Assembly (NCBI RefSeq): GCF_009189165.1
Contig: NZ_CP045118.1
Location: 1,116,001 to 1,180,000 of the forward strand
Direction: 5' to 3'
Origin: Pseudomonas sp. SCB32
GTDB lineage: Bacteria; Pseudomonadota; Gammaproteobacteria; Pseudomonadales; Pseudomonadaceae
DNA length: 64,000 bases
Part shown: in pieces, positions 1-64,000 of the stretch
Layout of the letters: each line of letters starts with the position of its first letter
How positions within the stretch are numbered: the stretch's first letter is position 1
The notes under the pieces: generated by a model
Databases searched by the model: none
What the model was told of the DNA's origin: nothing
The model's input: only the letters and a program-made list of their open reading frames with translations
Program-made: the position numbers and the translations under genes

Positions 1-11
1 TCGCGACGTTG

Positions 12-38
12 GATCGCGGACGGCGTCCGCTACTACGA
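12..38. repeat. REP-type half element
   Basis: The words GCGGACGGCGTCCGC and CTACTACG resemble one arm of the GTAGGAGCG...CGCGGAC repeat family seen elsewhere in this window (for example 47088-47162). It is a single degenerate arm beside a terminator, and no gene is visible in the first 100 bases. Confidence 0.45.
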
Positions 39-59
39 AAAACGGTGCACCGGGAAATG

Positions 60-90
60 AAAACGCCCCGCAGAGCGGGGCGTTTTCATT
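60..90 (-). terminator. Rho-independent terminator after cptA
   Basis: The inverted repeat AACGCCCCGC-AGA-GCGGGGCGTT is flanked by an A run on the left and a T run on the right, so it could work in both directions. It lies 13 bases beyond the cptA stop codon on the minus strand. Confidence 0.85.
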
Positions 91-102
91 GTCAGGATCG
101 AC

Positions 103-1902
103 TCAACCCTTGTTGGGCTGTGCCGCCGGCGTCTGGGCGGTGGCCGGCGATTTCGCGTTCTTGACGATCTCCTGCTGCGGCGCGGACTGGGTCGGCGGCA
201 GTTTGTCGAACTCATGCAGGCCATTCTTGGCGTAGGGGTCGCCGATCCAGCGCGGGGCCGCCACGAACTGGTCGCTGACCAGGCTCTTGGCCGGCTCGAA
301 ATGGTCGTAGCTCAGGCCCGCGAGGTCCGACAGGGTGTGGATCAGGTGCGAGCTGCTGTACGGGCGGCTGGCGGCAGCCTGCAGGTCACGCGGGTGCGCC
401 GCCTGCCAGCTGGGCGAGGTCCAGAGCATGAACGGGATGGTGTACATCGGCCGGGTCGGGGCGCCTTCGTTGCGGCCCAGGCGATCGTGGTTGCCCGAGC
501 TGTAGACATCCTCGCCGTGGTCGGAGAGGTACAGCAGGAAGCCGTTCGGATCGGTCGCGGCGTAACGCTTGATCAGGCTGGAGATCACGAAGTCGTTGTA
601 CAGCACGGCGTTGTCGTAGAAGTTGTAGGTTTCCACCTGCTCGTCGGACAGCGCCGAGGGCACGCCCTGGCGGTCATTGAAATGGCCGTACTGCTCCGGA
701 TAGCGGTAGCGGTAGTCCATGTGCGTGCCCAGCAGGTGCACGATGATGAGCTTTTTCTGCGCCGGGTCCTGCAGGGCCTTCTGGAACGGCTCGAGCACCA
801 CGCCGTCGTACTGGCTGGCGTTCTGGTTGCGCTGGTTGTTCAGGTAGACCGGCGCGTCCGTCTGCTGCGAGAAGGTGGTGAGCATGGTGTTGCGCTTGGT
901 CATCGTCTGCTGGTTGGTGATCCAGAAGGTCTTGTAGCCTGCCTGTTTCATCAGATTGATCAGCGACGGATCGGTGAGGAACTTGTCGGGGTTCTGCTCG
1001 TCACCGAAGGTGAGGATCTGCTGCATCACCTCGATGGTGTAGGGACGCGGCGAGACTACGTTCTGGAACACCGTCAGGTTGTGGCCCTCGGCGGCCAGCG
1101 CATCGAGGTTCGGGGTGGTTTCGCGCGGGTAGCCGTACAGGTGCATGTGCTCGCGGGTGGTGGATTCACCCAGTACCAGCACCAGGGTGCGCGGCGCCTC
1201 GCCGCTGCCGTCCTTGAGGTTCTGCAGCGGCGGCAGCGCGGCGTTCTGTTCCAGCAGCTTCTGCATGTTGTCCAGTTGCTGGCGGTACTGGGCATAGCCC
1301 ACTACCAGTTGCCAGGGCACCGCAGGCTCCATGCGCTGCTGCACCTTCTCCAGCGATTCGGCGAAGGTGCGATGCTGGGTCACCATCTGCTTGTAGAAGG
1401 GGTAGATCAGGTTCATCACCACCAGCAGCACGGCCACCGGAATGCGCGAATACAGCGGCAGGCGGACCGGGCGGATGCGTCGCCACAGCAGCACCGCGAC
1501 CGCGCTGTAGATCAGCAGCGCAAGGCATAGCCAGACGCTGAAGTACTGACTGAAATACTCGCCGGCTTCGGCCGTGTTCGATTCGAACATGACGAAGATG
1601 ACGCTCTGCGAGAACTCCTGGCGGTAGATGCCGAAATAGCTCAGGCCGACCAGCGAGGCGCCCCACAGCACCAGGCCGATGATCGCGGAAATCCCACGGG
1701 CGAAGCGTGGCAGCAACAGTACCGGGGCAAGCCACAGGCTGCTGAGGAAGAAGGCGTCACGGAAGCCGGCGAAGCCGGTGGTGCCGTTGAGCAGGATCAG
1801 CAGTTGGGTGACGCCGGAGAAGTACCAGAAGAACAGGAGCAGCCAGCCCAGGCCGGCCCAGTCGATGCCTTTACGGGCGGAAGGAGAAATCAGGGTAGAC
1901 AC
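103..1902 (-). CDS. cptA: Phosphoethanolamine transferase CptA (sulfatase family)
   Basis: 599 aa inner-membrane enzyme of the EptA/CptA family, which moves phosphoethanolamine from phosphatidylethanolamine onto lipopolysaccharide; CptA acts on the core. About five hydrophobic segments lie in residues 15-170. The periplasmic sulfatase-fold domain follows, starting near residue 238 with LVLGESTTREHMHLYGYPRE, whose Thr (248/249) is the expected nucleophile. The SDHGED metal-site motif comes further on. Length is normal for the family. A strong terminator follows, and the gene is separated by 82 bases from the Sel1 gene upstream. The core-heptose acceptor is inferred from family resemblance, not visible in the sequence. 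Confidence 0.85.
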   Translation of the reverse strand: MSTLISPSARKGIDWAGLGWLLLFFWYFSGVTQLLILLNGTTGFAGFRDAFFLSSLWLAPVLLLPRFARGISAIIGLVLWGASLVGLSYFGIYRQEFSQSVIFVMFESNTAEAGEYFSQYFSVWLCLALLIYSAVAVLLWRRIRPVRLPLYSRIPVAVLLVVMNLIYPFYKQMVTQHRTFAESLEKVQQRMEPAVPWQLVVGYAQYRQQLDNMQKLLEQNAALPPLQNLKDGSGEAPRTLVLVLGESTTREHMHLYGYPRETTPNLDALAAEGHNLTVFQNVVSPRPYTIEVMQQILTFGDEQNPDKFLTDPSLINLMKQAGYKTFWITNQQTMTKRNTMLTTFSQQTDAPVYLNNQRNQNASQYDGVVLEPFQKALQDPAQKKLIIVHLLGTHMDYRYRYPEQYGHFNDRQGVPSALSDEQVETYNFYDNAVLYNDFVISSLIKRYAATDPNGFLLYLSDHGEDVYSSGNHDRLGRNEGAPTRPMYTIPFMLWTSPSWQAAHPRDLQAAASRPYSSSHLIHTLSDLAGLSYDHFEPAKSLVSDQFVAAPRWIGDPYAKNGLHEFDKLPPTQSAPQQEIVKNAKSPATAQTPAAQPNKG

Positions 1903-1984
1903 ACACGCCTCGTCGAATTCGGGACAGGAAGCTGCAATCCCGCAGCCGAAAAAGCCGGGGAGGGTATCAGGTCTGGCGTGAAAA

Positions 1985-2797
1985 TTACGTCAAGTTGCAA
2001 CAATCCTGTGCTAGACGCAGCGAATTCAGACGCATCCTGTCGGATTCTTCCCCCAGTTCAGCCGCGCGGAGGCAGTAGGCAAGCGCCATCTGGCGCAGAG
2101 GTTCCTGGGGGGAGCGGGCCAGTTGCTCGCGGGCGACCCGCAGGAAGTTCAGGTTGCCGCCATCCAGGGCGCGCTGCAGCCAGGGCAGGGCGGCCTCCAG
2201 ATAGCCGGCCTCGGCCAGCACCGTGGCATGGCTGAACTGCCCACGAAAGTCGCCGGCCTCGGCGGAGCGCCGGTACCAGCGATGGGCGGCCACGGCATCG
2301 CGGGGGACCACCAGCCCATCCTCATGGAAGCGGCCGACCAGATTCATCGACTTGGCATGCCCCAGCCCTGCCGCCCGACGGTACAGCGCAAAGGCGCGCG
2401 CCTCGTCACGGGTCACGCCGCGACCGGTGGCCAGAAGGTTGGCCAGGTTGTACATCGCCCAGTCCAGGCCCGCCTCGGCGGCAAGCGCGTAGTGGCGAGC
2501 CGCTGCCGCAGGGTCGGCGGCGCAGCCCCAGCCGTGTTCCAGGCAGCGGCCGAGGACGTTGCGGGCCATGGAGTGGCCGCGCTCGGCGGCGATACCGAAC
2601 CAGATCATGGCCAGCGCCGGATCGCGTTCGATGCCGTGGCCGTCGAGGAGGATCTGGCCGAGCAGCGCCTGGGCTTCCAGATCGCCCTCGCGGGCGGCGG
2701 TGAGGATCAGTCGTGCCGCCTGGCGTGGATTGTCGGCGAGCTGGCCGGTGAGGTCTTCAACGGCGATTTCTTCGGTACGGCGCAGGACGAAGCTCAT
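1985..2797 (-). CDS. Sel1-like repeat protein
   Basis: 270 aa soluble protein built mainly of tandem Sel1-like (TPR-like, about 36 aa) repeats between residues 40 and 200. They are recognisable by repeated A.yrrAAe.Gha.smnlvg patterns such as GRGVTRDEARAFALYRRAAG. No signal peptide is seen. It starts 6 bases after the piuC stop codon, so the two genes are almost certainly co-transcribed and share Fur control. Sel1 proteins are adaptors; the partner is unknown. The same piuC-Sel1 pairing occurs in P. aeruginosa as I recall. Confidence 0.8.
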   Translation of the reverse strand: MSFVLRRTEEIAVEDLTGQLADNPRQAARLILTAAREGDLEAQALLGQILLDGHGIERDPALAMIWFGIAAERGHSMARNVLGRCLEHGWGCAADPAAAARHYALAAEAGLDWAMYNLANLLATGRGVTRDEARAFALYRRAAGLGHAKSMNLVGRFHEDGLVVPRDAVAAHRWYRRSAEAGDFRGQFSHATVLAEAGYLEAALPWLQRALDGGNLNFLRVAREQLARSPQEPLRQMALAYCLRAAELGEESDRMRLNSLRLAQDCCNLT

Positions 2798-2803
2798 GGG
2801 CGG

Positions 2804-3484
2804 TCAGACATCCACCCAGCGGCGCAGCAGGTTGTGGTAGGTGCCGGTCAGCTCGACCAGTGCGGGATGCTCGGGCACATCGCGGGTCAGGGCCTGGATC
2901 GACTGGTCCATCTGGAACAGCAGGGCCCGCTGGCTGTCCTCGCGCACCAGGCTCTGAGTCCAGAAGAAGGAGGCGATGCGCGCGCCACGGGTCACCGGGT
3001 TGACCTTGTGCAGGCTGGTGGCGGGGTAGAGCATCAGGTCGCCGGCCGGCAGCTTGACCTGCTGGGTGCCATAGGTGTCCTGGATCACCAGTTCACCGCC
3101 GTCGTAGTCCTCGGGGTCGCTGAAGAACAGGGTCGAGGAGACGTCGGTACGCACGCGCTCGCGGCCACCCTGGATATCGCGTACGGCGTTGTCGATATGG
3201 AAGTCGAAGGAGCCGCCGCCGGTGTAGCAGTTGAACAGTGGTGGAAAGACCTTGTGCGGCAGCGCCGCAGACTGGAACAGCGGATTGCTCCACAGGCGCT
3301 GCAGCATGGCTTCGCCGATCTCGCGGGCCAGCGGGTGGTCCTGGGGCAGTTGCAGGTTGTGTTTGGCACGGGCCGACTGGTAACCGGCGGTGGCCTTGCC
3401 GTCACCCCATTCGGCCTGTTCCAGGGCCGCGCGGATGCGCGCGACTTCCTCGCGGGTAAAGATGCCGGGAATGTGCAGCAGCAT
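2804..3484 (-). CDS. piuC: PKHD-type 2-oxoglutarate/Fe(II) hydroxylase PiuC
   Basis: 226 aa member of the PiuC/YbiX family of Fe(II)- and 2-oxoglutarate-dependent dioxygenases. The iron-binding triad is visible as His96-x-Asp98 (FDFHIDN) and His159 (SLHKV). Arg169 is placed to hold 2-oxoglutarate. The family is co-regulated with catecholate siderophore receptors, but its substrate is not established. It is divergent from piuA across a 202-base region with Fur-box-like sequences and is followed by the Sel1 gene. Confidence 0.9.
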
Positions 3485-3516
3485 TGGGCGGTTCCGTCGG
3501 TGCCTGAAGAGGTGCC

Positions 3517-3533
3517 AATGATAATGATTTGCA
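3517..3533. promoter_or_regulatory. Candidate Fur box, piuC side
   Basis: AATGATAATGATTTGCA matches the GATAATGAT core of the Fur consensus. It lies 33 bases upstream of the piuC start codon, where iron-bound Fur would block transcription. Adjacent iron-uptake genes support the call; it is a pattern match only. Confidence 0.7.
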
Positions 3534-3597
3534 ACGGAGGCCTACAACCGTCGCGCTTTGTCATCGGCCAGTCACAAAGTGTAAATCTTGTAAATCA

Positions 3598-3616
3598 GAT
3601 GCGTATGATAATGCCT
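3598..3616. promoter_or_regulatory. Second Fur-like site, piuA side
   Basis: The word ATGATAATGCC within an AT-rich stretch resembles half of a Fur box. It lies about 70-90 bases before the piuA start, where a promoter is expected. It is weaker than the 3517 site. Confidence 0.45.
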
Positions 3617-3686
3617 AGTAATTGATATGAATTCTTAATTGCAATAGATTGCGCGGCCTTCATGAGCCCCTGGGGAGGGATTTGCA

Positions 3687-5993
3687 ATGTTGCGCCAATC
3701 GTCCGATCTCGCCGGCAATACGCCGCGCCTTCTGGCATCCGCCGTCGGTGTCGCCATCACCGCCATGTCCGGCAGCCACCTGGCCTATGCCGCCGAGTCT
3801 TCGGAAAAGAAACCGACCCAGGACGTGCTGTCCCTGGACGCCGATACCGTCGTCGGCACCCAGCAGCAGGACCCGACGACCTACAGCGTCGAGAAGTCCG
3901 CGTCGAAAAAGTACACCGCGCCGCTGCTGGATACGCCGCGTTCGGTGACCGTAGTGCCGCAGCAGGTGATCAAGGACACCGGCGCGCTGACCCTGCAGGA
4001 TGCCCTGCGTACCGTGCCGGGCATTACCTTCGGCGCCGGCGAGGGCGGCAACCCGACGGGCGACCGTCCGTTCATCCGTGGCTTCGACGCGCAGAGCGAC
4101 ACCTATGTCGATGGCGTGCGTGACACCGGTGCGCAATCCCGCGAAGTCTTCAACCTGGAGCAGATCGAAGTCAGCAAGGGCCCGAACTCGGCCTTCGGCG
4201 GCCGCGGCTCGGCCGGTGGCAGCCTGAACCTGATCAGCAAGCAGGCCAAGGCCGGTAACTTCACCGACGGCGGCTTCACCTACGGCTCTGACCAGACCCG
4301 CCGCTACACCCTGGACACCAACCAGGAGTTCCTCGACGGCAACGCCGCCTTCCGCCTGAACCTGATGACCCACGACCAGAACGTCGCCGGTCGCGACAAC
4401 GTCGACTACAGCCGCTGGGGTATCGCACCGTCGCTGACCTTCGGCCTCAACGGTCCGACCCGTCTTACCGTCAGCCACTATCACCTGGAAAGCGACGATA
4501 CCCCGGACTCGGGCATTCCCTACGCCAAGAGCGCTGACCGCAGCAAGCACAACCCGGACAAGCCGGTGAACGTCGACCGTAGCAACTACTACGGCCTGGA
4601 GGACCGCGACTTCCAGAAGAGCCGCGTGGACACCAGCACCATCACCTTCGACCACGACTTCAACGACAACCTGAGCCTGCGCAACACCACGCGCTATGGC
4701 ACCAGCCACACCGACTACATCTGGACCCAGCCCGACGACAGTCAGGGCAACATCAACAACGGCACGGTCTGGCGGCGCAACAACAACCGCATCAGCACCA
4801 CCACCACCGCGACCAACCAGACCGATCTGTTCGGCGAGTTCTACCTGGGCGGGTTCAAGAACAGCTTCACCACGGGCGTGGAATTCACCCGCGAAGACAG
4901 CAAGCGCGACAGCTACACGGTCAACACCAACACCGGTTCCAGCGCCGGCGCCAACAAGTGCAACCCGTCGATCATCGGCGCGCCGAGCGGCTATAACTGC
5001 ACCAGCCTGGAAAACCCGACGCCGAACGATCCGTGGAGCGGCAGCATCACCCGCAACTACAAGCCGCTGAACACCGTCGGTACCACCCAGGCCATCTACG
5101 GCTTCGACACCATCGACCTGAACGAGCAGTGGCAGGTCAACCTCGGCGCGCGTTTCGACGCCTTCCAGACCACCGCGAAGAACCACGCCGTCACCCCGAC
5201 CACCAAGTTCGAGGACAACTCCACCTTCTGGAACTGGCAGGGTGGCGTGGTTTATAAGCCGGCGCACAACGGCAGCATCTACGCGTCCTACGCTACCTCG
5301 GCGACGCCGCCGGGCAGCATGCTGGACAACGGCGACACCTCCAACGCGGTGGACGCCTTCGCGGTGAAGAACAGCCTTGAACCGGAAGAAACCACCAACT
5401 ACGAGGTGGGGACCAAGTGGAACTTCCTGGACGAGCGCCTGGAACTGACCGCGGCGGTCTTCCGCACTGAGAAGGACAACGCCCGCGTGCTCGTCGCGCC
5501 GCAGACCTACGACAACGCCGGCAAGTCCCGCGTCGACGGCCTGGAGCTCTCCGCCAGCGGCAAACTGACCGACAAGTGGAAGGTCTTCGCCGGCTACAGC
5601 TACCTCGACAGCGAGCTGGTCAAGGCGGGCAAGGCCGGCCGTAGCGGCAACATCACCGCCAACGCCCCGTCCAACGACGGCAACCAGATGCCCAACACGC
5701 CGGAGAACAGCTTCACCCTCTGGACCACCTACGACATCCTGCCCAAGGCCACCATCGGCGGCGGCACCTTCTACGTCGACAAGGTCTACGGCGATGTGGC
5801 CAACACCATGTACGTCCCGGACTACTGGCGCTACGACGCGATGGCCAGCTACAAGCTGAGCAAGAACGTCGACTTCCAGCTCAACGTGCAGAACGTCTTC
5901 GACAAGAAGTACTTCGACAAGGCTTATGCCGCGCACTACGCGTCGGAGGCGGCTGGCCGCACCGTGCTGCTGTCCACCAACTTCCACTTCTAA
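3687..5993 (+). CDS. piuA: TonB-dependent siderophore receptor PiuA (Fiu/CirA-like)
   Basis: 768 aa outer-membrane receptor that imports ferric catecholate-type siderophores using TonB energy; in P. aeruginosa PiuA is also an entry route for siderophore-conjugated beta-lactams. The N-terminus is a signal peptide ending near LAYAAESS. The plug domain (about residues 75-180) contains TVVPQQVIKDTGALTLQDAL and FIRGFDAQSD. The 22-strand barrel ends with a terminal Phe (LLSTNFHF), the usual outer-membrane insertion signal. The GGGAGGG ribosome site before ATG 3687 fixes the start. It is divergent from piuC behind Fur-like sites and followed by a strong terminator. Confidence 0.92.
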   Translation: MLRQSSDLAGNTPRLLASAVGVAITAMSGSHLAYAAESSEKKPTQDVLSLDADTVVGTQQQDPTTYSVEKSASKKYTAPLLDTPRSVTVVPQQVIKDTGALTLQDALRTVPGITFGAGEGGNPTGDRPFIRGFDAQSDTYVDGVRDTGAQSREVFNLEQIEVSKGPNSAFGGRGSAGGSLNLISKQAKAGNFTDGGFTYGSDQTRRYTLDTNQEFLDGNAAFRLNLMTHDQNVAGRDNVDYSRWGIAPSLTFGLNGPTRLTVSHYHLESDDTPDSGIPYAKSADRSKHNPDKPVNVDRSNYYGLEDRDFQKSRVDTSTITFDHDFNDNLSLRNTTRYGTSHTDYIWTQPDDSQGNINNGTVWRRNNNRISTTTTATNQTDLFGEFYLGGFKNSFTTGVEFTREDSKRDSYTVNTNTGSSAGANKCNPSIIGAPSGYNCTSLENPTPNDPWSGSITRNYKPLNTVGTTQAIYGFDTIDLNEQWQVNLGARFDAFQTTAKNHAVTPTTKFEDNSTFWNWQGGVVYKPAHNGSIYASYATSATPPGSMLDNGDTSNAVDAFAVKNSLEPEETTNYEVGTKWNFLDERLELTAAVFRTEKDNARVLVAPQTYDNAGKSRVDGLELSASGKLTDKWKVFAGYSYLDSELVKAGKAGRSGNITANAPSNDGNQMPNTPENSFTLWTTYDILPKATIGGGTFYVDKVYGDVANTMYVPDYWRYDAMASYKLSKNVDFQLNVQNVFDKKYFDKAYAAHYASEAAGRTVLLSTNFHF

Positions 5994-6014
5994 GGATCGC
6001 CTGCAGGCGACCCA

Positions 6015-6050
6015 CCCCGGCCGATGCTCCTCGGCCGGGGCTTTTCTTTG
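6015..6050 (+). terminator. Rho-independent terminator after piuA
   Basis: CCCCGGCCGA and TCGGCCGGGG form a long GC stem with a short loop, followed by CTTTTCTTT. It sits 22 bases after the piuA stop, so piuB must have its own promoter. Confidence 0.88.
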
Positions 6051-6169
6051 TCGGAGCGCCAGGCTGGCCCGGCGTAAGGCCTGGGTAAAGATTGTCAAAT
6101 CGGCTGCATTTGCGAGCTGTTCTCAATAAAATCCCGCTCCGCGCAGAGTCGGCAGGACGTGAGGCCACG

Positions 6170-8719
6170 GTGTTGAAGAAAGTCTGGTTCCAGTTGCATT
6201 GGCTGTTCGGTATCAGCGCGGGGCTCGTGCTGGCGCTGATGGGCATGACCGGGGCGATGCTGTCATTCCAGGATGAAATCCTGCGCACCGTGAACCCTGC
6301 CAGCCTCACCGTGGAAAAGCGCGCCGAGGGCACGCTGCCGATGGACGAGCTGATCCGCCAGGTGGAGAGCGCAGAGCCGGGCAAGAAGGTTGCCTTCGTC
6401 TGGGTGAACATCGACGGCGACCAGGCCGGCCGTCTGTTCTATACGCCCCAGCCGGGCCAGCGCCGTGGCGAGTCGCGCTACGTCGATCCCTACACCGCTG
6501 ACTTCCTGCCGGCGCCCAGGGGGGAAGGCTTCTTCAACTTCGTCATGCAGCTGCACCGCTTCCTCGCCGCAGGCGAGGCGGGCAAGCAGGTCACCGCCGC
6601 CTGTACCCTGATCCTGCTCTACCTGTGCCTGTCCGGCCTGTACCTGCGCTGGCCGCGCAAGGCCCTGAGCTGGCGCGCCTGGCTGACCTTCGACTGGGCC
6701 AAGAAGGGCCGGACGTTCAACTGGGACCTGCATGCCGTCGCCGGCACCTGGTGCCTGGCGTTCTACCTGCTGGCGACATTGACCGGCCTGTTCTGGTCCT
6801 ACGACTGGTATCGAGCTGGCTTGTTCAAGCTGCTCGACGACGCCCCTGCCGGCCAGCAGAAGGGCGGCCAACGCGGTGGCGGCAAACGCGGGCCGGCGCC
6901 GGAAGGCCCGCCGCCCGTGGTCGACGCCAGCGCCGTCTGGGCGACCATCGAGCAGACCGGCGGCGCCGCGATGACCACCTACAACCTGCGCCTGCCGCCA
7001 GTGCAAGGCCAACCGGCCACCGTCTTCTACCTCGAGGGTGATGCCGACCACGAGCGCGCTTTCAACGAGATGAGCATCGACCCGGCCAGCGGCAAGCTGC
7101 TGGCCCACAAGCGCTACGACGACAGTTCGTTCGGCAAGCAACTGCTGACCAGCGTCTACGCCCTGCACGTGGGCAGCTATTTCGGCCTGCCGGGGCGCAT
7201 CCTGATGATGCTGGCGAGCCTGTCGATGCCGCTGTTCTTCGTCACCGGCTGGATGCTCTACCTCGACCGCCGTCGCAAGAAGCGCGCGGCCCAGGCGGCG
7301 CGCGGGGAACTGAGCAACGATCCGGGCGCCGATGCCTGGCTGGTGGGCTATGCCAGCCAGAGCGGTTTTGCCGAGCAACTGGCCTGGCAGAGCGCCGGGC
7401 AATTGCAGGCCGCCGGCCTGCCGGTACGTGTGGAGCCGCTGGCGAAACTGGACCGTGCCCAGCTGGAGCAGACCCGCAACGCGCTGTTCGTGGTCAGCAC
7501 CTTTGGTGATGGCGAGGCCCCGGACAACGCCCGTGTCTTCGAGCGCCAACTGCTTGGCCAGCGCCTCGGGCTGGCCGACCTGCGCTTTGCCGTTCTCGCC
7601 CTGGGTGATCGCCAGTACGACCACTTCTGTGGTTTCGCCCACCGCTTGCAGGGCTGGCTGCAGGGGCAGGGCGCTCGGGCGTTGTTCGAGGGTGTCGAGG
7701 TGGACAATGGCGATGCGGCCGCGCTCCACGACTGGCAACAGCGTCTGGCCGGGCTTTCCGGCGCCGCGCCGCAGGCCGCGTTCAGCGCACCGGCCTTCGA
7801 GGTCTGGACGCTGGCCGGTCGTTTGCACCTCAATCCGGGCAGCCAGGGCGAGTCCACCTGGTTGCTGTGCCTGGCTGCACCGAGCGATTCGCAGATCGAG
7901 TGGAGCGCCGGCGACCTGGTGGAAATCGTGCCCCGCCAGCCGCTGTTCCTGGTCAACGCCTGGCTTAACCGCCTGGGGCTGGACGGTGATTCCCGTATCC
8001 AGGTCGATGGCGTCGCCACGACGCTGAGGGATGCCCTGGCCGGCTGCCTGCTGCCGGGCAATCTCGAGCACTTGGTCGGCCAGCATGGCCAGGCGGTCTA
8101 CGACGCGCTGATCAAGCTGTCGGTGCGCCAGTACTCCATTGCCTCGCTGCGCAGCGACGGTGCGCTGGAACTGATGGTGCGCCAGGAGCAGCACGCCGAT
8201 GGATCGCTGGGCATCTGCTCCGGCTGGCTGACCCAGTATCTGCCGGAGGGCGACAGCCTCCTGCTGCGCCTGCGCCGCAACCGCGCCTTCCATCTCAGCG
8301 AAGACGACCGCCCGCTGATCCTGATCGGCAACGGCACGGGCCTCGCCGGCCTGCGCAGCCTGCTGCGCGCCAGCATTGCCGAGGGCTGCCGCCGCAACTG
8401 GCTGCTGTTCGGCGAGCGCAGCATCGCCCATGACTTCTACTGCCGCGAGGAACTGGAAGGCATGCTTTCGCGTGGTGAGTTGCAGCGCCTGGACCTGGCG
8501 TTCTCCCGCGACCAGGCCGAGAAGATCTACGTGCAGGACCGCCTGCGCGCCGAGGCCGGGACGCTGGCGCAGTGGCTGGACGAGGGCGCGGTGATCCATG
8601 TCTGTGGCAGCCTGCAGGGCATGGCCGAGGGCGTCGACCGCACGCTGCGCGAGCTGCTCGGTGATGCCGGGGTCGAGGCGTTGCTGGAGAACGGGCGCTA
8701 CCGGCGCGACGTGTACTGA
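6170..8719 (+). CDS. piuB: PiuB: PepSY membrane domain fused to a flavodoxin/FAD-NAD reductase
   Basis: 849 aa fusion. Residues 1-390 are a PepSY-type integral membrane domain starting VWFQLHWLFGISAGLVLALM, with paired His in the helices. Residues 390-530 form a flavodoxin-like FMN domain (VSTFGDGEAPDNARVF, LALGDRQYDHFCGF). Residues 560-849 form a CysJ-like FAD/NAD reductase (RQYSIAS, IGNGTGLAGLRSLL, VCGSLQGMAEGVD). Such fusions are thought to pass electrons across the inner membrane to reduce imported ferric siderophores. GTG 6170 is chosen because the membrane segment begins directly after it and GTGAGG lies upstream; TTG 6173 or a distal TTG at 6092 are alternatives. No clear Fur box was found in its leader. 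Confidence 0.85.
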   Translation: MLKKVWFQLHWLFGISAGLVLALMGMTGAMLSFQDEILRTVNPASLTVEKRAEGTLPMDELIRQVESAEPGKKVAFVWVNIDGDQAGRLFYTPQPGQRRGESRYVDPYTADFLPAPRGEGFFNFVMQLHRFLAAGEAGKQVTAACTLILLYLCLSGLYLRWPRKALSWRAWLTFDWAKKGRTFNWDLHAVAGTWCLAFYLLATLTGLFWSYDWYRAGLFKLLDDAPAGQQKGGQRGGGKRGPAPEGPPPVVDASAVWATIEQTGGAAMTTYNLRLPPVQGQPATVFYLEGDADHERAFNEMSIDPASGKLLAHKRYDDSSFGKQLLTSVYALHVGSYFGLPGRILMMLASLSMPLFFVTGWMLYLDRRRKKRAAQAARGELSNDPGADAWLVGYASQSGFAEQLAWQSAGQLQAAGLPVRVEPLAKLDRAQLEQTRNALFVVSTFGDGEAPDNARVFERQLLGQRLGLADLRFAVLALGDRQYDHFCGFAHRLQGWLQGQGARALFEGVEVDNGDAAALHDWQQRLAGLSGAAPQAAFSAPAFEVWTLAGRLHLNPGSQGESTWLLCLAAPSDSQIEWSAGDLVEIVPRQPLFLVNAWLNRLGLDGDSRIQVDGVATTLRDALAGCLLPGNLEHLVGQHGQAVYDALIKLSVRQYSIASLRSDGALELMVRQEQHADGSLGICSGWLTQYLPEGDSLLLRLRRNRAFHLSEDDRPLILIGNGTGLAGLRSLLRASIAEGCRRNWLLFGERSIAHDFYCREELEGMLSRGELQRLDLAFSRDQAEKIYVQDRLRAEAGTLAQWLDEGAVIHVCGSLQGMAEGVDRTLRELLGDAGVEALLENGRYRRDVY

Positions 8720-8720
8720 C

Positions 8721-8836
8721 GCGCGGCTCTCGCTGGCATGGCCCGCTCCTACAGGAAGAACCGATTTCTACTGCAGGAGCGACTGTCCTCATGCCCTACG
8801 CCCCTGCTCCCGTAGGAGCGGGCCATGCCCGCGATG
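8721..8836. repeat. REP element pair after piuB
   Basis: An arm with GGCATGGCCCGCTCCTACAG (8735-8754) and an opposite arm with CGTAGGAGCGGGCCATGCCC (8811-8830) form the typical inverted REP pair. It fills the convergent space between piuB and lpxO. A third partial copy (CAGGAGCGAC, 8774-8783) sits between them. Confidence 0.8.
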
Positions 8837-8850
8837 CTGTTGCGGCGCAC

Positions 8851-8884
8851 AAACAAAAAGGCCCCCGCGAATGCGGAGGCCTTG
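8851..8884 (-). terminator. Rho-independent terminator after lpxO
   Basis: On the minus strand, AAGGCCTCCGC-ATTC-GCGGGGGCCTT followed by TTTGTTTG makes a good hairpin with a U-rich tail, 17 bases past the lpxO stop codon. Confidence 0.85.
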
Positions 8885-8900
8885 ATGTCGGGGGCGTCAC

Positions 8901-9803
8901 TCAGATCCAGATGAACACAGCCAGCACTGCCGCGAGGAAGCCCCACTTCTGCAGGTAGTACAGCTTGCGGTTGCGCTTCTTCAGCGCCTTGCCCTGCAAG
9001 CGGATCTTGTACAGCGAGGCGAAGGCGCGGTTGATGCCGCCGGTCTTGTCGCCCGCATCGTTGGGCGAAGCCGCCGCCGCCATCACGCTGCGGCTGAACC
9101 AGCGGTTGAACGCCGTGGCCCAGCGGTATTTCAGCGGGCGCTCGATGTCGCAGAAGAGAATCACCCGGTCATGGTCCGTGGTGTTCTCGGCGTAATGGAT
9201 GTAGGTCTCGTCGAACACCACCGCCTCTCCATCGCGCCAGTGGTAGCGCTCGCCGTCCACCTCGATGAAACAGCCCGGATCGTTCGGTGTCATCAGTCCC
9301 AGGTGGTAGCGCAGCGAACCGGCATAGGGGTCGCGGTGGCGGACCAGGCGCGAGCCCGGCGGCAGCTCGGCGAACATCGCCGCCTTGACCGAGGGGATCT
9401 GCCGCAGCAGCTCGGTAGTCTTCGGGCACAGCGCGTCGGCGGACGGATGGCTGTCGTCGTACCACTTCAGGTAGAAGCGTTTCCAGCCGGTCTTGAAGAA
9501 GGAGTTGAAGCCCACGTCGTTGAGCTGGTCGGAGCGCTTGATGCTGCCGGCATCGCGCAGGTGCAGGGCTTCGCTGCGGATGGTTTCCCAGTTCTCGGTC
9601 AGCAGGCGCATCTCGGGGAATTCGTCGGTCGCCAGGTACGGGCGGCTCGGTACCCTGGAGAACAGGTACATGATGCAGTTGATCGGTGCCAGGAAGCTGG
9701 AGTGGTCGGTCAACTGGCGAGAGAATTTGTGGCGCACCCGTCCACGCAGATGGACATAGATGATGCTCAGGCCGAAGGCGGCCAGAATGGCGGCTTTGAT
9801 CAT
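8901..9803 (-). CDS. lpxO: Lipid A 2-hydroxylase LpxO (aspartyl/asparaginyl hydroxylase family)
   Basis: 300 aa Fe(II)/2-oxoglutarate dioxygenase that adds a 2-hydroxyl group to a secondary acyl chain of lipid A at the inner membrane. A hydrophobic N-terminal segment (residues 2-20) and a hydrophobic C-terminal tail (AAVLAVFIWI) anchor it. The catalytic core has LVRHRDPYAGSLRYHLGL (His-x-Asp) and ETYIHYAENTTDHDRVIL (distal His, Arg). No good Shine-Dalgarno precedes ATG 9803, so the start is less certain than the product. In PAO1 lpxO1 sits at this same place beside piuB, as I recall. It faces piuB and ends at its own terminator. Confidence 0.9.
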   Translation of the reverse strand: MIKAAILAAFGLSIIYVHLRGRVRHKFSRQLTDHSSFLAPINCIMYLFSRVPSRPYLATDEFPEMRLLTENWETIRSEALHLRDAGSIKRSDQLNDVGFNSFFKTGWKRFYLKWYDDSHPSADALCPKTTELLRQIPSVKAAMFAELPPGSRLVRHRDPYAGSLRYHLGLMTPNDPGCFIEVDGERYHWRDGEAVVFDETYIHYAENTTDHDRVILFCDIERPLKYRWATAFNRWFSRSVMAAAASPNDAGDKTGGINRAFASLYKIRLQGKALKKRNRKLYYLQKWGFLAAVLAVFIWI

Positions 9804-9929
9804 TCAGGGAGGTTTCCGCGGGTCTAGGTGGGGGATAGTACTCCTCCTGAACGTGACTGAGTATTCTCCGAAGGCCAAAGGCCAGCGCGTGCTTTAACCT
9901 GTAGGAACTTTCGAAGGATGGTGAGACCG

Positions 9930-10685
9930 ATGACCGAGCGCACGACGCGGATCCTGCTCAACTGCGACATGGGCGAAAGCTTCGGTGCCTGGCGAATGGG
10001 TGACGACACCCATGCCATGCCGTTGATCGACCAGGCGAACCTCGCCTGCGGCTATCACGCTGGCGATCCGCTGACCATGCAGCGCACCGTGCGCCTGGCG
10101 GTGGAGCACGGCGTCAGCATTGGTGCGCACCCTGCCTACCCGGACCTCGCGGGTTTCGGCCGCCGCCACATGAGCTGCTCGCCCGAGGAGGTGCAGGCGC
10201 TGGTGCTCTATCAGCTTGGCGCGCTGGACGCCTTCTGCCGCGCCGCCGGTACCCGCGTCGACTATGTGAAGCCCCACGGCGCGCTGTACAACGACCTGGT
10301 GCGCGACGACGCGTTGCTCTGCGCCGTGCTCGACGCCTGCGCCGCCTACCGCAAGAGCCTGCCGCTGATGGTGCTGGCGTTGGCCGACAACAGCCGCGAG
10401 CTGCAACTGGCCGATGCCGCCGATGTGCCGCTGATGTTCGAAGCCTTTGCCGACCGCGCCTACCTGCCCGACGGTCAACTCGCGCCGCGCCGCCTGCCCA
10501 ATGCGGTGCACCACGAACCCCAGCGCATCCTCGACCAGGCCCTGGCCATCGCCCGTGGCGAGCCCTTCCCGGACATCGACGGCAACCCGCTGCGCCTGCG
10601 CGCCGACAGTCTCTGCGTGCATGGCGACAACCCCGAGTCCCTGGCGGTGCTGCGGCGTCTGCGTGGCCTGCTGGACCAGGCATGA
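9930..10685 (+). CDS. pxpA: 5-oxoprolinase subunit PxpA (LamB/YcsF family)
   Basis: 251 aa subunit of the ATP-dependent 5-oxoprolinase PxpABC, which opens 5-oxo-L-proline to L-glutamate and so repairs a spontaneous damage product. Family signatures are [18 protein letters not shown] at the start, [13 protein letters not shown] and [14 protein letters not shown] 9930 follows GGTGAG at good spacing; ATG 9918 is an alternative adding four residues. It overlaps pxpB by four bases (ATGA), so the genes are translationally coupled. Confidence 0.92.
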
Positions 10686-11359
10686 TCCGTGTCGAAGCCT
10701 TCGGTGCCCAGGCGCTGCTGATCACCCTGGCCGAACAGCCAGACGGAACGTTGCCCTTGCGCATCGCCCGCCTGGCCGAGCGCCTGCGCGTCGAGCTGGG
10801 CATGGCGCTGACGGATTGCGTGCCTGGCTGGACCACGCTGTTGTTGCACTACGACCTGCTTCGTATCGACCTGAGGCAACTGCAAAGTCGCGTCCAGGCC
10901 GCGCTGGCGGAGTGGCCCGATGATTTCCTCGACGACAGTGCCGGGCGCCTGCACGAAATCGCCGTGTGGTACGCCGGTGAAGACCTCGGCGACGTCGCGC
11001 GGCAGTGCGGGCTCAGGCCTGCACAGGTGATCGAGCTGCACGCCGGCCGCGATTACCGCGTCGGCGCCATCGGCTTCGCCCCCGGTTTCGCCTACCTGGG
11101 CGAGCTGGACGAGCGCCTCGCCTTGCCGCGCCGGGCCACGCCGCGCACCAGGGTAGCCGCCGGCAGCCTGGCCATCGCCGAGCGGCAGACGGCGGTTTAT
11201 CCACAGGCGTCGCCCGGCGGCTGGCACCTGCTCGGCCGCACCGCGCAGCGATTGTTCGATCCGCATCGACAACCGCCTTGCCCATTGGCGGTCGGCGACC
11301 GCGTGCGTTTCGTACCCATCGGCGAGGCGGCCTACCGCGCCGCCGGTGGCGAATCGTGA
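10682..11359 (+). CDS. pxpB: 5-oxoprolinase subunit PxpB
   Basis: 225 aa KipI/AHS1-family subunit that pairs with PxpC. Recognisable blocks are [13 protein letters not shown] and [21 protein letters not shown], followed by the Gly-rich [14 protein letters not shown]. Its start overlaps the pxpA stop by four bases and its end overlaps the GTG start of pxpC. Bacillus relatives were first described as kinase inhibitors; next to pxpA and pxpC the oxoprolinase role is preferred. Confidence 0.9.
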
Positions 11360-12273
11360 GCCTCAAGGTCATTGCCTGCGGCCCGTTGTGCCTGCTGCAG
11401 GACGGCGGCCGGCAGGGTTGGCAGCGACTGGGCGTATCGCCTGGCGGCCCCGTGGATAGACACGCGGCGGCCTGGGCCAATCGGTTGCTCGGCAATGCCC
11501 AGGGCGCTCCGCTGCTGGAAATCGCACTGGGCGGCGTGGAGCTGGAAGCACAGACTGACAGCTGGCTGGCGTTGACCGGCGCCGAGCTGCCCGCGACGCT
11601 GGACGACGAGCCGCTGCTTGCCTGGTCGCGCTTCCGCGTGCGGGCAGGGCAGCGCCTGAAGCTGGGCTTCGCCCGCGCCGGGCAACGTATCTACCTCGGC
11701 GCGGCGGGAGGCTTCCATGCCGAGCCGGTATTGGGCAGCGTCGCCACCCAGACGCGGGAAAAACTGGGCGGTCTCACCGGGAATGGCCAGCCGCTCGTCG
11801 TGGGCGACCTGCTGGAATGTGTCGACGAGAGCGATCGCTTCACTTCGGGCGCCAGCGTGCCCTGGCCCTATCGGCCGGATTATCGCGAATCTCCGGTGCT
11901 GCGCGTGCTCCCCGGCCCGGATGCGTTCCCCCACGAACAGCGACAGGCGTTCTTCGACCAGGCCTGGCAGATCAGCCCACAGTCCGACCGCATGGGCGTG
12001 CGCCTGCGCGGCGAGGCACTGAGCGCGCCGCGCCGGCAATGGTCGTTGGGGATAGTGGAAGGCGCCATCCAGGTGCCGCCAGATGGCCAGCCGATCCTCC
12101 TGCTGGCCGACCGGCAAAGCATGGGCGGCTACCCGCTGCTGGGCGTGTTGCACCCGCTGGACATCGGCCGCCTGGCGCAATGCCCGGCACACAGCGAAGT
12201 GCACTTTGCGCAGGCGAATGTGGAACAGGCGCAGGCGCACCTGCGCGCGTTCCTGCGCTTCTTCGCTACTTAG
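11356..12273 (+). CDS. pxpC: 5-oxoprolinase subunit PxpC
   Basis: 305 aa AHS2/KipA (biotin-dependent carboxyltransferase-like) subunit. Diagnostic blocks are LLQDGGRQGWQRLGVSPGGP near the start, PQSDRMGVRLRGE in the middle and GGYPLLGVLHPLDIGRLAQ near the end. The start is GTG 11356 in the overlap GTGA with the pxpB stop. The last eight bases overlap the 3' end of the convergent Lrp-family gene. Confidence 0.9.
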   Translation: MSLKVIACGPLCLLQDGGRQGWQRLGVSPGGPVDRHAAAWANRLLGNAQGAPLLEIALGGVELEAQTDSWLALTGAELPATLDDEPLLAWSRFRVRAGQRLKLGFARAGQRIYLGAAGGFHAEPVLGSVATQTREKLGGLTGNGQPLVVGDLLECVDESDRFTSGASVPWPYRPDYRESPVLRVLPGPDAFPHEQRQAFFDQAWQISPQSDRMGVRLRGEALSAPRRQWSLGIVEGAIQVPPDGQPILLLADRQSMGGYPLLGVLHPLDIGRLAQCPAHSEVHFAQANVEQAQAHLRAFLRFFAT

Positions 12274-12748
12274 GCAGGTGCCGCAGCGGCAGCGGCGCCG
12301 ACTCCTTCACCGTCTGGATGGCGAAGTTGCTGCGGATGTCGCTGACGCCTGGCAGCTTGAGCAGGGTGCCGGTGAGGAATTGCTCATAGGCGCGCAGGTC
12401 GGGCAGCACCACTTGCAGGAGAAAGTCCGATTCGCCGCTGACCAGGTGCACCGAGATGACTTCCGGCAGGTCGATCACCGCCTGGCGGAAGGCGGACGCG
12501 CTGCTGTCGCTGTGACGCTCGACCTTCACTCCGACAAATACCGTCAGGCCCAGGCCCACTTCGTCACGGCCCAGCTCGGCGTGGTAGCCGCGGATCATCC
12601 CGGCCTCTTCCAGCAGGCGCACGCGGCGCAGGCAGGGGGAGGGCGAGAGGCCGATTTCCTCGGCGAGCTGCACGTTGGTCAGGCGGCCGTCGCGCTGCAG
12701 GGCGGCGAGGATGCGGTGGTCGTAGGCGTCCAGTTTTGGATTTGGCAC
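12266..12748 (-). CDS. Lrp/AsnC family transcriptional regulator
   Basis: 160 aa from GTG 12748 (ATG 12790 would add 14 residues). An N-terminal winged helix-turn-helix contains LDAYDHRILAALQRDGRLTN and SPSPCLRRVRLLEEAGMI. The C-terminal AsnC/RAM effector domain (about residues 75-145) contains LVSGESDFLLQVV. Regulators of this family sense amino acids and commonly control a neighbouring exporter. It is divergent from the LysE-type gene across 135 bases, so control of that gene is the simplest inference. Confidence 0.85.
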   Translation of the reverse strand: MPNPKLDAYDHRILAALQRDGRLTNVQLAEEIGLSPSPCLRRVRLLEEAGMIRGYHAELGRDEVGLGLTVFVGVKVERHSDSSASAFRQAVIDLPEVISVHLVSGESDFLLQVVLPDLRAYEQFLTGTLLKLPGVSDIRSNFAIQTVKESAPLPLRHLPK

Positions 12749-12883
12749 GATTGGATTCTCTTGCGGGTCACGATTGGCAGAGTGTGCCAATCAGTCTGCC
12801 GATCATGGTCGAATACGCAAGCACCTGCCTTGGCCTTCGGGCATAGAATCCTTATCCGCTATCCCATTCTCTGGAGCGGATCT

Positions 12884-13510
12884 ATGGATATCGGTGTGTT
12901 CCTGCTGGCCCTGGCGATGGTTTACCTGCTGCCGGGGCCGGACATGATTCTCCTGCTGCACACCGGCGCCCGCGACGGTAGTCGCGCCGCGCTGGCGACC
13001 GCCGTCGGCCTGGCCCTGGCGCGGGGCTGCCATGTGGCGCTGGCGGCGACCGGGCTGGCGCTGTTGTTTCGCACGGCGCCCTGGACCTTCGATGCGGTGC
13101 GTGTCGTCGGCGGTGTGTACCTGGCGTGGATCGGGCTGCAATTGCTGCGGGCGCCTGTCGGCCTCGCTGTGCAGAGCGGCGAATGCACTAAATCCCCGGC
13201 AAGTTATGGGCGAGCCTTTCGCCGTGGCGTGCTGACCAATCTGCTGAACCCCAAGGCGCTGTTGTTCTGTTCGGTGCTGCTGCCGCAGTTCATCCAGCCG
13301 CAGAACGGGCCGCTGGCCATGCAGTTCGCGTTGCTGGGCGGCGTGCTGGTGGTGGTTGGGCTGGGTTTCGACAGCTTCTATGCGGTCAGCGGCGAGCGCA
13401 TGGGCCGCTGGCTGGCGCGGCATCGGTTGATGCAGCGGGTGCAGCAGTGGGGCTTTGGCGGAATTCTTTTGGGCTTCGGTGTGCGCCTGGCACTGATCCG
13501 CGACCTGTAG
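12884..13510 (+). CDS. LysE/RhtB family amino acid exporter
   Basis: 208 aa integral membrane protein with about six hydrophobic segments. The family signature is the early LLPGPDMILLLHTGARDG, and the mid-protein NLLNPKALLF is also typical. Exports of this family include lysine, arginine, homoserine, threonine and leucine; the substrate cannot be read. GGAG eight bases before ATG 12884 supports the start. The TAG stop is formed by the first bases of a REP element. The divergent Lrp-type gene is the likely regulator. Confidence 0.85.
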   Translation: MDIGVFLLALAMVYLLPGPDMILLLHTGARDGSRAALATAVGLALARGCHVALAATGLALLFRTAPWTFDAVRVVGGVYLAWIGLQLLRAPVGLAVQSGECTKSPASYGRAFRRGVLTNLLNPKALLFCSVLLPQFIQPQNGPLAMQFALLGGVLVVVGLGFDSFYAVSGERMGRWLARHRLMQRVQQWGFGGILLGFGVRLALIRDL

Positions 13511-13554
13511 GAACGCGCCATGCGCGCGAATCGCGGCATGGCCCGCTCCTACAA
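13507..13554. repeat. REP element overlapping the lysE-type stop codon
   Basis: TGTAGGAACGCGCCATGCGC and GCGGCATGGCCCGCTCCTAC form an inverted pair. The TAG inside its conserved GTAGGA start is the stop codon of the upstream exporter gene. Confidence 0.8.
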
Positions 13555-13565
13555 AGGCTCGGATG

Positions 13566-14249
13566 TCAGAGGTCTTCCGGCTCGATTTTCCACAACCTCG
13601 CCACCGAGGGCTTCTGTGGATTGCGCGCCACCACCAGCAGGCCCAGCCCAGTGCCGCGCAGCTCGCGCAACAACTGGTCGCCCTTACACTGCAGCAGGTC
13701 TTCGGCGAGATGGCCCAGTGCAATGGCAGCGGCTGCCGGATGGGTGGCGACGGGCACGTAGCCGCCATCGTCGATGTCCAGCACGACATGCTCTTCGCCG
13801 GGCTCCGGGGCGGGTAGGTACAGGCTGGCCTTGAGCAGTTGCGCCATGGCCTCGTGGCGCTGTGCGGCGGACAGCTGCCCCTGTGGCAGTGCGCGCTCCA
13901 GCGGGTAGAACTCGTCCTTGGGCTCCGCTTTCGGTCTGGTCTCGGGAGGTGCGGCGGGCGTTTTCGCAGGGGCGGGTTTGGGCGACGGTGCAGTCGCAGG
14001 CGCAGGGGCGGGTTTGGGGGGCACTACAGGCGCAGGCGGCGCAGTGAACTCCGGTTCTTCGGGGGCCAGGCCGTCCCAGTCGATCTCGTCGAGATCGATC
14101 TCCTGCTGGGCCTTCTTCCTCGGCGTCGCTTTTTTTCGCGAGCTCACGGCCGCGCGAACATCCGATCGCCGCTGGCGTTTCCACTTGTGGATCTGGACGT
14201 TGGCGATGATCGCGGCGACGAGAATGAGCAGGAGGAAGAACAGCAGCAT
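13566..14249 (-). CDS. Membrane-anchored Pro/Ala-rich protein of unknown function
   Basis: 227 aa from ATG 14249 (GTG 14279 would add ten residues). One N-terminal membrane helix (MLLFFLLLILVAAIIANVQI) is followed by a basic stretch and an acidic DLDEIDWDG patch. A low-complexity Pro/Ala/Lys linker spans about residues 70-115. The compact C-terminal half contains LDIDDGGYVPVATHP and LGLLVVARNPQKPSVARLW. No family is recognised. A single-pass anchor with the C-terminal domain on one side of the membrane is likely. It stands alone between the exporter and the dpp operon. Confidence 0.7.
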   Translation of the reverse strand: MLLFFLLLILVAAIIANVQIHKWKRQRRSDVRAAVSSRKKATPRKKAQQEIDLDEIDWDGLAPEEPEFTAPPAPVVPPKPAPAPATAPSPKPAPAKTPAAPPETRPKAEPKDEFYPLERALPQGQLSAAQRHEAMAQLLKASLYLPAPEPGEEHVVLDIDDGGYVPVATHPAAAAIALGHLAEDLLQCKGDQLLRELRGTGLGLLVVARNPQKPSVARLWKIEPEDL

Positions 14250-14380
14250 GAATGGCGTGGCCCTCTGGATAACGGCCACTGCGGTGCGGGGCGGTGGCGG
14301 GACGCCACCCTAGCGGGGAAGTTCAGGCCAGGCGGTAGGCCTGATCCTGATGCGTCGAAGGACGCAGCTGAATCCGGAGG

Positions 14381-14407
14381 GGTGGGCCGGCCTAAGACCG
14401 GCCCACC
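14381..14407 (-). terminator. Hairpin ending the dpp operon
   Basis: GGTGGGCCGG and CCGGCCCACC form a ten-base-pair stem around a seven-base loop, six bases past the dppF stop. There is no clear U tract on the minus strand, so it may stabilise the 3' end or terminate weakly. Confidence 0.55.
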
Positions 14408-14412
14408 GTGTT

Positions 14413-15384
14413 TCAGTTCAGAAACTGCTCCGCGTGGTGGCAGGCCACCTGGCGCTCATCGAGCAGGCGCAGTTCCGGCACCTCGGTCCTGCAACGCTCG
14501 GTCGCATACGGGCAGCGCTTGTGGAAGGCGCAGCCAGTGGGCGGGTTGAGCGGGTTGGGGAGTTCGCCCTGGATCTTGATCTTGGGCTTGTCCGGATCGG
14601 GGTGGATGGCCGGGGTCGCCGAGAGCAGCGCCTGGGTGTAGGGGTGCAGCGGGCGTTCGTAGAGCTTGTCCGCTGGCCCCATCTCCGCCGGGCGACCGAG
14701 GTACATCACCAGCACATCGTCGGCCACGTGGCGGACCACGGCGAGGTTGTGGGAGATGAACACGTAAGCGGTGCCGAACTCCTGCTGCAGATCCATGAAC
14801 AGGTTGAGCACCTGGGCCTGGATCGATACGTCCAGCGCCGAGGTCGGCTCGTCCGCCACCAGCACCTTGGGCCGCAGCATCATGGCGCGGGCCAGGGCGA
14901 TGCGCTGGCGCTGGCCGCCGGAGAACATGTGCGGGTAGCGCTGGTAGTGCTCGGGGCGCAGGCCGACCTGTTTCATCATCGCCTGCACGCGCTCGCGGCG
15001 TTCGGCGCGGGACAGGCTGGTGTTGATGACCAGCGGCTCGGCCAGCTGGTCGCCGATCTTCTGTCGCGGGTTGAGCGAGGCGTAGGGGTTCTGGAACACC
15101 ATCTGCACGTCGCGGCGCAGTTGTTTGCGCGTCTCGTGGTTGGCGCCCTTCACTTCGTGACCGGCAATCTGCAAGGAGCCGGAGGTGGGTTCCTCGATCA
15201 GGGTTAGGGCGCGCGCCAGGGTGGACTTGCCGCAACCGGATTCGCCGACCACGGCGAGGGTCTTGCCGGCCTGCAGGTCGAAGGACACGCCGTTGAGTGC
15301 GCGGACCAGGGCGTGCGGCTTGAACAGGCCCTGGGCGATTTCGTAGTGACGGGTGAGGTCGCGGGCGGTCAGGACGGTGTTCAT
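14413..15384 (-). CDS. dppF: Dipeptide ABC transporter ATP-binding protein DppF
   Basis: 323 aa ATPase of the peptide/nickel (Opp/Dpp) importer family. Walker A is [12 protein letters not shown], the ABC signature is [16 protein letters not shown] and Walker B is [12 protein letters not shown]. The C-terminal oligopeptide extension carries a Cys cluster ([15 protein letters not shown]). It forms the heterodimeric motor with DppD, overlapping it by four bases. It is the last gene of the minus-strand operon. Confidence 0.93.
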
Positions 15385-16358
15385 CGGGCCACCTCGGCGT
15401 TCAGGTTGAGCGGGTAGAAGCAGCGCACCGCGCCACGCGCATGGGGTTCCAGCGCCGGGCGCACGCTGCGGCAGTTGTCCTGGGCATAGGGGCAGCGCGG
15501 CGACAGCAGGCAGCCCTGCGGCCGGTCGTACTTGCCGGGGACGATGCCGGGCAGGGTGGCCAGGCGTTCCTCGCCGGCGCTGTGCTCGGGAATCGCCTTG
15601 AGCAGCGCTTCGGTATAGGGGTGGGTAGGCAGGTCGAACAGCGCCGGCACCTGGCCGATCTCCACGGCCTGGCCCGCATACATCACGCAGACACGCTGGG
15701 CGGTCTCGGCGACCACGGCGAGGTCGTGGGTGATCAGGATCAGCGCCATGCCCTGGTCACGCTGGAGGTTCAGCAGCAGCTCCATGATCTGCGCCTGGAT
15801 GGTGACGTCCAGTGCGGTGGTGGGTTCGTCGGCGATCAGCAACTTGGGTTCGCCGGCAATGGCCATGGCGATGGCGACGCGCTGGCTCATGCCGCCGGAG
15901 AGCTGGTGCGGGTAGGCGTCCAGGCGCTGGGCGGCGCCGGGGATTTCAACCCGTTCGAGCAGTTCCAGGGCGCGCTGGCGGGCGGCTTTGCCGCGCAGGC
16001 CGAGGTGCAGGTTGAGCACTTCCTCGATCTGGTAGCCGACGGTGAAGCTGGGGTTGAGCGCGGTCATCGGGTCCTGGAAGACCATGGCGATGTCCTTGCC
16101 GACGATGCGCCGCCGCTCACGGCCCTTGAGGCGCAGCATGTCGGTGCCGTCGAATTGCATGGTGTCGGCGGTGATGATGCCGGGGGCGTCGATCAGGCCC
16201 ATCAGCGCCATCATGGTCACCGATTTGCCGGAGCCGGATTCGCCGACGATGGCCAGGACTTCGCCCTTGTCCACCGAGAGGTCGAGGCCGTCCACCACCG
16301 GAACGGCGTTGCGGTCGCCGAAGCGGACCGAGAGATTGCGCAGGTCGAGGAGGCTCAT
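15381..16358 (-). CDS. dppD: Dipeptide ABC transporter ATP-binding protein DppD
   Basis: 325 aa second ATPase of the dipeptide importer. Walker A is [14 protein letters not shown], the signature [15 protein letters not shown] and Walker [13 protein letters not shown]. The Cys-bearing C-terminal extension is present ([15 protein letters not shown]). A 130-base gap holding a perfect long inverted repeat separates it from dppC, unlike the tight spacing of dppD-dppF. Confidence 0.93.
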
Positions 16359-16387
16359 ACGGCGGTCTCCATCAGGCTCTTGTTCTT

Positions 16388-16456
16388 GTAGGAGCGAGCT
16401 TGCTCGCGAACGGGGAACGCAGGGGGTTGCAGGTTCGCGAGCAAGCTCGCTCCTAC
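16388..16456. repeat. Perfect REP inverted repeat inside the dpp operon
   Basis: Two 24-base arms, beginning GTAGGAGCGAGCTTGC and ending GCAAGCTCGCTCCTAC, are perfect reverse complements with a 21-base loop. The element lies between dppC and dppD, within an operon expected to be one transcript. Confidence 0.92.
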
Positions 16457-16488
16457 GAAGAGCATCAGGGTATTCATCGGGATGCTCC

Positions 16489-17400
16489 TCACGCCGCGTT
16501 CTTCAGCTTCGGGTCCAGCGCGTCGCGCAGGCCGTCGCCCATCAGGTTGATTGCCAGCACGCTGAGCAGGATGGTCAGGCCGGGCAGCGAGACGACCCAC
16601 CAGGCGCGCTCGATGTAGTCGCGCGCGGAGGCCAGCATGGTGCCCCACTCGGGAGTCGGCGGTTGCACGCCAAGGCCGAGGAAGCCCAGGGCGGCGGCGT
16701 CGAGGATGGCCGAGGAGAAGCTCAGGGTGGCCTGCACGATCAGCGGCGCCATGCAGTTGGGTAGCACGGTGACGAACATCAGGCGCAGGGTACCGGCGCC
16801 GGCCAGGCGCGAGGCGGTGACGTAGTCGCGGTTCAGTTCGCCCATCACGGCGGCACGGGTCAGGCGCACATAGGCCGGCAGCGAGACGACGGCGATGGCG
16901 ATCACCGTGTTGAGCAGGCCTGGGCCGAGTACGGCGACGATGGCCACCGCCAGCAGCAGCGAGGGCAGGGCCAGCATGATGTCCATCAGGCGCATGATCA
17001 CCGGGCCCAGGCGGTTGGGCGAGAAGCCGGCGAGCAGGCCGAGGATGATGCCGGGGATCATCGAGATCAGCACCGAGGTCAGGCCGATCATCAGCGACAG
17101 CCGCGCGCCGTGCATCAGGCGCGACAGCAGGTCGCGGCCCAGCTCGTCGGTACCAAGCAGGAACTGCGCGTGGCCGCCTGCCAGCCACACCGGCGGGGTG
17201 AGCAGGAAGTCGCGGAACTGCTCGCTCGGGTCATGGGGCGCGACCCAGGGCGCGAACACCGCGCTGAACACGATGACCAGCATGAACAGCAGGCCGCCGA
17301 CCGCGCCCTTGTTGCGCGAGAAGGCTTGCCAGAACTCTTTCAGCGGGGACGGGTAGACCAGGCTCGGATCGCTGGCGGGAGCTTTGCTTGCGGTATTCAT
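16489..17400 (-). CDS. dppC: Dipeptide ABC transporter permease DppC
   Basis: 303 aa inner-membrane permease of the DppC/OppC type, with an N-terminal OppC-like segment ([19 protein letters not shown]) and about six membrane helices. The EAA loop facing the ATPases is near [20 protein letters not shown]. Another family block is [20 protein letters not shown]. It pairs with DppB, 12 bases upstream in the operon. Confidence 0.92.
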
Positions 17401-17412
17401 GGCGTGGGCTCC

Positions 17413-18423
17413 TCAGCGTTGGTGGCGGATGCGTGGGTTGGCCAGACCGTAGAGGATGTCCACGATGAAGTTGACCAGGATCACCAGCGTTGCCACCAGG
17501 AGGATGCCGTTCTGCACCACCGGGTAGTCGCGGCGGCCGATGGCGTCGATCAGCCATTTGCCGATGCCCGGCCAGGAGAAGATGGTTTCGGTAAGCACGG
17601 CGCCGGCGAGCAGCGTGCCGACCTGCAGGCCGAACACGGTGAGCACCGGGATCATGGCGTTGCGCAGGGCGTGCACGAACACCACGCGGGTCGGTGACAG
17701 GCCCTTGGCGCGGGCGGTGCGCACGTAGTCCTCGCGCAGTACTTCGAGCATCGAGGAGCGGGTCATCCGGGCGATTACTGCCAGCGGGATGGTGCCCAGC
17801 ACGATGGCCGGCAGGATCAGGTGGCGCACGGCGTCGAGGAAGGCGCCTTGCTCGCCGGAGAGCAGGGTGTCGATGAGCATGAAGCCGGTCTTCGGCTCGA
17901 TGTCGTAGAGCAGGTCGAGGCGCCCGGATACCGGGGTCCAGCCCAGGCTCACGGAGAACAGCATGATGAGGATCAGGCCCCACCAGAAGATTGGCATGGA
18001 GTAACCGGCCAGGGAGATCGTCATCACCCCGTGGTCAAACAATGAACCTCGCTTGAGCGCGGCGATCACCCCGGCGAGCAGGCCGAAGGTTCCTGCGAAC
18101 AGCAGGGCGGCCAACGACAGTTCGAGGGTGGCGGGGAAGAGGGTGAGGAATTCCTTCCACACGCTGTCGCGGGTGGTCAGGGATTCGCCCAGGTTGCCCT
18201 GGGCAAGATTGCCGATGTAGTCGAGGTACTGCTGGTAGAGAGGCTTGTCGAGGCCCAGGCGGTGCATGGCCTCGGCGTGCATCTGCGGGTCGACGCGGCG
18301 TTCACCCATCATCACTTCCACGGGATCGCCCGGAATCAGGCGGATCAATGCGAAGGTCAGGAGGGTGACGCCGAAGAAGGTCGGGATCAGCAGACCGAAT
18401 CGGCGTGCGATGAAACTCAGCAT
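17413..18423 (-). CDS. dppB: Dipeptide ABC transporter permease DppB
   Basis: 336 aa permease starting MLSFIARRFGLLIPTFFGVT, the usual DppB/OppB opening. About six helices are present, with the EAA loop near TRSSMLEVLREDYVRTARAK. The hydrophilic loop after helix 1 has GDPVEVMMGER. It forms the translocation channel with DppC for di- and tripeptides delivered by DppA proteins. Confidence 0.92.
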   Translation of the reverse strand: MLSFIARRFGLLIPTFFGVTLLTFALIRLIPGDPVEVMMGERRVDPQMHAEAMHRLGLDKPLYQQYLDYIGNLAQGNLGESLTTRDSVWKEFLTLFPATLELSLAALLFAGTFGLLAGVIAALKRGSLFDHGVMTISLAGYSMPIFWWGLILIMLFSVSLGWTPVSGRLDLLYDIEPKTGFMLIDTLLSGEQGAFLDAVRHLILPAIVLGTIPLAVIARMTRSSMLEVLREDYVRTARAKGLSPTRVVFVHALRNAMIPVLTVFGLQVGTLLAGAVLTETIFSWPGIGKWLIDAIGRRDYPVVQNGILLVATLVILVNFIVDILYGLANPRIRHQR

Positions 18424-18483
18424 GGTGGTTGAGGACTCCTCATCGAGCGGCTACTCATCGGGGGTGCTGATGGCGCCGGTTTC

Positions 18484-20073
18484 TTATTGCTTCACCTGGA
18501 TATTGGCGAAGTTGTTGGTGGTCAGCGGGCTTATGGTGTAGCCCTCGATATTGCTGCGTCGCACATTGAACAGCTTAGGATGCGCGAGTGGAATCCATGG
18601 AGATTGTTCGTGGAACACTGATGTCGCCTTTCTATAAAGTTCCGCCCGTTTTTCCGTGTCATTCGTCTGACGAGCTTCCTGAATCAGTGATTCGAAGGCC
18701 TGATCACACCAGAACGCGTGGTTTTCTCCGGATTTCGGCGCTGCGCAGGAGAGGTTCGGTGAGAGGAAATTGTCCGGATCGCCATTGTCCCCGGCCCAGC
18801 CGCCGTAAAGCGACAGATCGTGCTCGCCGGCTTTGATGCGCTTGATCAGCTCGCCGAACTCCAGGGTACGGATCTGCAGGTCGATGCCGACTTTGGCCAG
18901 ATCGGATTGCAGCATCTGTGCCATCTGCGCGGCGTTGGGGATGGTCGAGGAGCTGCCGTTGCGGGTGAACAGCGTCAGCTTGAGGTTCGCAACGCCCGCT
19001 TCCTTGAGAAGCGCCCTGGCGCGATCCGGGTCGTGCGGCCAGTCCTGGATGTCGCGGTTGTAGCCCAGCATGCTGGACGGGTACGGGTTGATGGCCGGAG
19101 TGACGGCGTCGGCACCGTAAACCGCGTCGAGCATGGCTTTCTTGTCCACGGCGAGATTGATCGCCTGGCGTACGCGCACATCGTCCAGCGGCTTGTGCCG
19201 GGTGTTGATCGCGACATAGGTGGTCAGCAGGGCGTCGATGCTGTCTACCGCCAGGTTCTTGTCCTGTTGCAGCGCTGGCACGTCGGCGGGCTTGGGGTAG
19301 AGCGCGATCTGGCATTCGCCACGGCGAATCTTCTGCAGGCGAACGTTGGAGTCCGGGGTAATGGCGAAGACCAGGTTGTCGACGGCCGGCTTGCCGCCGA
19401 AGTAATCCGGATTGGCGCGGTAGCGCACCTGGGCATCCTTGGCATAGCGACTGAAGACGAACGGCCCGGTGCCGATGGGCAGGTTGTTCAGTTGGCCCTG
19501 CTGGTTGGCGGCCAGCAGCTGGTCGCCGTATTCGGCGGAGTAGATCGAGGCGAAGCCCATGGCCATGTCGGCCAGGAAGGGCGCTTCGGGGTGGTTGAGG
19601 GTGAAGCGCACGGTGAGGTCGTCGACCTTGTCCACCGACTTGATCAGGTCGCGCATGCCCATGGCGTCGAAATAGGCGTAGCCGCGCACGGCGGAGTCGT
19701 GCCACGGGTGCTTGGGATCGAGAGCGCGGTGGAAGGTCCAGAGTACGTCGTCGGCGTTCAGCGGGCGGGTGGGCTTGAAGTACTCGGTGCTGTGGAATTT
19801 CACATCGGGGCGCAGGTGGAAGGTGTAGGTCAGCCCGTCAGGGCTGACCTCCCAGCGTTCGGCCAGGGACGGCGTCAGTTCGGTGGTACCGGGACGGAAG
19901 TCCACCAGCCGGTTGAAGATCGCTTCCCCGGAAGCGTCGTTGGTCACCGCGCCAGTGTACTGGACGATGTCGAAGCCTTCCGGGCTTGCCTCGGTGCAGA
20001 TCACCAGGTTCTGCGCCAGGGCGGTGCCGCTGCCCAGGACGAGCAGCAGGGGAAGTATGCGTGCGATGGACAT
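18484..20073 (-). CDS. dppA4: Dipeptide-binding protein DppA4
   Basis: 529 aa periplasmic solute-binding protein (SBP family 5). A signal peptide ends near GTALAQ. The mature start LVICTEASPEGFDIVQYTGA matches the DppA2 type. Other family blocks are HPWHDSAVRGYAYFDAMGM and LYGGWAGDNGDPDNFL. It lies directly upstream of dppBCDF (60-base gap) and 11 bases after opdP, making it the cognate receptor by position. The number follows the PAO1 order as I remember it. Confidence 0.9.
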   Translation of the reverse strand: MSIARILPLLLVLGSGTALAQNLVICTEASPEGFDIVQYTGAVTNDASGEAIFNRLVDFRPGTTELTPSLAERWEVSPDGLTYTFHLRPDVKFHSTEYFKPTRPLNADDVLWTFHRALDPKHPWHDSAVRGYAYFDAMGMRDLIKSVDKVDDLTVRFTLNHPEAPFLADMAMGFASIYSAEYGDQLLAANQQGQLNNLPIGTGPFVFSRYAKDAQVRYRANPDYFGGKPAVDNLVFAITPDSNVRLQKIRRGECQIALYPKPADVPALQQDKNLAVDSIDALLTTYVAINTRHKPLDDVRVRQAINLAVDKKAMLDAVYGADAVTPAINPYPSSMLGYNRDIQDWPHDPDRARALLKEAGVANLKLTLFTRNGSSSTIPNAAQMAQMLQSDLAKVGIDLQIRTLEFGELIKRIKAGEHDLSLYGGWAGDNGDPDNFLSPNLSCAAPKSGENHAFWCDQAFESLIQEARQTNDTEKRAELYRKATSVFHEQSPWIPLAHPKLFNVRRSNIEGYTISPLTTNNFANIQVKQ

Positions 20074-20084
20074 GCCGGCTCTCC

Positions 20085-21506
20085 TTACAGCAGGTTGAAG
20101 GGGAAGTTGCTGACCAGGCGGATCTCGTTGACGCTGCCGTCGCCCTGGTTCTGGCTGGCGAGATGTTTCATGTAGCTCAAGCGGAAGTTGCTCTGCCTGA
20201 GCGGGCCACCCTGGAGCGTATAGCCGCCCGACAGGCCGAGTTCGTGATGCCTCTCACCGTCCTGATTGCGCACTTCGTCGTAGTTGCCGTAGGCGCCGTT
20301 GCGATCGCCGTCGTAATGGGTGCCATCGATGCCCCAGCCCTTGGCGTACCAGGCCATGCTCGTCAGCCCCGGTATGCCGAAGCCGGCCCAGTCGGTGCTG
20401 TAGCGCAGCTGCAGGGATTTTTCGTTCGGGCCGTTGTAGTCCGACAGCAGCGAGTTGGCCAGGTAGATGGCGGCGGTCTCGTGCACGTAGTCGAAGTACT
20501 CGTCGCCGCGGATCTGTTGCCAGCCCAGCAGCACGGCATGGGCGCCGTGGGTCAGGGTGAAGCCCAGGCTGTAGGCGTCGTTGTCGATATAGCCAGCCCT
20601 GCGGTCGCCGGTATCGTGGGTGCTGTAGTAGTTCAGGCTGGTATTGAGTGCCAGGGCTTCCGGGTCGCCCAGGTCGTGGGAGGCGCCGAAGTAGTACTGG
20701 TTCCAGACGTCCTCGAAATTGCCGGCATAGGCCGTCAGCTTCAGCTCCTTGAGCACCTGGTAGCTGCCGCCTGCATAGCTGAAACGGTCGCCGTGGAAGC
20801 CCCTTGCCCCGTATTCGCTGGTGAGACGTTCATTGCCTGAGCCGGTGCGCGGGCTGGCGCGGGTGAAGCTGCCGCCCTGCAGTTGCAGCCCTTCGAGTTC
20901 TTCGCTGAGCAGGCTGATGCCGTCGAAGCTGGACGGCAGCGCTCGGTTGTCATTGATGTTGAAGACCGGCGTCTTGACTTGCTGGCGGCCGGCGCGCAAC
21001 TCGGTGCTGGAGGCGCGCAGTTTTACGTTGGCCAGGCCCGCCTTCGACCACTGCCCGATGGCATCGCCGTCGCTGTCGGTCAGGGTTCGGGTGCCACCTC
21101 CGGCGATGGCTCCGTGCCCGCGTTCCAGGGCTGCCTCGTTGAAGACGGCGGTCTCCAGGCCAACCCCCACGGTGCCCTGAGTGTAGCCGGAGCTGTACTT
21201 GAGCTGGCTGCCCTGTGTCCAGGTGTAGCGGCTGTGGGTCGGTTCGGTATAGCCGTCCTTCTTGATGTTGAAGTGGAAGCTGTCCTTCATCTGCTCGCGG
21301 GCGGCGAAGTTGCGCGTGCTGAAGGTCAGTTGCTGGCCTTCGATGAAACCGCGGGCACCCGCCTGGCCTTTCATCACCACCTCTTCTGCGCGATTACCTT
21401 CCTCGGGCGGCAGATCTTCGCCAGCCTTGGCGGCCCAGGCCTGGTTGAGTACGGCCCAGCTGATGGCCATGGCCAGGAGGGACCGGGTACGCGTGTAGTG
21501 CTGCAT
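20085..21506 (-). CDS. opdP: OprD-family outer-membrane porin, likely dipeptide porin OpdP
   Basis: 473 aa outer-membrane channel of the OprD family, with a signal peptide (LLAMAISWAVLNQAWA). The early mature motif QQLTFSTRNFAAREQMKDS and strands such as ADSYKL-type YAGNFEDVWNQYYFG are characteristic. ATG 21506 follows AAGGAG and gives a clean signal peptide; an upstream ATG at 21560 would bury it. In P. aeruginosa the porin at this locus takes up Gly-Glu dipeptides and some carbapenems. Position inside the dpp cluster supports the dipeptide role. Confidence 0.88.
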   Translation of the reverse strand: MQHYTRTRSLLAMAISWAVLNQAWAAKAGEDLPPEEGNRAEEVVMKGQAGARGFIEGQQLTFSTRNFAAREQMKDSFHFNIKKDGYTEPTHSRYTWTQGSQLKYSSGYTQGTVGVGLETAVFNEAALERGHGAIAGGGTRTLTDSDGDAIGQWSKAGLANVKLRASSTELRAGRQQVKTPVFNINDNRALPSSFDGISLLSEELEGLQLQGGSFTRASPRTGSGNERLTSEYGARGFHGDRFSYAGGSYQVLKELKLTAYAGNFEDVWNQYYFGASHDLGDPEALALNTSLNYYSTHDTGDRRAGYIDNDAYSLGFTLTHGAHAVLLGWQQIRGDEYFDYVHETAAIYLANSLLSDYNGPNEKSLQLRYSTDWAGFGIPGLTSMAWYAKGWGIDGTHYDGDRNGAYGNYDEVRNQDGERHHELGLSGGYTLQGGPLRQSNFRLSYMKHLASQNQGDGSVNEIRLVSNFPFNLL

Positions 21507-21646
21507 GAGTTGCTCCTTGTTGTAGTTGGGTTTTCCTAGCAACGAATGCATCTCCTCCACCCATCGCGGTGATAGGGGAGCCGGCAGGCGGAGGAGAGGG
21601 CGGGGTGCGCCGCCCGGTCTGTGCCGGGCTGGCTGTCAGGCTGCGG

Positions 21647-23254
21647 TCAGGGTTGGTTGGCCACGCCGTAGAAGGAGTTGCGCCCGAAGGGGCTGATCAG
21701 GAAGCCCTGCACCGACTTGCGCATGGGCTGGTAGACGGTGGAGTGGGCGATGGGGCTGATGGGGAACTGCTGGGCCAGGAGCTGCTGCGCCTTCTGGTAG
21801 AGGGCGACGCGCTGGTCGTGGTCGGTGGTGGCCTTGGCCTGGCGAACCAGTTTGTCGTAGTCCGGGTTGCACCACTTGGAGACGTTGTTGCCGCTCACCG
21901 AGTCGCAACCATAGAGGGTGCCCAGCCAGTTGTCCGGATCGCCGTTGTCGCCGGTCCAGCCGAACAGCATGGCGTCGTGTTCACCCGCGTGGGCGCGCTT
22001 GATGTATTCGCCCCATTCGTAGGTGACGATCTTCGCCTTGATGCCGACCTTGGCCCAGTCGGCCTGGATCATCTCGGCCATCAGCTTGGCGTTGGGGTTG
22101 TACGGGCGCTGTACGGGCATTGCCCACAGGGTGATTTCGGTGCCTTCGGCCACGCCGGCTTTCTTCAGCAGCGCCTTCGCCTGTTCCGGATCGTAGGCCT
22201 GGCCCTTGATCGAGCTGTCATAGGACCACTGGGTGGGCGGCATGGCGTTCACCGCCAGCTGGCCGGCGCCCTGGTAGATGGCGTCGATGATCGCCTGCTT
22301 GTTCAGCGCCATGTCCAGCGCGCGGCGCACGTCGGTCTTGTCCAGCGGGGCGTGGGTGACGTTGTAGGCCAGGTAGCCGAGGTTGAAGCCCGGTTGCGAG
22401 GGCATGTTCAGGTTCGGGTCCTGCTTCAGCGCTTCAAGGTCCGCCGGGCGCGGGTTCAGGGTGATCTGGCATTCGCCGGCCTTGAGCTTCTGCACGCGCA
22501 CCGAGGCGTCGGTGCTGATGGAGAAGATCAGGTTGTCGACCTTCACGTCGTCGGGCTTCCAGTAGTCCTTGTTGCCCTTGAAGCGGATCAGCGCGTCCTT
22601 GTGGTAGCGGCTGAATACGAAGGGGCCGGTGCCAATGGGCTTCTGGTTGATCTCGGCCGGCTTGCCCTGCTTGAGCAACTGCTCGGCATACTCGGCGGAC
22701 TGGATGACGGCGAAGTTCATCGCCAGGTTCTGCACGAACGCGGCGTCGACCTCGTTGAGGGTGAAGGTCACGGTGTGTTCGTCGACCTTCTTCACCTTGG
22801 CGATGTTGCGGTCCAGGCCCATGTCGGTGAAGTAGGGGAACTCGGTGGGATAGGCCTTGCGGAACGGCTGGTCCTTGTCGAGCATGCGGTTGAAGGTGAA
22901 CAGCACGTCGTCGGCGTTGAACTCGCGGGCCGGCTTGAAGTACTCGGTAGTGTGGAACTTCACGCCAGGGCGCAGGTGGAAGGTCCAGGTCTTGCCGTCG
23001 GCGGAGGTTTCCCAGCTTTGCGCCAGGGCCGGCTGGACTTCGGTGCTGCCACGCTGGAACTGCACGAGGCGGTTGAACAGGGTTTCGGAGGTGGCGTCGT
23101 AATCGGTGCCGGTGGTGTACTGGGCGGGGTCGAAGCCCGCCGGGCTGCCTTCGGAGCAGTACACCAGGCTGGAAGCGGCATGGGCCGCGGAACCGGCGAG
23201 CAACAGCCCACCCAGGGCGATTGCGTGCAGGGAGTTACGTCGCATGTTGCGCAT
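21647..23254 (-). CDS. dppA3: Dipeptide-binding protein DppA3
   Basis: 535 aa periplasmic SBP family 5 receptor with signal peptide (LLLAGSAAHA). The mature start LVYCSEGSPAGFDPAQYTTG belongs to the same subtype as DppA1, with which it is colinear throughout. Both contain WAMPVQRPYNPNAKLMAEM and EHDAMLFGWTGDNGDPDNWL or a close variant. A 140-base gap follows before opdP. A palindromic candidate PsdR site lies about 140 bases upstream. Confidence 0.9.
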   Translation of the reverse strand: MRNMRRNSLHAIALGGLLLAGSAAHAASSLVYCSEGSPAGFDPAQYTTGTDYDATSETLFNRLVQFQRGSTEVQPALAQSWETSADGKTWTFHLRPGVKFHTTEYFKPAREFNADDVLFTFNRMLDKDQPFRKAYPTEFPYFTDMGLDRNIAKVKKVDEHTVTFTLNEVDAAFVQNLAMNFAVIQSAEYAEQLLKQGKPAEINQKPIGTGPFVFSRYHKDALIRFKGNKDYWKPDDVKVDNLIFSISTDASVRVQKLKAGECQITLNPRPADLEALKQDPNLNMPSQPGFNLGYLAYNVTHAPLDKTDVRRALDMALNKQAIIDAIYQGAGQLAVNAMPPTQWSYDSSIKGQAYDPEQAKALLKKAGVAEGTEITLWAMPVQRPYNPNAKLMAEMIQADWAKVGIKAKIVTYEWGEYIKRAHAGEHDAMLFGWTGDNGDPDNWLGTLYGCDSVSGNNVSKWCNPDYDKLVRQAKATTDHDQRVALYQKAQQLLAQQFPISPIAHSTVYQPMRKSVQGFLISPFGRNSFYGVANQP

Positions 23255-23394
23255 TGCCTGACCTCATTCTTGTTCTTCTGCAGCGGCCGGCGAACCGATA
23301 GGGTCCGGGACCGGCTCGGGCGGACGGGGCCGGATAGGCCTGTCCGTAAATGGCTGGACTGTGGGTGTCCAGCCGTCGCAGAAGTTAAGTCAGG

Positions 23395-23422
23395 CTGAAA
23401 TTAAGTTCAACTTAAAATTCAG
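23395..23422. promoter_or_regulatory. Candidate PsdR operator upstream of dppA3
   Basis: CTGAAATTAAG-TTCAA-CTTAAAATTCAG is an imperfect inverted repeat in an AT-rich island between psdR and dppA3. Similar words (AAAATTTCAG, CTTAAATTTCTG) recur at 24095-24122 before mdpA. P. aeruginosa PsdR represses both sides, which fits. Confidence 0.5.
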
Positions 23423-23451
23423 TGGGACTGAAAGTACTTCCAGTCTGTGAA

Positions 23452-24015
23452 TCAGGTCGCGGGGTGTTCGCCGAACAGCGGCAAGGTGGTGACCGAGAGC
23501 ATTTCCGCGACGCTGTCACCTGCATTGCGCAGGCAGTGGCGTTTGCCTGAATCAAAATGCACGGAGTCGCCGGGGCCCAGCGGATAGGTGTGGCCATCGA
23601 TCACATAGGTGATGCGTCCGCTGAGGACGTAGGCGAATTCCGAGCCATCATGGGTGATCAGTTCCGATTCGTAGCCCACCGGGACTGTCACCTTCACTGC
23701 ATTCAGCTGATTGCCGGGAAAGCTGCTGGACAGGCGCTCGTAGCTCAGCGGTTGGCCTTCGATGGTGTAGCGCACGCGCTCGCCCTGGTGCGAGTCAGGC
23801 GGTATTTGCTGCGGCGAATCGAACAGTGTGTTGAGCGGCACATCGAGGGCCTTGGCAATGCTCGCCAGGGAAGACAACGAGACGCCGGTGAGATTGCGCT
23901 CGGCCTGGGACAGGAAGCTGGCGGTAAGGCCCGACTCGGCAGCTACCTGGTTCAGGGTTTTCTTCGCCGCGCGCCGATAACGACGCAGGCGTTCTCCGAT
24001 TCGATCTGAGGACAT
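23452..24015 (-). CDS. psdR: XRE-cupin transcriptional repressor PsdR
   Basis: 187 aa. An N-terminal Xre-type helix-turn-helix (residues 5-65) contains LNQVAAESGLTASFLSQAER. A C-terminal cupin domain (about 110-180) contains HDGSEFAYVLSGRITYVIDG and PGDSVHFDSGKRH. In P. aeruginosa PsdR represses the dpp transporter and mdpA, and loss-of-function mutants grow faster on casein-derived dipeptides. ATG 24015 gives the start expected for the family. It is divergent from mdpA across 135 bases. Confidence 0.9.
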   Translation of the reverse strand: MSSDRIGERLRRYRRAAKKTLNQVAAESGLTASFLSQAERNLTGVSLSSLASIAKALDVPLNTLFDSPQQIPPDSHQGERVRYTIEGQPLSYERLSSSFPGNQLNAVKVTVPVGYESELITHDGSEFAYVLSGRITYVIDGHTYPLGPGDSVHFDSGKRHCLRNAGDSVAEMLSVTTLPLFGEHPAT

Positions 24016-24094
24016 TGGCAAGGCTCTTGTGGGACGTCGGCAGCATACCAGCGCGATCGCTCTCTGAAAGCATTGAGCCATAAAGTCTTTGACC

Positions 24095-24122
24095 GAAAAT
24101 TTCAGTGCTGCTTAAATTTCTG
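24095..24122. promoter_or_regulatory. Candidate PsdR operator between psdR and mdpA
   Basis: GAAAATTTCAG-TGCTG-CTTAAATTTCTG contains two near-direct repeats of the AAATTTCAG word. The dppA3 upstream site at 23395-23422 contains the same word with similar spacing. The site ends 28 bases before the mdpA start codon, where repressor binding would block transcription. Confidence 0.5.
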
Positions 24123-24150
24123 TTGTTTCCATTCTCGTAGGGAGAGTCGC

Positions 24151-25368
24151 ATGACACTGGGTGTAGGGGGCGTCAGCCCCGAACAGGCACTGGCCACGTT
24201 GCAGGTGATGACCGCTGGCGCCAAGCCGATCGCGCTGGAGGAGTACCGCTTGCGCATCGCGCGCCTGCAGCAGCTCATGCTGGCTCAGGGGATGGCGGCG
24301 GTGTTCATCGATGCCGGCAGTTCGCTGTTCTACTTCACCGGGCTGAAATGGAATCCCAGTGAGCGGATGGTCGGCGCACTGGTGCCGGCGCGTGGCGACG
24401 TGCACTACATCGCGCCCGCCTTCGAGGAGGGTACGGTACGTGAACTGCAGGTGCTGCCCGGCAGCATCTGCGTCTGGGCTGAACACGAAAGCCCCTTCAC
24501 GCTGCTGATGGCGATGCTGGCGGAGATCGAAGTTGGCGCCGGAGCGCGGGTCGGTCTTTCCCACAGCCTGCCGTTCGGCATGTATGAGCGCCTGCGCCAG
24601 GTGACGGGATCAGTGCAACTGGTCGATGCCGGCGCGTTGATCGAGCAGTGCCGGCGCTGCAAGTCGCCGGCCGAGCTGGCGCTGATGCAGCGGGCCAAGG
24701 ACATGACCCTGGAGGTGCACAAGGCCGCCGCCAGCATCCTGCGCGAAGGCATCACCACCACCGAAGTGGTGCGCTTCATCGAGGCGGCGCACCGCAAGGT
24801 CGGTGCGCCGGATTCGACCTTCTGCATCGTGCTGTTCGGCGAGGACAGCGCCTTCCCCCATGGCGTGCGCCAGCCGCGCCCGCTGCGCGATGGCGACATG
24901 GTGCTGATCGACACTGGCTGCCAGCTGTATGGCTACAACTCGGATATCACCCGCAGCTATGTGTTCGGCAAGCCCAGCGCGCGCCAGCGCGAGCTGTGGA
25001 GCCTGGAGAAGGCCGCGCAGCAGGCTGCTTTCGATGCAGCGGTACTGGGTTCACCTTGCGAGCAGGTGGACGCCGCTGCCCGCCGTTGCCTGGAAGCTGG
25101 TGGCCTGGGACCGGACTACGCGCTGCCCGGCCTGCCGCATCGCACGGGGCATGGCATCGGCCTGGATATCCATGAGGGGCCGTACCTGGTGCGTGGCGAT
25201 AGAACGCCGCTGGAGATCGGCATGTGCTTCAGCAACGAGCCGATGATCTGCGTGCCGGGTGAATTTGGCATCCGCCTGGAAGATCACTTCTACATGACGG
25301 CCGAGGGGCCGCGCTGGTTTACCCAGCCGAGCCATTCGTTGGACGATCCGTTCGGCCTGGACGCCTGA
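24151..25368 (+). CDS. mdpA: Metallo-dipeptidase MdpA (M24, Xaa-Pro peptidase-like)
   Basis: 405 aa cytoplasmic M24-family peptidase that hydrolyses imported dipeptides. The N-terminal creatinase-like domain spans about residues 25-165. The C-terminal pita-bread domain carries the usual dimetal ligands in VLIDTGCQLYGYNSDITRSY, RTGHGIGLDIHEGP, CFSNEPM and IRLEDHFY. AGGGAG precedes ATG 24151. In P. aeruginosa PsdR controls the equivalent gene together with the dpp transporter. Here it is the only plus-strand gene inside the dpp cluster. Confidence 0.9.
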   Translation: MTLGVGGVSPEQALATLQVMTAGAKPIALEEYRLRIARLQQLMLAQGMAAVFIDAGSSLFYFTGLKWNPSERMVGALVPARGDVHYIAPAFEEGTVRELQVLPGSICVWAEHESPFTLLMAMLAEIEVGAGARVGLSHSLPFGMYERLRQVTGSVQLVDAGALIEQCRRCKSPAELALMQRAKDMTLEVHKAAASILREGITTTEVVRFIEAAHRKVGAPDSTFCIVLFGEDSAFPHGVRQPRPLRDGDMVLIDTGCQLYGYNSDITRSYVFGKPSARQRELWSLEKAAQQAAFDAAVLGSPCEQVDAAARRCLEAGGLGPDYALPGLPHRTGHGIGLDIHEGPYLVRGDRTPLEIGMCFSNEPMICVPGEFGIRLEDHFYMTAEGPRWFTQPSHSLDDPFGLDA

Positions 25369-25407
25369 TCGCTCGCGAACAATCTCGTTGTGCGGCAATT
25401 CTGTGCG

Positions 25408-25581
25408 TAGGAGCAACTGTCTTTTGGGCTCCCGCGTTCGCGGGAGTGACGGTGTCATGTATCGCCCTCTGCACACGTCATCCCCGCGAACGCGGGGACC
25501 CAGAAAACGATGTAGGAGCGGGCCATGCCCGCGATAGGTCAGCATCGCGCTGGACGCCATCGCGGACGAAGTCCGCTCCTA
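25408..25581. repeat. Composite repeat cluster between mdpA and dppA2
   Basis: Two different families share this gap. Two hairpins, CTCCCGCGTTCGCGGGAG (25429-25446) and CCCCGCGAACGCGGGG (25482-25497), belong to the CGTCATTCCCGCGAA...CCAGAA type and lie in inverted order. A REP pair follows (TGTAGGAGCGGGCCATGCCC at 25511 and GCGGACGAAGTCCGCTCCTA at 25562). The last arm overlaps the dppA2 stop codon. Confidence 0.82.
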
Positions 25582-27171
25582 CGGGGCCAGTTCGACCCGT
25601 GAGAAGTTGTTCGATCCCAGTGGGCTCAGGGTGAAGCCACTCACTCCAGGCCGCACCACCGCGAACTGCTTCGGGTAGGCCAGGGCGATCCACGGTGCCT
25701 CGCGCTGGAAGATCGCCAATGCCTGGCGGTAGAGGCCTGCGCGGACATCCTGATCGGTGTTGGCGCGGGCCTGGCGCAGCAGTTCGTCGAACTCGGTATT
25801 GCACCAGCCAGCCTGGTTCTCGCCGCTCCTGGCCGCCTCGCAGGACAGGTTCGGCGTGAGGAAGTTGTCCGGGTCGCCGTTGTCGCCGACCCAGCCCATG
25901 AAGATCAGGTCGTGCTCGCCTTCCTTGGCGCGCTTGATCAGCTCGCCCCATTCGAACACGCGGATGTCCGCGTGGATGCCGATCTTCTCCAAGTCATCCT
26001 GCAGCATCTGTGCGCCGATGCCGGGGTTGGGGTTGGTCGGGCCGCCGCCGGGGCGGGTCCAGATCGACAGCTTCAGGCCGGGTTTGATGCCAGCTTCATC
26101 CAGCAGCTGTCGTGCCCGTGCCGGGTTGTGCGGCCAGCCCTTGAGCTGCGGGTCGGAGCCCCAGAGCGTCGGCGGGTAGGGCGCGATGGCCTGCGTGGCG
26201 GCGCCTTCGCCGAACTGTGCCTTGAGGTAGGCCCGGCGATCGAAGGCGAGATTGATCGCCTGGCGCACACGCACGTCGTCCAGCGGCTTGTGCCGGGTAT
26301 TGAGGGCCACGTAGGCCACCAGCAGGGAATCCAGCTCCTCCACCTTCAGGTTCGGCTCAAGGCGCAGTGCGGGGATGTCGGTGGGCTTGGGGTAGACGGC
26401 GATCTGGCAGTCGCCGGCCTTGACCTTCTGGATGCGTACGTTCGGGTCCGGGGTGATGGCCAGCAGCAGGCGGTCGATCTTCGGTTTGCCAGCCCAGTAG
26501 TCCGGGTTGGCGTTGAAGCGCACCTGGGCGTCCTTCTGGTAACGCTGGAAGATGAACGGGCCGGTGCCAATGGGGAGATTGTTCAATTGCTCGGCCTTCT
26601 GGGCCGCGAGCAGCAGGTCGCCGTATTCGGCGGAATAGATCGAGGCAAAGCCCATCGCCAGGTCGGCGAGGAAGGGCGCCTCGGGGTGCCTGAGGGTAAA
26701 GCGCACGTGATGGTCGTCGAGCTTGTCCACTGCGCCGATCAATCCGGGCAGGCCCATCGACTCGGCATAGGGGAAGCCGCGCGGCGCCAGCTTGTGCCAT
26801 GGATGCTGCGGGTCGAGCTGGCGCTGGAAGCTCCAGAGCACGTCGTCGGCATTGAACTCGCGGGTGGGGCTGAAGTAGTCGGTACGGTGGAACTTCACGC
26901 CCTGGCGCAGGGTGAAGGTGTATTGCAGGCCGTCGGGGCTGATCTCCCAGCTTTGCGCCAGGGCCGGCACCACGCGGGTGCTGCCGGGAGCGAACTGCAC
27001 CAGGCGCTCGAACACTGTCTCGGCCGATGCGTCGGCGGTAGTGGCGGCGGTGTATTGGGTGATGTCGAAGCCTTCCGGGCTGGCCTCGGTGCAGACCACC
27101 AGGGATTGGCCGAAGGCCGGCGCGCAGCCAAGCAGGCTGGCGAGGGTCAGGCGGACGAGCGCTTTGCGCAC
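25579..27171 (-). CDS. dppA2: Dipeptide-binding protein DppA2
   Basis: 530 aa periplasmic SBP family 5 receptor with signal peptide (LLGCAPAFG). The mature start LVVCTEASPEGFDITQYTAA places it in the same subtype as DppA4; both share RHKPLDDVRVRQAINLA and GDNGDPDNFLTPNLSC or close variants. It is transcribed with dppA1 (49-base gap with a hairpin) and converges on mdpA. Its TAG stop lies in a REP arm. Confidence 0.9.
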   Translation of the reverse strand: MRKALVRLTLASLLGCAPAFGQSLVVCTEASPEGFDITQYTAATTADASAETVFERLVQFAPGSTRVVPALAQSWEISPDGLQYTFTLRQGVKFHRTDYFSPTREFNADDVLWSFQRQLDPQHPWHKLAPRGFPYAESMGLPGLIGAVDKLDDHHVRFTLRHPEAPFLADLAMGFASIYSAEYGDLLLAAQKAEQLNNLPIGTGPFIFQRYQKDAQVRFNANPDYWAGKPKIDRLLLAITPDPNVRIQKVKAGDCQIAVYPKPTDIPALRLEPNLKVEELDSLLVAYVALNTRHKPLDDVRVRQAINLAFDRRAYLKAQFGEGAATQAIAPYPPTLWGSDPQLKGWPHNPARARQLLDEAGIKPGLKLSIWTRPGGGPTNPNPGIGAQMLQDDLEKIGIHADIRVFEWGELIKRAKEGEHDLIFMGWVGDNGDPDNFLTPNLSCEAARSGENQAGWCNTEFDELLRQARANTDQDVRAGLYRQALAIFQREAPWIALAYPKQFAVVRPGVSGFTLSPLGSNNFSRVELAP

Positions 27172-27190
27172 GGCGGTTCGCCGGGGGATG

Positions 27191-27213
27191 GGCCGCCGGA
27201 AGTTCCGGCGGCC
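27191..27213 (-). promoter_or_regulatory. Stem-loop between dppA1 and dppA2
   Basis: GGCCGCCGG and CCGGCGGCC pair perfectly around a five-base loop, just after the dppA1 stop. There is no U tract, so it looks like an mRNA stabiliser or partial attenuator that would favour dppA1 over dppA2. Confidence 0.6.
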
Positions 27214-27220
27214 ACTGGCC

Positions 27221-28825
27221 TTACTTGCCGACGCTGACGCCGTAGAAGGAGTTCAGCGCGAACGGACTGATCTTGAAGTCCTGAACGCTCTTGCGCATCG
27301 GCTGGTACACGGTGGAGTGGGCGATCGGGGTGATCGGCACCTGCGCCTTGAGGATGTGCTGGGCCTGCTTGTACAGCTCGGTGCGCTTGGCCTGGTCCGG
27401 CGTACGCTTGGCTTCCTTGATCAGCGCGTCGTAGGGCTTGTCGCACCATTTGGAGAAGTTGTTGCCATCCACGGCGTCGCAACCGTAGAGGGTGCCCAGC
27501 CAGTTGTCCGGGTCACCGTTGTCACCGCTCCAGCCGATCAGCATAGCGTCATGCTCGCCGCCCTTGGCGCGCTTGATGTACTCGCCCCACTCGTAGGTGA
27601 CGATCTTCGCCTTGATGCCGACCTTGGCCCAGTCGGACTGGAGCATCTCGGCCATCAGCTTGGCGTTGGGGTTGTACGGACGCTGTACCGGCATGGCCCA
27701 CAGGGTGATCTCGGTGCCTTCGGGTACGCCGGCCTTCTTCAGCAGTTCCTTGGCTTTCTCCGGGTTGTAGCCGGCGTCCTTGATACTGTCGTCGTAGGAC
27801 CACTGGGTCGGCGGCATGCCATTCACGGCGAGCTGGCCGGCGCCCTGGTAGACGGCGTCGATGATGGCCTTCTTGTTCACCGCCATGTCCAGCGCTTCAC
27901 GCACTTCCAGCTTGTCCAGCGGCTTGTGCAGCACGTTGTAGGCGATGTAGCCGAGGTTGAAGCCCGGCTGCGACGGCATGTTCAGGTTCGGGTCCTTCTT
28001 CAGCGACTCCAGGTCGGCCGGGCGCGGGAAGAGGGTTACCTGGCACTCGTTGGCCTTGAGCTTCTGCATGCGCACGGAAGCGTCGGTGTTGATGGCGAAG
28101 ATCAGGTTGTCGATCTTCACCTCACCCTTGTTCCAGTAGTCCGGGTTGGCCTTGAAGCGGATCATCGCGTCCTTCTGGTAGCGACTGAACACGAAGGGGC
28201 CTGTGCCTACGGGCTTCTGGTTGATGTCGCTGGCCTTGCCCTGCTTGAGCAGCTGGTCGGCGTATTCGGCGGACTGGATGGAGGCGAAGCTCATCGCCAT
28301 GTCCTGGATGAACGCGGCGTCGACCTCGTTGAGGGTGAACTTGACGGTGTGGTCGTCGACCTTCTCCACCTTGGCGATGTTTGCGTCCATGCCCATGTCG
28401 GTGAAGTAGGGGAATTCGGTCGGGTAGGCTTTGCGGAACGGATGGTTCTTGTCGAGCATGCGATTGAAGGTGAACACCACGTCGTCGGCGTTGAACTCGC
28501 GGGTCGGCTTGAAGTACTCGGTGGTGTGGAACTTCACGCCAGGACGCAGGTGGAAGGTGTAGGTCTTGCCGTCTTCGGAAATGTCCCATTTTTCCGCCAG
28601 GCCGGGGATGACCTGGGTGCCGCCGCGCTCGAACTGGGTCAACCGGTTGAACATGGTTTCCGCCGACGCGTCGAAATCGGTGCCGGTGGTGTACTGGCCG
28701 GGGTCGAAGCCCGCCGGGCTGCCTTCGGAGCAGTAGACCAGGTTGTTGGCGGCGTGAGCGAGCAGCGGAGCGCTGGCGATCAACCCAGCGGCAATCATGG
28801 AGCGGATGACGGCGTTCTTACGCAT
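27221..28825 (-). CDS. dppA1: Dipeptide-binding protein DppA1
   Basis: 534 aa periplasmic SBP family 5 receptor with signal peptide (MIAAGLIASAPLLAHA). The mature start LVYCSEGSPAGFDPGQYTTG is nearly identical to DppA3. It is the first gene of the dppA1-dppA2 transcript. The 265-base region between it and the SIMPL gene (28826-29090) holds its promoter region; I see no clear sigma-70 or sigma-54 box and no PsdR-like word there. Confidence 0.9.
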   Translation of the reverse strand: MRKNAVIRSMIAAGLIASAPLLAHAANNLVYCSEGSPAGFDPGQYTTGTDFDASAETMFNRLTQFERGGTQVIPGLAEKWDISEDGKTYTFHLRPGVKFHTTEYFKPTREFNADDVVFTFNRMLDKNHPFRKAYPTEFPYFTDMGMDANIAKVEKVDDHTVKFTLNEVDAAFIQDMAMSFASIQSAEYADQLLKQGKASDINQKPVGTGPFVFSRYQKDAMIRFKANPDYWNKGEVKIDNLIFAINTDASVRMQKLKANECQVTLFPRPADLESLKKDPNLNMPSQPGFNLGYIAYNVLHKPLDKLEVREALDMAVNKKAIIDAVYQGAGQLAVNGMPPTQWSYDDSIKDAGYNPEKAKELLKKAGVPEGTEITLWAMPVQRPYNPNAKLMAEMLQSDWAKVGIKAKIVTYEWGEYIKRAKGGEHDAMLIGWSGDNGDPDNWLGTLYGCDAVDGNNFSKWCDKPYDALIKEAKRTPDQAKRTELYKQAQHILKAQVPITPIAHSTVYQPMRKSVQDFKISPFALNSFYGVSVGK

Positions 28826-29090
28826 ACGGACCTCTGGTTATTCTGGTTGTCATCGAGGAACAGCCTTGTGAGCTGCGTTGCGTGAAACTATGCACGGCAC
28901 ATGCCGGGCGCAAGCTGCTGACGGGGATGAGTGTAGAAGTTGTGACGCGGGTGCAAGGGAATGTCGCAATTTCGACAATGGGAACCCGGCGGTCAGGTCG
29001 CGGCGCCCCGGTTCCCGGTGGCGCTGCGCGAGGGGAGGGGGATGGCGTTACCGCTGGCCCGCGAATGGGGCGCAGCGGTAACGGCGGAGG

Positions 29091-29807
29091 TCAGGGCATC
29101 TGCACTTCGATCGTGCCATCGGCGCTGACCACCACCTGGCTGGTGCCGGCTTCAACTTCCGGAGCGGCTGCGCCGCCGTAGCTGTCGGCCTTCATCGCCG
29201 CCATGCGCATCATCGGCATCGGGCGCGGCGCGCCGGAGGTGTTCAGGTTCAGGCTGACCAGCTTGTAGCCCTTGCCGCCGAGCGCGTCGGTGAGCACCTG
29301 GGCACGGGCCTTGAAGGCGCTCACGGCATCCTTCATCAGGGCATCTTCATTCTTTACCCGGGTGGCGTCGGCGATGCTGAAGTCCATGCTGCCCATCTTC
29401 AATTTGCCCAGCAGGTCGGCGGTGAGCTGCGACAGGGCGGCGAAGTCGGCGCTTTCCAGGCGGATTTCGGCGCGCTCGCGCCAGGCGGTGATCTTCTGGC
29501 CCTTGTCGTCATACACCGGGTAGCTGTTGCGGCTACCCAGGCTGACGGTCACGCCCTTGACCTTGCGCGCCTGCTCAAGCGCTGCGTTCAGCGCGGTGGT
29601 GGTCTCGGCGGCCAGCTTGGCCGGGTCGCTGGCCTGGACCTCGCTGTAAAGGGTCACGTGCATCAGGTCGTGGGCGACTTCCTGGCTGACCTCGGCGCGC
29701 AGCGAAACCTGGTTGTAGCGTGGTTCGTCTGCCAGCGCGCCCAGGCTGGTGGCACACAGGGCGATGGCGGCGGCGATGGCGGTGAAGGGTTTCTTCAGTA
29801 CAGACAT
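29091..29807 (-). CDS. SIMPL (DUF541) domain periplasmic protein
   Basis: 238 aa secreted protein with an N-terminal signal peptide (AIAAAIALCATSLGALA). The body is a SIMPL/DUF541 domain, recognised by VSLRAEVSQEVAHDLMHVTL, QARKVKGVTVSLGSRNSYPV and ALGGKGYKLVSLNL. The C-terminal part is Met-rich (PMPMMRMAAMKAD). SIMPL proteins in other bacteria are periplasmic or surface proteins linked to oxidative stress; no reaction is known. It is divergent from roxS. Confidence 0.85.
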   Translation of the reverse strand: MSVLKKPFTAIAAAIALCATSLGALADEPRYNQVSLRAEVSQEVAHDLMHVTLYSEVQASDPAKLAAETTTALNAALEQARKVKGVTVSLGSRNSYPVYDDKGQKITAWRERAEIRLESADFAALSQLTADLLGKLKMGSMDFSIADATRVKNEDALMKDAVSAFKARAQVLTDALGGKGYKLVSLNLNTSGAPRPMPMMRMAAMKADSYGGAAAPEVEAGTSQVVVSADGTIEVQMP

Positions 29808-30028
29808 GGATGACTCCTTGTTCCAGAAAATGTCCCGGCCACAGCTTAATAGCGGCAGTGGCGAGGACTGTCAGACCCTTTGACGGGGATTGGTTCCGAA
29901 ACGGGTCAGGGGCGGGTGTCACCAATTGTTTCCGACCGCCGAACCCTGCGCTGGAGTATGCTGTGGCGCTATGCCGCATAAGTTGGAGGGGGCTCTTGGC
30001 TATACTCGCGCAAATTCCGGAATTCACC

Positions 30029-31285
30029 ATGCGCACACCGGTTTTCCAGCTTTCCGCCAGTCGTCAGAACCTCCTGCATCTGACGCTTATCCGTATTCTC
30101 GTGCTTGCCGCCCAGGCAGGTTCTGTCGGGCTCGCGTACAAGGCGCAACTGATCCAGTTGCCCTGGCTGGCCCTGGGTGTGACCCTCGGTGTTTCCCTGG
30201 TGCTCTGCCTGGGTACCGCCCTGCGCCTGCGCGGCCCCTGGCCGGTGACCGAGCTGGAGTACGCCGTCCAGCTGGCCTGCGACCTGCTCATCCACAGCGT
30301 GCTGCTGTATTTCTCCGGTGGCTCGAACAATCCCTTCGTTTCCTATTACCTGGTGCCGCTGACCATTGCCGCGGCGACCCTGCCCTGGCTCTACACCATT
30401 GTCCTCGCCGGCCTGGCGCTGGCCAGCTACACCGTGCTGCTGGTGTGGTTCCACCCGCTGGAGATGGCCGCCGGACAGCGTGACAACCTGCTGGTCTATG
30501 GCATGTGGCTGAGCTTCGCCCTGGCTGCCGCCCTGATCACCTTCTTCGTCGCACGCATGTCCGAATCGCTGCGCCGACAGGAACAATTGCAGGCCCAGCG
30601 CCGCGAGGAAGGCATGCGTGACCAGCAGTTGCTGGCCGTGGCCACCCAGGCTGCCGGCGCCGCCCACGAACTGGGTACGCCGCTGGCGACCATGAGCGTA
30701 TTGCTCAAGGAATTGCGCCAGACCAATGCGGACCAGCCGATGTTGCAGGAAGATCTCGCCCTGCTGCAGGAGCAGGTGAAGCTCTGCAAGGACACCCTGC
30801 AACACCTGGTGCGCGCCGCCGAAGCGGATCGCCGGCAGGCGGTGGTGGAGCAGGGCGCCGATGAGTGGGTGGATTCGGTCCTGCACCGCTGGCACCTGAT
30901 GCGTCCGGAGGCCAGTTATCGTTACCAGACCCTCGGCAAGGGCAAGGCGCCGCGCATGGTGCCGCCCACCGACCTGAGCCAGGCGCTGCTCAACCTGTTG
31001 AACAACGCCACCGATGCCTGTCCGGACGACCTGGATGTCCGTCTGGACTGGGATGCCGGGGAAATCTGCCTGAGCATCCGCGACCAGGGGCCGGGCGTTC
31101 CCCTGGCGATTGCCGAACAACTCGGCAAGCCTTTCTTCACCACCAAGGGCAAGGGTTTCGGCCTGGGCCTGTTCCTCAGCCAGGCCAGCGTGACGCGGGC
31201 AGGCGGTACGGTGAAGTTGTACAACCATGAAGATGGCGGCACTCTGACGGAGTTGCGTCTGCCAAGAAGTTATGGCGTGGCTTGA
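30029..31285 (+). CDS. roxS: Redox-sensing histidine kinase RoxS (RegB/PrrB family)
   Basis: 418 aa membrane kinase. About six hydrophobic segments lie in residues 20-180. The RegB quinone-sensing loop GGSNNPFVSYYLVPL is intact. The phosphorylated His213 lies in AAHELGTPLATM. Cys253 (VKLCKDTL) falls 40 residues later, the same spacing as His225 and redox-active Cys265 of RegB. The ATPase domain has NLLNNATDA and KGFGLGLFLSQA. RoxSR controls respiratory oxidases, including the cyanide-insensitive one in Pseudomonas. The start is ATG 30029 by family fit; earlier in-frame starts would add unconserved sequence. Confidence 0.88.
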   Translation: MRTPVFQLSASRQNLLHLTLIRILVLAAQAGSVGLAYKAQLIQLPWLALGVTLGVSLVLCLGTALRLRGPWPVTELEYAVQLACDLLIHSVLLYFSGGSNNPFVSYYLVPLTIAAATLPWLYTIVLAGLALASYTVLLVWFHPLEMAAGQRDNLLVYGMWLSFALAAALITFFVARMSESLRRQEQLQAQRREEGMRDQQLLAVATQAAGAAHELGTPLATMSVLLKELRQTNADQPMLQEDLALLQEQVKLCKDTLQHLVRAAEADRRQAVVEQGADEWVDSVLHRWHLMRPEASYRYQTLGKGKAPRMVPPTDLSQALLNLLNNATDACPDDLDVRLDWDAGEICLSIRDQGPGVPLAIAEQLGKPFFTTKGKGFGLGLFLSQASVTRAGGTVKLYNHEDGGTLTELRLPRSYGVA

Positions 31286-31309
31286 GGGCCGCGTCTGCGA
31301 GGAAGTCCC

Positions 31310-31870
31310 ATGAGCGAAGAGATCCAGTTCGAAGGCGAAGAGCAGCCCCACCTGTTGCTGGTGGATGACGACGCCACCTTTACCCGCGTCATGGCCCGCG
31401 CCATGACCCGCCGCGGTCTGCGGGTATCGGTTGCCAGCTCCGCCGAGGAAGGCCTGGCCCTGGCCAAGGAAGACCTGCCCGACTACGCCGTGCTCGATCT
31501 GAAGATGGATGGCGATTCCGGCCTGGTGCTGCTGCCCAAGCTGCTGGAGCTGGACCCGGAGATGCGCGTGGTGATCCTCACCGGCTACTCCAGCATCGCC
31601 ACCGCGGTGGAGGCCATCAAGCGCGGCGCCACCAACTACCTGTGCAAACCGGCCGACGCTGACGACGTGCTGACCGGTCTGCTGTCCGAGCATGCCAACC
31701 TGGATACCCTGGTGCCGGAAAACCCCATGTCGGTTGACCGACTGCAGTGGGAACATATCCAGCGCGTGCTTGCCGAACATGATGGCAACATCTCCGCCAC
31801 CGCCCGTGCCTTGGGTATGCACCGGCGAACCTTGCAGCGTAAGCTGCAGAAGCGCCCGGTGAGGCGTTAA
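31310..31870 (+). CDS. roxR: Redox response regulator RoxR (RegA/PrrA family)
   Basis: 186 aa two-domain regulator. The receiver domain has the acidic pocket DDD (19-21), the phospho-acceptor Asp63 in VLDLKMDGDSG and the conserved Lys in YLCKPADADD. The C-terminal Fis-type helix-turn-helix (about 142-182) contains GNISATARALGMHRRTLQRK, as in RegA/PrrA. It begins 24 bases after roxS and ends before a terminator, so roxSR is a two-gene operon. Confidence 0.92.
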   Translation: MSEEIQFEGEEQPHLLLVDDDATFTRVMARAMTRRGLRVSVASSAEEGLALAKEDLPDYAVLDLKMDGDSGLVLLPKLLELDPEMRVVILTGYSSIATAVEAIKRGATNYLCKPADADDVLTGLLSEHANLDTLVPENPMSVDRLQWEHIQRVLAEHDGNISATARALGMHRRTLQRKLQKRPVRR

Positions 31871-31885
31871 GTAATCGATAACACG

Positions 31886-31917
31886 AGGAGCGCCAACTGA
31901 GCGCTCCTTTCATTTTC
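31886..31917 (+). terminator. Rho-independent terminator after roxR
   Basis: GGAGCGC-CAACTGA-GCGCTCC followed by TTTCATTTT, 15 bases beyond the roxR stop. It separates roxSR from the ABC exporter gene that starts 21 bases later. Confidence 0.85.
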
Positions 31918-31937
31918 AGCCGTGCGAGCGAGAATCC

Positions 31938-33671
31938 ATGACCGACAGCGCCGAATACCGCGCGGCGAACGATGCCGTTCGCAGCCATTTCTTCCACCGG
32001 GTCTGGCAACTCACCGCGCCCTACTGGCGCAGCGAAGAAAAAGGCACCGCCTGGCTACTGCTGATCGTGGTGATCGCGCTGTCACTGGTCGGCGTGGGCC
32101 TCAGCGTCTGGCTCAACAGCTGGTACCGCGACTTCTACAACGCCCTGCAGAACAAGGACCTGAAGAGCTTCATCCACCTGATGCTGATGTTCTGCGGCAT
32201 TGCGGCGGTATTCATCCTCACGGCGGTCTACCGCCTGTACCTGACCCAGATGCTGACCATCCGCTGGCGCCGCTGGTTGACGGAGAAGCACTTCGCCGCC
32301 TGGTTGGGCGACAAGAACTACTACCGCCTGGAGCAGCGTGGTCACACCGACAACCCTGACCAGCGTCTCTCCGAAGACCTCAACAGCTTCACCGACACCA
32401 CCCTGACCCTTGGCCTGGGCCTGATTCGCAACCTGGTCAGCCTGGTCTCCTTCGCGGTGATCCTCTGGGGTGTGTCCGGCAGTGTCGAGCTGTTCGGCCT
32501 CACCATCCCCGGCTACATGTTCTGGGCCGCGCTGATCTACGCGGCGGTCGGCAGCTGGCTGACCCACCTGATTGCCCGTCGCCTGATCGGCCTGAACAAC
32601 CGTCAGCAGCGTTACGAGGCGGACCTGCGTTTCGGCCTGGTGCGGGTGCGCGAGAACGCCGAGAGCATCGCCCTGTACAACGGCGAGGCCAACGAGAACG
32701 AGCGGCTGATGACGCGCTTCCGCAATGTCTGGGGCAACTTCTGGGAACTGATGAAAATCCAGAAGCGCCTGACCTTCTTCAGCTCCGGCTACGCGCAGAT
32801 CGCCACCGTCTTCCCCTTTATCGTTGCCGCTCCGCGCTATTTCTCCGGGCAGATCCAGCTCGGCGAACTCATGCAGATCAACTCGGCCTTCGGCAACGTG
32901 CAGGACGGCCTGAGCTGGTTCATCGATGCGTATGCGAGCCTCGCCACGTGGCGTGCTACCTGCGACCGTCTGCTGAGCTTCCGTGGCGCCATGGCCGAGA
33001 CGACCCACGAGTCGGCCAATATCGACGTCCGCAAGACCGGCGACACTCTGCAGCTGCAGAACCTCAGCCTGAGCCTTGGCAGCGGCCGCGAATTGCTGGA
33101 GCCCGCCAGCCTGACTGTGAACCCCGGCGAGCACGTGCTGATCGGCGGCCCTTCCGGTGGCGGCAAGAGCACCCTGCTGCGGGCGATGAGCGGCCTGTGG
33201 CGCTACGGCAGCGGCGTGGTGCAAATGCCCGAGGCGCGTAGTCTGTTCGTGCCGCAGAAACCCTACCTGCCGATCGGCACCCTGGCCGAGGCGCTGTGCT
33301 ATCCGGAACCGGGCAACAGCCACGACGCCGAGCGGATGAAAGAGGTGTTGCACCTGTGTCGCCTGGACTCGCTGGCGTCACGCCTGGACGAAGCCGATCA
33401 CTGGCAGCGGGTGCTGTCGCCCGGCGAGCAGCAACGCCTGGCCATCGCCCGTGCCTTGCTTTTCGCACCGCGTTGGCTGTTCCTCGACGAGGCCACCTCG
33501 GCCCTGGACGAAGCCGACGAAGCGGCGGTCTACCAGGTACTGCTGGAGCAATTACCGGGCGTGACTCTGGTCAGCATCGGCCACCGCGGCAGCCTCAAAC
33601 GATTCCACCCCAGGCAGTTGCGTCTGGAGGATCGCCGGTTGCGGGAAATGGAGGCGGTATTGCCAGCCTGA
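31938..33671 (+). CDS. SbmA/YddA-like ABC transporter (fused permease-ATPase)
   Basis: 577 aa half-transporter. The N-terminal SbmA/BacA-type membrane domain (about residues 1-330, six helices) contains LNSWYRDFYNALQNKD and NPDQRLSEDLNSFTDTTL, both diagnostic for this family. The ATPase domain has Walker A GGPSGGGKSTLLRAM (about 404), signature LSPGEQQRLAIARALL and Walker B WLFLDEATSALDEADE. Relatives include E. coli YddA and the vitamin B12/bleomycin/antimicrobial peptide transporters; substrate and direction are not readable. It is monocistronic in appearance. Confidence 0.85.
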   Translation: MTDSAEYRAANDAVRSHFFHRVWQLTAPYWRSEEKGTAWLLLIVVIALSLVGVGLSVWLNSWYRDFYNALQNKDLKSFIHLMLMFCGIAAVFILTAVYRLYLTQMLTIRWRRWLTEKHFAAWLGDKNYYRLEQRGHTDNPDQRLSEDLNSFTDTTLTLGLGLIRNLVSLVSFAVILWGVSGSVELFGLTIPGYMFWAALIYAAVGSWLTHLIARRLIGLNNRQQRYEADLRFGLVRVRENAESIALYNGEANENERLMTRFRNVWGNFWELMKIQKRLTFFSSGYAQIATVFPFIVAAPRYFSGQIQLGELMQINSAFGNVQDGLSWFIDAYASLATWRATCDRLLSFRGAMAETTHESANIDVRKTGDTLQLQNLSLSLGSGRELLEPASLTVNPGEHVLIGGPSGGGKSTLLRAMSGLWRYGSGVVQMPEARSLFVPQKPYLPIGTLAEALCYPEPGNSHDAERMKEVLHLCRLDSLASRLDEADHWQRVLSPGEQQRLAIARALLFAPRWLFLDEATSALDEADEAAVYQVLLEQLPGVTLVSIGHRGSLKRFHPRQLRLEDRRLREMEAVLPA

Positions 33672-33850
33672 TGGCAGTTTGATTCCCTGGAAAAGTGTGA
33701 GCTGGTTAGTAGGAAACGTCTGAAAGTCATCTCAAAAGGGATGAATTCATCTTAATTTCTTACATTTTCCAGTGCTTAGTCGCTGCGAAACTTTCAGGAA
33801 CAGGTACCCTGTGCGCCCCGGCCGGGCACTGCCCGGCTTCAAGGCAGCTC

Positions 33851-33862
33851 AACGGTACCGTT
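33851..33862. promoter_or_regulatory. Perfect palindrome abutting a start codon
   Basis: AACGGTACCGTT is a perfect 12-base palindrome that touches the ATG of the M23 peptidase gene. A related word, CAGGTACCCTG, lies at 33801-33811. No Shine-Dalgarno is present at normal spacing, because the palindrome takes its place. Confidence 0.5.
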
Positions 33863-34837
33863 ATGAAGTCCCTTTCCCCGTCACGGCAGGCACTGACCCG
33901 TTCGGACCTGCGCCTGGTCGATCCGCACCGGCTCCTGCTGGGCGTTGCCGGCGTGTCGTTGGTGGTGGCCGTGGCGGCTTTCGCTGGCGGTATCTGGGTG
34001 GGGCGCGCCCATGTCGAGCCTGTCGCGCAGCCGGTCGCCGTAGTCGGGAACGGTGCGGAAGAGCCGCAGGAGCGCTTTGCCGCCGAGCGCATCGGCCAGC
34101 TGTCCGGTCGCCTGCAGGTGCTGGAAAAGGATGCCGCCTACCTACTGCAGGCCGTCGACAGCCACGAAGAGATCGCCCGCAAGCTGTCGAAACTCGATCC
34201 CGCGCTGGCTCCGCAGGCCAAGACGCCCACACACCGGCGCGCGGTCGAAGGCGATGGTGAAGGCGGTATCCTGCTGCCGCCCCGTCCGTGCGCCGAGCCA
34301 CTGCCGTCCGCCGACATCGACCAGAACGAGCGCTCCGCCCGCTGCCTGCGCCGTGTCTTTGACCAGCTGATGGATCAGGTCGCCCGGCGTAGCGCCGATT
34401 TCATGGCGATTCCGGCGCGCCGGCCGATGGAGGACGCGCGCCTGGGCTCGCCATTCGGCAATCGCGTTGATCCTTTCAACCGCCGCCTGGCCTTCCATTC
34501 CGGCCAGGACTTCTCCGCGCCCGCGGGTAGCCCGATCCACGCAGCCGCTGGCGGGCGCGTCATCGTCGCCGACCGGAATCCCTCCTACGGCAATCGCGTT
34601 GAAATCGACCATGGCAATGGCCTGGTGACCCGCTATGCCCATGCCTCGAAGCTGCTGGTGAAGGTGGGGGACGTGGTGCTGCCGGGGCAGGAGATAGCCA
34701 AGGTTGGCTCCACCGGCCGCTCCACCGGGCCGCACCTGCACTTCGAGGTGCTCTACCACGACGAGTTCGTCGATCCACAGAACTTCCTCTCTCTGGGCGG
34801 CATGGAGATCGACAGCGATGGCATGGCCTCGGACTAG
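33863..34837 (+). CDS. M23 (LytM) family peptidase, membrane-anchored
   Basis: 324 aa. Residues 25-48 form a membrane anchor, followed by a helical region (about 70-115) with heptad character. The C-terminal LytM domain (about 190-305) has the full zinc site: His212 and Asp216 (FHSGQD), His260 (YAHAS) and His291-x-His293 (GPHLHFEV). It should act as a periplasmic peptidoglycan endopeptidase. Its stop overlaps the start of the next gene, and a bactofilin follows, a combination seen in cell-shape loci. Confidence 0.85.
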   Translation: MKSLSPSRQALTRSDLRLVDPHRLLLGVAGVSLVVAVAAFAGGIWVGRAHVEPVAQPVAVVGNGAEEPQERFAAERIGQLSGRLQVLEKDAAYLLQAVDSHEEIARKLSKLDPALAPQAKTPTHRRAVEGDGEGGILLPPRPCAEPLPSADIDQNERSARCLRRVFDQLMDQVARRSADFMAIPARRPMEDARLGSPFGNRVDPFNRRLAFHSGQDFSAPAGSPIHAAAGGRVIVADRNPSYGNRVEIDHGNGLVTRYAHASKLLVKVGDVVLPGQEIAKVGSTGRSTGPHLHFEVLYHDEFVDPQNFLSLGGMEIDSDGMASD

Positions 34838-35186
34838 GAAACCCTCCACCCGCGACCTGCTACGCGCCGAGCACTTCCCCCACGTTCCTCGCCGTCATGC
34901 CCGCGCGGGCTGGGCGGTCCTGCTGGCGTGCTTGGTTCTGTCCGCGCTGCTCGGGGGCGCCTACCTGCTGCGCGCGCAGGATGACGGCCAGATGCGCGAA
35001 CGCATCGAAACGCTGGAGGCGGAAAACGCCAGCCTGACGGCGGCGCTGGCGGAGTGGCGCCTGCAAGGCGATGAGGACCGCGCCAATCGCGAGCAGCTGA
35101 TGCGCCGGATCGACGCGATGTCCGCCGAAATCAAGAAACTGAAGACTGAGCTGGCCTTCTTCCGCCAGCAGAAACCTGGCAAGTAG
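34818..35186 (+). CDS. Small single-pass membrane protein with a coiled coil
   Basis: 122 aa from ATG 34818, which overlaps the last 20 bases of the M23 gene in another frame. A basic N-terminus is followed by one membrane helix (AVLLACLVLSALLGGAYLL, about 32-50). A long heptad-rich coiled coil runs to the C-terminus (RIETLEAENASLTAALAEWR). No family name is recognised. The overlap and the bactofilin 18 bases downstream suggest a linker between the hydrolase and the cytoskeletal element. Confidence 0.75.
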   Translation: MAWPRTRKPSTRDLLRAEHFPHVPRRHARAGWAVLLACLVLSALLGGAYLLRAQDDGQMRERIETLEAENASLTAALAEWRLQGDEDRANREQLMRRIDAMSAEIKKLKTELAFFRQQKPGK

Positions 35187-35204
35187 TCCGTTGTAGGAGG
35201 ACAG

Positions 35205-35639
35205 ATGTTCAGCAACAGCAAGAAGAAGGCGCCGCAGGTGTCGGTGGACAAGTTCTCCAGCCTGCTGTCGGGCAATGTATCGCTGGTAGGGGACCTGCAA
35301 TTCGAGGATGGCCTGAAGATCCTCGGCACGGTGAAGGGCAACATCAGCCACAAGCCGGGCGCGGCGAGCCTGCTGGCCTTGAGCGCGGAAGGACGGATCG
35401 AGGGCAACGTGAGCAGTTACGATGCACTGATCGACGGCACCATCATCGGCGATCTCTATGTCGAGCACCTGCTGGAACTGCACTCCAACGCCCGGGTTAT
35501 CGGCAACATCCAGTACCGCCAGCTGAGCATGGAGAACGGCGCCACGGTGGATGGCAAGCTGACCCGCCTGGCCGATGGCGAGGCGCCCAAACCGCTGGAG
35601 CTGCCGGCGCCTGCGCGCGAAGAGGCAGCCGAGGCCTGA
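35205..35639 (+). CDS. Bactofilin (CcmA-like polymer-forming cytoskeletal protein)
   Basis: 144 aa. The bactofilin core (about residues 15-115) shows the repeating beta-helix pattern, with blocks LVGDLQFEDGLKILGTVKGN, SAEGRIEGNVSSYDALIDG and NARVIGNIQYRQLSMENGA. N- and C-terminal tails are short and disordered. Bactofilins self-assemble into filaments at the inner membrane and in several bacteria position M23 hydrolases. GTAGGAGG precedes ATG 35205. It ends the three-gene module. Confidence 0.9.
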   Translation: MFSNSKKKAPQVSVDKFSSLLSGNVSLVGDLQFEDGLKILGTVKGNISHKPGAASLLALSAEGRIEGNVSSYDALIDGTIIGDLYVEHLLELHSNARVIGNIQYRQLSMENGATVDGKLTRLADGEAPKPLELPAPAREEAAEA

Positions 35640-35708
35640 TTTGCCCCGGCGGGATCGGTACTTAGCTTGCTATGATTGCCGTTCCCGCCGCCCAGAACGC
35701 TCCGCCCC

Positions 35709-36650
35709 ATGCTCGCACTCCTGCTCCAGACCTTCGGCATCACCGCCCCGGTCTTCGCCATGCTGTTCCTTGGCGTGCTGCTGCGCCGCGTGGGAGCGAT
35801 CAATCCGGAGTTCATCCAGACCGCCTCGGCGCTGGTGTTCAATGCCACCATGCCGGCGATGCTGTTCCTCGGCATCTATCATTCCGACCTGCACAGCGCG
35901 GCGCGTCCGGCGTTGCTGCTGTACTTCTGCGTGGCGACCCTGGCGGGCTTCCTGCTTGCCTGGGGCTGGTCGATCTGGCGGGTGCCCCGTGCCGATCGCG
36001 GCGTCTATACCCAGGGGGCGTTTCGCGGCAACAACGGCATCATCGGCCTGGCGCTGGCGACCAACCTCTACGGAGATCACGGCCTGGCGCTGGGCTCGGT
36101 CCTCGCCGCCCTGGTGATCCTCTGCTACAACACGCTCTCGTCGGTGGTGCTGGCGATCTACAGCCCAAGCATGAAGTCCGACCCCTGGAGCATCCTCAAG
36201 AGCGTGCTGCGCAACCCGTTGATACTCGGCGTGCTGGCGGCGCTGCCGTTTTCCTGGCTGCAGATCGCGCTGCCAGCCTGGCTGCTGACCTCCGCCGACT
36301 ATTTCGCCCAGATGACCCTGCCGCTGGCGCTGATCTGCATCGGTGGCACGCTGTCACTGGCCTCGCTGCGGGAAAGCGGTGCTCTGGCGGTCAGCGCCAG
36401 CCTGATGAAGATGGTCTGGCTGCCGCTGCTGTGCACGTCCGGCGCCTGGCTGTGCGGCTTTCGCGGGGCCGAACTGGGCGTGCTGTTCCTCTACTTCGCC
36501 AGCCCGACGGCGGCCGCCAGCTTCGTGATGGCCCGTGCGGCGAACGGCAACCATGAGCTGGCTGCCTCGATCATCGTGATCACCACCCTGGCGGCGGCGG
36601 TGACCACCAATTTCGGCATCTTCCTGCTGCAGTGGGGCGGCTGGATGTGA
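35709..36650 (+). CDS. AEC family transporter (auxin efflux carrier type)
   Basis: 313 aa integral membrane protein with about ten hydrophobic segments. The AEC fold is indicated by FLGVLLRRVGAINPEFIQTA, GAFRGNNGIIGLALATNLYG and SPTAAASFVMARAANGNHEL. Family members move malate, malonate and other small acids; the substrate is unknown. ATG 35709 is preferred to an upstream in-frame ATG at 35676 because the conserved N-terminus begins there. A weak upstream ribosome site leaves the start slightly uncertain. Confidence 0.82.
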   Translation: MLALLLQTFGITAPVFAMLFLGVLLRRVGAINPEFIQTASALVFNATMPAMLFLGIYHSDLHSAARPALLLYFCVATLAGFLLAWGWSIWRVPRADRGVYTQGAFRGNNGIIGLALATNLYGDHGLALGSVLAALVILCYNTLSSVVLAIYSPSMKSDPWSILKSVLRNPLILGVLAALPFSWLQIALPAWLLTSADYFAQMTLPLALICIGGTLSLASLRESGALAVSASLMKMVWLPLLCTSGAWLCGFRGAELGVLFLYFASPTAAASFVMARAANGNHELAASIIVITTLAAAVTTNFGIFLLQWGGWM

Positions 36651-36816
36651 CGGACGGCGGTACGCGCTTCCAGACGGCCGAAGTGCGATAAGCATGAGTT
36701 TTCTTGTAAGACATTGCTGAAAGACTGTACTGCGCCCCACGTCGCTGCGAAGTTCATTTCTTCGTTGTACAAGAACGGTTACATTTGGCACCCGTTTGCA
36801 CGATCAAGGATTGTTC

Positions 36817-37629
36817 ATGCATCTCACGCGCCGGAACCTGTGTGCCGCTTCCTGTCTTCCAGCCTGTCTGCTGGCGGCCGTGGTCGCTGCCGAGCCGAGC
36901 GCCGAGCTGAGCAGTCCAACCGCCGGCTGGCGCTACTCCGGCCTGACCGATGACGTGAACGCCCCGCGCGTGGCTTATCCCACGCCGCCGATCGACCGTG
37001 GCGCCGTTCGTGGTCGCAGCCTGATCGAAGGCCACCTGCGCGAAGTGGCCGGCGTCGACCGCGCCCAACGCCTGGTCGTCAACGGCAATCCGCTGCCCCT
37101 GTATACCGACGCCGACGGCAAGTTCGTCCGCCCCTATAACTTTGGCGCGGGCAGCAACAGCGTCGCGGTGAGCAGCGACCAGGGCAAATCCCTCAAGCGC
37201 ATCCAGTTCTACGAGGCCAACAACGGCCGGGTGCCGCCACGCATTCGCCTGGTACTGGGTTGGAACGACCCCAAGGCGGAACTCGACCTGCATATCGTCA
37301 CCCCGGATGGCCAGCATGCTTTCTGGGCTCACCCGCGCCTGAGCAATGGCGGCGGCCTCGACCCGGATGGCGTCGACGGCCCCGGCCCGGAAATGTTCAC
37401 CATGGCCGCGCCGCTCCACGGCACCTACCTGGTCTACGTGAACTACTGGGGCAACTACAACGCCAGCCAGGGTTACAACTTCCAGGAAGGTAACCACGAG
37501 CAGGACGTGATCACCGCCGAGATCAACCTGGTGTTCAACGAAAACACCGTCAACGAGAAGCGCGAGACCTTCGTGGTGCCCATGCGCACCATCGGCGATC
37601 TGGTGCTGGTGAAGACCTTCAACTACTGA
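36817..37629 (+). CDS. magA: MagA, YfaP-like DUF2135 protein
   Basis: 270 aa exported protein, first gene of the mag operon. The N-terminus is a signal sequence with three Cys (NLCAASCLPACLLA), so lipidation is possible but no canonical lipobox is clear. The C-terminal DUF2135 domain contains LVLGWNDPKAELDLHIVTPD and GTYLVYVNYWGNYN. It is a clear paralogue of MagF at the other end of the operon. AAGGA six bases before ATG 36817 fixes the start. In P. aeruginosa the Mag proteins form a periplasmic complex around MagD. Confidence 0.85.
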   Translation: MHLTRRNLCAASCLPACLLAAVVAAEPSAELSSPTAGWRYSGLTDDVNAPRVAYPTPPIDRGAVRGRSLIEGHLREVAGVDRAQRLVVNGNPLPLYTDADGKFVRPYNFGAGSNSVAVSSDQGKSLKRIQFYEANNGRVPPRIRLVLGWNDPKAELDLHIVTPDGQHAFWAHPRLSNGGGLDPDGVDGPGPEMFTMAAPLHGTYLVYVNYWGNYNASQGYNFQEGNHEQDVITAEINLVFNENTVNEKRETFVVPMRTIGDLVLVKTFNY

Positions 37630-37667
37630 ATTCGCCCCTCGCAGGGATGACACGGGACAAGCGATCC

Positions 37668-39419
37668 ATGAGCGACAACACCCCCTCCATCAACCAAGAC
37701 AGCACTCCCACGCCGCCGGCTGCGCAGCCTCCTCGCCGCGGTCCGCTGATCGCCATCGGTGTGGTTGCCGCCGTACTGGTCGCCGGTGGTCTCGCCCTGG
37801 CCTTCGGCCTGATTCCGGCCTTCCACTCAGCGCCGGTGAGCAACCTGGAAGCGCCGGAAAACCCGGAGGTGGTGCGCGACCTGAAGCGCCCCGACGCCCT
37901 GATCGAGAGCGCCTCGCTCAGCCAGTTGCCCAAGGCCGTACTGGAAGTGCCGCTGCTGCGCGACGTGCTGACAGAGGACTTCGTCTTCTACTACGAGAAC
38001 AATGCCGACCGCCTGGGCCTGACCGGCACCCTGCGGCGCATCGTCTACGAGCATGATCTGAGCCTGAAGGACAGTGTCATCGAGGAGTTGCTCGACCAGC
38101 CGGCCCAGGTCGCCCTGTGGCACGGCGCCGATGGCCGCCTGCGCGACTTCATGGTGGTGCTGCGTCGTGGCGGCCTGGCCAAGCTCCTGGAGCCGCTGGC
38201 GAAAGTCGCTGCCGACGATAGCCAGTTGAAGAAGGTATCGGAGATCCAGGTGAAGGGCGCTGCCACGCCGGTCTACAGCCTGCGCTACGGCGCCGAAAGG
38301 AGTGTGCTGTTCATTTCCCGTGGCGATCAGATGCTGGTGCTGTCGAATCCGAAGATGCTCTTCCCCGCCGCCAATGAAGGCAGGTTGGGTGAGTCGGACG
38401 CCGCCATTGCCAAGGACCTGGGCACGCTCCTCGAAGGTGAGCCGCTGTTCGCCAAGGACTTCGGCCTGGAGCCGCGCGGCGAGTTGAAGCAGCGCATCAC
38501 CCTGGGTGCCGGTGCCCTTGCCATGGGCTACCAGCGTTTCATCCCGACCTTCGCCGGGGTTCGTTTCGAGCAGGGCAAGGAAGGCTGGCACAGCTACCTG
38601 GCGCTCAACGAAGTGGCCCGTCAGCCGGAACTGGATTTCACCCCTGTCTGGCAGGCCATGCCCATGGGCGCCAGCGCCTGCGTGGCGTTGCCGGTCACGC
38701 CGGGCCTGTACGACAGCATGCTGGTGAAGCTGGGCGCCGAACAGAAGATGGCCGCGGCCTTCTCCGAGCACCTCTCCGGCGCCGCCGGCCTGTGCTGGTA
38801 TCCGGATTCGCGCCTGCATTCGCCGCTGCTGGCGGTAAAGCTCGACGCACCCGCCAGCCCGGAACTGGACGAGCAGCTGGGCAAACTGTTCGGCAGCATG
38901 ATCGGCGCCTACGAGGCCAATGTGGAGGCGGGCGCCTTCGAGGTGGAGAGCCGCGCCGAGGGCGACGGCCGCCTGTGGCAGCGCCAGGTCAGCTCGCGCT
39001 TTGGCCAGTACCCGGCCAGCGAGGCGGAGAACCCCGATCAGGTCAGCGGTAACGGCTTCTTCCGCGTCAGCCTGCTGCGCGAGGGCAATACCCTGTTGTT
39101 CTCCATCGACGACAAGCTGCTCGACAAGGCTCGCAACACCCTTGCCAAGCGCTTCCCGCCGCTGGCCGACGTGCTGCCCAAGGATGCCCTGGTGCCCGCG
39201 TACCTCGCGCCCAAGAGCCTGTCCGAACTGCTCCAGAATGAAACCCTCGACAGCCTTCCGCAGGACATCGAGCCGGTGTTCCGCAATGCCGCCGACACGC
39301 TGCTCCTGCCGCGCCTGAAGACCCTCGCCGGCAACGGCTCCTACGCCCTGACCCTGCCTGCCGGCAGCGAGCCCGGTGGCGAGTGGCAGTGGCTGCCGCT
39401 GGACTGGAAGGCGCTGTGA
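37668..39419 (+). CDS. magB: MagB, DUF2138 inner-membrane-anchored protein
   Basis: 583 aa. A Pro-rich cytoplasmic N-terminus is followed by one membrane helix (about residues 26-47, [20 protein letters not shown]). A large periplasmic domain of DUF2138/YfaA-type follows, with [20 protein letters not shown] and [20 protein letters not shown]. No catalytic motif is visible. It probably tethers the complex to the inner membrane. The last bases overlap the GTG start of magC. Confidence 0.82.
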
Positions 39420-40048
39420 TCCGAAAGCCCCTCACGCTGCTCGCAGGTCTGCTCGTCGCCACGCTGGCGCAGGCGACGGAGCCTGCGCTGGATGCGCAGC
39501 AGACCCAGGTGTTCCGCGCCTGGTTCGTGCGCATCGCCGAGGAGCAGCTGCATCGCGGCCCGAACCCGCGCTGGTACCAGCAGGACTGCGCGGGGCTGGT
39601 GCGCTTCGCCGCCAACGAGGCGCTGAAGGTGCACGACGCCAAGTGGCTGCGCGCCAACGGCATGTCCAACCGCTACCTGCCGCCGGAGCTGGAGCTCACC
39701 GGCGAGCAGCGCAACCTGGCGCAAACCTGGCAGCAGGGCGGTGGCAAGACCGGCCCCTACGTCAACGCGATCAAACTCATTCAGTACAACAGCCAGCTCG
39801 TCGGCCGCGACCTCAACCAGGCGCGGCCGGGCGACCTGATGTTCTTCGACCAGGGCGATGACCAGCATCTGATGATCTGGATGGGCCGCGACATCGCTTA
39901 TCACACCGGCACTCGTACGGTGACCGACAACGGCATGCGCTCGGTCAGCCTGCAACAACTCATGACATGGAAGGACACCCGATGGATACCCGACGAATCC
40001 AATCCCAACTTTATCGGCGTCTATCGCTTGTCCTTCCTGACCCGATGA
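39416..40048 (+). CDS. magC: MagC, DUF1175 protein resembling an NlpC/P60 cysteine hydrolase
   Basis: 210 aa from GTG 39416 (overlapping the magB stop). A signal peptide ([13 protein letters not shown]) is followed by one domain. I read the NlpC/P60 pattern in it: Cys58 in [16 protein letters not shown], then [20 protein letters not shown] with His151, and a third polar residue His163 in AYHTG. That predicts a periplasmic peptidoglycan amidase or endopeptidase. The DUF1175 assignment is family knowledge; the enzyme reading is inference. It overlaps magD by ATGA. Confidence 0.8.
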
Positions 40049-43000
40049 ACGCGCTGCGCGGTATTGCCGCTGCCCTGGCCTGCGCCGGCCTGTTCGCCGC
40101 CGCCCCCGCAATCGTGCAGGCGGACGACGAGGTCCCGGCGAGCAACTACACGCCCATGGCCGGCGAGTCGTTCTTCCTGCTCGCCGACTCAAGCTTCGCC
40201 TCCGACGAAGTGGCCAAGGTGCGCCTCGAAGCGCCGGGCCGCGATTACCGCCGTTACCGCATGGAGCCATACGGCGGCGCGGATATCCGCGTCTACCGCA
40301 TCGACAAGCCGCTGGACTTCCTCAAGCGCCAGAAGAACCTGCACCGCGTGCTGTCCGAAGGGCAGTTCAAGGGCGAAGGCCTGTCCAACACCCTGGCCTA
40401 CCTGTGGGACAACTGGTACCGCAAGTCGCGTCGGGTGATGCAGCGGACCTTCTCCTACGAGTCGCGCAAGCAGGTCACCGAAGTGGTGCCGGAGCTGAAG
40501 ATGGGCAACGCCATCGCCGCGCCGACGCCCTATGATCCGCAACCGCAGTACGCGCCGATCCCCGGCCTGCCGATGGTCAGCCAGTTCCGCTACCCGCTGT
40601 GGGACGCCAAGCCCATCCAGCCGCCGAAGGACGTGACCCTGATGGGCTCGTCCAGCGAGTTCATCAACGTTGCGCCGGGCAACGTCTACGTGCCGCTGGG
40701 CAAGTTGAAGCCCGGCCTCTATCTGGTGGAAGCGCTGGTCGGCAAATACCGCGCGACCACCGTGGTGTTCGTTTCCAACAGCGTCGCGGTGAGCAAGATC
40801 GCCGGCAACGAGCTGTTGGTGTGGACTGCCCGCAAGCACGAAGGCACGCCAGTGGGGGGCGCCAAGGTGCTGTGGACCGACGGCCTGGGCGTGATGAGCA
40901 GCGGCAGCAGCGACGCCGACGGTCTGCTGCGTCTGCAGCACGTCAGCCCCGAGCGCTCCTTCGTGATCGGCGAGGACGAGGAGGGCGGCGTCTTCGTCTC
41001 CGAGAACTTCTACTACGACAGCGAAATCTACGACACCAAGCTCTACGCCTTCACCGACCGTCCGCTGTACCGTCCGGGCGACTGGGTGTCGCTGAAGATC
41101 GTCGGCCGCGAGTTCAAGAATTCCCGCGAATCGCAGTCGCCGCAGAGCGCGCCACTGCGCCTGTCGGTGATCGACGCCGCCGGCACCACACTGCAGACCC
41201 TGGATCTGAAGTACGACGCCAAGAGCGGCACCAACGGTCGCTTCCAGCTGCCGGCCAACGCCGTCGCCGGCGGCTACGAGCTGCGCTTCGACTACCGCGA
41301 CCAGACCTACAGCAGCGCCTTCCGCGTCGCTGAGTACATCAAGCCGCACTTCGAGATTTCCCTCGACCTCGCCAAGCCGGACTTCAAGACCGGCGAGCCG
41401 GTGAAGGGCAACCTGATCCTGCTCTACCCGGACGGCAAGCCGGTGGCCAACGCGCGCCTGGAGCTGAGCCTGCGCGCCCAGCAGCTGTCCATGGTCGACA
41501 ACGAGCTGCAGTACCTCGGCCAGTTCCCCGTGGAGCTGTCCAGCTCGGAGCTCACTACCGATGCCCAGGGCCGCGCTGCGATCGACCTGCCGGCGGCCGA
41601 GAAGCCCAGCCGCTACATGCTCACCGTGTTCGCCAGCGATGGTGCCGCGTACCGCGTGAAGACCAGCAAGGAAATCCTCATCGAGCGTGGCGCCGCGCGC
41701 TACCGCGTGAGCGCACCGCAGCGCTTCAGCGCCGCCGGTGACAAGGTCGAGTTCACCTATGCCGCTGAACAGCAGACGCAGGTCCTGCCCACCGCCTACC
41801 GCTGGCTGCGTCTGGAAGACCGCAGCAGCGGCGACGGCGCGGTGGCCGACGGCAAGTTCGCCATCACCTTCGACAGGCCCGGCACCTACAGCATCGAGCT
41901 GCGCGACAAGGCTGGCCAACTGCTCGGCGGTACCGGCCACTCGGTCAGCGGCGACGGCGTCAAGGCCGTGCCGGGTACCGTGGAGATCGTCCTCGACAAG
42001 GCCGAGTACAAGGCCGGCGAGGAAGCCCTGGCGCTGATCACCTTCCCCGAGCCGGTGGACGATGCTCTGCTCTCGCTGGAGCGCGACAAGGTCGAGGCCA
42101 CCGCACTGCTGTCCAAGGGCGGCGACTGGCTGAAGTTGGAGAGGCTCAACCCGACCCAGTACCGCGCGCGCATTCCGGTGAAGGCCGAATTCTCGCCGAA
42201 CCTGACTTTCTCCGTGCTCTACACCCGCAGCGGCGACTACAGCTTCCAGAACGCCGGGATCAAGGTCGCCGTGCCGCAGGTGGATATCGCCGTCAGCACC
42301 GACAAGGAACGCTACGAGCCGGGTGAGACGGTCACCGTCAACCTTGACACCACCTACGCCGGCAAGCCCGTTTCCAGCCACCTCACCGTGAGCGTGGTGG
42401 ATGAGATGATCTACGCGCTGCAGCCGGAGATTGCACCGGGAATCGACCAGTTCTTCTACCACCCGCGCCGCAACAACGTGCGCACCAGCGCCAGCCTGTC
42501 GTTCATCAGCTACGACGTCGCGCTGCCCGGCACGCCCAGCGCGCCCGGTCGCGCCAACCGCAGCGAACGTGGCGTGAAGGTGCTGGAGCGTCCGCGCCGT
42601 GAGGAAGTGGATACCGCCGCCTGGGAGCCGGAGCTGGTCACCGATGCCAACGGCAAGGCGAAGTTCACCTTCCGCATGCCCGACTCCCTGACCCGCTGGC
42701 GTATCACCGCCCGCGCCATGGATGACGAAGGGCAGGTTGGCCAGAAGAAGCAGTTCATCCGCTCCGAAAAGCCGCTGTACCTGAAATGGAGCGGCCCGAA
42801 ACGCTTCCGCACGGGTGATGCGCCGGACCTCGGCCTGTTCGTCTTCAACCAGGGCGAGCAGGACACCAAGGCCGAACTGCTGATTCGCGCCAACGGCGAA
42901 GAGAAGACCCAGGCGCTGGAGCTCAAGCGCGGCGTCAACTACATCGCCCTGCCGCAGCAGCCGCTGAGCGACGGTGACTGGAGCGTGGAGCTGCGCCAGG

Positions 43001-44598
43001 ACGGCCAGGTGCGCGACAGCCTCGGCGTGCACTTCAGCCTGGTAGCCGACAGCTGGCAGGTGCTGCAGTCCAAGCCGCTGCAGGTCAACGCGCAGAACAC
43101 GCCGCTGCAGCTGCCGGCGGATGCTCGTGATGTGACTCTGCGTCTGGACGACAGCGCTCAGGCGCTGCTGCGCGGCAATCTCGACTCACTGCTGAACTAC
43201 CCCTGGGGCGGCGTCGAGCAGACCGCCAGCCAGCTGCTGCCGCTGAGCATCGCCTACCCGATGCTGGCCAGCGGCGAGCCGCGCGTGCGCGACCGCCTGC
43301 GGCTGATCTTGCAGACCAGCCGCCTGCGCCTGGTGCAGATGGCCGGCCCGGATGCCTACTTCACCTGGTGGGGCGGCGAAGACAACGACGCTTTCCTCAC
43401 CGCCTACGCCTACTACGCCGACTGGTACGCCAGCCGCGCGCTGGAAATCCAGCTGCCGCCGGACCACTGGCAGCGCGTGCTGGAGCTGTATTCCGCACGT
43501 GCCACCGCCACGCCGCTGCTGCAGCGCGCACTGATCCTGGCCTTCGCCCGCGACATGCAGTTGCCGGTGCAGACCCTGGTCAGCGGTCTGCTCACCGACC
43601 TGGAAAACGCCGGCAACGGCGAGGCGGCGAAATCCGTGAACGACTTCGACAGCGTCGACAGCCTGGTCATGGGTCAGCCGGACTCCGAGCTGGGCCTGGC
43701 GGTCGCCCGTGTGCTGGCGGCCAGTCTGGCTGAGCAGAGCAAGGTCGCGCTGCCGCAAGGCTTCGCCAAGCAACTGGATGCCGCTCGCCTGAAGGTCAAC
43801 ACCAGTGAGCAGCCCTTCGCCCGCGCCGTGCAGCTCTACGGCGGCCCGCTGGATGCCAATCGCGCCCGCTCGCTGCTGTTGAGCCTGGCGCCGCAGCAAT
43901 CTACCGTCGAGCGCGCGCTGGCCCTCGCCTGGATGCAGCGGGCTGTGGCGGCCGCTCCCGCCGCGGAGCTGCCCAAGCCGGTGGCTGACTGGAAGGAAGG
44001 CCGAAGCACCACCGGTGACGCGTTCTGGAAGTGGCAGGGCAAGGACGTTCCGGCGCAGCTGGACCTCTCCGCCGCGCCGTCGCGCCCGCTCAATGCCTCC
44101 GTCACCTTCCGCAGCGCCGAAGCGCCGGCCAGCCAGTTACCGGTCACCATCAAGCGCCGCCTGCTGCGCCTGGTGCCGGGCGACGACGCCTTCGCCTTCA
44201 ACGCCGAGGAGCTGGGCGACAAGCCGCTGTCCAGCGACGAGCTGTATCTGGACGAAGTGACCCTGACCACCGAGCAGGCGCAAGCGCTGCGCTACGGCAT
44301 GCTGGAAGTGCCGCTGCCGCCGGGTGCGGATGTCGAGCGCACCACCTGGGGCCTGCAGATCAGCGGCCTGGGCGGCGTCGAGGCGACCAGCCTGGAGCGC
44401 GCGCGCAACGAGCCGGGCGACCTGTTCTACGGCGTGCCGATCGATACCCTGGGCGGCGAGTTGCGCTTCCGTCATCTGGTCCGTTTCTCGCAGAAGGGCG
44501 AGTTCGTCTTGCCGCCGGCACGCTACCAGCGCCTCTATGCGCCGCAGGAGCAGGCGCTGGAGCAGCAGCCGGCCCTGGCGAAGATCAAGGTCCAGTAA
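40045..44598 (+). CDS. magD: MagD, bacterial alpha-2-macroglobulin (YfaS type) lacking the thioester
   Basis: 1517 aa periplasmic alpha-2-macroglobulin. A signal peptide (residues 1-26, ending IVQA) is followed by tandem macroglobulin-type domains, a bait region and the A2M/TED domain ([20 protein letters not shown], then [20 protein letters not shown]). Where thioester members have CLEQ, this protein reads Gly1056-Val-Glu-Gln, so no thioester can form. That matches the non-capturing class described for P. aeruginosa MagD. Such proteins trap or sense proteases in the periplasm. No lipobox matching E. coli ECAM is evident. Confidence 0.9.
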
Positions 44599-44601
44599 TC
44601 C

Positions 44602-46251
44602 ATGCGTGCGTGCTTCGCCGGGCTGATCCTGCTGTTGCCGTTCTGTGCCTTCGGAGCGCCTGCTCTGGCACAAGGGCAGTCGGCGCAGCTGGCCTGGCGC
44701 AGCGCGCAGGGTGACGAACTGCTGCGCCTCGGGCCGCAGCAGGTACTCGATCGTCAGCCGTTGCCCGATGATCTCAAGACTCCGCTGGGCAGCCTGTGGA
44801 AGCTGTTCGTCTATGCCTGGCTGAACGATACCGGCCAGCAGGAGCCGGCCTACCAGTGCCGTGGCGAGAGCAAGGAAGAAGTCTATTGCTGTGCGGCGGG
44901 GCAGAGCATCGAGCGCGATGCCGCGCTGGTGAAGTCCTGTGGCCTGTACTTCCAGCCGCAGCGCCTGGGCATCGACGGCGAAGTCTGGCAGCAGTACTGG
45001 CAGGCGCGCCATGCCCCGGCCTGGATCGCGCAGCTGGACCGTCTGGCGCCGCAGACCGAAGTCCCGGTCGGCGAGTTGCTCGATCAGCTGCAGCACCTGC
45101 CCGCTCAGGAACAGGCGCAGAAGGTGTTGCTGGATGTCAGTCTCGCCGCCGACGAAGGCCGTGCCCCGGCCTTGCTGGGGGGACGCCTGCGGGTGAAGAC
45201 CTGGAGCTGGGATGAGGCTGGCAAGCGCGAAGGCGGCTTTGCCGGGTGGCTGGCTGACGGCACGCCGCTCTGGGCGCGCGGGCCGGGTACCAGCAAGACG
45301 GTGCTGGCGAATTACGGCAACGCCATCGGCGCTGCGCTGCCTGCTCCCTGGCCTCGTGATCCGGGGCGTTGCGTGGAGGTCAGCCTGTTCAGCCGCTATC
45401 CGCTGAAAGAGGTCTACGACGCGCGCAATCAGCCTGCCACCGAAGGCTTGCTGGACGGTTCGCAGAATGTCCTGTTCGCCAATGGCGTTCGGCTCGACGT
45501 GAACAGCCATGGCGATCTGTTCCTTGAGCGCGGCGCCGCTGGCCCGCGCCTGACTGCGCGCCTGTCCCGCGAGGAATACGTGGCCCGCGTACTCGACCGC
45601 GAGGCCTCCGCCACGCCGCCGGAAGCGGCCAAGGCGCTGGCGGTGACCATCCGTACCTACCTGCTGCAGAACGCCGCGCCGCGTGGTGACTGCCTGAGCA
45701 TCGATGACAGCAGCCAGCGCCAGCGCGTCGCACCGCGCCCGGCCAGCGAAGCTGCGCGGGGTATCGCCGCCTGGACCGCCGATCTGGTATTGGCTGGCGG
45801 CACTGTCACCTACCACTCGGACGAGGCGGGGCAGTCGAAATTATCCTGGCGCGACGCCCAGGAGCAGGCCGCCCAGGGGCTGCGCTACGACGCGATCCTC
45901 GCCCGCGCTTTCCCGCGCACCAGCCTGAGCCGCTGGAGCAACCCGTCTGCCGCGTGCCAGCCGCTGCCCGAGGCCGAGCGCTGGCTGCGGGCGCAGCGCC
46001 GCAATTGGCGGCCACGCCTGGAAGGCGAGCCGGGTTATGAGGAATTGCAGTCCTTCGCCGTGTGCCGCCTGAGCAGCGGACGGCCCTATGTCGACCGCGA
46101 ACGCCAGCGCATCTTCGTGCGTGGCCTGTACTCCCAGCAGGACCGGCTCGACCTGACTCATGAATACCTGCACCTGGCTTTCCAGGCGCACCCCAATGGA
46201 CAAGACGAGGGCTACGTGGAAAGCCTGGCCCGTCGCCTGATACTGGAATGA
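44602..46251 (+). CDS. magE: MagE, DUF2300 protein with PBP-like, SpoIID-like and HExxH segments
   Basis: 549 aa exported protein with a signal peptide (residues 1-23). Residues 58-240 follow a penicillin-binding layout: PLGSLWKLFVYAWLNDTG (Ser64-x-x-Lys67), VKSCGLYFQPQRLGID (where SCD/SCN is usual) and LRVKTWSWDE (where KTGT is usual). Residues 315-445 resemble SpoIID (REEYVARVLDREASATPPEA, KALAVTIRTYLLQN). The C-terminus has THEYLHLAFQAHP with His520-Glu521-x-x-His524 and a later Glu540, the layout of a gluzincin zinc site. The domain reading is mine; only DUF2300 is family knowledge. Confidence 0.82.
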   Translation: MRACFAGLILLLPFCAFGAPALAQGQSAQLAWRSAQGDELLRLGPQQVLDRQPLPDDLKTPLGSLWKLFVYAWLNDTGQQEPAYQCRGESKEEVYCCAAGQSIERDAALVKSCGLYFQPQRLGIDGEVWQQYWQARHAPAWIAQLDRLAPQTEVPVGELLDQLQHLPAQEQAQKVLLDVSLAADEGRAPALLGGRLRVKTWSWDEAGKREGGFAGWLADGTPLWARGPGTSKTVLANYGNAIGAALPAPWPRDPGRCVEVSLFSRYPLKEVYDARNQPATEGLLDGSQNVLFANGVRLDVNSHGDLFLERGAAGPRLTARLSREEYVARVLDREASATPPEAAKALAVTIRTYLLQNAAPRGDCLSIDDSSQRQRVAPRPASEAARGIAAWTADLVLAGGTVTYHSDEAGQSKLSWRDAQEQAAQGLRYDAILARAFPRTSLSRWSNPSAACQPLPEAERWLRAQRRNWRPRLEGEPGYEELQSFAVCRLSSGRPYVDRERQRIFVRGLYSQQDRLDLTHEYLHLAFQAHPNGQDEGYVESLARRLILE

Positions 46252-47072
46252 TCGCCATGAAACTCGCCCACGCGCTCCGCCTGTCCCTGCTCGCCAGCCT
46301 GATTCCGTGGGGCGTACAGGCTGCCGAATCGCCAATTCACTTCGACACGCCGGTAGGCGGCTGGCGAGCCGGTGATGGCGACAAGGCGGACTTCCGGCAG
46401 ACGGTGAACTATCCGGCGTCGTCGGTGAATACCCGTGCGGACCAGGCCGAGACCGCGCGCATCCGTGGCGAGATCCGCTCGCTGCCCAAGGACAACAAGG
46501 ACCCTGCGCGGCTGGTGGTGAATGGCGTGGCGATGCCGCTGAAGGTCGATGACAACGGCGGCTTCGACCGTCCCTTTTCCTTCCCGGCCGGCACCAACAG
46601 TGTCGAGGTGATTACCCCGGACGGCCAGCAGCGCAAGCGCGTGCAGTTCTACCACGGCGGTGGCGGCGGCGAGGTGCCGGCCAAGCTGCGCGTGCTGCTG
46701 TCCTGGGATTCCGACAACACCGACCTCGACCTGCACCTGGTCACGCCGGACGGCGGGCACGTCTGGTACGGCAACCGCTCATTGGCCAACGGCGCAACCC
46801 AGGATGTCGACGTGACCACCGGCTACGGTCCGGAAATCATCGCCAGCCCGACGCCGCTCAAGGGCCAGTACCTGGTCTACGTGAACTACTACGGCGGTGG
46901 CTGGAGCGAGGATGAAAGCTCGGGTGACGTGAATGCGGCCAAGCCGCTGACCACGGCGCAGGTGACCATCGTCACGGAGGAGGGGACGGTGAACGAGAAG
47001 CAGGAGAGCTTCCTGATCCCGATGCGCCAGCCGGGTGAGCTGACCCTGGTTAAGCGGTTCAGTTACCCGTAA
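46248..47072 (+). CDS. magF: MagF, YfaP-like DUF2135 protein
   Basis: 274 aa from ATG 46248 overlapping the magE stop (ATGA); ATG 46257 would remove three residues. Signal peptide to about AAESP. The C-terminal DUF2135 domain has LLSWDSDNTDLDLHLVTPDG and GQYLVYVNYYGGG, colinear with MagA, including the shared end TVNEKxExFxxPMR. It closes the operon; a REP pair follows. Confidence 0.85.
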   Translation: MIAMKLAHALRLSLLASLIPWGVQAAESPIHFDTPVGGWRAGDGDKADFRQTVNYPASSVNTRADQAETARIRGEIRSLPKDNKDPARLVVNGVAMPLKVDDNGGFDRPFSFPAGTNSVEVITPDGQQRKRVQFYHGGGGGEVPAKLRVLLSWDSDNTDLDLHLVTPDGGHVWYGNRSLANGATQDVDVTTGYGPEIIASPTPLKGQYLVYVNYYGGGWSEDESSGDVNAAKPLTTAQVTIVTEEGTVNEKQESFLIPMRQPGELTLVKRFSYP

Positions 47073-47087
47073 GGCCAGGAAAGTATC

Positions 47088-47162
47088 TGTAGGAGCGGAC
47101 TCCGTCCGCGATGGCCTCTGGCGCGAGGCAAACCTGTCGCGGACAAGGTCCGCTCCTACAGG
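47088..47162. repeat. REP inverted pair after magF
   Basis: CTGTAGGAGCGGACTCCGTC at 47087 and GGACAAGGTCCGCTCCTACA at 47141 are near-perfect reverse complements around a spacer. It occupies the end of the mag operon transcript. Confidence 0.88.
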
Positions 47163-47181
47163 ATCACGCCACGCGCTGTTT

Positions 47182-47259
47182 GTAGGGCGAATAACGCGTC
47201 AGCGTTATCCGCCGCCGAGGTATAGGCGGATAACCCGTTCCGGGGGGATGCACCCTACG
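47182..47259. repeat. GTAGGGCG...CACCCTAC intergenic repeat
   Basis: The element begins GTAGGGCGAATAACGC and ends GATGCACCCTAC. Inside are nested stems (ATAACGC-GTCA-GCGTTAT and GGCGGATAACCCGTTCCGG). This is a repeat style common between Pseudomonas genes and distinct from the REP family. Confidence 0.65.
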
Positions 47260-47261
47260 TG

Positions 47262-47560
47262 CTGCTTCGGGTGAGGTTTTTTGCGCCGCTTCGGCGTGCG
47301 CGCGACCTTCTTGTTTCGCCCCCTCGGGCGACCTACTTTGGCAAACCACCCAAAGTAGGCAAAGGTCTCGCCCCTCCATCCGGTTTCTCGCTTAGGCGAA
47401 AAATACCCTCGTTGAAGCGCAGTTTCAGGGGCCCGAACTAGGCGTCCCCCCACGAAGGGCCATCCATGGCCCATCGCGGCTCTCGCGGCATCCATGCCGC
47501 TCAACCCCTGAAACTCCGCTTCAACGAGGCCTCCTGAAAGGGGCACTTCGGAGTGTGCGG
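47262..47560. repeat. Long intergenic repeat element with a 25-base inverted repeat
   Basis: No gene is supported here. Two 25-base arms (47407-47431, beginning CCTCGTTGAAGCG, and 47506-47530, ending CGCTTCAACGAGG) are reverse complements with one mismatch. A smaller hairpin CCTACTTTGG/CCAAAGTAGG lies at 47332-47359. A 140-codon minus-strand open frame (47205-47627) runs across this and the neighbouring repeats, but it is low-complexity basic sequence. Confidence 0.6.
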
Positions 47561-47610
47561 GTACTTCTCTGGAAGTCATCAAGAGCCAGAACCGAAGCTC
47601 GATGCGCTTT

Positions 47611-47640
47611 TCGTAGGAGCGGGCCATGACTGCGATCAGC
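47611..47640. repeat. REP half element
   Basis: TCGTAGGAGCGGGCCATGAC is a single REP arm, 20 bases downstream of the carboxymuconolactone decarboxylase-like gene. Confidence 0.75.
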
Positions 47641-47661
47641 GGCCGTTGGTGCTGCTGAAAG

Positions 47662-48051
47662 TCAGGCTTTCTGATCCGCCTGCCACGCCTCGATCACTTC
47701 CTGCGCCGCCCGGAAGGCATCAATAGCCGCCGGGACGCCGGCGTAGACCGCGCAATGCAGCAGTGCTTCGCGAATCTCTTCCACCGTACAGCCATTGTTC
47801 AGCGCGCCACGCACATGGCCTTTGAGCTCCTGAGGGCATTTGAGCGCCGTCAACGCGGCCAGGGTGATCAGGCTGCGGGTCTTGCGCGGCAGGCCTTCGC
47901 GATTCCACACACCGCCCCAGGCGTGCTCATTGACGAAGTCCTGCAGCGGCTGGCTGAAGTCGGTGGCGTTGCCTAGGGCGCGGTCGACGAAGGCGTCGCC
48001 CATCACTTCGCGGCGAACCTGCTCGCCGGCCTTGCGGTTGTCGTTGTTCAT
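47662..48051 (-). CDS. Carboxymuconolactone decarboxylase family protein
   Basis: 129 aa from ATG 48051. The CMD/AhpD-like all-helical domain shows EGLPRKTRSLITLAALTALK and NNGCTVEEIREALLHCAVYA, followed by GVPAAIDAFRAA. It resembles PcaC, but no protocatechuate pathway gene is nearby. It may be a hydroperoxidase- or decarboxylase-like paralogue of unknown substrate. It begins ten bases after the rlpA stop, so the two are likely co-transcribed. Confidence 0.85.
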   Translation of the reverse strand: MNNDNRKAGEQVRREVMGDAFVDRALGNATDFSQPLQDFVNEHAWGGVWNREGLPRKTRSLITLAALTALKCPQELKGHVRGALNNGCTVEEIREALLHCAVYAGVPAAIDAFRAAQEVIEAWQADQKA

Positions 48052-48061
48052 GGTGATTCCT

Positions 48062-48454
48062 TCAGAGACCTTCCAGGCGCACCCGGGCGGTGCCGGAGCG
48101 CAGCATGTTGAGTTGTTCAGCGGCGGCTTTCGAAACGTCGATGATTCGCCCACGGCCGAACGGCCCGCGGTCGTTGATACGCACCACAACGCTGCGGCCA
48201 TTCTCGAGGTTGGTGACCTTCACTCGTGTGCCGAAAGCCAGGGTGCGGTGGGCAGCGGTGAGGGTATTCTGATTGAAGCGCTCGCCGCTGGCGGTACGCT
48301 TGCCATGGTGCGCCTTGCCGTAATAAGAGGCGGTGCCCTCGGCGCGGTAGCCGCGGCCGGAGACCTCCGAGTCGCTGTTGTACGACGAAGTGCTACAACC
48401 GGCCAGTAGGGCTAGGCCGGCGAGGAGGAGGAGGGTGGGGAGCGAACGCCACAT
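48062..48454 (-). CDS. rlpA: RlpA-like septal ring lipoprotein
   Basis: 130 aa from ATG 48454. The signal peptide ends in the lipobox LLAG-Cys20, so it is a lipoprotein. The double-psi beta-barrel domain has TASYYGKAHHGKRTASGERF, TLAFGTRVKVTNLENGRSVV and INDRGPFGRGRIIDVS. RlpA cleaves denuded glycan strands. This copy has no C-terminal SPOR domain, unlike the septal RlpA, so it may be a short paralogue; the symbol is given as family name. Confidence 0.82.
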   Translation of the reverse strand: MWRSLPTLLLLAGLALLAGCSTSSYNSDSEVSGRGYRAEGTASYYGKAHHGKRTASGERFNQNTLTAAHRTLAFGTRVKVTNLENGRSVVVRINDRGPFGRGRIIDVSKAAAEQLNMLRSGTARVRLEGL

Positions 48455-48601
48455 AAGGGAGCTTCCAGGAGTGGGGCGATTTACCCGGTGCTGATCGGGC
48501 TCTGCCCTGTCATTCCTGTCGCAGCACCGAGGGGGCCATCCCTGGCCGGTCGTTCGCCGGGCCAACGCAGGCGTTGGCGCTCTTCTGGAAAGAAGGGGCG
48601 A

Positions 48602-50047
48602 TTACCCTTCGAGCTTCTTCTTCAGCAGTTCGTTCACTTGTGCCGGGTTGGCCTTGCCCTTGGCGGCTTTCATGGCCTGGCCGACGAAGAAGCCGAACAT
48701 CTTGCCGCGCTTGGCTTCGTCGCTGGCGCGGTACTGCTCGACCTGCTCGGCGTTGGCTGCCAGCACGTCGTCCAGCAGCTTCTCGACGGCGCCGGAATCG
48801 GTGTTCTGCACCAGGTCCTTGGCCTTGATGATCTCGTCGGGTGAGCCTTCACCCTCGGCCATGGCGGCGAACACGGTCTTCGCGGCCTTGCCGTTGATGG
48901 TGCCGTCCTTCAGGCGCAGGATCATGCCGCCCAGGTGCTCGGCGGAAACCGGCGATTGCTCGATCTCCAGGCCATCCTTGTTGAGCAGGCTGGAGAGCTC
49001 GCCCATCACCCAGTTGGCCGCCAGCTTGGCGTCGGCGCAGATGGCCTGGACCTGTTCGAAGTAGTCGGCCATCTCGCGGCTGGCGGACAGCACGCTGGCG
49101 TCGTAGGCGGACAGGCCGTACTGGCTCTCGAAACGCTCGCGCTTCTGGTCCGGCAGTTCCGGCAGCTGGCCGCGCAGTTCTTCGAGGAAAGCGCGCTCGA
49201 TCACCACCGGCAGCAGGTCCGGGCAGGGGAAGTAACGGTAGTCGTTGGCTTCTTCCTTGCTGCGCATGGAGCGCGTTTCGTCCTTGTTCGGGTCATACAG
49301 GCGGGTTTCCTGCACGACCTTGCCGCCGTCCTCGATCAGCTCGATCTGGCGCTGCACTTCGTGGTTGATCGCCTTCTCGATGAAGCGGAAGGAGTTCACG
49401 TTCTTGATCTCGGCACGGGTGCCGAACTCGGCCTGGCCCTTGGGGCGTACCGAGACGTTGCAGTCGCAACGCAGCGAGCCTTCGGCCATGTTGCCGTCGC
49501 AGATGCCCAGGTAGCGAACCATGGCGTGGATCGCCTTGACGTAGGCCACGGCTTCCTTGGCGCTACGGATGTCCGGCTCGGAGACGATCTCCAGCAGCGG
49601 CGTGCCGGCGCGGTTCAGGTCGATGCCGCTCATGCCGTGGAAGTCTTCGTGCAGGCTCTTGCCGGCGTCCTCTTCCAGGTGCGCGCGGGTAATGCCGACG
49701 CGCTTGACGGTGCCGTCTTCCAGGGTGATGTCCAGATGGCCCTTGCCGACGATGGGGTGGTCCATCTGGCTGGTCTGGTAGCCCTTGGGCAGGTCCGGGT
49801 AGAAGTAGTTCTTCCGGGCGAACACGTTGCGCTCGGCGATTTCGGCGTTGATCGCCAGGCCGAACTGGCAGGCCATTCGCACGGCCTCCTGGTTCAGCAC
49901 CGGCAGGGTGCCGGGCATGGCCAGGTCGATCAGGCTGGCCTGGGTGTTCGGTGCGGCGCCGAAGGTGGTGGCGCTACCGGAGAAGATCTTCGATTGGGTG
50001 GAGAGCTGTGCGTGGATTTCCAGCCCGATCACGGTTTCCCATTGCAT
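48602..50047 (-). CDS. gatB: Asp/Glu-tRNA amidotransferase subunit B
   Basis: 481 aa GatB, which binds misacylated Asp-tRNA(Asn) or Glu-tRNA(Gln) and phosphorylates the side chain for amidation. Signatures are [20 protein letters not shown] at the start, [20 protein letters not shown], and [15 protein letters not shown]. The C-terminal YqeY-like tail (about 400-478) is complete. It lies 11 bases after gatA in the gatCAB operon. Confidence 0.95.
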
Positions 50048-50058
50048 GTGTGTCGTCC

Positions 50059-51513
50059 TCAGAATCCAGCCGGTGCTTGTTTGTGCCAGTCGGTCGCCAG
50101 TTGGTACTGGTGCGCGACGTTGAGCAGGCGGCCTTCCTGGAAGTACGGCGCGAGCAGCTGGACACCCACCGGCAGGCCGTCGACGAAGCCGGCTGGCATG
50201 GACAGGCCCGGAATGCCGGCGAGGTTGGCGGTGATGGTGTAGATGTCTTCCAGGTACTGGGCGACCGGGTCGTTGTTCTTCTCGCCCAGTTTCCAGGCCG
50301 GGTTCGGCGTGGTCGGGCCGAGGATGACGTCGACTTCGGCGAAGGCGCTGGTGAAATCGTTCTTGATCAGGCGGCGAATTTTCTGAGCTTTCAGGTAATA
50401 CGCGTCGTAGTAACCGGCGGAAAGCGCGTAGGTGCCGACCATGATGCGGCGTTTCACTTCAGCGCCGAAGCCTTCGGCACGGGAGCGCTTGTACAGGTCC
50501 TGCAGGTCCTTCGGGTCCTCGCAGCGGTAGCCATAGCGCACGCCGTCGAAGCGAGACAGGTTGGAGCTGGCCTCTGCGGGGGCGATCACGTAGTAGGCAG
50601 GGATCGCGTGCTGCATGTTCGGCAGGGAGATTTCCTTGACCACTGCGCCGAGCTGCTTGAGCTGCTCGACCACCTTCATCACCGCGTCGGCGATGCGGCT
50701 ATCCAGGCCGGCGCCGAAGTACTCCTTCGGCAGGCCGATGCGCAGGCCGGTCAGCGGCTTGGCCAGGGCGGCAAGGTAGTCGTCCACCGGCTGGTCGACG
50801 CTGGTGGAGTCCTTCGGATCGAAGCCGGCCATGGCACCAAGCATCAGCGCGCAGTCCTCGGCGGTGCGGGCCAGCGGGCCACCCTGGTCGAGGCTGGAGG
50901 CGTAGGCGATCATGCCCCAGCGCGATACGCGACCGTAGGTCGGCTTGATGCCGGTGAGGTTGGTCAGCGCGGCCGGCTGGCGGATCGAGCCGCCGGTGTC
51001 GGTGCCGGTGGCGGCCGGGATCAGGCGCGCGGCCACGGCGGCGGCGGAACCGCCGGAGGAGCCGCCCGGTACACGGGAGGTGTCCCAGGGGTTCTTCACC
51101 GGGCCGTAGTGGCTGGATTCGTTGGCCGAGCCCATGGCGAATTCGTCCATGTTCAGCTTGCCCAGACTCACGGTGCCGGCGTCCGCCAGGCGCTCGACGA
51201 CGGTGGCGTCGTAGGGCGAGACGAAGGCGTCGAGGATCTTCGAGCCGCAGCTGGTGCGCACGCCCTGGGTGCAGAACAGGTCCTTGTGGGCGATCGGCGC
51301 ACCCAGCAGGGCGCCGATGTCGCCCTTGGCGCGCCGTTCGTCGGCGGCCTTGGCCTGGGCCAGGGCAAGCTCTTCGGTGACGGTGATGAAGCTGTTCAAC
51401 TGCGGGTCGAGCTGCTGGATGCGCGCGAGCAGGGCAGTGGTCAGTTCCTGGGCGGAGAATTGCTTGTCGGCGAGTCCGCGGGCGACTTCGGCGAGGGTCA
51501 ATTGATGCAGCAT
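50059..51513 (-). CDS. gatA: Asp/Glu-tRNA amidotransferase subunit A
   Basis: 484 aa amidase-signature enzyme that releases ammonia from glutamine for GatB. The Lys-Ser-Ser triad is visible in [30 protein letters not shown] and [16 protein letters not shown]. Length is normal. It lies between gatC and gatB with short gaps. Confidence 0.95.
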
Positions 51514-51532
51514 ATGTCCGTGTCCTTAGCGC

Positions 51533-51820
51533 TTACTCGATGACTTTCGGGACGAGATAGAGCCCGTCTTCCACGGCCGGGGCGATGGCCTGGTAGGCTT
51601 CGCGGCGGTTCTCCTCGGTGACTGTGTCGGCACGCAGGCGCTGCGTGGCTTCCAGCGGGTGGGCCAGGGGCTCCACGCCGTCGGTGTCGACCGCTTGCAT
51701 GGCGTCGATCAGGCCGAGGATGTTGTTCAGGGTGTCGGTGGTGCGCGAAATGTCGGCTTCCTCCAGGCCCAGGCGGGCGAGGTGGGCGATCTTTTCCACG
51801 TCGGTGCGTTCAAGCGCCAT
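51533..51820 (-). CDS. gatC: Asp/Glu-tRNA amidotransferase subunit C
   Basis: 95 aa GatC, which wraps round GatA and stabilises the GatCAB complex. Typical text is [20 protein letters not shown] and [12 protein letters not shown], with the VEPLAHP block. ATG 51820 is the start; an open frame continues upstream into antisense mreB sequence but is not gene. It is first in the operon and divergent from mreB across 240 bases, which must hold both promoters. Confidence 0.93.
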
Positions 51821-51997
51821 CGGGGGTCTCCAGCTAGAGCGGCCCGGTTCGAACTGGACCTGGCCGGAAGGAATTTGTGGGGCAGGGAACAGAACCCGCG
51901 GCGGACGGTCGAAGGCCGCTGGGACGGGCCTGCGGGCCCGAAAAACGAGGAATCTAGCATAAATTGCCGCCTTGCCCAAAACCCCCGTCATTGTTAG

Positions 51998-53098
<1,101 letters not shown>

Positions 53099-53115
53099 GG
53101 TGGGGAGTCCTGTAG

Positions 53116-53161
53116 AGGTCGGTTGACGTTTCGTCCGGGCGGGTGGAACTTCAACCGACCT
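53116..53161 (+). promoter_or_regulatory. Stem-loop between mreB and mreC
   Basis: AGGTCGGTTGA (53116-53126) and TCAACCGACCT (53151-53161) are perfect 11-base reverse complements with a 24-base loop. The stem ends ten bases before the mreC ribosome binding site and no U tract follows. It looks like an mRNA structure affecting mreC expression rather than a terminator. Confidence 0.7.
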
Positions 53162-53181
53162 TGCACAGCTAGGAGCCGGTC

Positions 53182-54252
53182 ATCAAACCGATATTCTCCA
53201 AAGGGCCCTCGCTGGGCGCGCGCCTGCTGGTGCTCGCCGTCTTGTCGGTCGCCTTGATGGTGGTCGATGCCCGATTCGATTATCTGAAACCGGTACGCAG
53301 CCAGATGGGCCTCGTGCTGAGCCCCTTCTATGGCATTGCCGACTTCCCCGTTCGTGCCTGGGAAGGCGTGCGCGATCAGTTCACCAGCCGCAGCGAGCTG
53401 CTGGCCGAGAACGAGCGCCTGAAGGCCGAGCAGCTGCTGATGCAGCGCCGCCTTCAGAAACTGGCCACCCTCACTGAACAGAACGTTCGCCTGCGCGAGC
53501 TGCTCAATTCCTCCGCCCTGGTCGACGACAAGGTGCTGGTGGGCGAGTTGATCGGTGTCGACCCGAACCCCTTCACCCAGCGCATCCTGATCGACAAGGG
53601 CGAGAAGGATGGCGTGTTCCAGGGGCAGCCGGTGCTCGACGCCAGCGGCCTGATGGGCCAGGTGGTCGAGGTCATGCCCTACACCGCGCGCGTCCTGCTG
53701 CTGACCGATACCACCCACAGCATTCCGGTGCAGGTGAACCGCAATGGCCTGCGCGCCATCGCCGTGGGCACCGGCAACCCGGAACGCCTGGAGCTGCGCT
53801 ACGTCGCCGACACCGCCGACATCAAGGAAGGTGATCTGCTGGTCAGCTCGGGCCTGGGGCAACGCTTCCCGGCGGGCTACCCGGTAGCCACGGTCAAGGA
53901 AGTGCTGCACGACACGGGTGGGCCCTTTGCTACCATTCGCGCAGTGCCCACCGCAAGAATGAACCGCAGCCGCTACGTGCTGCTGGTCTTCACCGATAGC
54001 CGGACGCCCGAGCAGCGCGCCACCGATGCTGCCGAGGCCCAGGCGGAGGCAGACCGCAAGGCCGCCGAATCCGCCGCGCCGGCCCAGCCTGGAGGCGCCG
54101 CACCGGCATCGCCGGCACAGGGCGCCACTCATCCTGCGACTCCGGCCGCCCCTGCTGCTGCCGCTGCTGCGCAGCCGTCGCACCCGGCAGCAGTTGCCGG
54201 AGGCGCGGCCGCACTGGCTCCGGCACGCCCTGAAGCAAGGAACCGCCACTGA
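53182..54252 (+). CDS. mreC: Rod shape-determining protein MreC, apparent ATC start
   Basis: 356 aa if translation starts at ATC 53182. The conserved N-terminus IKPIFSKGPSLGARLLVLAV runs in frame from there with no ATG, GTG or TTG before GTG 53230, and TAG 53170-53172 closes the frame upstream. AGGAG at 53171-53175 sits six bases before ATC. Then come the membrane helix, a coiled coil (SELLAENERLKAEQLLMQRR), the two-barrel periplasmic domain (about 100-265) and a Pro/Ala-rich tail. MreC links MreB to the wall synthases. GTG 53230 would cut into the membrane helix and has no ribosome site. Confidence 0.85.
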   Translation: MKPIFSKGPSLGARLLVLAVLSVALMVVDARFDYLKPVRSQMGLVLSPFYGIADFPVRAWEGVRDQFTSRSELLAENERLKAEQLLMQRRLQKLATLTEQNVRLRELLNSSALVDDKVLVGELIGVDPNPFTQRILIDKGEKDGVFQGQPVLDASGLMGQVVEVMPYTARVLLLTDTTHSIPVQVNRNGLRAIAVGTGNPERLELRYVADTADIKEGDLLVSSGLGQRFPAGYPVATVKEVLHDTGGPFATIRAVPTARMNRSRYVLLVFTDSRTPEQRATDAAEAQAEADRKAAESAAPAQPGGAAPASPAQGATHPATPAAPAAAAAAQPSHPAAVAGGAAALAPARPEARNRH

Positions 54253-54740
54253 TGGCCGCCCAAGGCTCGCAAAATGGCTGGGTGGTCTGGCTCAGCCTGA
54301 TCATGGCGCTGTTGCTCTCCGTGGCGCCGATGCCCAGCTTCATGGAGATCGGTCGGCCGCTCTGGCTGGCGATGTTCCTGACCTACTGGGTGCTTTACCT
54401 GCCGCAGAAGGTCGGCCTGCTCAGCGCCTGGGTGCTGGGGCTTGGCGAGGACGTGCTGTACGGCACTTTGCTGGGGCAGAACGCGCTGATCCTGAGCCTG
54501 ATCATTTTCCTGGTGCTGTCGCTGCACCAGCGTTTGCGGATGTTCCCCATCTGGCAGCAATGCCTGGTACTGGTGGTGGTATTCGGTCTGGCACAACTGG
54601 TTCAGCTATGGATCAGCGCGTTGACCGGCAACCGCCCGCCAACTCTGGTTTTCCTGCTGCCGGCGCTGGTCAGTGCCTTGCTCTGGCCGTGGGTCTATAC
54701 GCTGCTCCGGGCCCTGCGTCTGCGCCTGAACATCAATTGA
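54252..54740 (+). CDS. mreD: Rod shape-determining protein MreD
   Basis: 162 aa inner-membrane protein with about five helices, starting one base inside the mreC stop (TGATG). Family text includes [20 protein letters not shown] and [20 protein letters not shown]. It belongs to the elongasome with MreB and MreC. A small hairpin follows. Confidence 0.93.
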
Positions 54741-54762
54741 GGCCCCGCTGCGGGGCGTTTCG
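54741..54762 (+). terminator. Weak terminator after mreD
   Basis: GCCCCGC-T-GCGGGGC followed by GTTTCG. The stem is strong but the U tract is poor, so read-through into maf is likely. Confidence 0.55.
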
Positions 54763-54807
54763 TCGGGTCTGGCGCCAGTTGCGCCGGGCCGGCTTCGGGA
54801 GTCTCTG

Positions 54808-55392
54808 ATGTCCCAGTTGTACCTTGCTTCCAGTTCGCCGCGCCGCCGCGAGCTGCTGACCCAGATCGGCCTGCCGTTCCATATCGTGCCCGCTTCCATC
54901 GACGAGACGCCTCAAGCCGACGAGTCGGCTGTCGTTTATGTCGAGCGGCTGGCGCGCGAGAAGGCCCTGGCGGGGCTGCATTTCCTGGCTCAGCGGGCGG
55001 ACGTCTGCGTGCTGGGCGCTGATACCGCCGTCGTGCTCGACGGACGCATCCTCGGCAAGCCCGCCGATCGCGACGAAGCGCTGGCCATGCTGCAGGCCCT
55101 GTCCGGCCGCGAGCATGACGTGCTCACCGCGGTGGCCGTGGCTAACCGTGACCGCTGCGAAGCGAAGGTGGTGAGCAGCCGCGTGACTTTCCGTAGTGTT
55201 TCGATGGAAGAGTCCGAGCGCTACTGGGACACTGGCGAGCCGCATGATAAAGCTGGTGGCTATGCTATCCAGGGACTCGCGGCGGTCTTCGTCCGTTGCG
55301 TGGAGGGCAGCTACAGCGCTGTGGTCGGCCTGCCGCTTTGTGAAACTGCGGCATTGCTGGCTGACTTCTCCATCCCTTGCTGGCAGTCTTGA
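54808..55392 (+). CDS. maf: Maf-type nucleoside triphosphate pyrophosphatase (YhdE type)
   Basis: 194 aa Maf/HAM1-fold enzyme that hydrolyses dTTP/UTP and modified nucleotides. Signatures are [18 protein letters not shown] at the N-terminus, [18 protein letters not shown] and [20 protein letters not shown]. The mreBCD-maf-rng order is widespread and supports the YhdE subgroup. Confidence 0.93.
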
Positions 55393-55438
55393 TTACGACG
55401 TAGCGCTGCACAACTCCCGGCGCGATAAGGAAGGGCGC

Positions 55439-56896
55439 ATGAGCGAAGAGATCCTGATCAATATCACGCCGATGGAATCGCGCGTGGCGGTGGTGGAGAA
55501 CGGCGTCCTGCAGGAGGTCCATGTCGAGCGCACGTTGCGCCGCGGGATCGTCGGCAACATCTACAAGGGCAAGGTCGTACGCGTGCTGCCGGGCATGCAG
55601 GCGGCCTTCGTCGACATCGGCCTGGAGCGTGCGGCCTTCATCCACGCGGCGGAGATCTCCACCCGCGAAGGCAGCGCGGTGGAGAGCATCAGCGCACTGG
55701 TGCACGAGGGCCAGAGCCTGGTGATTCAGGTCACCAAGGACCCGATCGGAACCAAGGGCGCGCGCCTGACCACCCACCTGTCGATCCCTTCCCGTTACCT
55801 GGTCTACATGCCGCGCACCAGTCATGTCGGCATTTCCCTGAAGATCGAAGACGAAGTCGAGCGCGAGCGCCTCAAGCAGGTGGTCGCCAAGTGCGTTGCC
55901 GCCGAGGGTATCGTCGAGCAGGGCGGTTTCATCCTGCGGACTGCCGCCGAGGGTGCCGGGGAGGATGAGATCCTTGCCGATATCCGCTACCTGCGCCGCC
56001 TCTGGGATCAGATCGATGCGCAGATCAAGACCGTTGGCGCGCCAACGCTGATCTACGAAGACCTTTCCCTCGCCCTGCGCACCCTGCGCGACCTGGTGAA
56101 CCCGCGTATCGAGAAAATTCGCGTCGATTCCCGGGAGAACTTCCAGAAGATCACGCAGTTCGTCGAAGAACTGATGCCGGAAATCGCCGATCGCCTCGAG
56201 CACTACCCGGGCGAGCGGCCGATCTTCGACCTCTACGGGGTCGAGGACGAGGTGCAAAAGGCGCTGGAGCGCAAGGTACTGCTCAAGTCCGGCGGCTACC
56301 TGATCATCGACCCGACCGAGGCGATGACCACCATCGACGTGAACACCGGCGCGTTCGTCGGTCACCGCAACCTCGAAGAAACCATCTTCAAGACCAATCT
56401 CGAGGCGGCCACCGCCATTGCCCGCCAGCTGCGCCTGCGCAACCTGGGCGGGATCATCATCATCGACTTCATCGACATGGAAGATGAAGAGCACCGCCGC
56501 CAGGTCCTGCGGACCCTGGAGAAGCAGCTTGAGCGCGACCATGCCAAGACCAACATCATCGGCATCACCGAGCTGGGCCTGGTGCAGATGACCCGCAAGC
56601 GCACACGCGAGAGCCTGGTGCAGGTGCTCTGCGAGCCCTGCCCGAGCTGCCAGGGGCGCGGCATGCTGAAGACGGCCGAGACCATCTGCTACGAGATCTT
56701 CCGCGAAATCCTCCGTGAGGCCCGTGCCTACCAGGCCGATTCGTACCTGGTGCTGGCCAACCAGAAGGTGGTCGATCGACTGCTCGACGAGGAGTCGGGT
56801 AACGTCGCCGATCTGGAAGTTTTCATCGGCCGGACCATCAAATTCCAGGTCGAGGCCATGTACTCTCAGGAACAGTATGACGTTGTCCTGCTTTGA
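55439..56896 (+). CDS. rng: Ribonuclease G
   Basis: 485 aa endoribonuclease that matures the 16S rRNA 5' end and cleaves mRNA. The S1 domain (about 38-125) has GNIYKGKVVRVLPGMQAAFV. The catalytic metal-binding Asp residues lie in MTTIDVNTGAFVG and GIIIIDFIDMEDEEHR. The Zn-link is CEPCPSCQGRG. ATG 55439 starts the conserved MSEEILINITPMESRVAVVE; a longer in-frame open frame overlaps maf and is not used. Confidence 0.95.
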   Translation: MSEEILINITPMESRVAVVENGVLQEVHVERTLRRGIVGNIYKGKVVRVLPGMQAAFVDIGLERAAFIHAAEISTREGSAVESISALVHEGQSLVIQVTKDPIGTKGARLTTHLSIPSRYLVYMPRTSHVGISLKIEDEVERERLKQVVAKCVAAEGIVEQGGFILRTAAEGAGEDEILADIRYLRRLWDQIDAQIKTVGAPTLIYEDLSLALRTLRDLVNPRIEKIRVDSRENFQKITQFVEELMPEIADRLEHYPGERPIFDLYGVEDEVQKALERKVLLKSGGYLIIDPTEAMTTIDVNTGAFVGHRNLEETIFKTNLEAATAIARQLRLRNLGGIIIIDFIDMEDEEHRRQVLRTLEKQLERDHAKTNIIGITELGLVQMTRKRTRESLVQVLCEPCPSCQGRGMLKTAETICYEIFREILREARAYQADSYLVLANQKVVDRLLDEESGNVADLEVFIGRTIKFQVEAMYSQEQYDVVLL

Positions 56897-57054
56897 GAAG
56901 CAGGTCGCAATGTCTTGGCTGCACACGGGACACCGCTCTGGAACGGGCGATTGCGGAGCTTTCGTTGACGCACATTGTCAGACGGGGTTCGCAACTGCAT
57001 GGCTGGGAGCCAGCACGATGACCGATTACCTTCTGCCACGAGCGCCTGACTGAC

Positions 57055-60000
57055 ATGGGGCGCCTGTTCACTGCGTCACTGCGCGTGATCCTGGGGTTAC
57101 TGGCCCTGGGCCTGGTTCTGCTCGCGCTGTACGTCAGCCTGGGGCGGCAACTGGTGCCGCTGGTGGCCGAATACCGCGAAGACCTGGCGCAGCAGGCCAG
57201 CGCCCAGCTCGGTCTGCCGGTGAGCATCGGCGGGCTTGAGGGGCATTGGCAGGACTTCGGACCGATCATCGTGGTGCGCGATATCCAGCTGGGCAATGGC
57301 AACGATGCGCTGCGCCTGGAGCATGTGCGCCTGACGCCCGACATCCTCGGCAGCCTGATGGCACGTCAGCCGCGTATCGACAGCCTGGAGCTGGAGGGCC
57401 TGCAGCTCACCCTGCGTGAGGATGAGCAGGGGCAGTGGAGCGCCGATGGGCTGCCCAGTCACGGCGGCGATACCGATCCGCGCAAACTGATCGACCTGTT
57501 GCTGGCACCGCGTCGCCTGTCATTGATGGACAGCCAATTGACGGTGCTGCCGCAGGGTGCTGAGCCCCTGTCGCTGAGTTATGTCGGCATGACGCTGCAC
57601 AGTGGCAGTCGCCAGCACCTCGATGCGCGCCTGACACTGCCGGGCGGTGAGCCGGTTGCGGCTCGACTGGACGCCCGTCTGAATCGCGACGACTGGCGGC
57701 AGAGCTCGGCGCAGGCCTACCTGAGCCTACCGCAGACGGATTGGTCGAAGTGGCTGCCTGCGCGCCTGACCGGAGCCTGGAAACTTTCAGAGTTCAAGGC
57801 TGGCGGCGAGTTTTGGGCGACCCTCGAGAAGGGCATGCCGGTGTCGGGCGTAGCGCGCCTCAACGCGCCCTCGATCAAGGTCTCGCTGGGCGAGCAGAAG
57901 CCGGTCAAACTGAGCGACCTCGGCGTCAGCCTGTATTACCAGCGCAATGGCGAGGACTTCGACCTTCGCGTTGCCGACCTGGCGGCCAACCTGGGCGATA
58001 CCCGCTGGGGCGAGGTGGAGCTGTCCCTGACCCGGCGGATGAAGGGCGAAGAGCACTGGCAACTGCAGGCCGACCGCCTCGACCTGACCCCGTTGGGTCC
58101 GATGATCACCGCCCTGGCGCCGCTTCCGGACGCCGCCATCACCTGGCTGCAAGGGCTGAAGCCGCATGGCGTGCTGCATAACGTCAATTTTGATTACTGG
58201 CCCCAGCGCACAGGCGCCGAGCGTGTGGCCTACGCCACCAACCTGGAAAAGGTAGGTGTCAGCGCGTTCCATGAGGTGCCCGCGGTAGCCAATGTCGACG
58301 GCACCTTCAGCGGTAATCTCGAAGGCGGCCAACTGGACGTGTCGGCCCAGGACTTCATGCTGCACCTTGCGACCCTGTTCCCCGAGCCCTGGCGTTATCG
58401 AAGCGCCCACGCTCGCCTGTTCTTCCAGCTGAACGATGAGGCCTTCACCCTTGGCAGCCACCTGATGAAGGTGGAGGGCGAGGAGGGCAGTCTGGCCGGC
58501 GACATGCTGATCCGCCTGATGCGCGACCCGGCGCAGGAGGGCTACATGGACCTGCGCGTGGGGATGAGCAACGGCGATGCGCGCTTCACCGAAAAGTATC
58601 TGCCTACCGTCATCCCGCAGATGAGCAAGGACCTTGCCGCCTGGCTCAAGGGCTCGATCAAGAGCGGGCGCATCGAGCAGGGCTATTTCCTCTGGCAAGG
58701 TTCGCTGCAGAAGGGCGCGGCGCCCGAGGCGCATGCGATGAGCCTGTATTTCAAGGTCCACGATGGCGTGCTCGACTACCAGCCGGGCTGGCCGGGGCTG
58801 AGCAAGGCCGAGGGCGAAGTGCGGGTGGAGGACAGCGGCGTGAGCATCACTGCGCGCTCCGGCCAGATCCTGCAAAGCCAGGTGCGCGATGTGTCGGTGG
58901 AAATTCCCCACGTACCGAGCGGCGAGGTGTCCCACCTGCACGTCGATGGCGATATCGACAGCAGTCTTGCTGACGGCCTGAAGATCCTCCAGGACTCGCC
59001 CATTGGAGCCCAGCATACTTTCGAGGGCTGGAGCGGCGACGGCAAACTGGCTGGACATCTCAAGCTGGATATCCCGTTGGCCAAGGAACAGGCCCGGCAG
59101 GCTCGGGTGATCGTTGATTTCTCCACGCAGTCCGCACGGTTGAAGATCGCCAGACCCGAACTCAATCTCGAACAGCTCAAGGGCAAGTTCCGCTACGACA
59201 CCGACAGCGGCCTGAGCGCGCAGAACGTTTCGGCCCAGACGCTGGGAGCCCGGATCACCGGCAGCATCCGGGCCGAAGGGCGTAGCGGTGACCCGCGCAC
59301 CCGGGTGCTGGTGGGCGGGCAGATGCCAATGAAGGCGCTGCTGGACTGGGGCAAGGTGCAGAAGCAGTTGCCGGTCGACGGCCGCGTGCCCTTCCAGCTC
59401 AACCTGCTGCTCGCGGGCACGGACAGCCAGTTGCAGGTCACCTCCAACCTGCAGGGTGTGGCCATCGACCTGCCGGCACCGCTGGGCAAGACGGCCGTCG
59501 AGACCCGAGACAGCGAGTGGCGTATGACCCTTGATGGCGCCGAGCGCCGTTACTGGGCGACCTACGGCGACCGTGCCAGTCTGGCGTATGCCGCACCGGC
59601 GGATAATCCTCTCGCCGGCCGCGGCGTGTTGCGTCTTGGCGGCGATCCGGCGGTACTTCCGAACTGGAGTGGCGTGCAGGTGCGTGGCCGCCTCGATGAA
59701 GTGGATGCCGACGCCTGGCAGGCGGTCCTGAAGAAGTACAGCAACACCGGGGTCGAGGGTGCAACCGGGCTGCTGCGCGGAGCCGATTTGCAGATCGGGC
59801 GCTTCAAGGGCTTTGGCCAGAGTCTGGACAATCTCAGTATCGACCTCTCGCGAGGCGATGGCAGTTGGCAGCTCGGTCTGGTCAGCGCCCTGGTTTCCGG
59901 CAAGATCACCTTGCCGGATGGCGGCAAGCGGCCGATCCAGGTCCTGCTCGATCGTATCGATCTACCCAAAGGCGAGGCCATCGACTCGCCCGGCGCGGTG

Positions 60001-60864
60001 CAAGCGCCGGATCCAATGGCCAACATCGACCCGCGTTCGCTGCCGGCGATGGATGTGTCGATTCGCCAGGTCAGCAAGGCCGGCAAGCCGGTCGGCGCCT
60101 GGAGTTTCAACCTGCGGCCGACACCGACCGGCACCAGTTTCAACAATGTGGCGCTCGACCTGCGGGGACTGGCGCTCAAGGGTACGCTGCGCTGGGACGG
60201 CGTGGCCGGCGCAGCGCGAAGCAACTTCGAGGGCCGACTGGACGGCAAGAACCTCGCCGATGTGCTCAAGGCCTGGGATTTCGCGCCCACGGTCACCAGC
60301 GAGCGTTTCCGCGTCGATATCAACGGCAACTGGCCGGGATCGCCGGCAGCGCTGAATCTGCGCCGCTTTGGCGGCAGCATCGATGCCGGCCTGCGCAAGG
60401 GCCAGTTCGTCGAAGTGGAAGGTGGCGCCAATGCGTTGCGCGTGTTCGGGCTGCTCAACTTCAACGCCATCAATCGCCGCTTGCGCCTGGACTTCTCCGA
60501 TCTGCTGGGGAAGGGGCTGAGCTACGATCGGGTGAAGGGCGTGCTTACCGCTACGGACGGTGTCTACTTCACGCGCGAGCCGCTGCGCCTGGACGGGCCG
60601 TCGAGCAATCTGGAGTTGAACGGGACGCTGGACCTGGCTCACGACCAGATCGACGCCAAGCTGCTGGTGACCTTGCCGGTGACCAACAACCTGCCGCTGG
60701 CGGCGCTCATCGTTGGCGCTCCCGCCGTGGGCGGCGCGCTGTTCGTGGTCGACAAGCTGCTGGGCGACAAAGTGGCGCGTTTCGCCAGCGTGCAGTACAG
60801 CGTGAAGGGCCCCTGGCAGAGTCCGGCCATCACGTTCGAGAGACCCTTCGAAAAACCCCGTTGA
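57055..60864 (+). CDS. yhdP: YhdP family AsmA-like protein
   Basis: 1269 aa. One N-terminal membrane helix (about 7-32) anchors a very long periplasmic protein of DUF3971/AsmA-like beta-strand repeats. The C-terminal AsmA_2 block has NFNAINRRLRLDFSDLLGKG and VYFTREPLRLDGPSSNLELN. E. coli YhdP, with TamB and YdbH, carries phospholipids to the outer membrane. It follows rng by 158 bases of non-coding sequence and heads a tight run with the amidase and tldD. Confidence 0.93.
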   Translation: MGRLFTASLRVILGLLALGLVLLALYVSLGRQLVPLVAEYREDLAQQASAQLGLPVSIGGLEGHWQDFGPIIVVRDIQLGNGNDALRLEHVRLTPDILGSLMARQPRIDSLELEGLQLTLREDEQGQWSADGLPSHGGDTDPRKLIDLLLAPRRLSLMDSQLTVLPQGAEPLSLSYVGMTLHSGSRQHLDARLTLPGGEPVAARLDARLNRDDWRQSSAQAYLSLPQTDWSKWLPARLTGAWKLSEFKAGGEFWATLEKGMPVSGVARLNAPSIKVSLGEQKPVKLSDLGVSLYYQRNGEDFDLRVADLAANLGDTRWGEVELSLTRRMKGEEHWQLQADRLDLTPLGPMITALAPLPDAAITWLQGLKPHGVLHNVNFDYWPQRTGAERVAYATNLEKVGVSAFHEVPAVANVDGTFSGNLEGGQLDVSAQDFMLHLATLFPEPWRYRSAHARLFFQLNDEAFTLGSHLMKVEGEEGSLAGDMLIRLMRDPAQEGYMDLRVGMSNGDARFTEKYLPTVIPQMSKDLAAWLKGSIKSGRIEQGYFLWQGSLQKGAAPEAHAMSLYFKVHDGVLDYQPGWPGLSKAEGEVRVEDSGVSITARSGQILQSQVRDVSVEIPHVPSGEVSHLHVDGDIDSSLADGLKILQDSPIGAQHTFEGWSGDGKLAGHLKLDIPLAKEQARQARVIVDFSTQSARLKIARPELNLEQLKGKFRYDTDSGLSAQNVSAQTLGARITGSIRAEGRSGDPRTRVLVGGQMPMKALLDWGKVQKQLPVDGRVPFQLNLLLAGTDSQLQVTSNLQGVAIDLPAPLGKTAVETRDSEWRMTLDGAERRYWATYGDRASLAYAAPADNPLAGRGVLRLGGDPAVLPNWSGVQVRGRLDEVDADAWQAVLKKYSNTGVEGATGLLRGADLQIGRFKGFGQSLDNLSIDLSRGDGSWQLGLVSALVSGKITLPDGGKRPIQVLLDRIDLPKGEAIDSPGAVQAPDPMANIDPRSLPAMDVSIRQVSKAGKPVGAWSFNLRPTPTGTSFNNVALDLRGLALKGTLRWDGVAGAARSNFEGRLDGKNLADVLKAWDFAPTVTSERFRVDINGNWPGSPAALNLRRFGGSIDAGLRKGQFVEVEGGANALRVFGLLNFNAINRRLRLDFSDLLGKGLSYDRVKGVLTATDGVYFTREPLRLDGPSSNLELNGTLDLAHDQIDAKLLVTLPVTNNLPLAALIVGAPAVGGALFVVDKLLGDKVARFASVQYSVKGPWQSPAITFERPFEKPR

Positions 60865-60918
60865 GCAGAGTCGTCGGGCATCGGTTAGCATGACCTGAGG
60901 ATTTAGCCGGAGCTAACC

Positions 60919-61767
60919 ATGTCCATCGCAGTCATTCAGATGGTCAGCCAGGACGATGTCCTGGCTAATCTTGCCGCCGCCCGTCGCCTGCTCGAACAGG
61001 CCGCACGGGATGGAGCGCGCCTCGCCGTCCTGCCGGAAAACTTTGCCGCCATGGGCCGTCGCGATCTTGCTGATCTCGGCCGTGCCGAGGCGCAAGGACA
61101 TGGGCCGATCCTGCCCTGGTTGAAAAGCACCGCCCGCGACCTCAGGTTGTGGATAGTCGGCGGAACCCTGCCGCTGCCGCCAGCCGGCCAGCCGGAGGCC
61201 AAGGCCAATGCCTGCTCGCTGTTGATCGACGATCAGGGCGAGATAGCGGCGCGCTACGACAAGCTGCACCTGTTCGACGTGGATGTCGCCGACGCGCGTG
61301 GCCGCTATCGCGAGTCGGATGACTACGCCTTCGGCCAGCGCGTGGTGGTGGCTGACACGCCAGTCGGGCGCCTGGGGCTGACGGTCTGCTATGACCTGCG
61401 CTTCCCTGAACTCTATACCGCGCTGCGCGAGGCCGGTGCGGAACTGATCAGTGCACCGGCGGCCTTCACCGCGGTGACCGGCGCGGCACATTGGGAAGTA
61501 CTGATTCGCGCCCGCGCCATCGAGACACAGTGCTACCTGCTGGCAGCCGGGCAAGGCGGCAGCCATCCCAAGGGGCGGGAAACCTGGGGGCAGTCGGCCA
61601 TCGTCGACCCCTGGGGGCGTATCCTGGCCGAGCAGGGCAAGGGCGAGGCCGTATTGCTGGCCGAGCGCGACAGCGAGGAACAGGCGGCGGTCCGGCAGCG
61701 TATGCCGATTGCCCGGCACAGACGATTTTTCCCGCCGGTCGAACCGCGACCGGCGCGCACGGAGTAG
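60919..61767 (+). CDS. Carbon-nitrogen hydrolase (deaminated glutathione amidase-like)
   Basis: 282 aa nitrilase-superfamily enzyme. The Glu-Lys-Cys triad is visible in [30 protein letters not shown] and [20 protein letters not shown]. The third motif identifies the Nit1/YbeM subgroup, which hydrolyses deaminated glutathione as metabolite repair. It is 54 bases after yhdP and two bases before tldD. Confidence 0.9.
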
Positions 61768-61769
61768 AT

Positions 61770-63212
61770 ATGAGCGAATTGTTGTCATCCGTCAGCCAGC
61801 ACCTGCTGGCCCCCGGTGGTCTGGACATCGAACGGTTGTTGCCGGTGCTGCATGAGCTCAGCGGCCCGGGTATCGATGCGGCCGACCTGTACTTCCAGAG
61901 CCAGATCTCCGAGTCCTGGATGCTCGAGGACGGCATCGTCAAGGAAGGCAGCTTCAACATGGACCAGGGCGTTGGTGTACGTGCGCAGTCCGGTGAGAAG
62001 ACCGGTTTTGCCTACAGCAATGCGATCACCCATGAGGCGCTGATCCAGGCCGCCCGCGCTGCGCGCTCGATTTCCCGTGCTGGCCAGAATGGCAAGGTGC
62101 AGGCGTTCAGTGCCGTGGTGCCGCAACGCCTGTACTCCGGTGAGAATCCGCTGGACGTCCTCAGCCGCGCAGAGAAAGTGGAACTGCTGCAGAAGATCGA
62201 CGTGGCGACCCGTGGCCTCGATCCGCGTATCCAGCAGGTTACCGTGAGCCTCGCCGGTGTCTGGGACCAGGTGCTGGTTGCCGCAACGGACGGCTCGCTG
62301 GCAGCGGACATCCGCCCGCTGGTGCGCTTCAACGTCAGCGTCATCGTCGAGCAGAACGGCCGTCGTGAACGTGGCGGCCACGGTGGTGGCGGACGCACTG
62401 ACTACCGCTATTTCCTCCAGGAAGACCGTGCCATGAGCTACGCCCGTGAGGCGCTGCGCCAGGCACTGGTGAACCTCGAGGCCGTTCCCGCGCCTGCTGG
62501 CAGCCTGCCGGTGGTGATGGGCGCCGGCTGGTCTGGCGTGCTGCTCCACGAGGCGGTGGGCCACGGTCTGGAAGGCGACTTCAACCGCAAGGGCAGCTCA
62601 GCCTACAGCGGCCACATGGGCGAGAAGGTCGCTTCCAGCCTGTGCACCATCGTCGACGACGGTACCCTGGCCGGCCGTCGTGGTTCGCTGTCGGTGGACG
62701 ACGAAGGCACGCCGACCCACTGCAACGTGCTGATCGAGAACGGCATCCTCAAGGGCTACATGCAGGACAAGCTCAACGCCCGTCTGATGGGCGTGGCGCG
62801 TACCGGCAACGGCCGTCGCGAGTCCTACGCGCACCTGCCGATGCCGCGCATGACCAACACCTACATGCTGGCCGGGCAGAGCGAGCCGGAAGAGATCATC
62901 GCCAGCGTCGAGCGTGGTATCTACTGCGCCAACCTGGGCGGCGGCCAGGTGGACATCACCAGTGGCAAGTTCGTCTTCGCCACCAGCGAGGCCTACCTGA
63001 TCGAGAACGGCAAGATCACCCGCCCGGTGAAGGGCGCGACCCTGATCGGTAACGGTCCGGAAGTGATGAGCCGGGTGTCCATGGTCGGTAACGACCTGGC
63101 GCTGGACAGCGGCGTTGGCACCTGCGGCAAGGACGGTCAGTCCGTGCCGGTCGGTGTCGGTCAGCCGACCCTGAAGATCGACGCGATCACCGTCGGCGGC
63201 ACGGGCGCCTGA
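61770..63212 (+). CDS. tldD: Metalloprotease TldD
   Basis: 480 aa subunit of the TldD/TldE (PmbA) zinc protease, which degrades unfolded peptides, matures microcin B17 in E. coli and influences CcdA turnover. The catalytic motif [16 protein letters not shown] is HExxxH. ATG 61770 is the start. The partner gene pmbA begins at 63896 on the same strand, with yjgA antisense between them. Confidence 0.95.
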
Positions 63213-63252
63213 GGCCGTTGATGGCCAGGCGGGGATGGGACGACGCGGCTGC

Positions 63253-63777
63253 TCAGCGCAGACCGCGTTTGAGCTCGTCCAGTTCGCGAATGTACTTGAA
63301 GATCTTCCGCGCCGCTGCCGGAGGCTTGTTGTGAGCGGCCTCGTGCTGGGCGTGGCGGATCAGCTGCAGCAGGTGCTGGCGGTCGCTTTCCGGGTATTCG
63401 CCGAAGAACGCGGCGAGCGCCGCGTCACCGCCGGTGATCAGGTGGTCGCGCCAGCGCTCCAGGGCGTGGAAGCGTTCGTTGTACTGGCGGGTCGAGGTGT
63501 CTACCTGATCCAGCAGCGCGACGATGGCGTCGATGTCCTGGTCGCGCATCAGCTTGCCGATGAACTGCCGGTGGCGCTTCTTGGCGGCGTTGGCCTTGTG
63601 CTTGGGTGCTTCGTCCAGTGCGCGGCGCAGCGGATCGGTGAGCGGCATGCGGTCCAGCAGGTCCGGCTTGAGCGTCGTCAGGCGCTCGCCGAGGTCCTGC
63701 AGGGCGTGCAGCTCGCGTTTGACTTGCGTCTTGCTCTTCTCTTCGAAGAGCGAGTCGTCATCGTGAATTTCAGCCAT
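63253..63777 (-). CDS. yjgA: Ribosome-associated protein YjgA (DUF615)
   Basis: 174 aa, highly charged and helical, from ATG 63777. DUF615 text includes [20 protein letters not shown] and [21 protein letters not shown]. coli YjgA (DarP) helps late 50S subunit assembly. It is antisense between tldD and pmbA, an order I recall as conserved in Pseudomonas. Confidence 0.92.
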
Positions 63778-63895
63778 GGCGGGGGTCTCGTTGAAAACGC
63801 CGCCATGATAACGAGTCGAGGGCCGCTTGTCCGGCCCGGTCGGTCGCCGTCGCCCGAGTGCGATGTCGCCGGTACATGAACAGGAGAGGCATGCA

Positions 63896-64000
63896 ATGAG
63901 CGAACACAACCCGGCGGTGGGCCCGGACGTCCTTCCCGAACTGCGTGAGCAGGTCGAGCGGATTATCGCCGAGGCTTCCCGGCAGGGCGCCAGCGCCTGT
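63896..64000 (+). CDS. pmbA: Metalloprotease subunit PmbA (TldE), 5' part only
   Basis: The first 35 codons are visible before the window ends: [20 protein letters not shown] and on to a conserved [18 protein letters not shown] type start. A GGAGAGG ribosome site precedes it. Identity rests on tldD and yjgA as neighbours plus this N-terminus. Confidence 0.8.

Follow-up and report, generated by a model that had tools for sequence, protein, structure and literature searches.

The magE gene of Pseudomonas sp. SCB32 encodes a protein of three predicted parts, the last of which is built around an HExxH motif. Across the sequences compared, this C-terminal domain is the part common to all MagE forms found, and the two wall-related domains that precede it are optional. 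In several lineages, the magE slot between the macroglobulin gene and magF holds the HExxH domain alone, an arrangement that seems to be new. The domain most resembles the minigluzincin zinc proteases, if weakly, by two methods of comparison. Our preferred interpretation, to which we attach a probability of roughly 0.55, is that MagE is a periplasmic zinc protease that probably processes the macroglobulin MagD, with the SxxK and SpoIID-like domains adding peptidoglycan binding or sensing. The domain folds, motif conservation, operon linkage and solo forms on which this interpretation draws are each supported by the computations presented below.

The magE Gene and the Surrounding mag Operon

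The window analyzed here is a 64,000-nucleotide stretch of contig NZ_CP045118.1. Within it, magE, the orthologue of E. coli yfaQ, occupies 44602..46251 on the forward strand (as do all features of the protein described below) and encodes, from an ATG start, 549 residues that share 55% identity with E. coli YfaQ over residues 20-549. Residues 1-24 (44602..44673) read by eye as a signal-peptide-like N-terminus, and E. coli YfaQ has been assigned a Sec signal peptide with an SPI site in the text examined of PMC12282094. The match of MagE to itself was the sole one in its own 6.31 Mb genome at E <= 0.001.

The gene order around magE (DUF2135, DUF2138, DUF1175, macroglobulin, magE, DUF2135) matches that of the six-gene mag operon as described in the available portion of PMC5764988. 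The order of E. coli yfaA, yfaT, the macroglobulin gene, yfaQ and yfaP is the same, with the first gene missing. Specifically, profile matches identify a first DUF2135 gene (36796-37629), followed on the forward strand by magB (DUF2138, 37647..39419) and magC (DUF1175 with an NlpC/P60-like match, 39383..40048). The magD gene (39967..44598, forward strand, from a putative start codon) encodes a type II alpha-2-macroglobulin with matches to Pfam MG2, A2M and A2M_BRD, and magF (46248..47072, forward strand) was recognized by its Pfam DUF2135 match. DUF2135 genes stand at either end of the operon, and the two look like paralogues. PADLOC returned nothing for four of the operon proteins, and a scan of viral contigs returned no relative.

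With respect to MagC, the NlpC/P60 match is barely above its cut-off (23.2 versus 23 bits). Peptidases of the NlpC/P60 type have a Cys-His-His triad, with which residues C69, H162 and H174 of MagC, invariant in 16/16 aligned relatives, are compatible. MagC may be a second wall- or peptide-cutting enzyme of the mag operon.

Two Wall-Related Domains Precede the C-Terminus

The initial annotation had divided MagE into a degenerate penicillin-binding domain, a SpoIID-like domain and a zinc-protease-like motif, and the residues on which it relied lie in the 549-residue reading frame where it had placed them. These are S64-L-W-K67 (44791..44802), S112-C-G114 at the second-motif position (44935..44943), K199-T-W201 at the KTG position (45196..45204), EYVARVLDREA and KALAVTIRTYLL inside residues 322-356, and T519-HEYLH-LAF, with Glu540 located 16 residues past His524. 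All three domain calls are supported, the third of them with the lowest scores; for the first, the nearest solved folds are class D beta-lactamases and MecR1 sensor domains and not classical PBPs.

The N-terminal domain, spanning about residues 28-245 (44683..45336), was characterized through an AF2 model of mature MagE (mean pLDDT 81.5 and pTM 0.60, from 41 fairly similar rows; the other four models gave 72 to 60). In this model S64 starts a helix (residues 63-77, model numbering 39-53), K199 lies on a strand, H520-H524 are helical and the last helix opens with E536-E540. A Foldseek search of the model against the PDB gave 194 matches with E <= 0.001. Judged from their titles, the best 50 of these 194 comprise serine beta-lactamases (of class D and others), sensor domains of MecR1, a cephalosporin esterase and PBP-A, with TM-scores by target of about 0.5; because the rows lack a model range, they were assigned to the N-terminal domain by length (about 220-290 columns) and fold. 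The best match was OXA-23 (4jf4; E 9.6e-6, probability 1.00, TM by target 0.55). These model-based comparisons support an SxxK acyl-enzyme fold for the MagE N-terminus. A search of PDB sequences with an N-terminal profile yielded nothing convincing (one row, E 1.1), and the call of this fold thus rests on AF2, Foldseek and a published HHpred-based statement. Pfam searched at an E setting of 10, at which HMMER filters drop most weak matches, gave no transpeptidase or beta-lactamase match in MagE.

In terms of active-site residues, the resemblance to class D beta-lactamases and PBPs extends to the fold, the SxxK motif, the second-motif Ser and the KT on a strand, whereas the Gly of KTG is Trp or Phe in MagE, the second motif is SCG and no Pfam family of these enzymes matches. 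The second motif of SxxK acyl enzymes is of the SxN, SxD or SxV type; in MagE the Ser is kept and the third residue is Gly in 76/76 rows of our larger alignment. The KTG sequence itself was absent in every row counted, with KTW or KTF in its place.

The central SpoIID-like domain covers about residues 256-445 (45367..45936). Pfam SpoIID matches residues 318-374 at E 1.6e-6 and 29.1 bits, against a gathering score of 23, and a profile of the middle domain finds SpoIID proteins in the PDB at E 2.8e-4 (4rwr) to 2.2e-3. Alignments place E334 (45601..45603) opposite the Glu that SpoIID proteins have in their VASEM/LAGEM segment, a residue that we take to be catalytic in SpoIID. MagE falls far under the NCBIfam SpoIID_LytB cut-off (18.2 versus 83.3 bits).

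The Pfam DUF2300 model has two strong stretches in MagE, at residues 88-207 and 413-532 (44863-45222 and 45838-46197 of the window). An internal duplication was considered and rejected on a profile-profile comparison (probability 0.6%). Given that the two regions are unrelated by this comparison, we treated the Pfam model as lumping different domains and not as marking a repeat.

The C-Terminal HExxH Domain Weakly Resembles Minigluzincins

The C-terminal domain (residues 450-549, 45949..46248) carries the HExxH motif H520-E-Y-L-H524 (46159..46173). In the AF2 model and in alignments, this motif sits in a helix after a small sheet, as in gluzincins. Conservation and the AF2 model make E536 and E540 (46207..46221), two glutamates with which the last helix begins, the candidates for the third zinc ligand; they lie 12 or 16 residues past the second His, and both are kept. 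A separate AF2 model of a solo domain (L067) reached a pLDDT of 91.3 and shows a helix, three strands, the HExxH helix and the Glu helix.

With this solo-domain model, the best Foldseek match was selecase (E 0.015, probability 0.97), followed by abylysin (E 0.020, probability 0.96), both with E-values above 0.001. Ranks 1-14 comprise selecase, abylysin, jannalysin, IrrE/PprI and BepA, at E 0.015 to 0.18, TM-scores of 0.35-0.54 (selecase 0.45) and rmsd values of mostly 5-10 A. All of these are known, by title or otherwise, as HExxH metalloproteases. A zincin-core profile, searched against the PDB up to E 10, found selecase alone (E 0.03), aligned over a 23-residue stretch at the HExxH motif. 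With a longer alignment, selecase scored E 0.14, below rows of angiogenin; these angiogenin matches (best E 0.019) were rejected, as they start inside the HExxH motif, past its first His and Glu, and vanish with a shorter core alignment built from other rows. The resemblance to minigluzincins is drawn chiefly from the fact that two methods name selecase, neither score being enough singly.

Selecase (MJ1213), abylysin and jannalysin, whose structures are archaeal by title, share with the MagE domain a length of about 100 residues and the HExxH motif. Unlike them, the MagE domain is predicted to be exported, has an invariant Cys pair, places its candidate ligand Glu just 12 or 16 residues past the second His, and is either joined in one chain to an SxxK and a SpoIID-like domain or found solo in a macroglobulin operon.

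Conservation of the Motifs

A search with the whole MagE protein, in which the motifs were not used, gave 26 loci including that of the SCB32 genome itself. GSxWK, SCG, KT[W/F] and HExxH-x11-E-x3-E are each present in 26/26 of these loci, as is the SpoIID Glu in its sequence context. Among genomes above the cut-off of the Pfam model, HExxH-x11-E-x3-E is found in 15/15 (9 with full forms, 6 with solo forms), and the remaining motifs are found in 9/9 of the full forms.

A larger alignment of 123 full-length rows, reduced to 76 by removing rows more than 95% identical, is made up mostly of Pseudomonas, with E. coli, Serratia and members of three further families of the class also represented. Residues S64, W66, K67, S112, C113, G114, K199, T200 and E334 are identical in 76/76 rows. 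So are H520, E521, H524, P531, E536, E540 and R544, in rows whose picking used the HExxH pattern. Position 201 is Trp in 75 rows and Phe in 1, and a pattern count over 126 rows agrees, with 121 KTW and 5 KTF; this count takes in near-copies as well as L156, L157 and L159, which are more divergent. For both sets the script demanded HExxH with two Glu as well as [YF]VARV, and many rows of the 123-row alignment derive from an HEY[LV]H pattern scan; the unbiased positions of the 76-row set are those outside the selecting patterns, such as S64, K67, S112-G114, K199-T200 and E334.

Ser64, Lys67, His520 and Glu521, which the initial annotation had singled out, are therefore all kept across relatives. 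Its description of the second and third motifs as degenerate or damaged is contradicted by the same counts: since SCG and KT[W/F] equal Ser64 and Lys67 in invariance (76/76 rows and 26/26 loci), they are better described as a conserved variant.

Solo Forms and Linkage to the Macroglobulin Operon

Of 398 genomes of the phylum, 15 exceed the DUF2300 cut-off, nine with both stretches, meaning full MagE, and six with a single stretch. The six one-stretch genomes all belong to one other class (6/48 of its genomes) and encode short proteins whose start is signal-peptide-like by eye. Their domain of some 105 residues retains both Cys, both Trp, the HExxH motif, the Pro, both Glu and the Arg. Further solo forms were found in Competibacteraceae (L067-L069, 3/40 genomes of the order), in Serratia microhaemolytica (L089) and in genome G880 (L158), the last from a set of 200 genomes of its own order whose 9 matches comprised 6 full forms, 1 solo form and 2 that were dismissed. 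Three candidates were rejected: L017 is under the cut-off and has 5 stops; L160 is a chance match whose frame reads by eye as another protein; and L161 is a different HExxH protein, with HEMLHLALRTH, a VWA-like part (by eye) and a weak zincin-profile match. Two further weak matches were L065 and L066 (E 2.9e-4 and 4.3e-4).

We examined the magE neighborhood in 21 loci. In nine of them (L054, L055, L056, L058, L067, L068, L069, L089 and L167) the solo HExxH gene lies between MagD and MagF, and in L053 and L057 it is accompanied by MagF, with the contig ending on the MagD side. The SxxK and SpoIID-like domains of MagE were not found in 11/11 solo genome handles, several of them drafts and two of them (G510 and the L067 genome) probably identical; the full-length control, G322, was detected both times.

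A tree of 19 MagD rows requires, on well-supported branches, two or more switches between the solo and the full form; L167 is on a long branch and its placement is unsure. S. microhaemolytica, a solo species, is sister (100/100) to Serratia oryzae, whose MagE is full-length, so that the loss or gain of the wall domains within this pair was recent. The solo form may be ancestral, as the rows of the other class and of Competibacteraceae form one solo side of the midpoint-rooted tree.

The operon linkage of the domain was seen in two ways. DUF1175 (MagC), taken as the operon marker, occurs in 15/398 genomes, and these are the same 15 that have DUF2300. Moreover, a contig scan with the C-terminal domain gave 318 relatives, of which the best 80 (75 from Pseudomonas) were kept. 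Among these best 80 of 318, a MagD match lies within 2.5 kb upstream in 79 and the remaining one is at a contig edge, while MagF lies within 600 bp in 74 and is lacking there in 6. In these six loci (L070, L085, L090, L098, L119 and L122), MagD and MagE are present and the 600 bp that follow contain no MagF match. A control genome, that of Thermotoga maritima, matched DUF1175 and had no DUF2300 match, which indicates that the link is not universal and that such an operon may lack the protease-like domain of MagE.

Proposed Function of MagE and Alternative Interpretations

We propose that MagE is an exported, periplasmic three-part protein in which the C-terminal ~100 residues would form a minimal gluzincin-type zinc metalloprotease, with HExxH and a Glu on the following helix as its probable metal site. 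Among the forms found, this domain is what the occupants of the magE slot in type II macroglobulin operons have in common, and its most probable task would be to cut or mature the neighboring MagD, or another Mag partner. The SxxK domain, with its non-standard KT[W/F] groove, and the SpoIID-like domain would bind or sense peptidoglycan in those lineages that have them. Within this scheme, zinc binding, proteolysis, the role of MagD as substrate and peptidoglycan sensing are steps that we infer.

The published work on the operon bears on this proposal in several respects. According to the portion of PMC5764988 examined, MagD exists in 165 and 100 kDa forms and is strongly influenced by deletion of magB and of magE. 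Deletion of magE gave extra MagD forms of higher mass, read by the authors as signal-peptide-bearing MagD, and seems, per their discussion, to prevent MagD processing. An exported metalloprotease would also fit these effects, in agreement with the signal-peptide-like starts of the proteins. The enzyme that makes the 100 kDa form is unnamed in the text examined of that paper. Its account of magC is in conflict with itself, in that the 100 kDa form is gone in magB and magC deletions according to the Figure 6 legend, whereas section 7 describes the magC deletion as without pronounced effect. For YfaQ, transpeptidase-like and SpoIID-like parts have already been proposed (PMC12282094, in the text examined), the former N-terminal. 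The main text of that paper contains no words beginning 'zinc' or 'metallo', and neither a C-terminal metalloprotease nor solo forms appear in the text examined. A search of the macroglobulin and metalloprotease literature by title, with subscription papers mostly outside its reach, found none on the protease domain of MagE.

Several observations weigh against a periplasmic protease. The authors of PMC5764988 considered MagE to be a cytoplasmic protein without stable association with the Mag complex, suggested for it a role in signal-peptide processing or as a chaperone, and found MagB to be a clear requirement for the 100 kDa MagD form (text examined in part). The Foldseek E-values above 0.001, the weak PDB sequence match and the occurrence of DUF1175 without DUF2300 in Thermotoga maritima point in the same direction. 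So does the phenotype of the E. coli yfaQ deletion, which, in the text examined of PMC12282094, widens the cells and groups with mutants of the envelope and of peptidoglycan, and hence directs attention to the wall and not to proteolysis.

This phenotype, together with the transpeptidase-like and SpoIID-like domains proposed there, is the natural starting point for a different view, which we consider the leading alternative if still an unlikely one, namely that MagE/YfaQ works chiefly as an enzyme or remodelling factor of peptidoglycan, its SxxK and SpoIID domains acting on the wall and its C-terminal domain being a structural or regulatory appendage. The invariance of Ser64, Lys67, Ser112, Lys199 and E334 (76/76) is in keeping with such a role, as is the neighboring MagC, which also resembles a peptidoglycan hydrolase. 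The solo forms argue the other way, in that the wall domains were not found in any of the 11 solo handles and the HExxH domain is the part retained; the KTG position, moreover, reads KT[W/F] in all rows counted.

A metal-binding chaperone or maturation factor that aids MagD export or signal-peptide removal without proteolysis seems to us less probable again. Signal peptides are normally removed by general signal peptidases, and Glu521, at the general-base position, is kept in 26/26 loci, although a pure metal-binding fold would not need it. The higher-mass MagD forms seen upon magE deletion (PMC5764988, examined in part) are what this explanation has in its favor.

The coupling of an SxxK domain to a metalloprotease-like domain in one chain also recalls BlaR1/MecR1, in which a class D-like SxxK sensor is joined to a metalloprotease that is switched on when the sensor becomes acylated (PMC9834060, examined in part). 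By Foldseek, the MecR1 sensor matched the MagE model at E 1.4e-4 and BlaR1 matched the solo-domain model at E of about 0.8; the gluzincin half of the likeness has weak scores. BlaR1 is a membrane protein whose cytoplasm-facing protease precedes the sensor, whereas MagE is predicted to be exported, ends with its protease-like part, has the two parts separated by a SpoIID-like domain and carries KT[W/F] for KTG. Domain order, location and groove residue thus differ, and the resemblance is best taken as an analogy and not as membership.

As a speculative and rather improbable extension of this analogy, MagE might be the activating protease of a complement-like system. It would serve as a BlaR-like periplasmic sensor-protease whose SxxK and SpoIID-like domains read exposed or damaged peptidoglycan and release a minimal zinc protease for the cleavage of MagD. 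Bacterial macroglobulins of type II are without the thioester, and such a thioester-less macroglobulin could be armed much as a convertase arms C3, with the solo form as an unregulated, perhaps ancestral, convertase.

The least probable suggestion, made in the initial annotation and in our judgment very doubtful, is that MagE stands in for PBP1c (pbpC), a neighbor of type I macroglobulin genes (PMC4498604 and PMC5764988, both examined in part), and it is unsupported because S. oryzae carries both full-length MagE and PBP1c (909 bits versus a cut-off of 494) and S. microhaemolytica, with solo MagE, has no PBP1c above the cut-off, the opposite of the prediction. In a set of 16 genomes, PBP1c exceeded the model cut-off in 0/9 with full-length MagE and in 4/7 with solo forms, as a replacement would predict; the combined counts become 1/10 and 4/8, which are small and come from related rows. 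The E. coli control genome also has a match to the PBP1c model, above or below its cut-off; in four solo genomes, which are drafts, PBP1c and the mag genes are on different contigs; a profile search found no glycosyltransferase match in MagE; and the magE slot of several lineages is without any SxxK domain.

The co-encoded and co-inherited HExxH domain is a direct candidate for the enzyme that makes the 100 kDa form of MagD. If our preferred reading of MagE as a periplasmic zinc protease is true, a domain of unknown function would become a new periplasmic protease family, and the wall-related domains would tie the state of the cell wall to the action of the macroglobulin.
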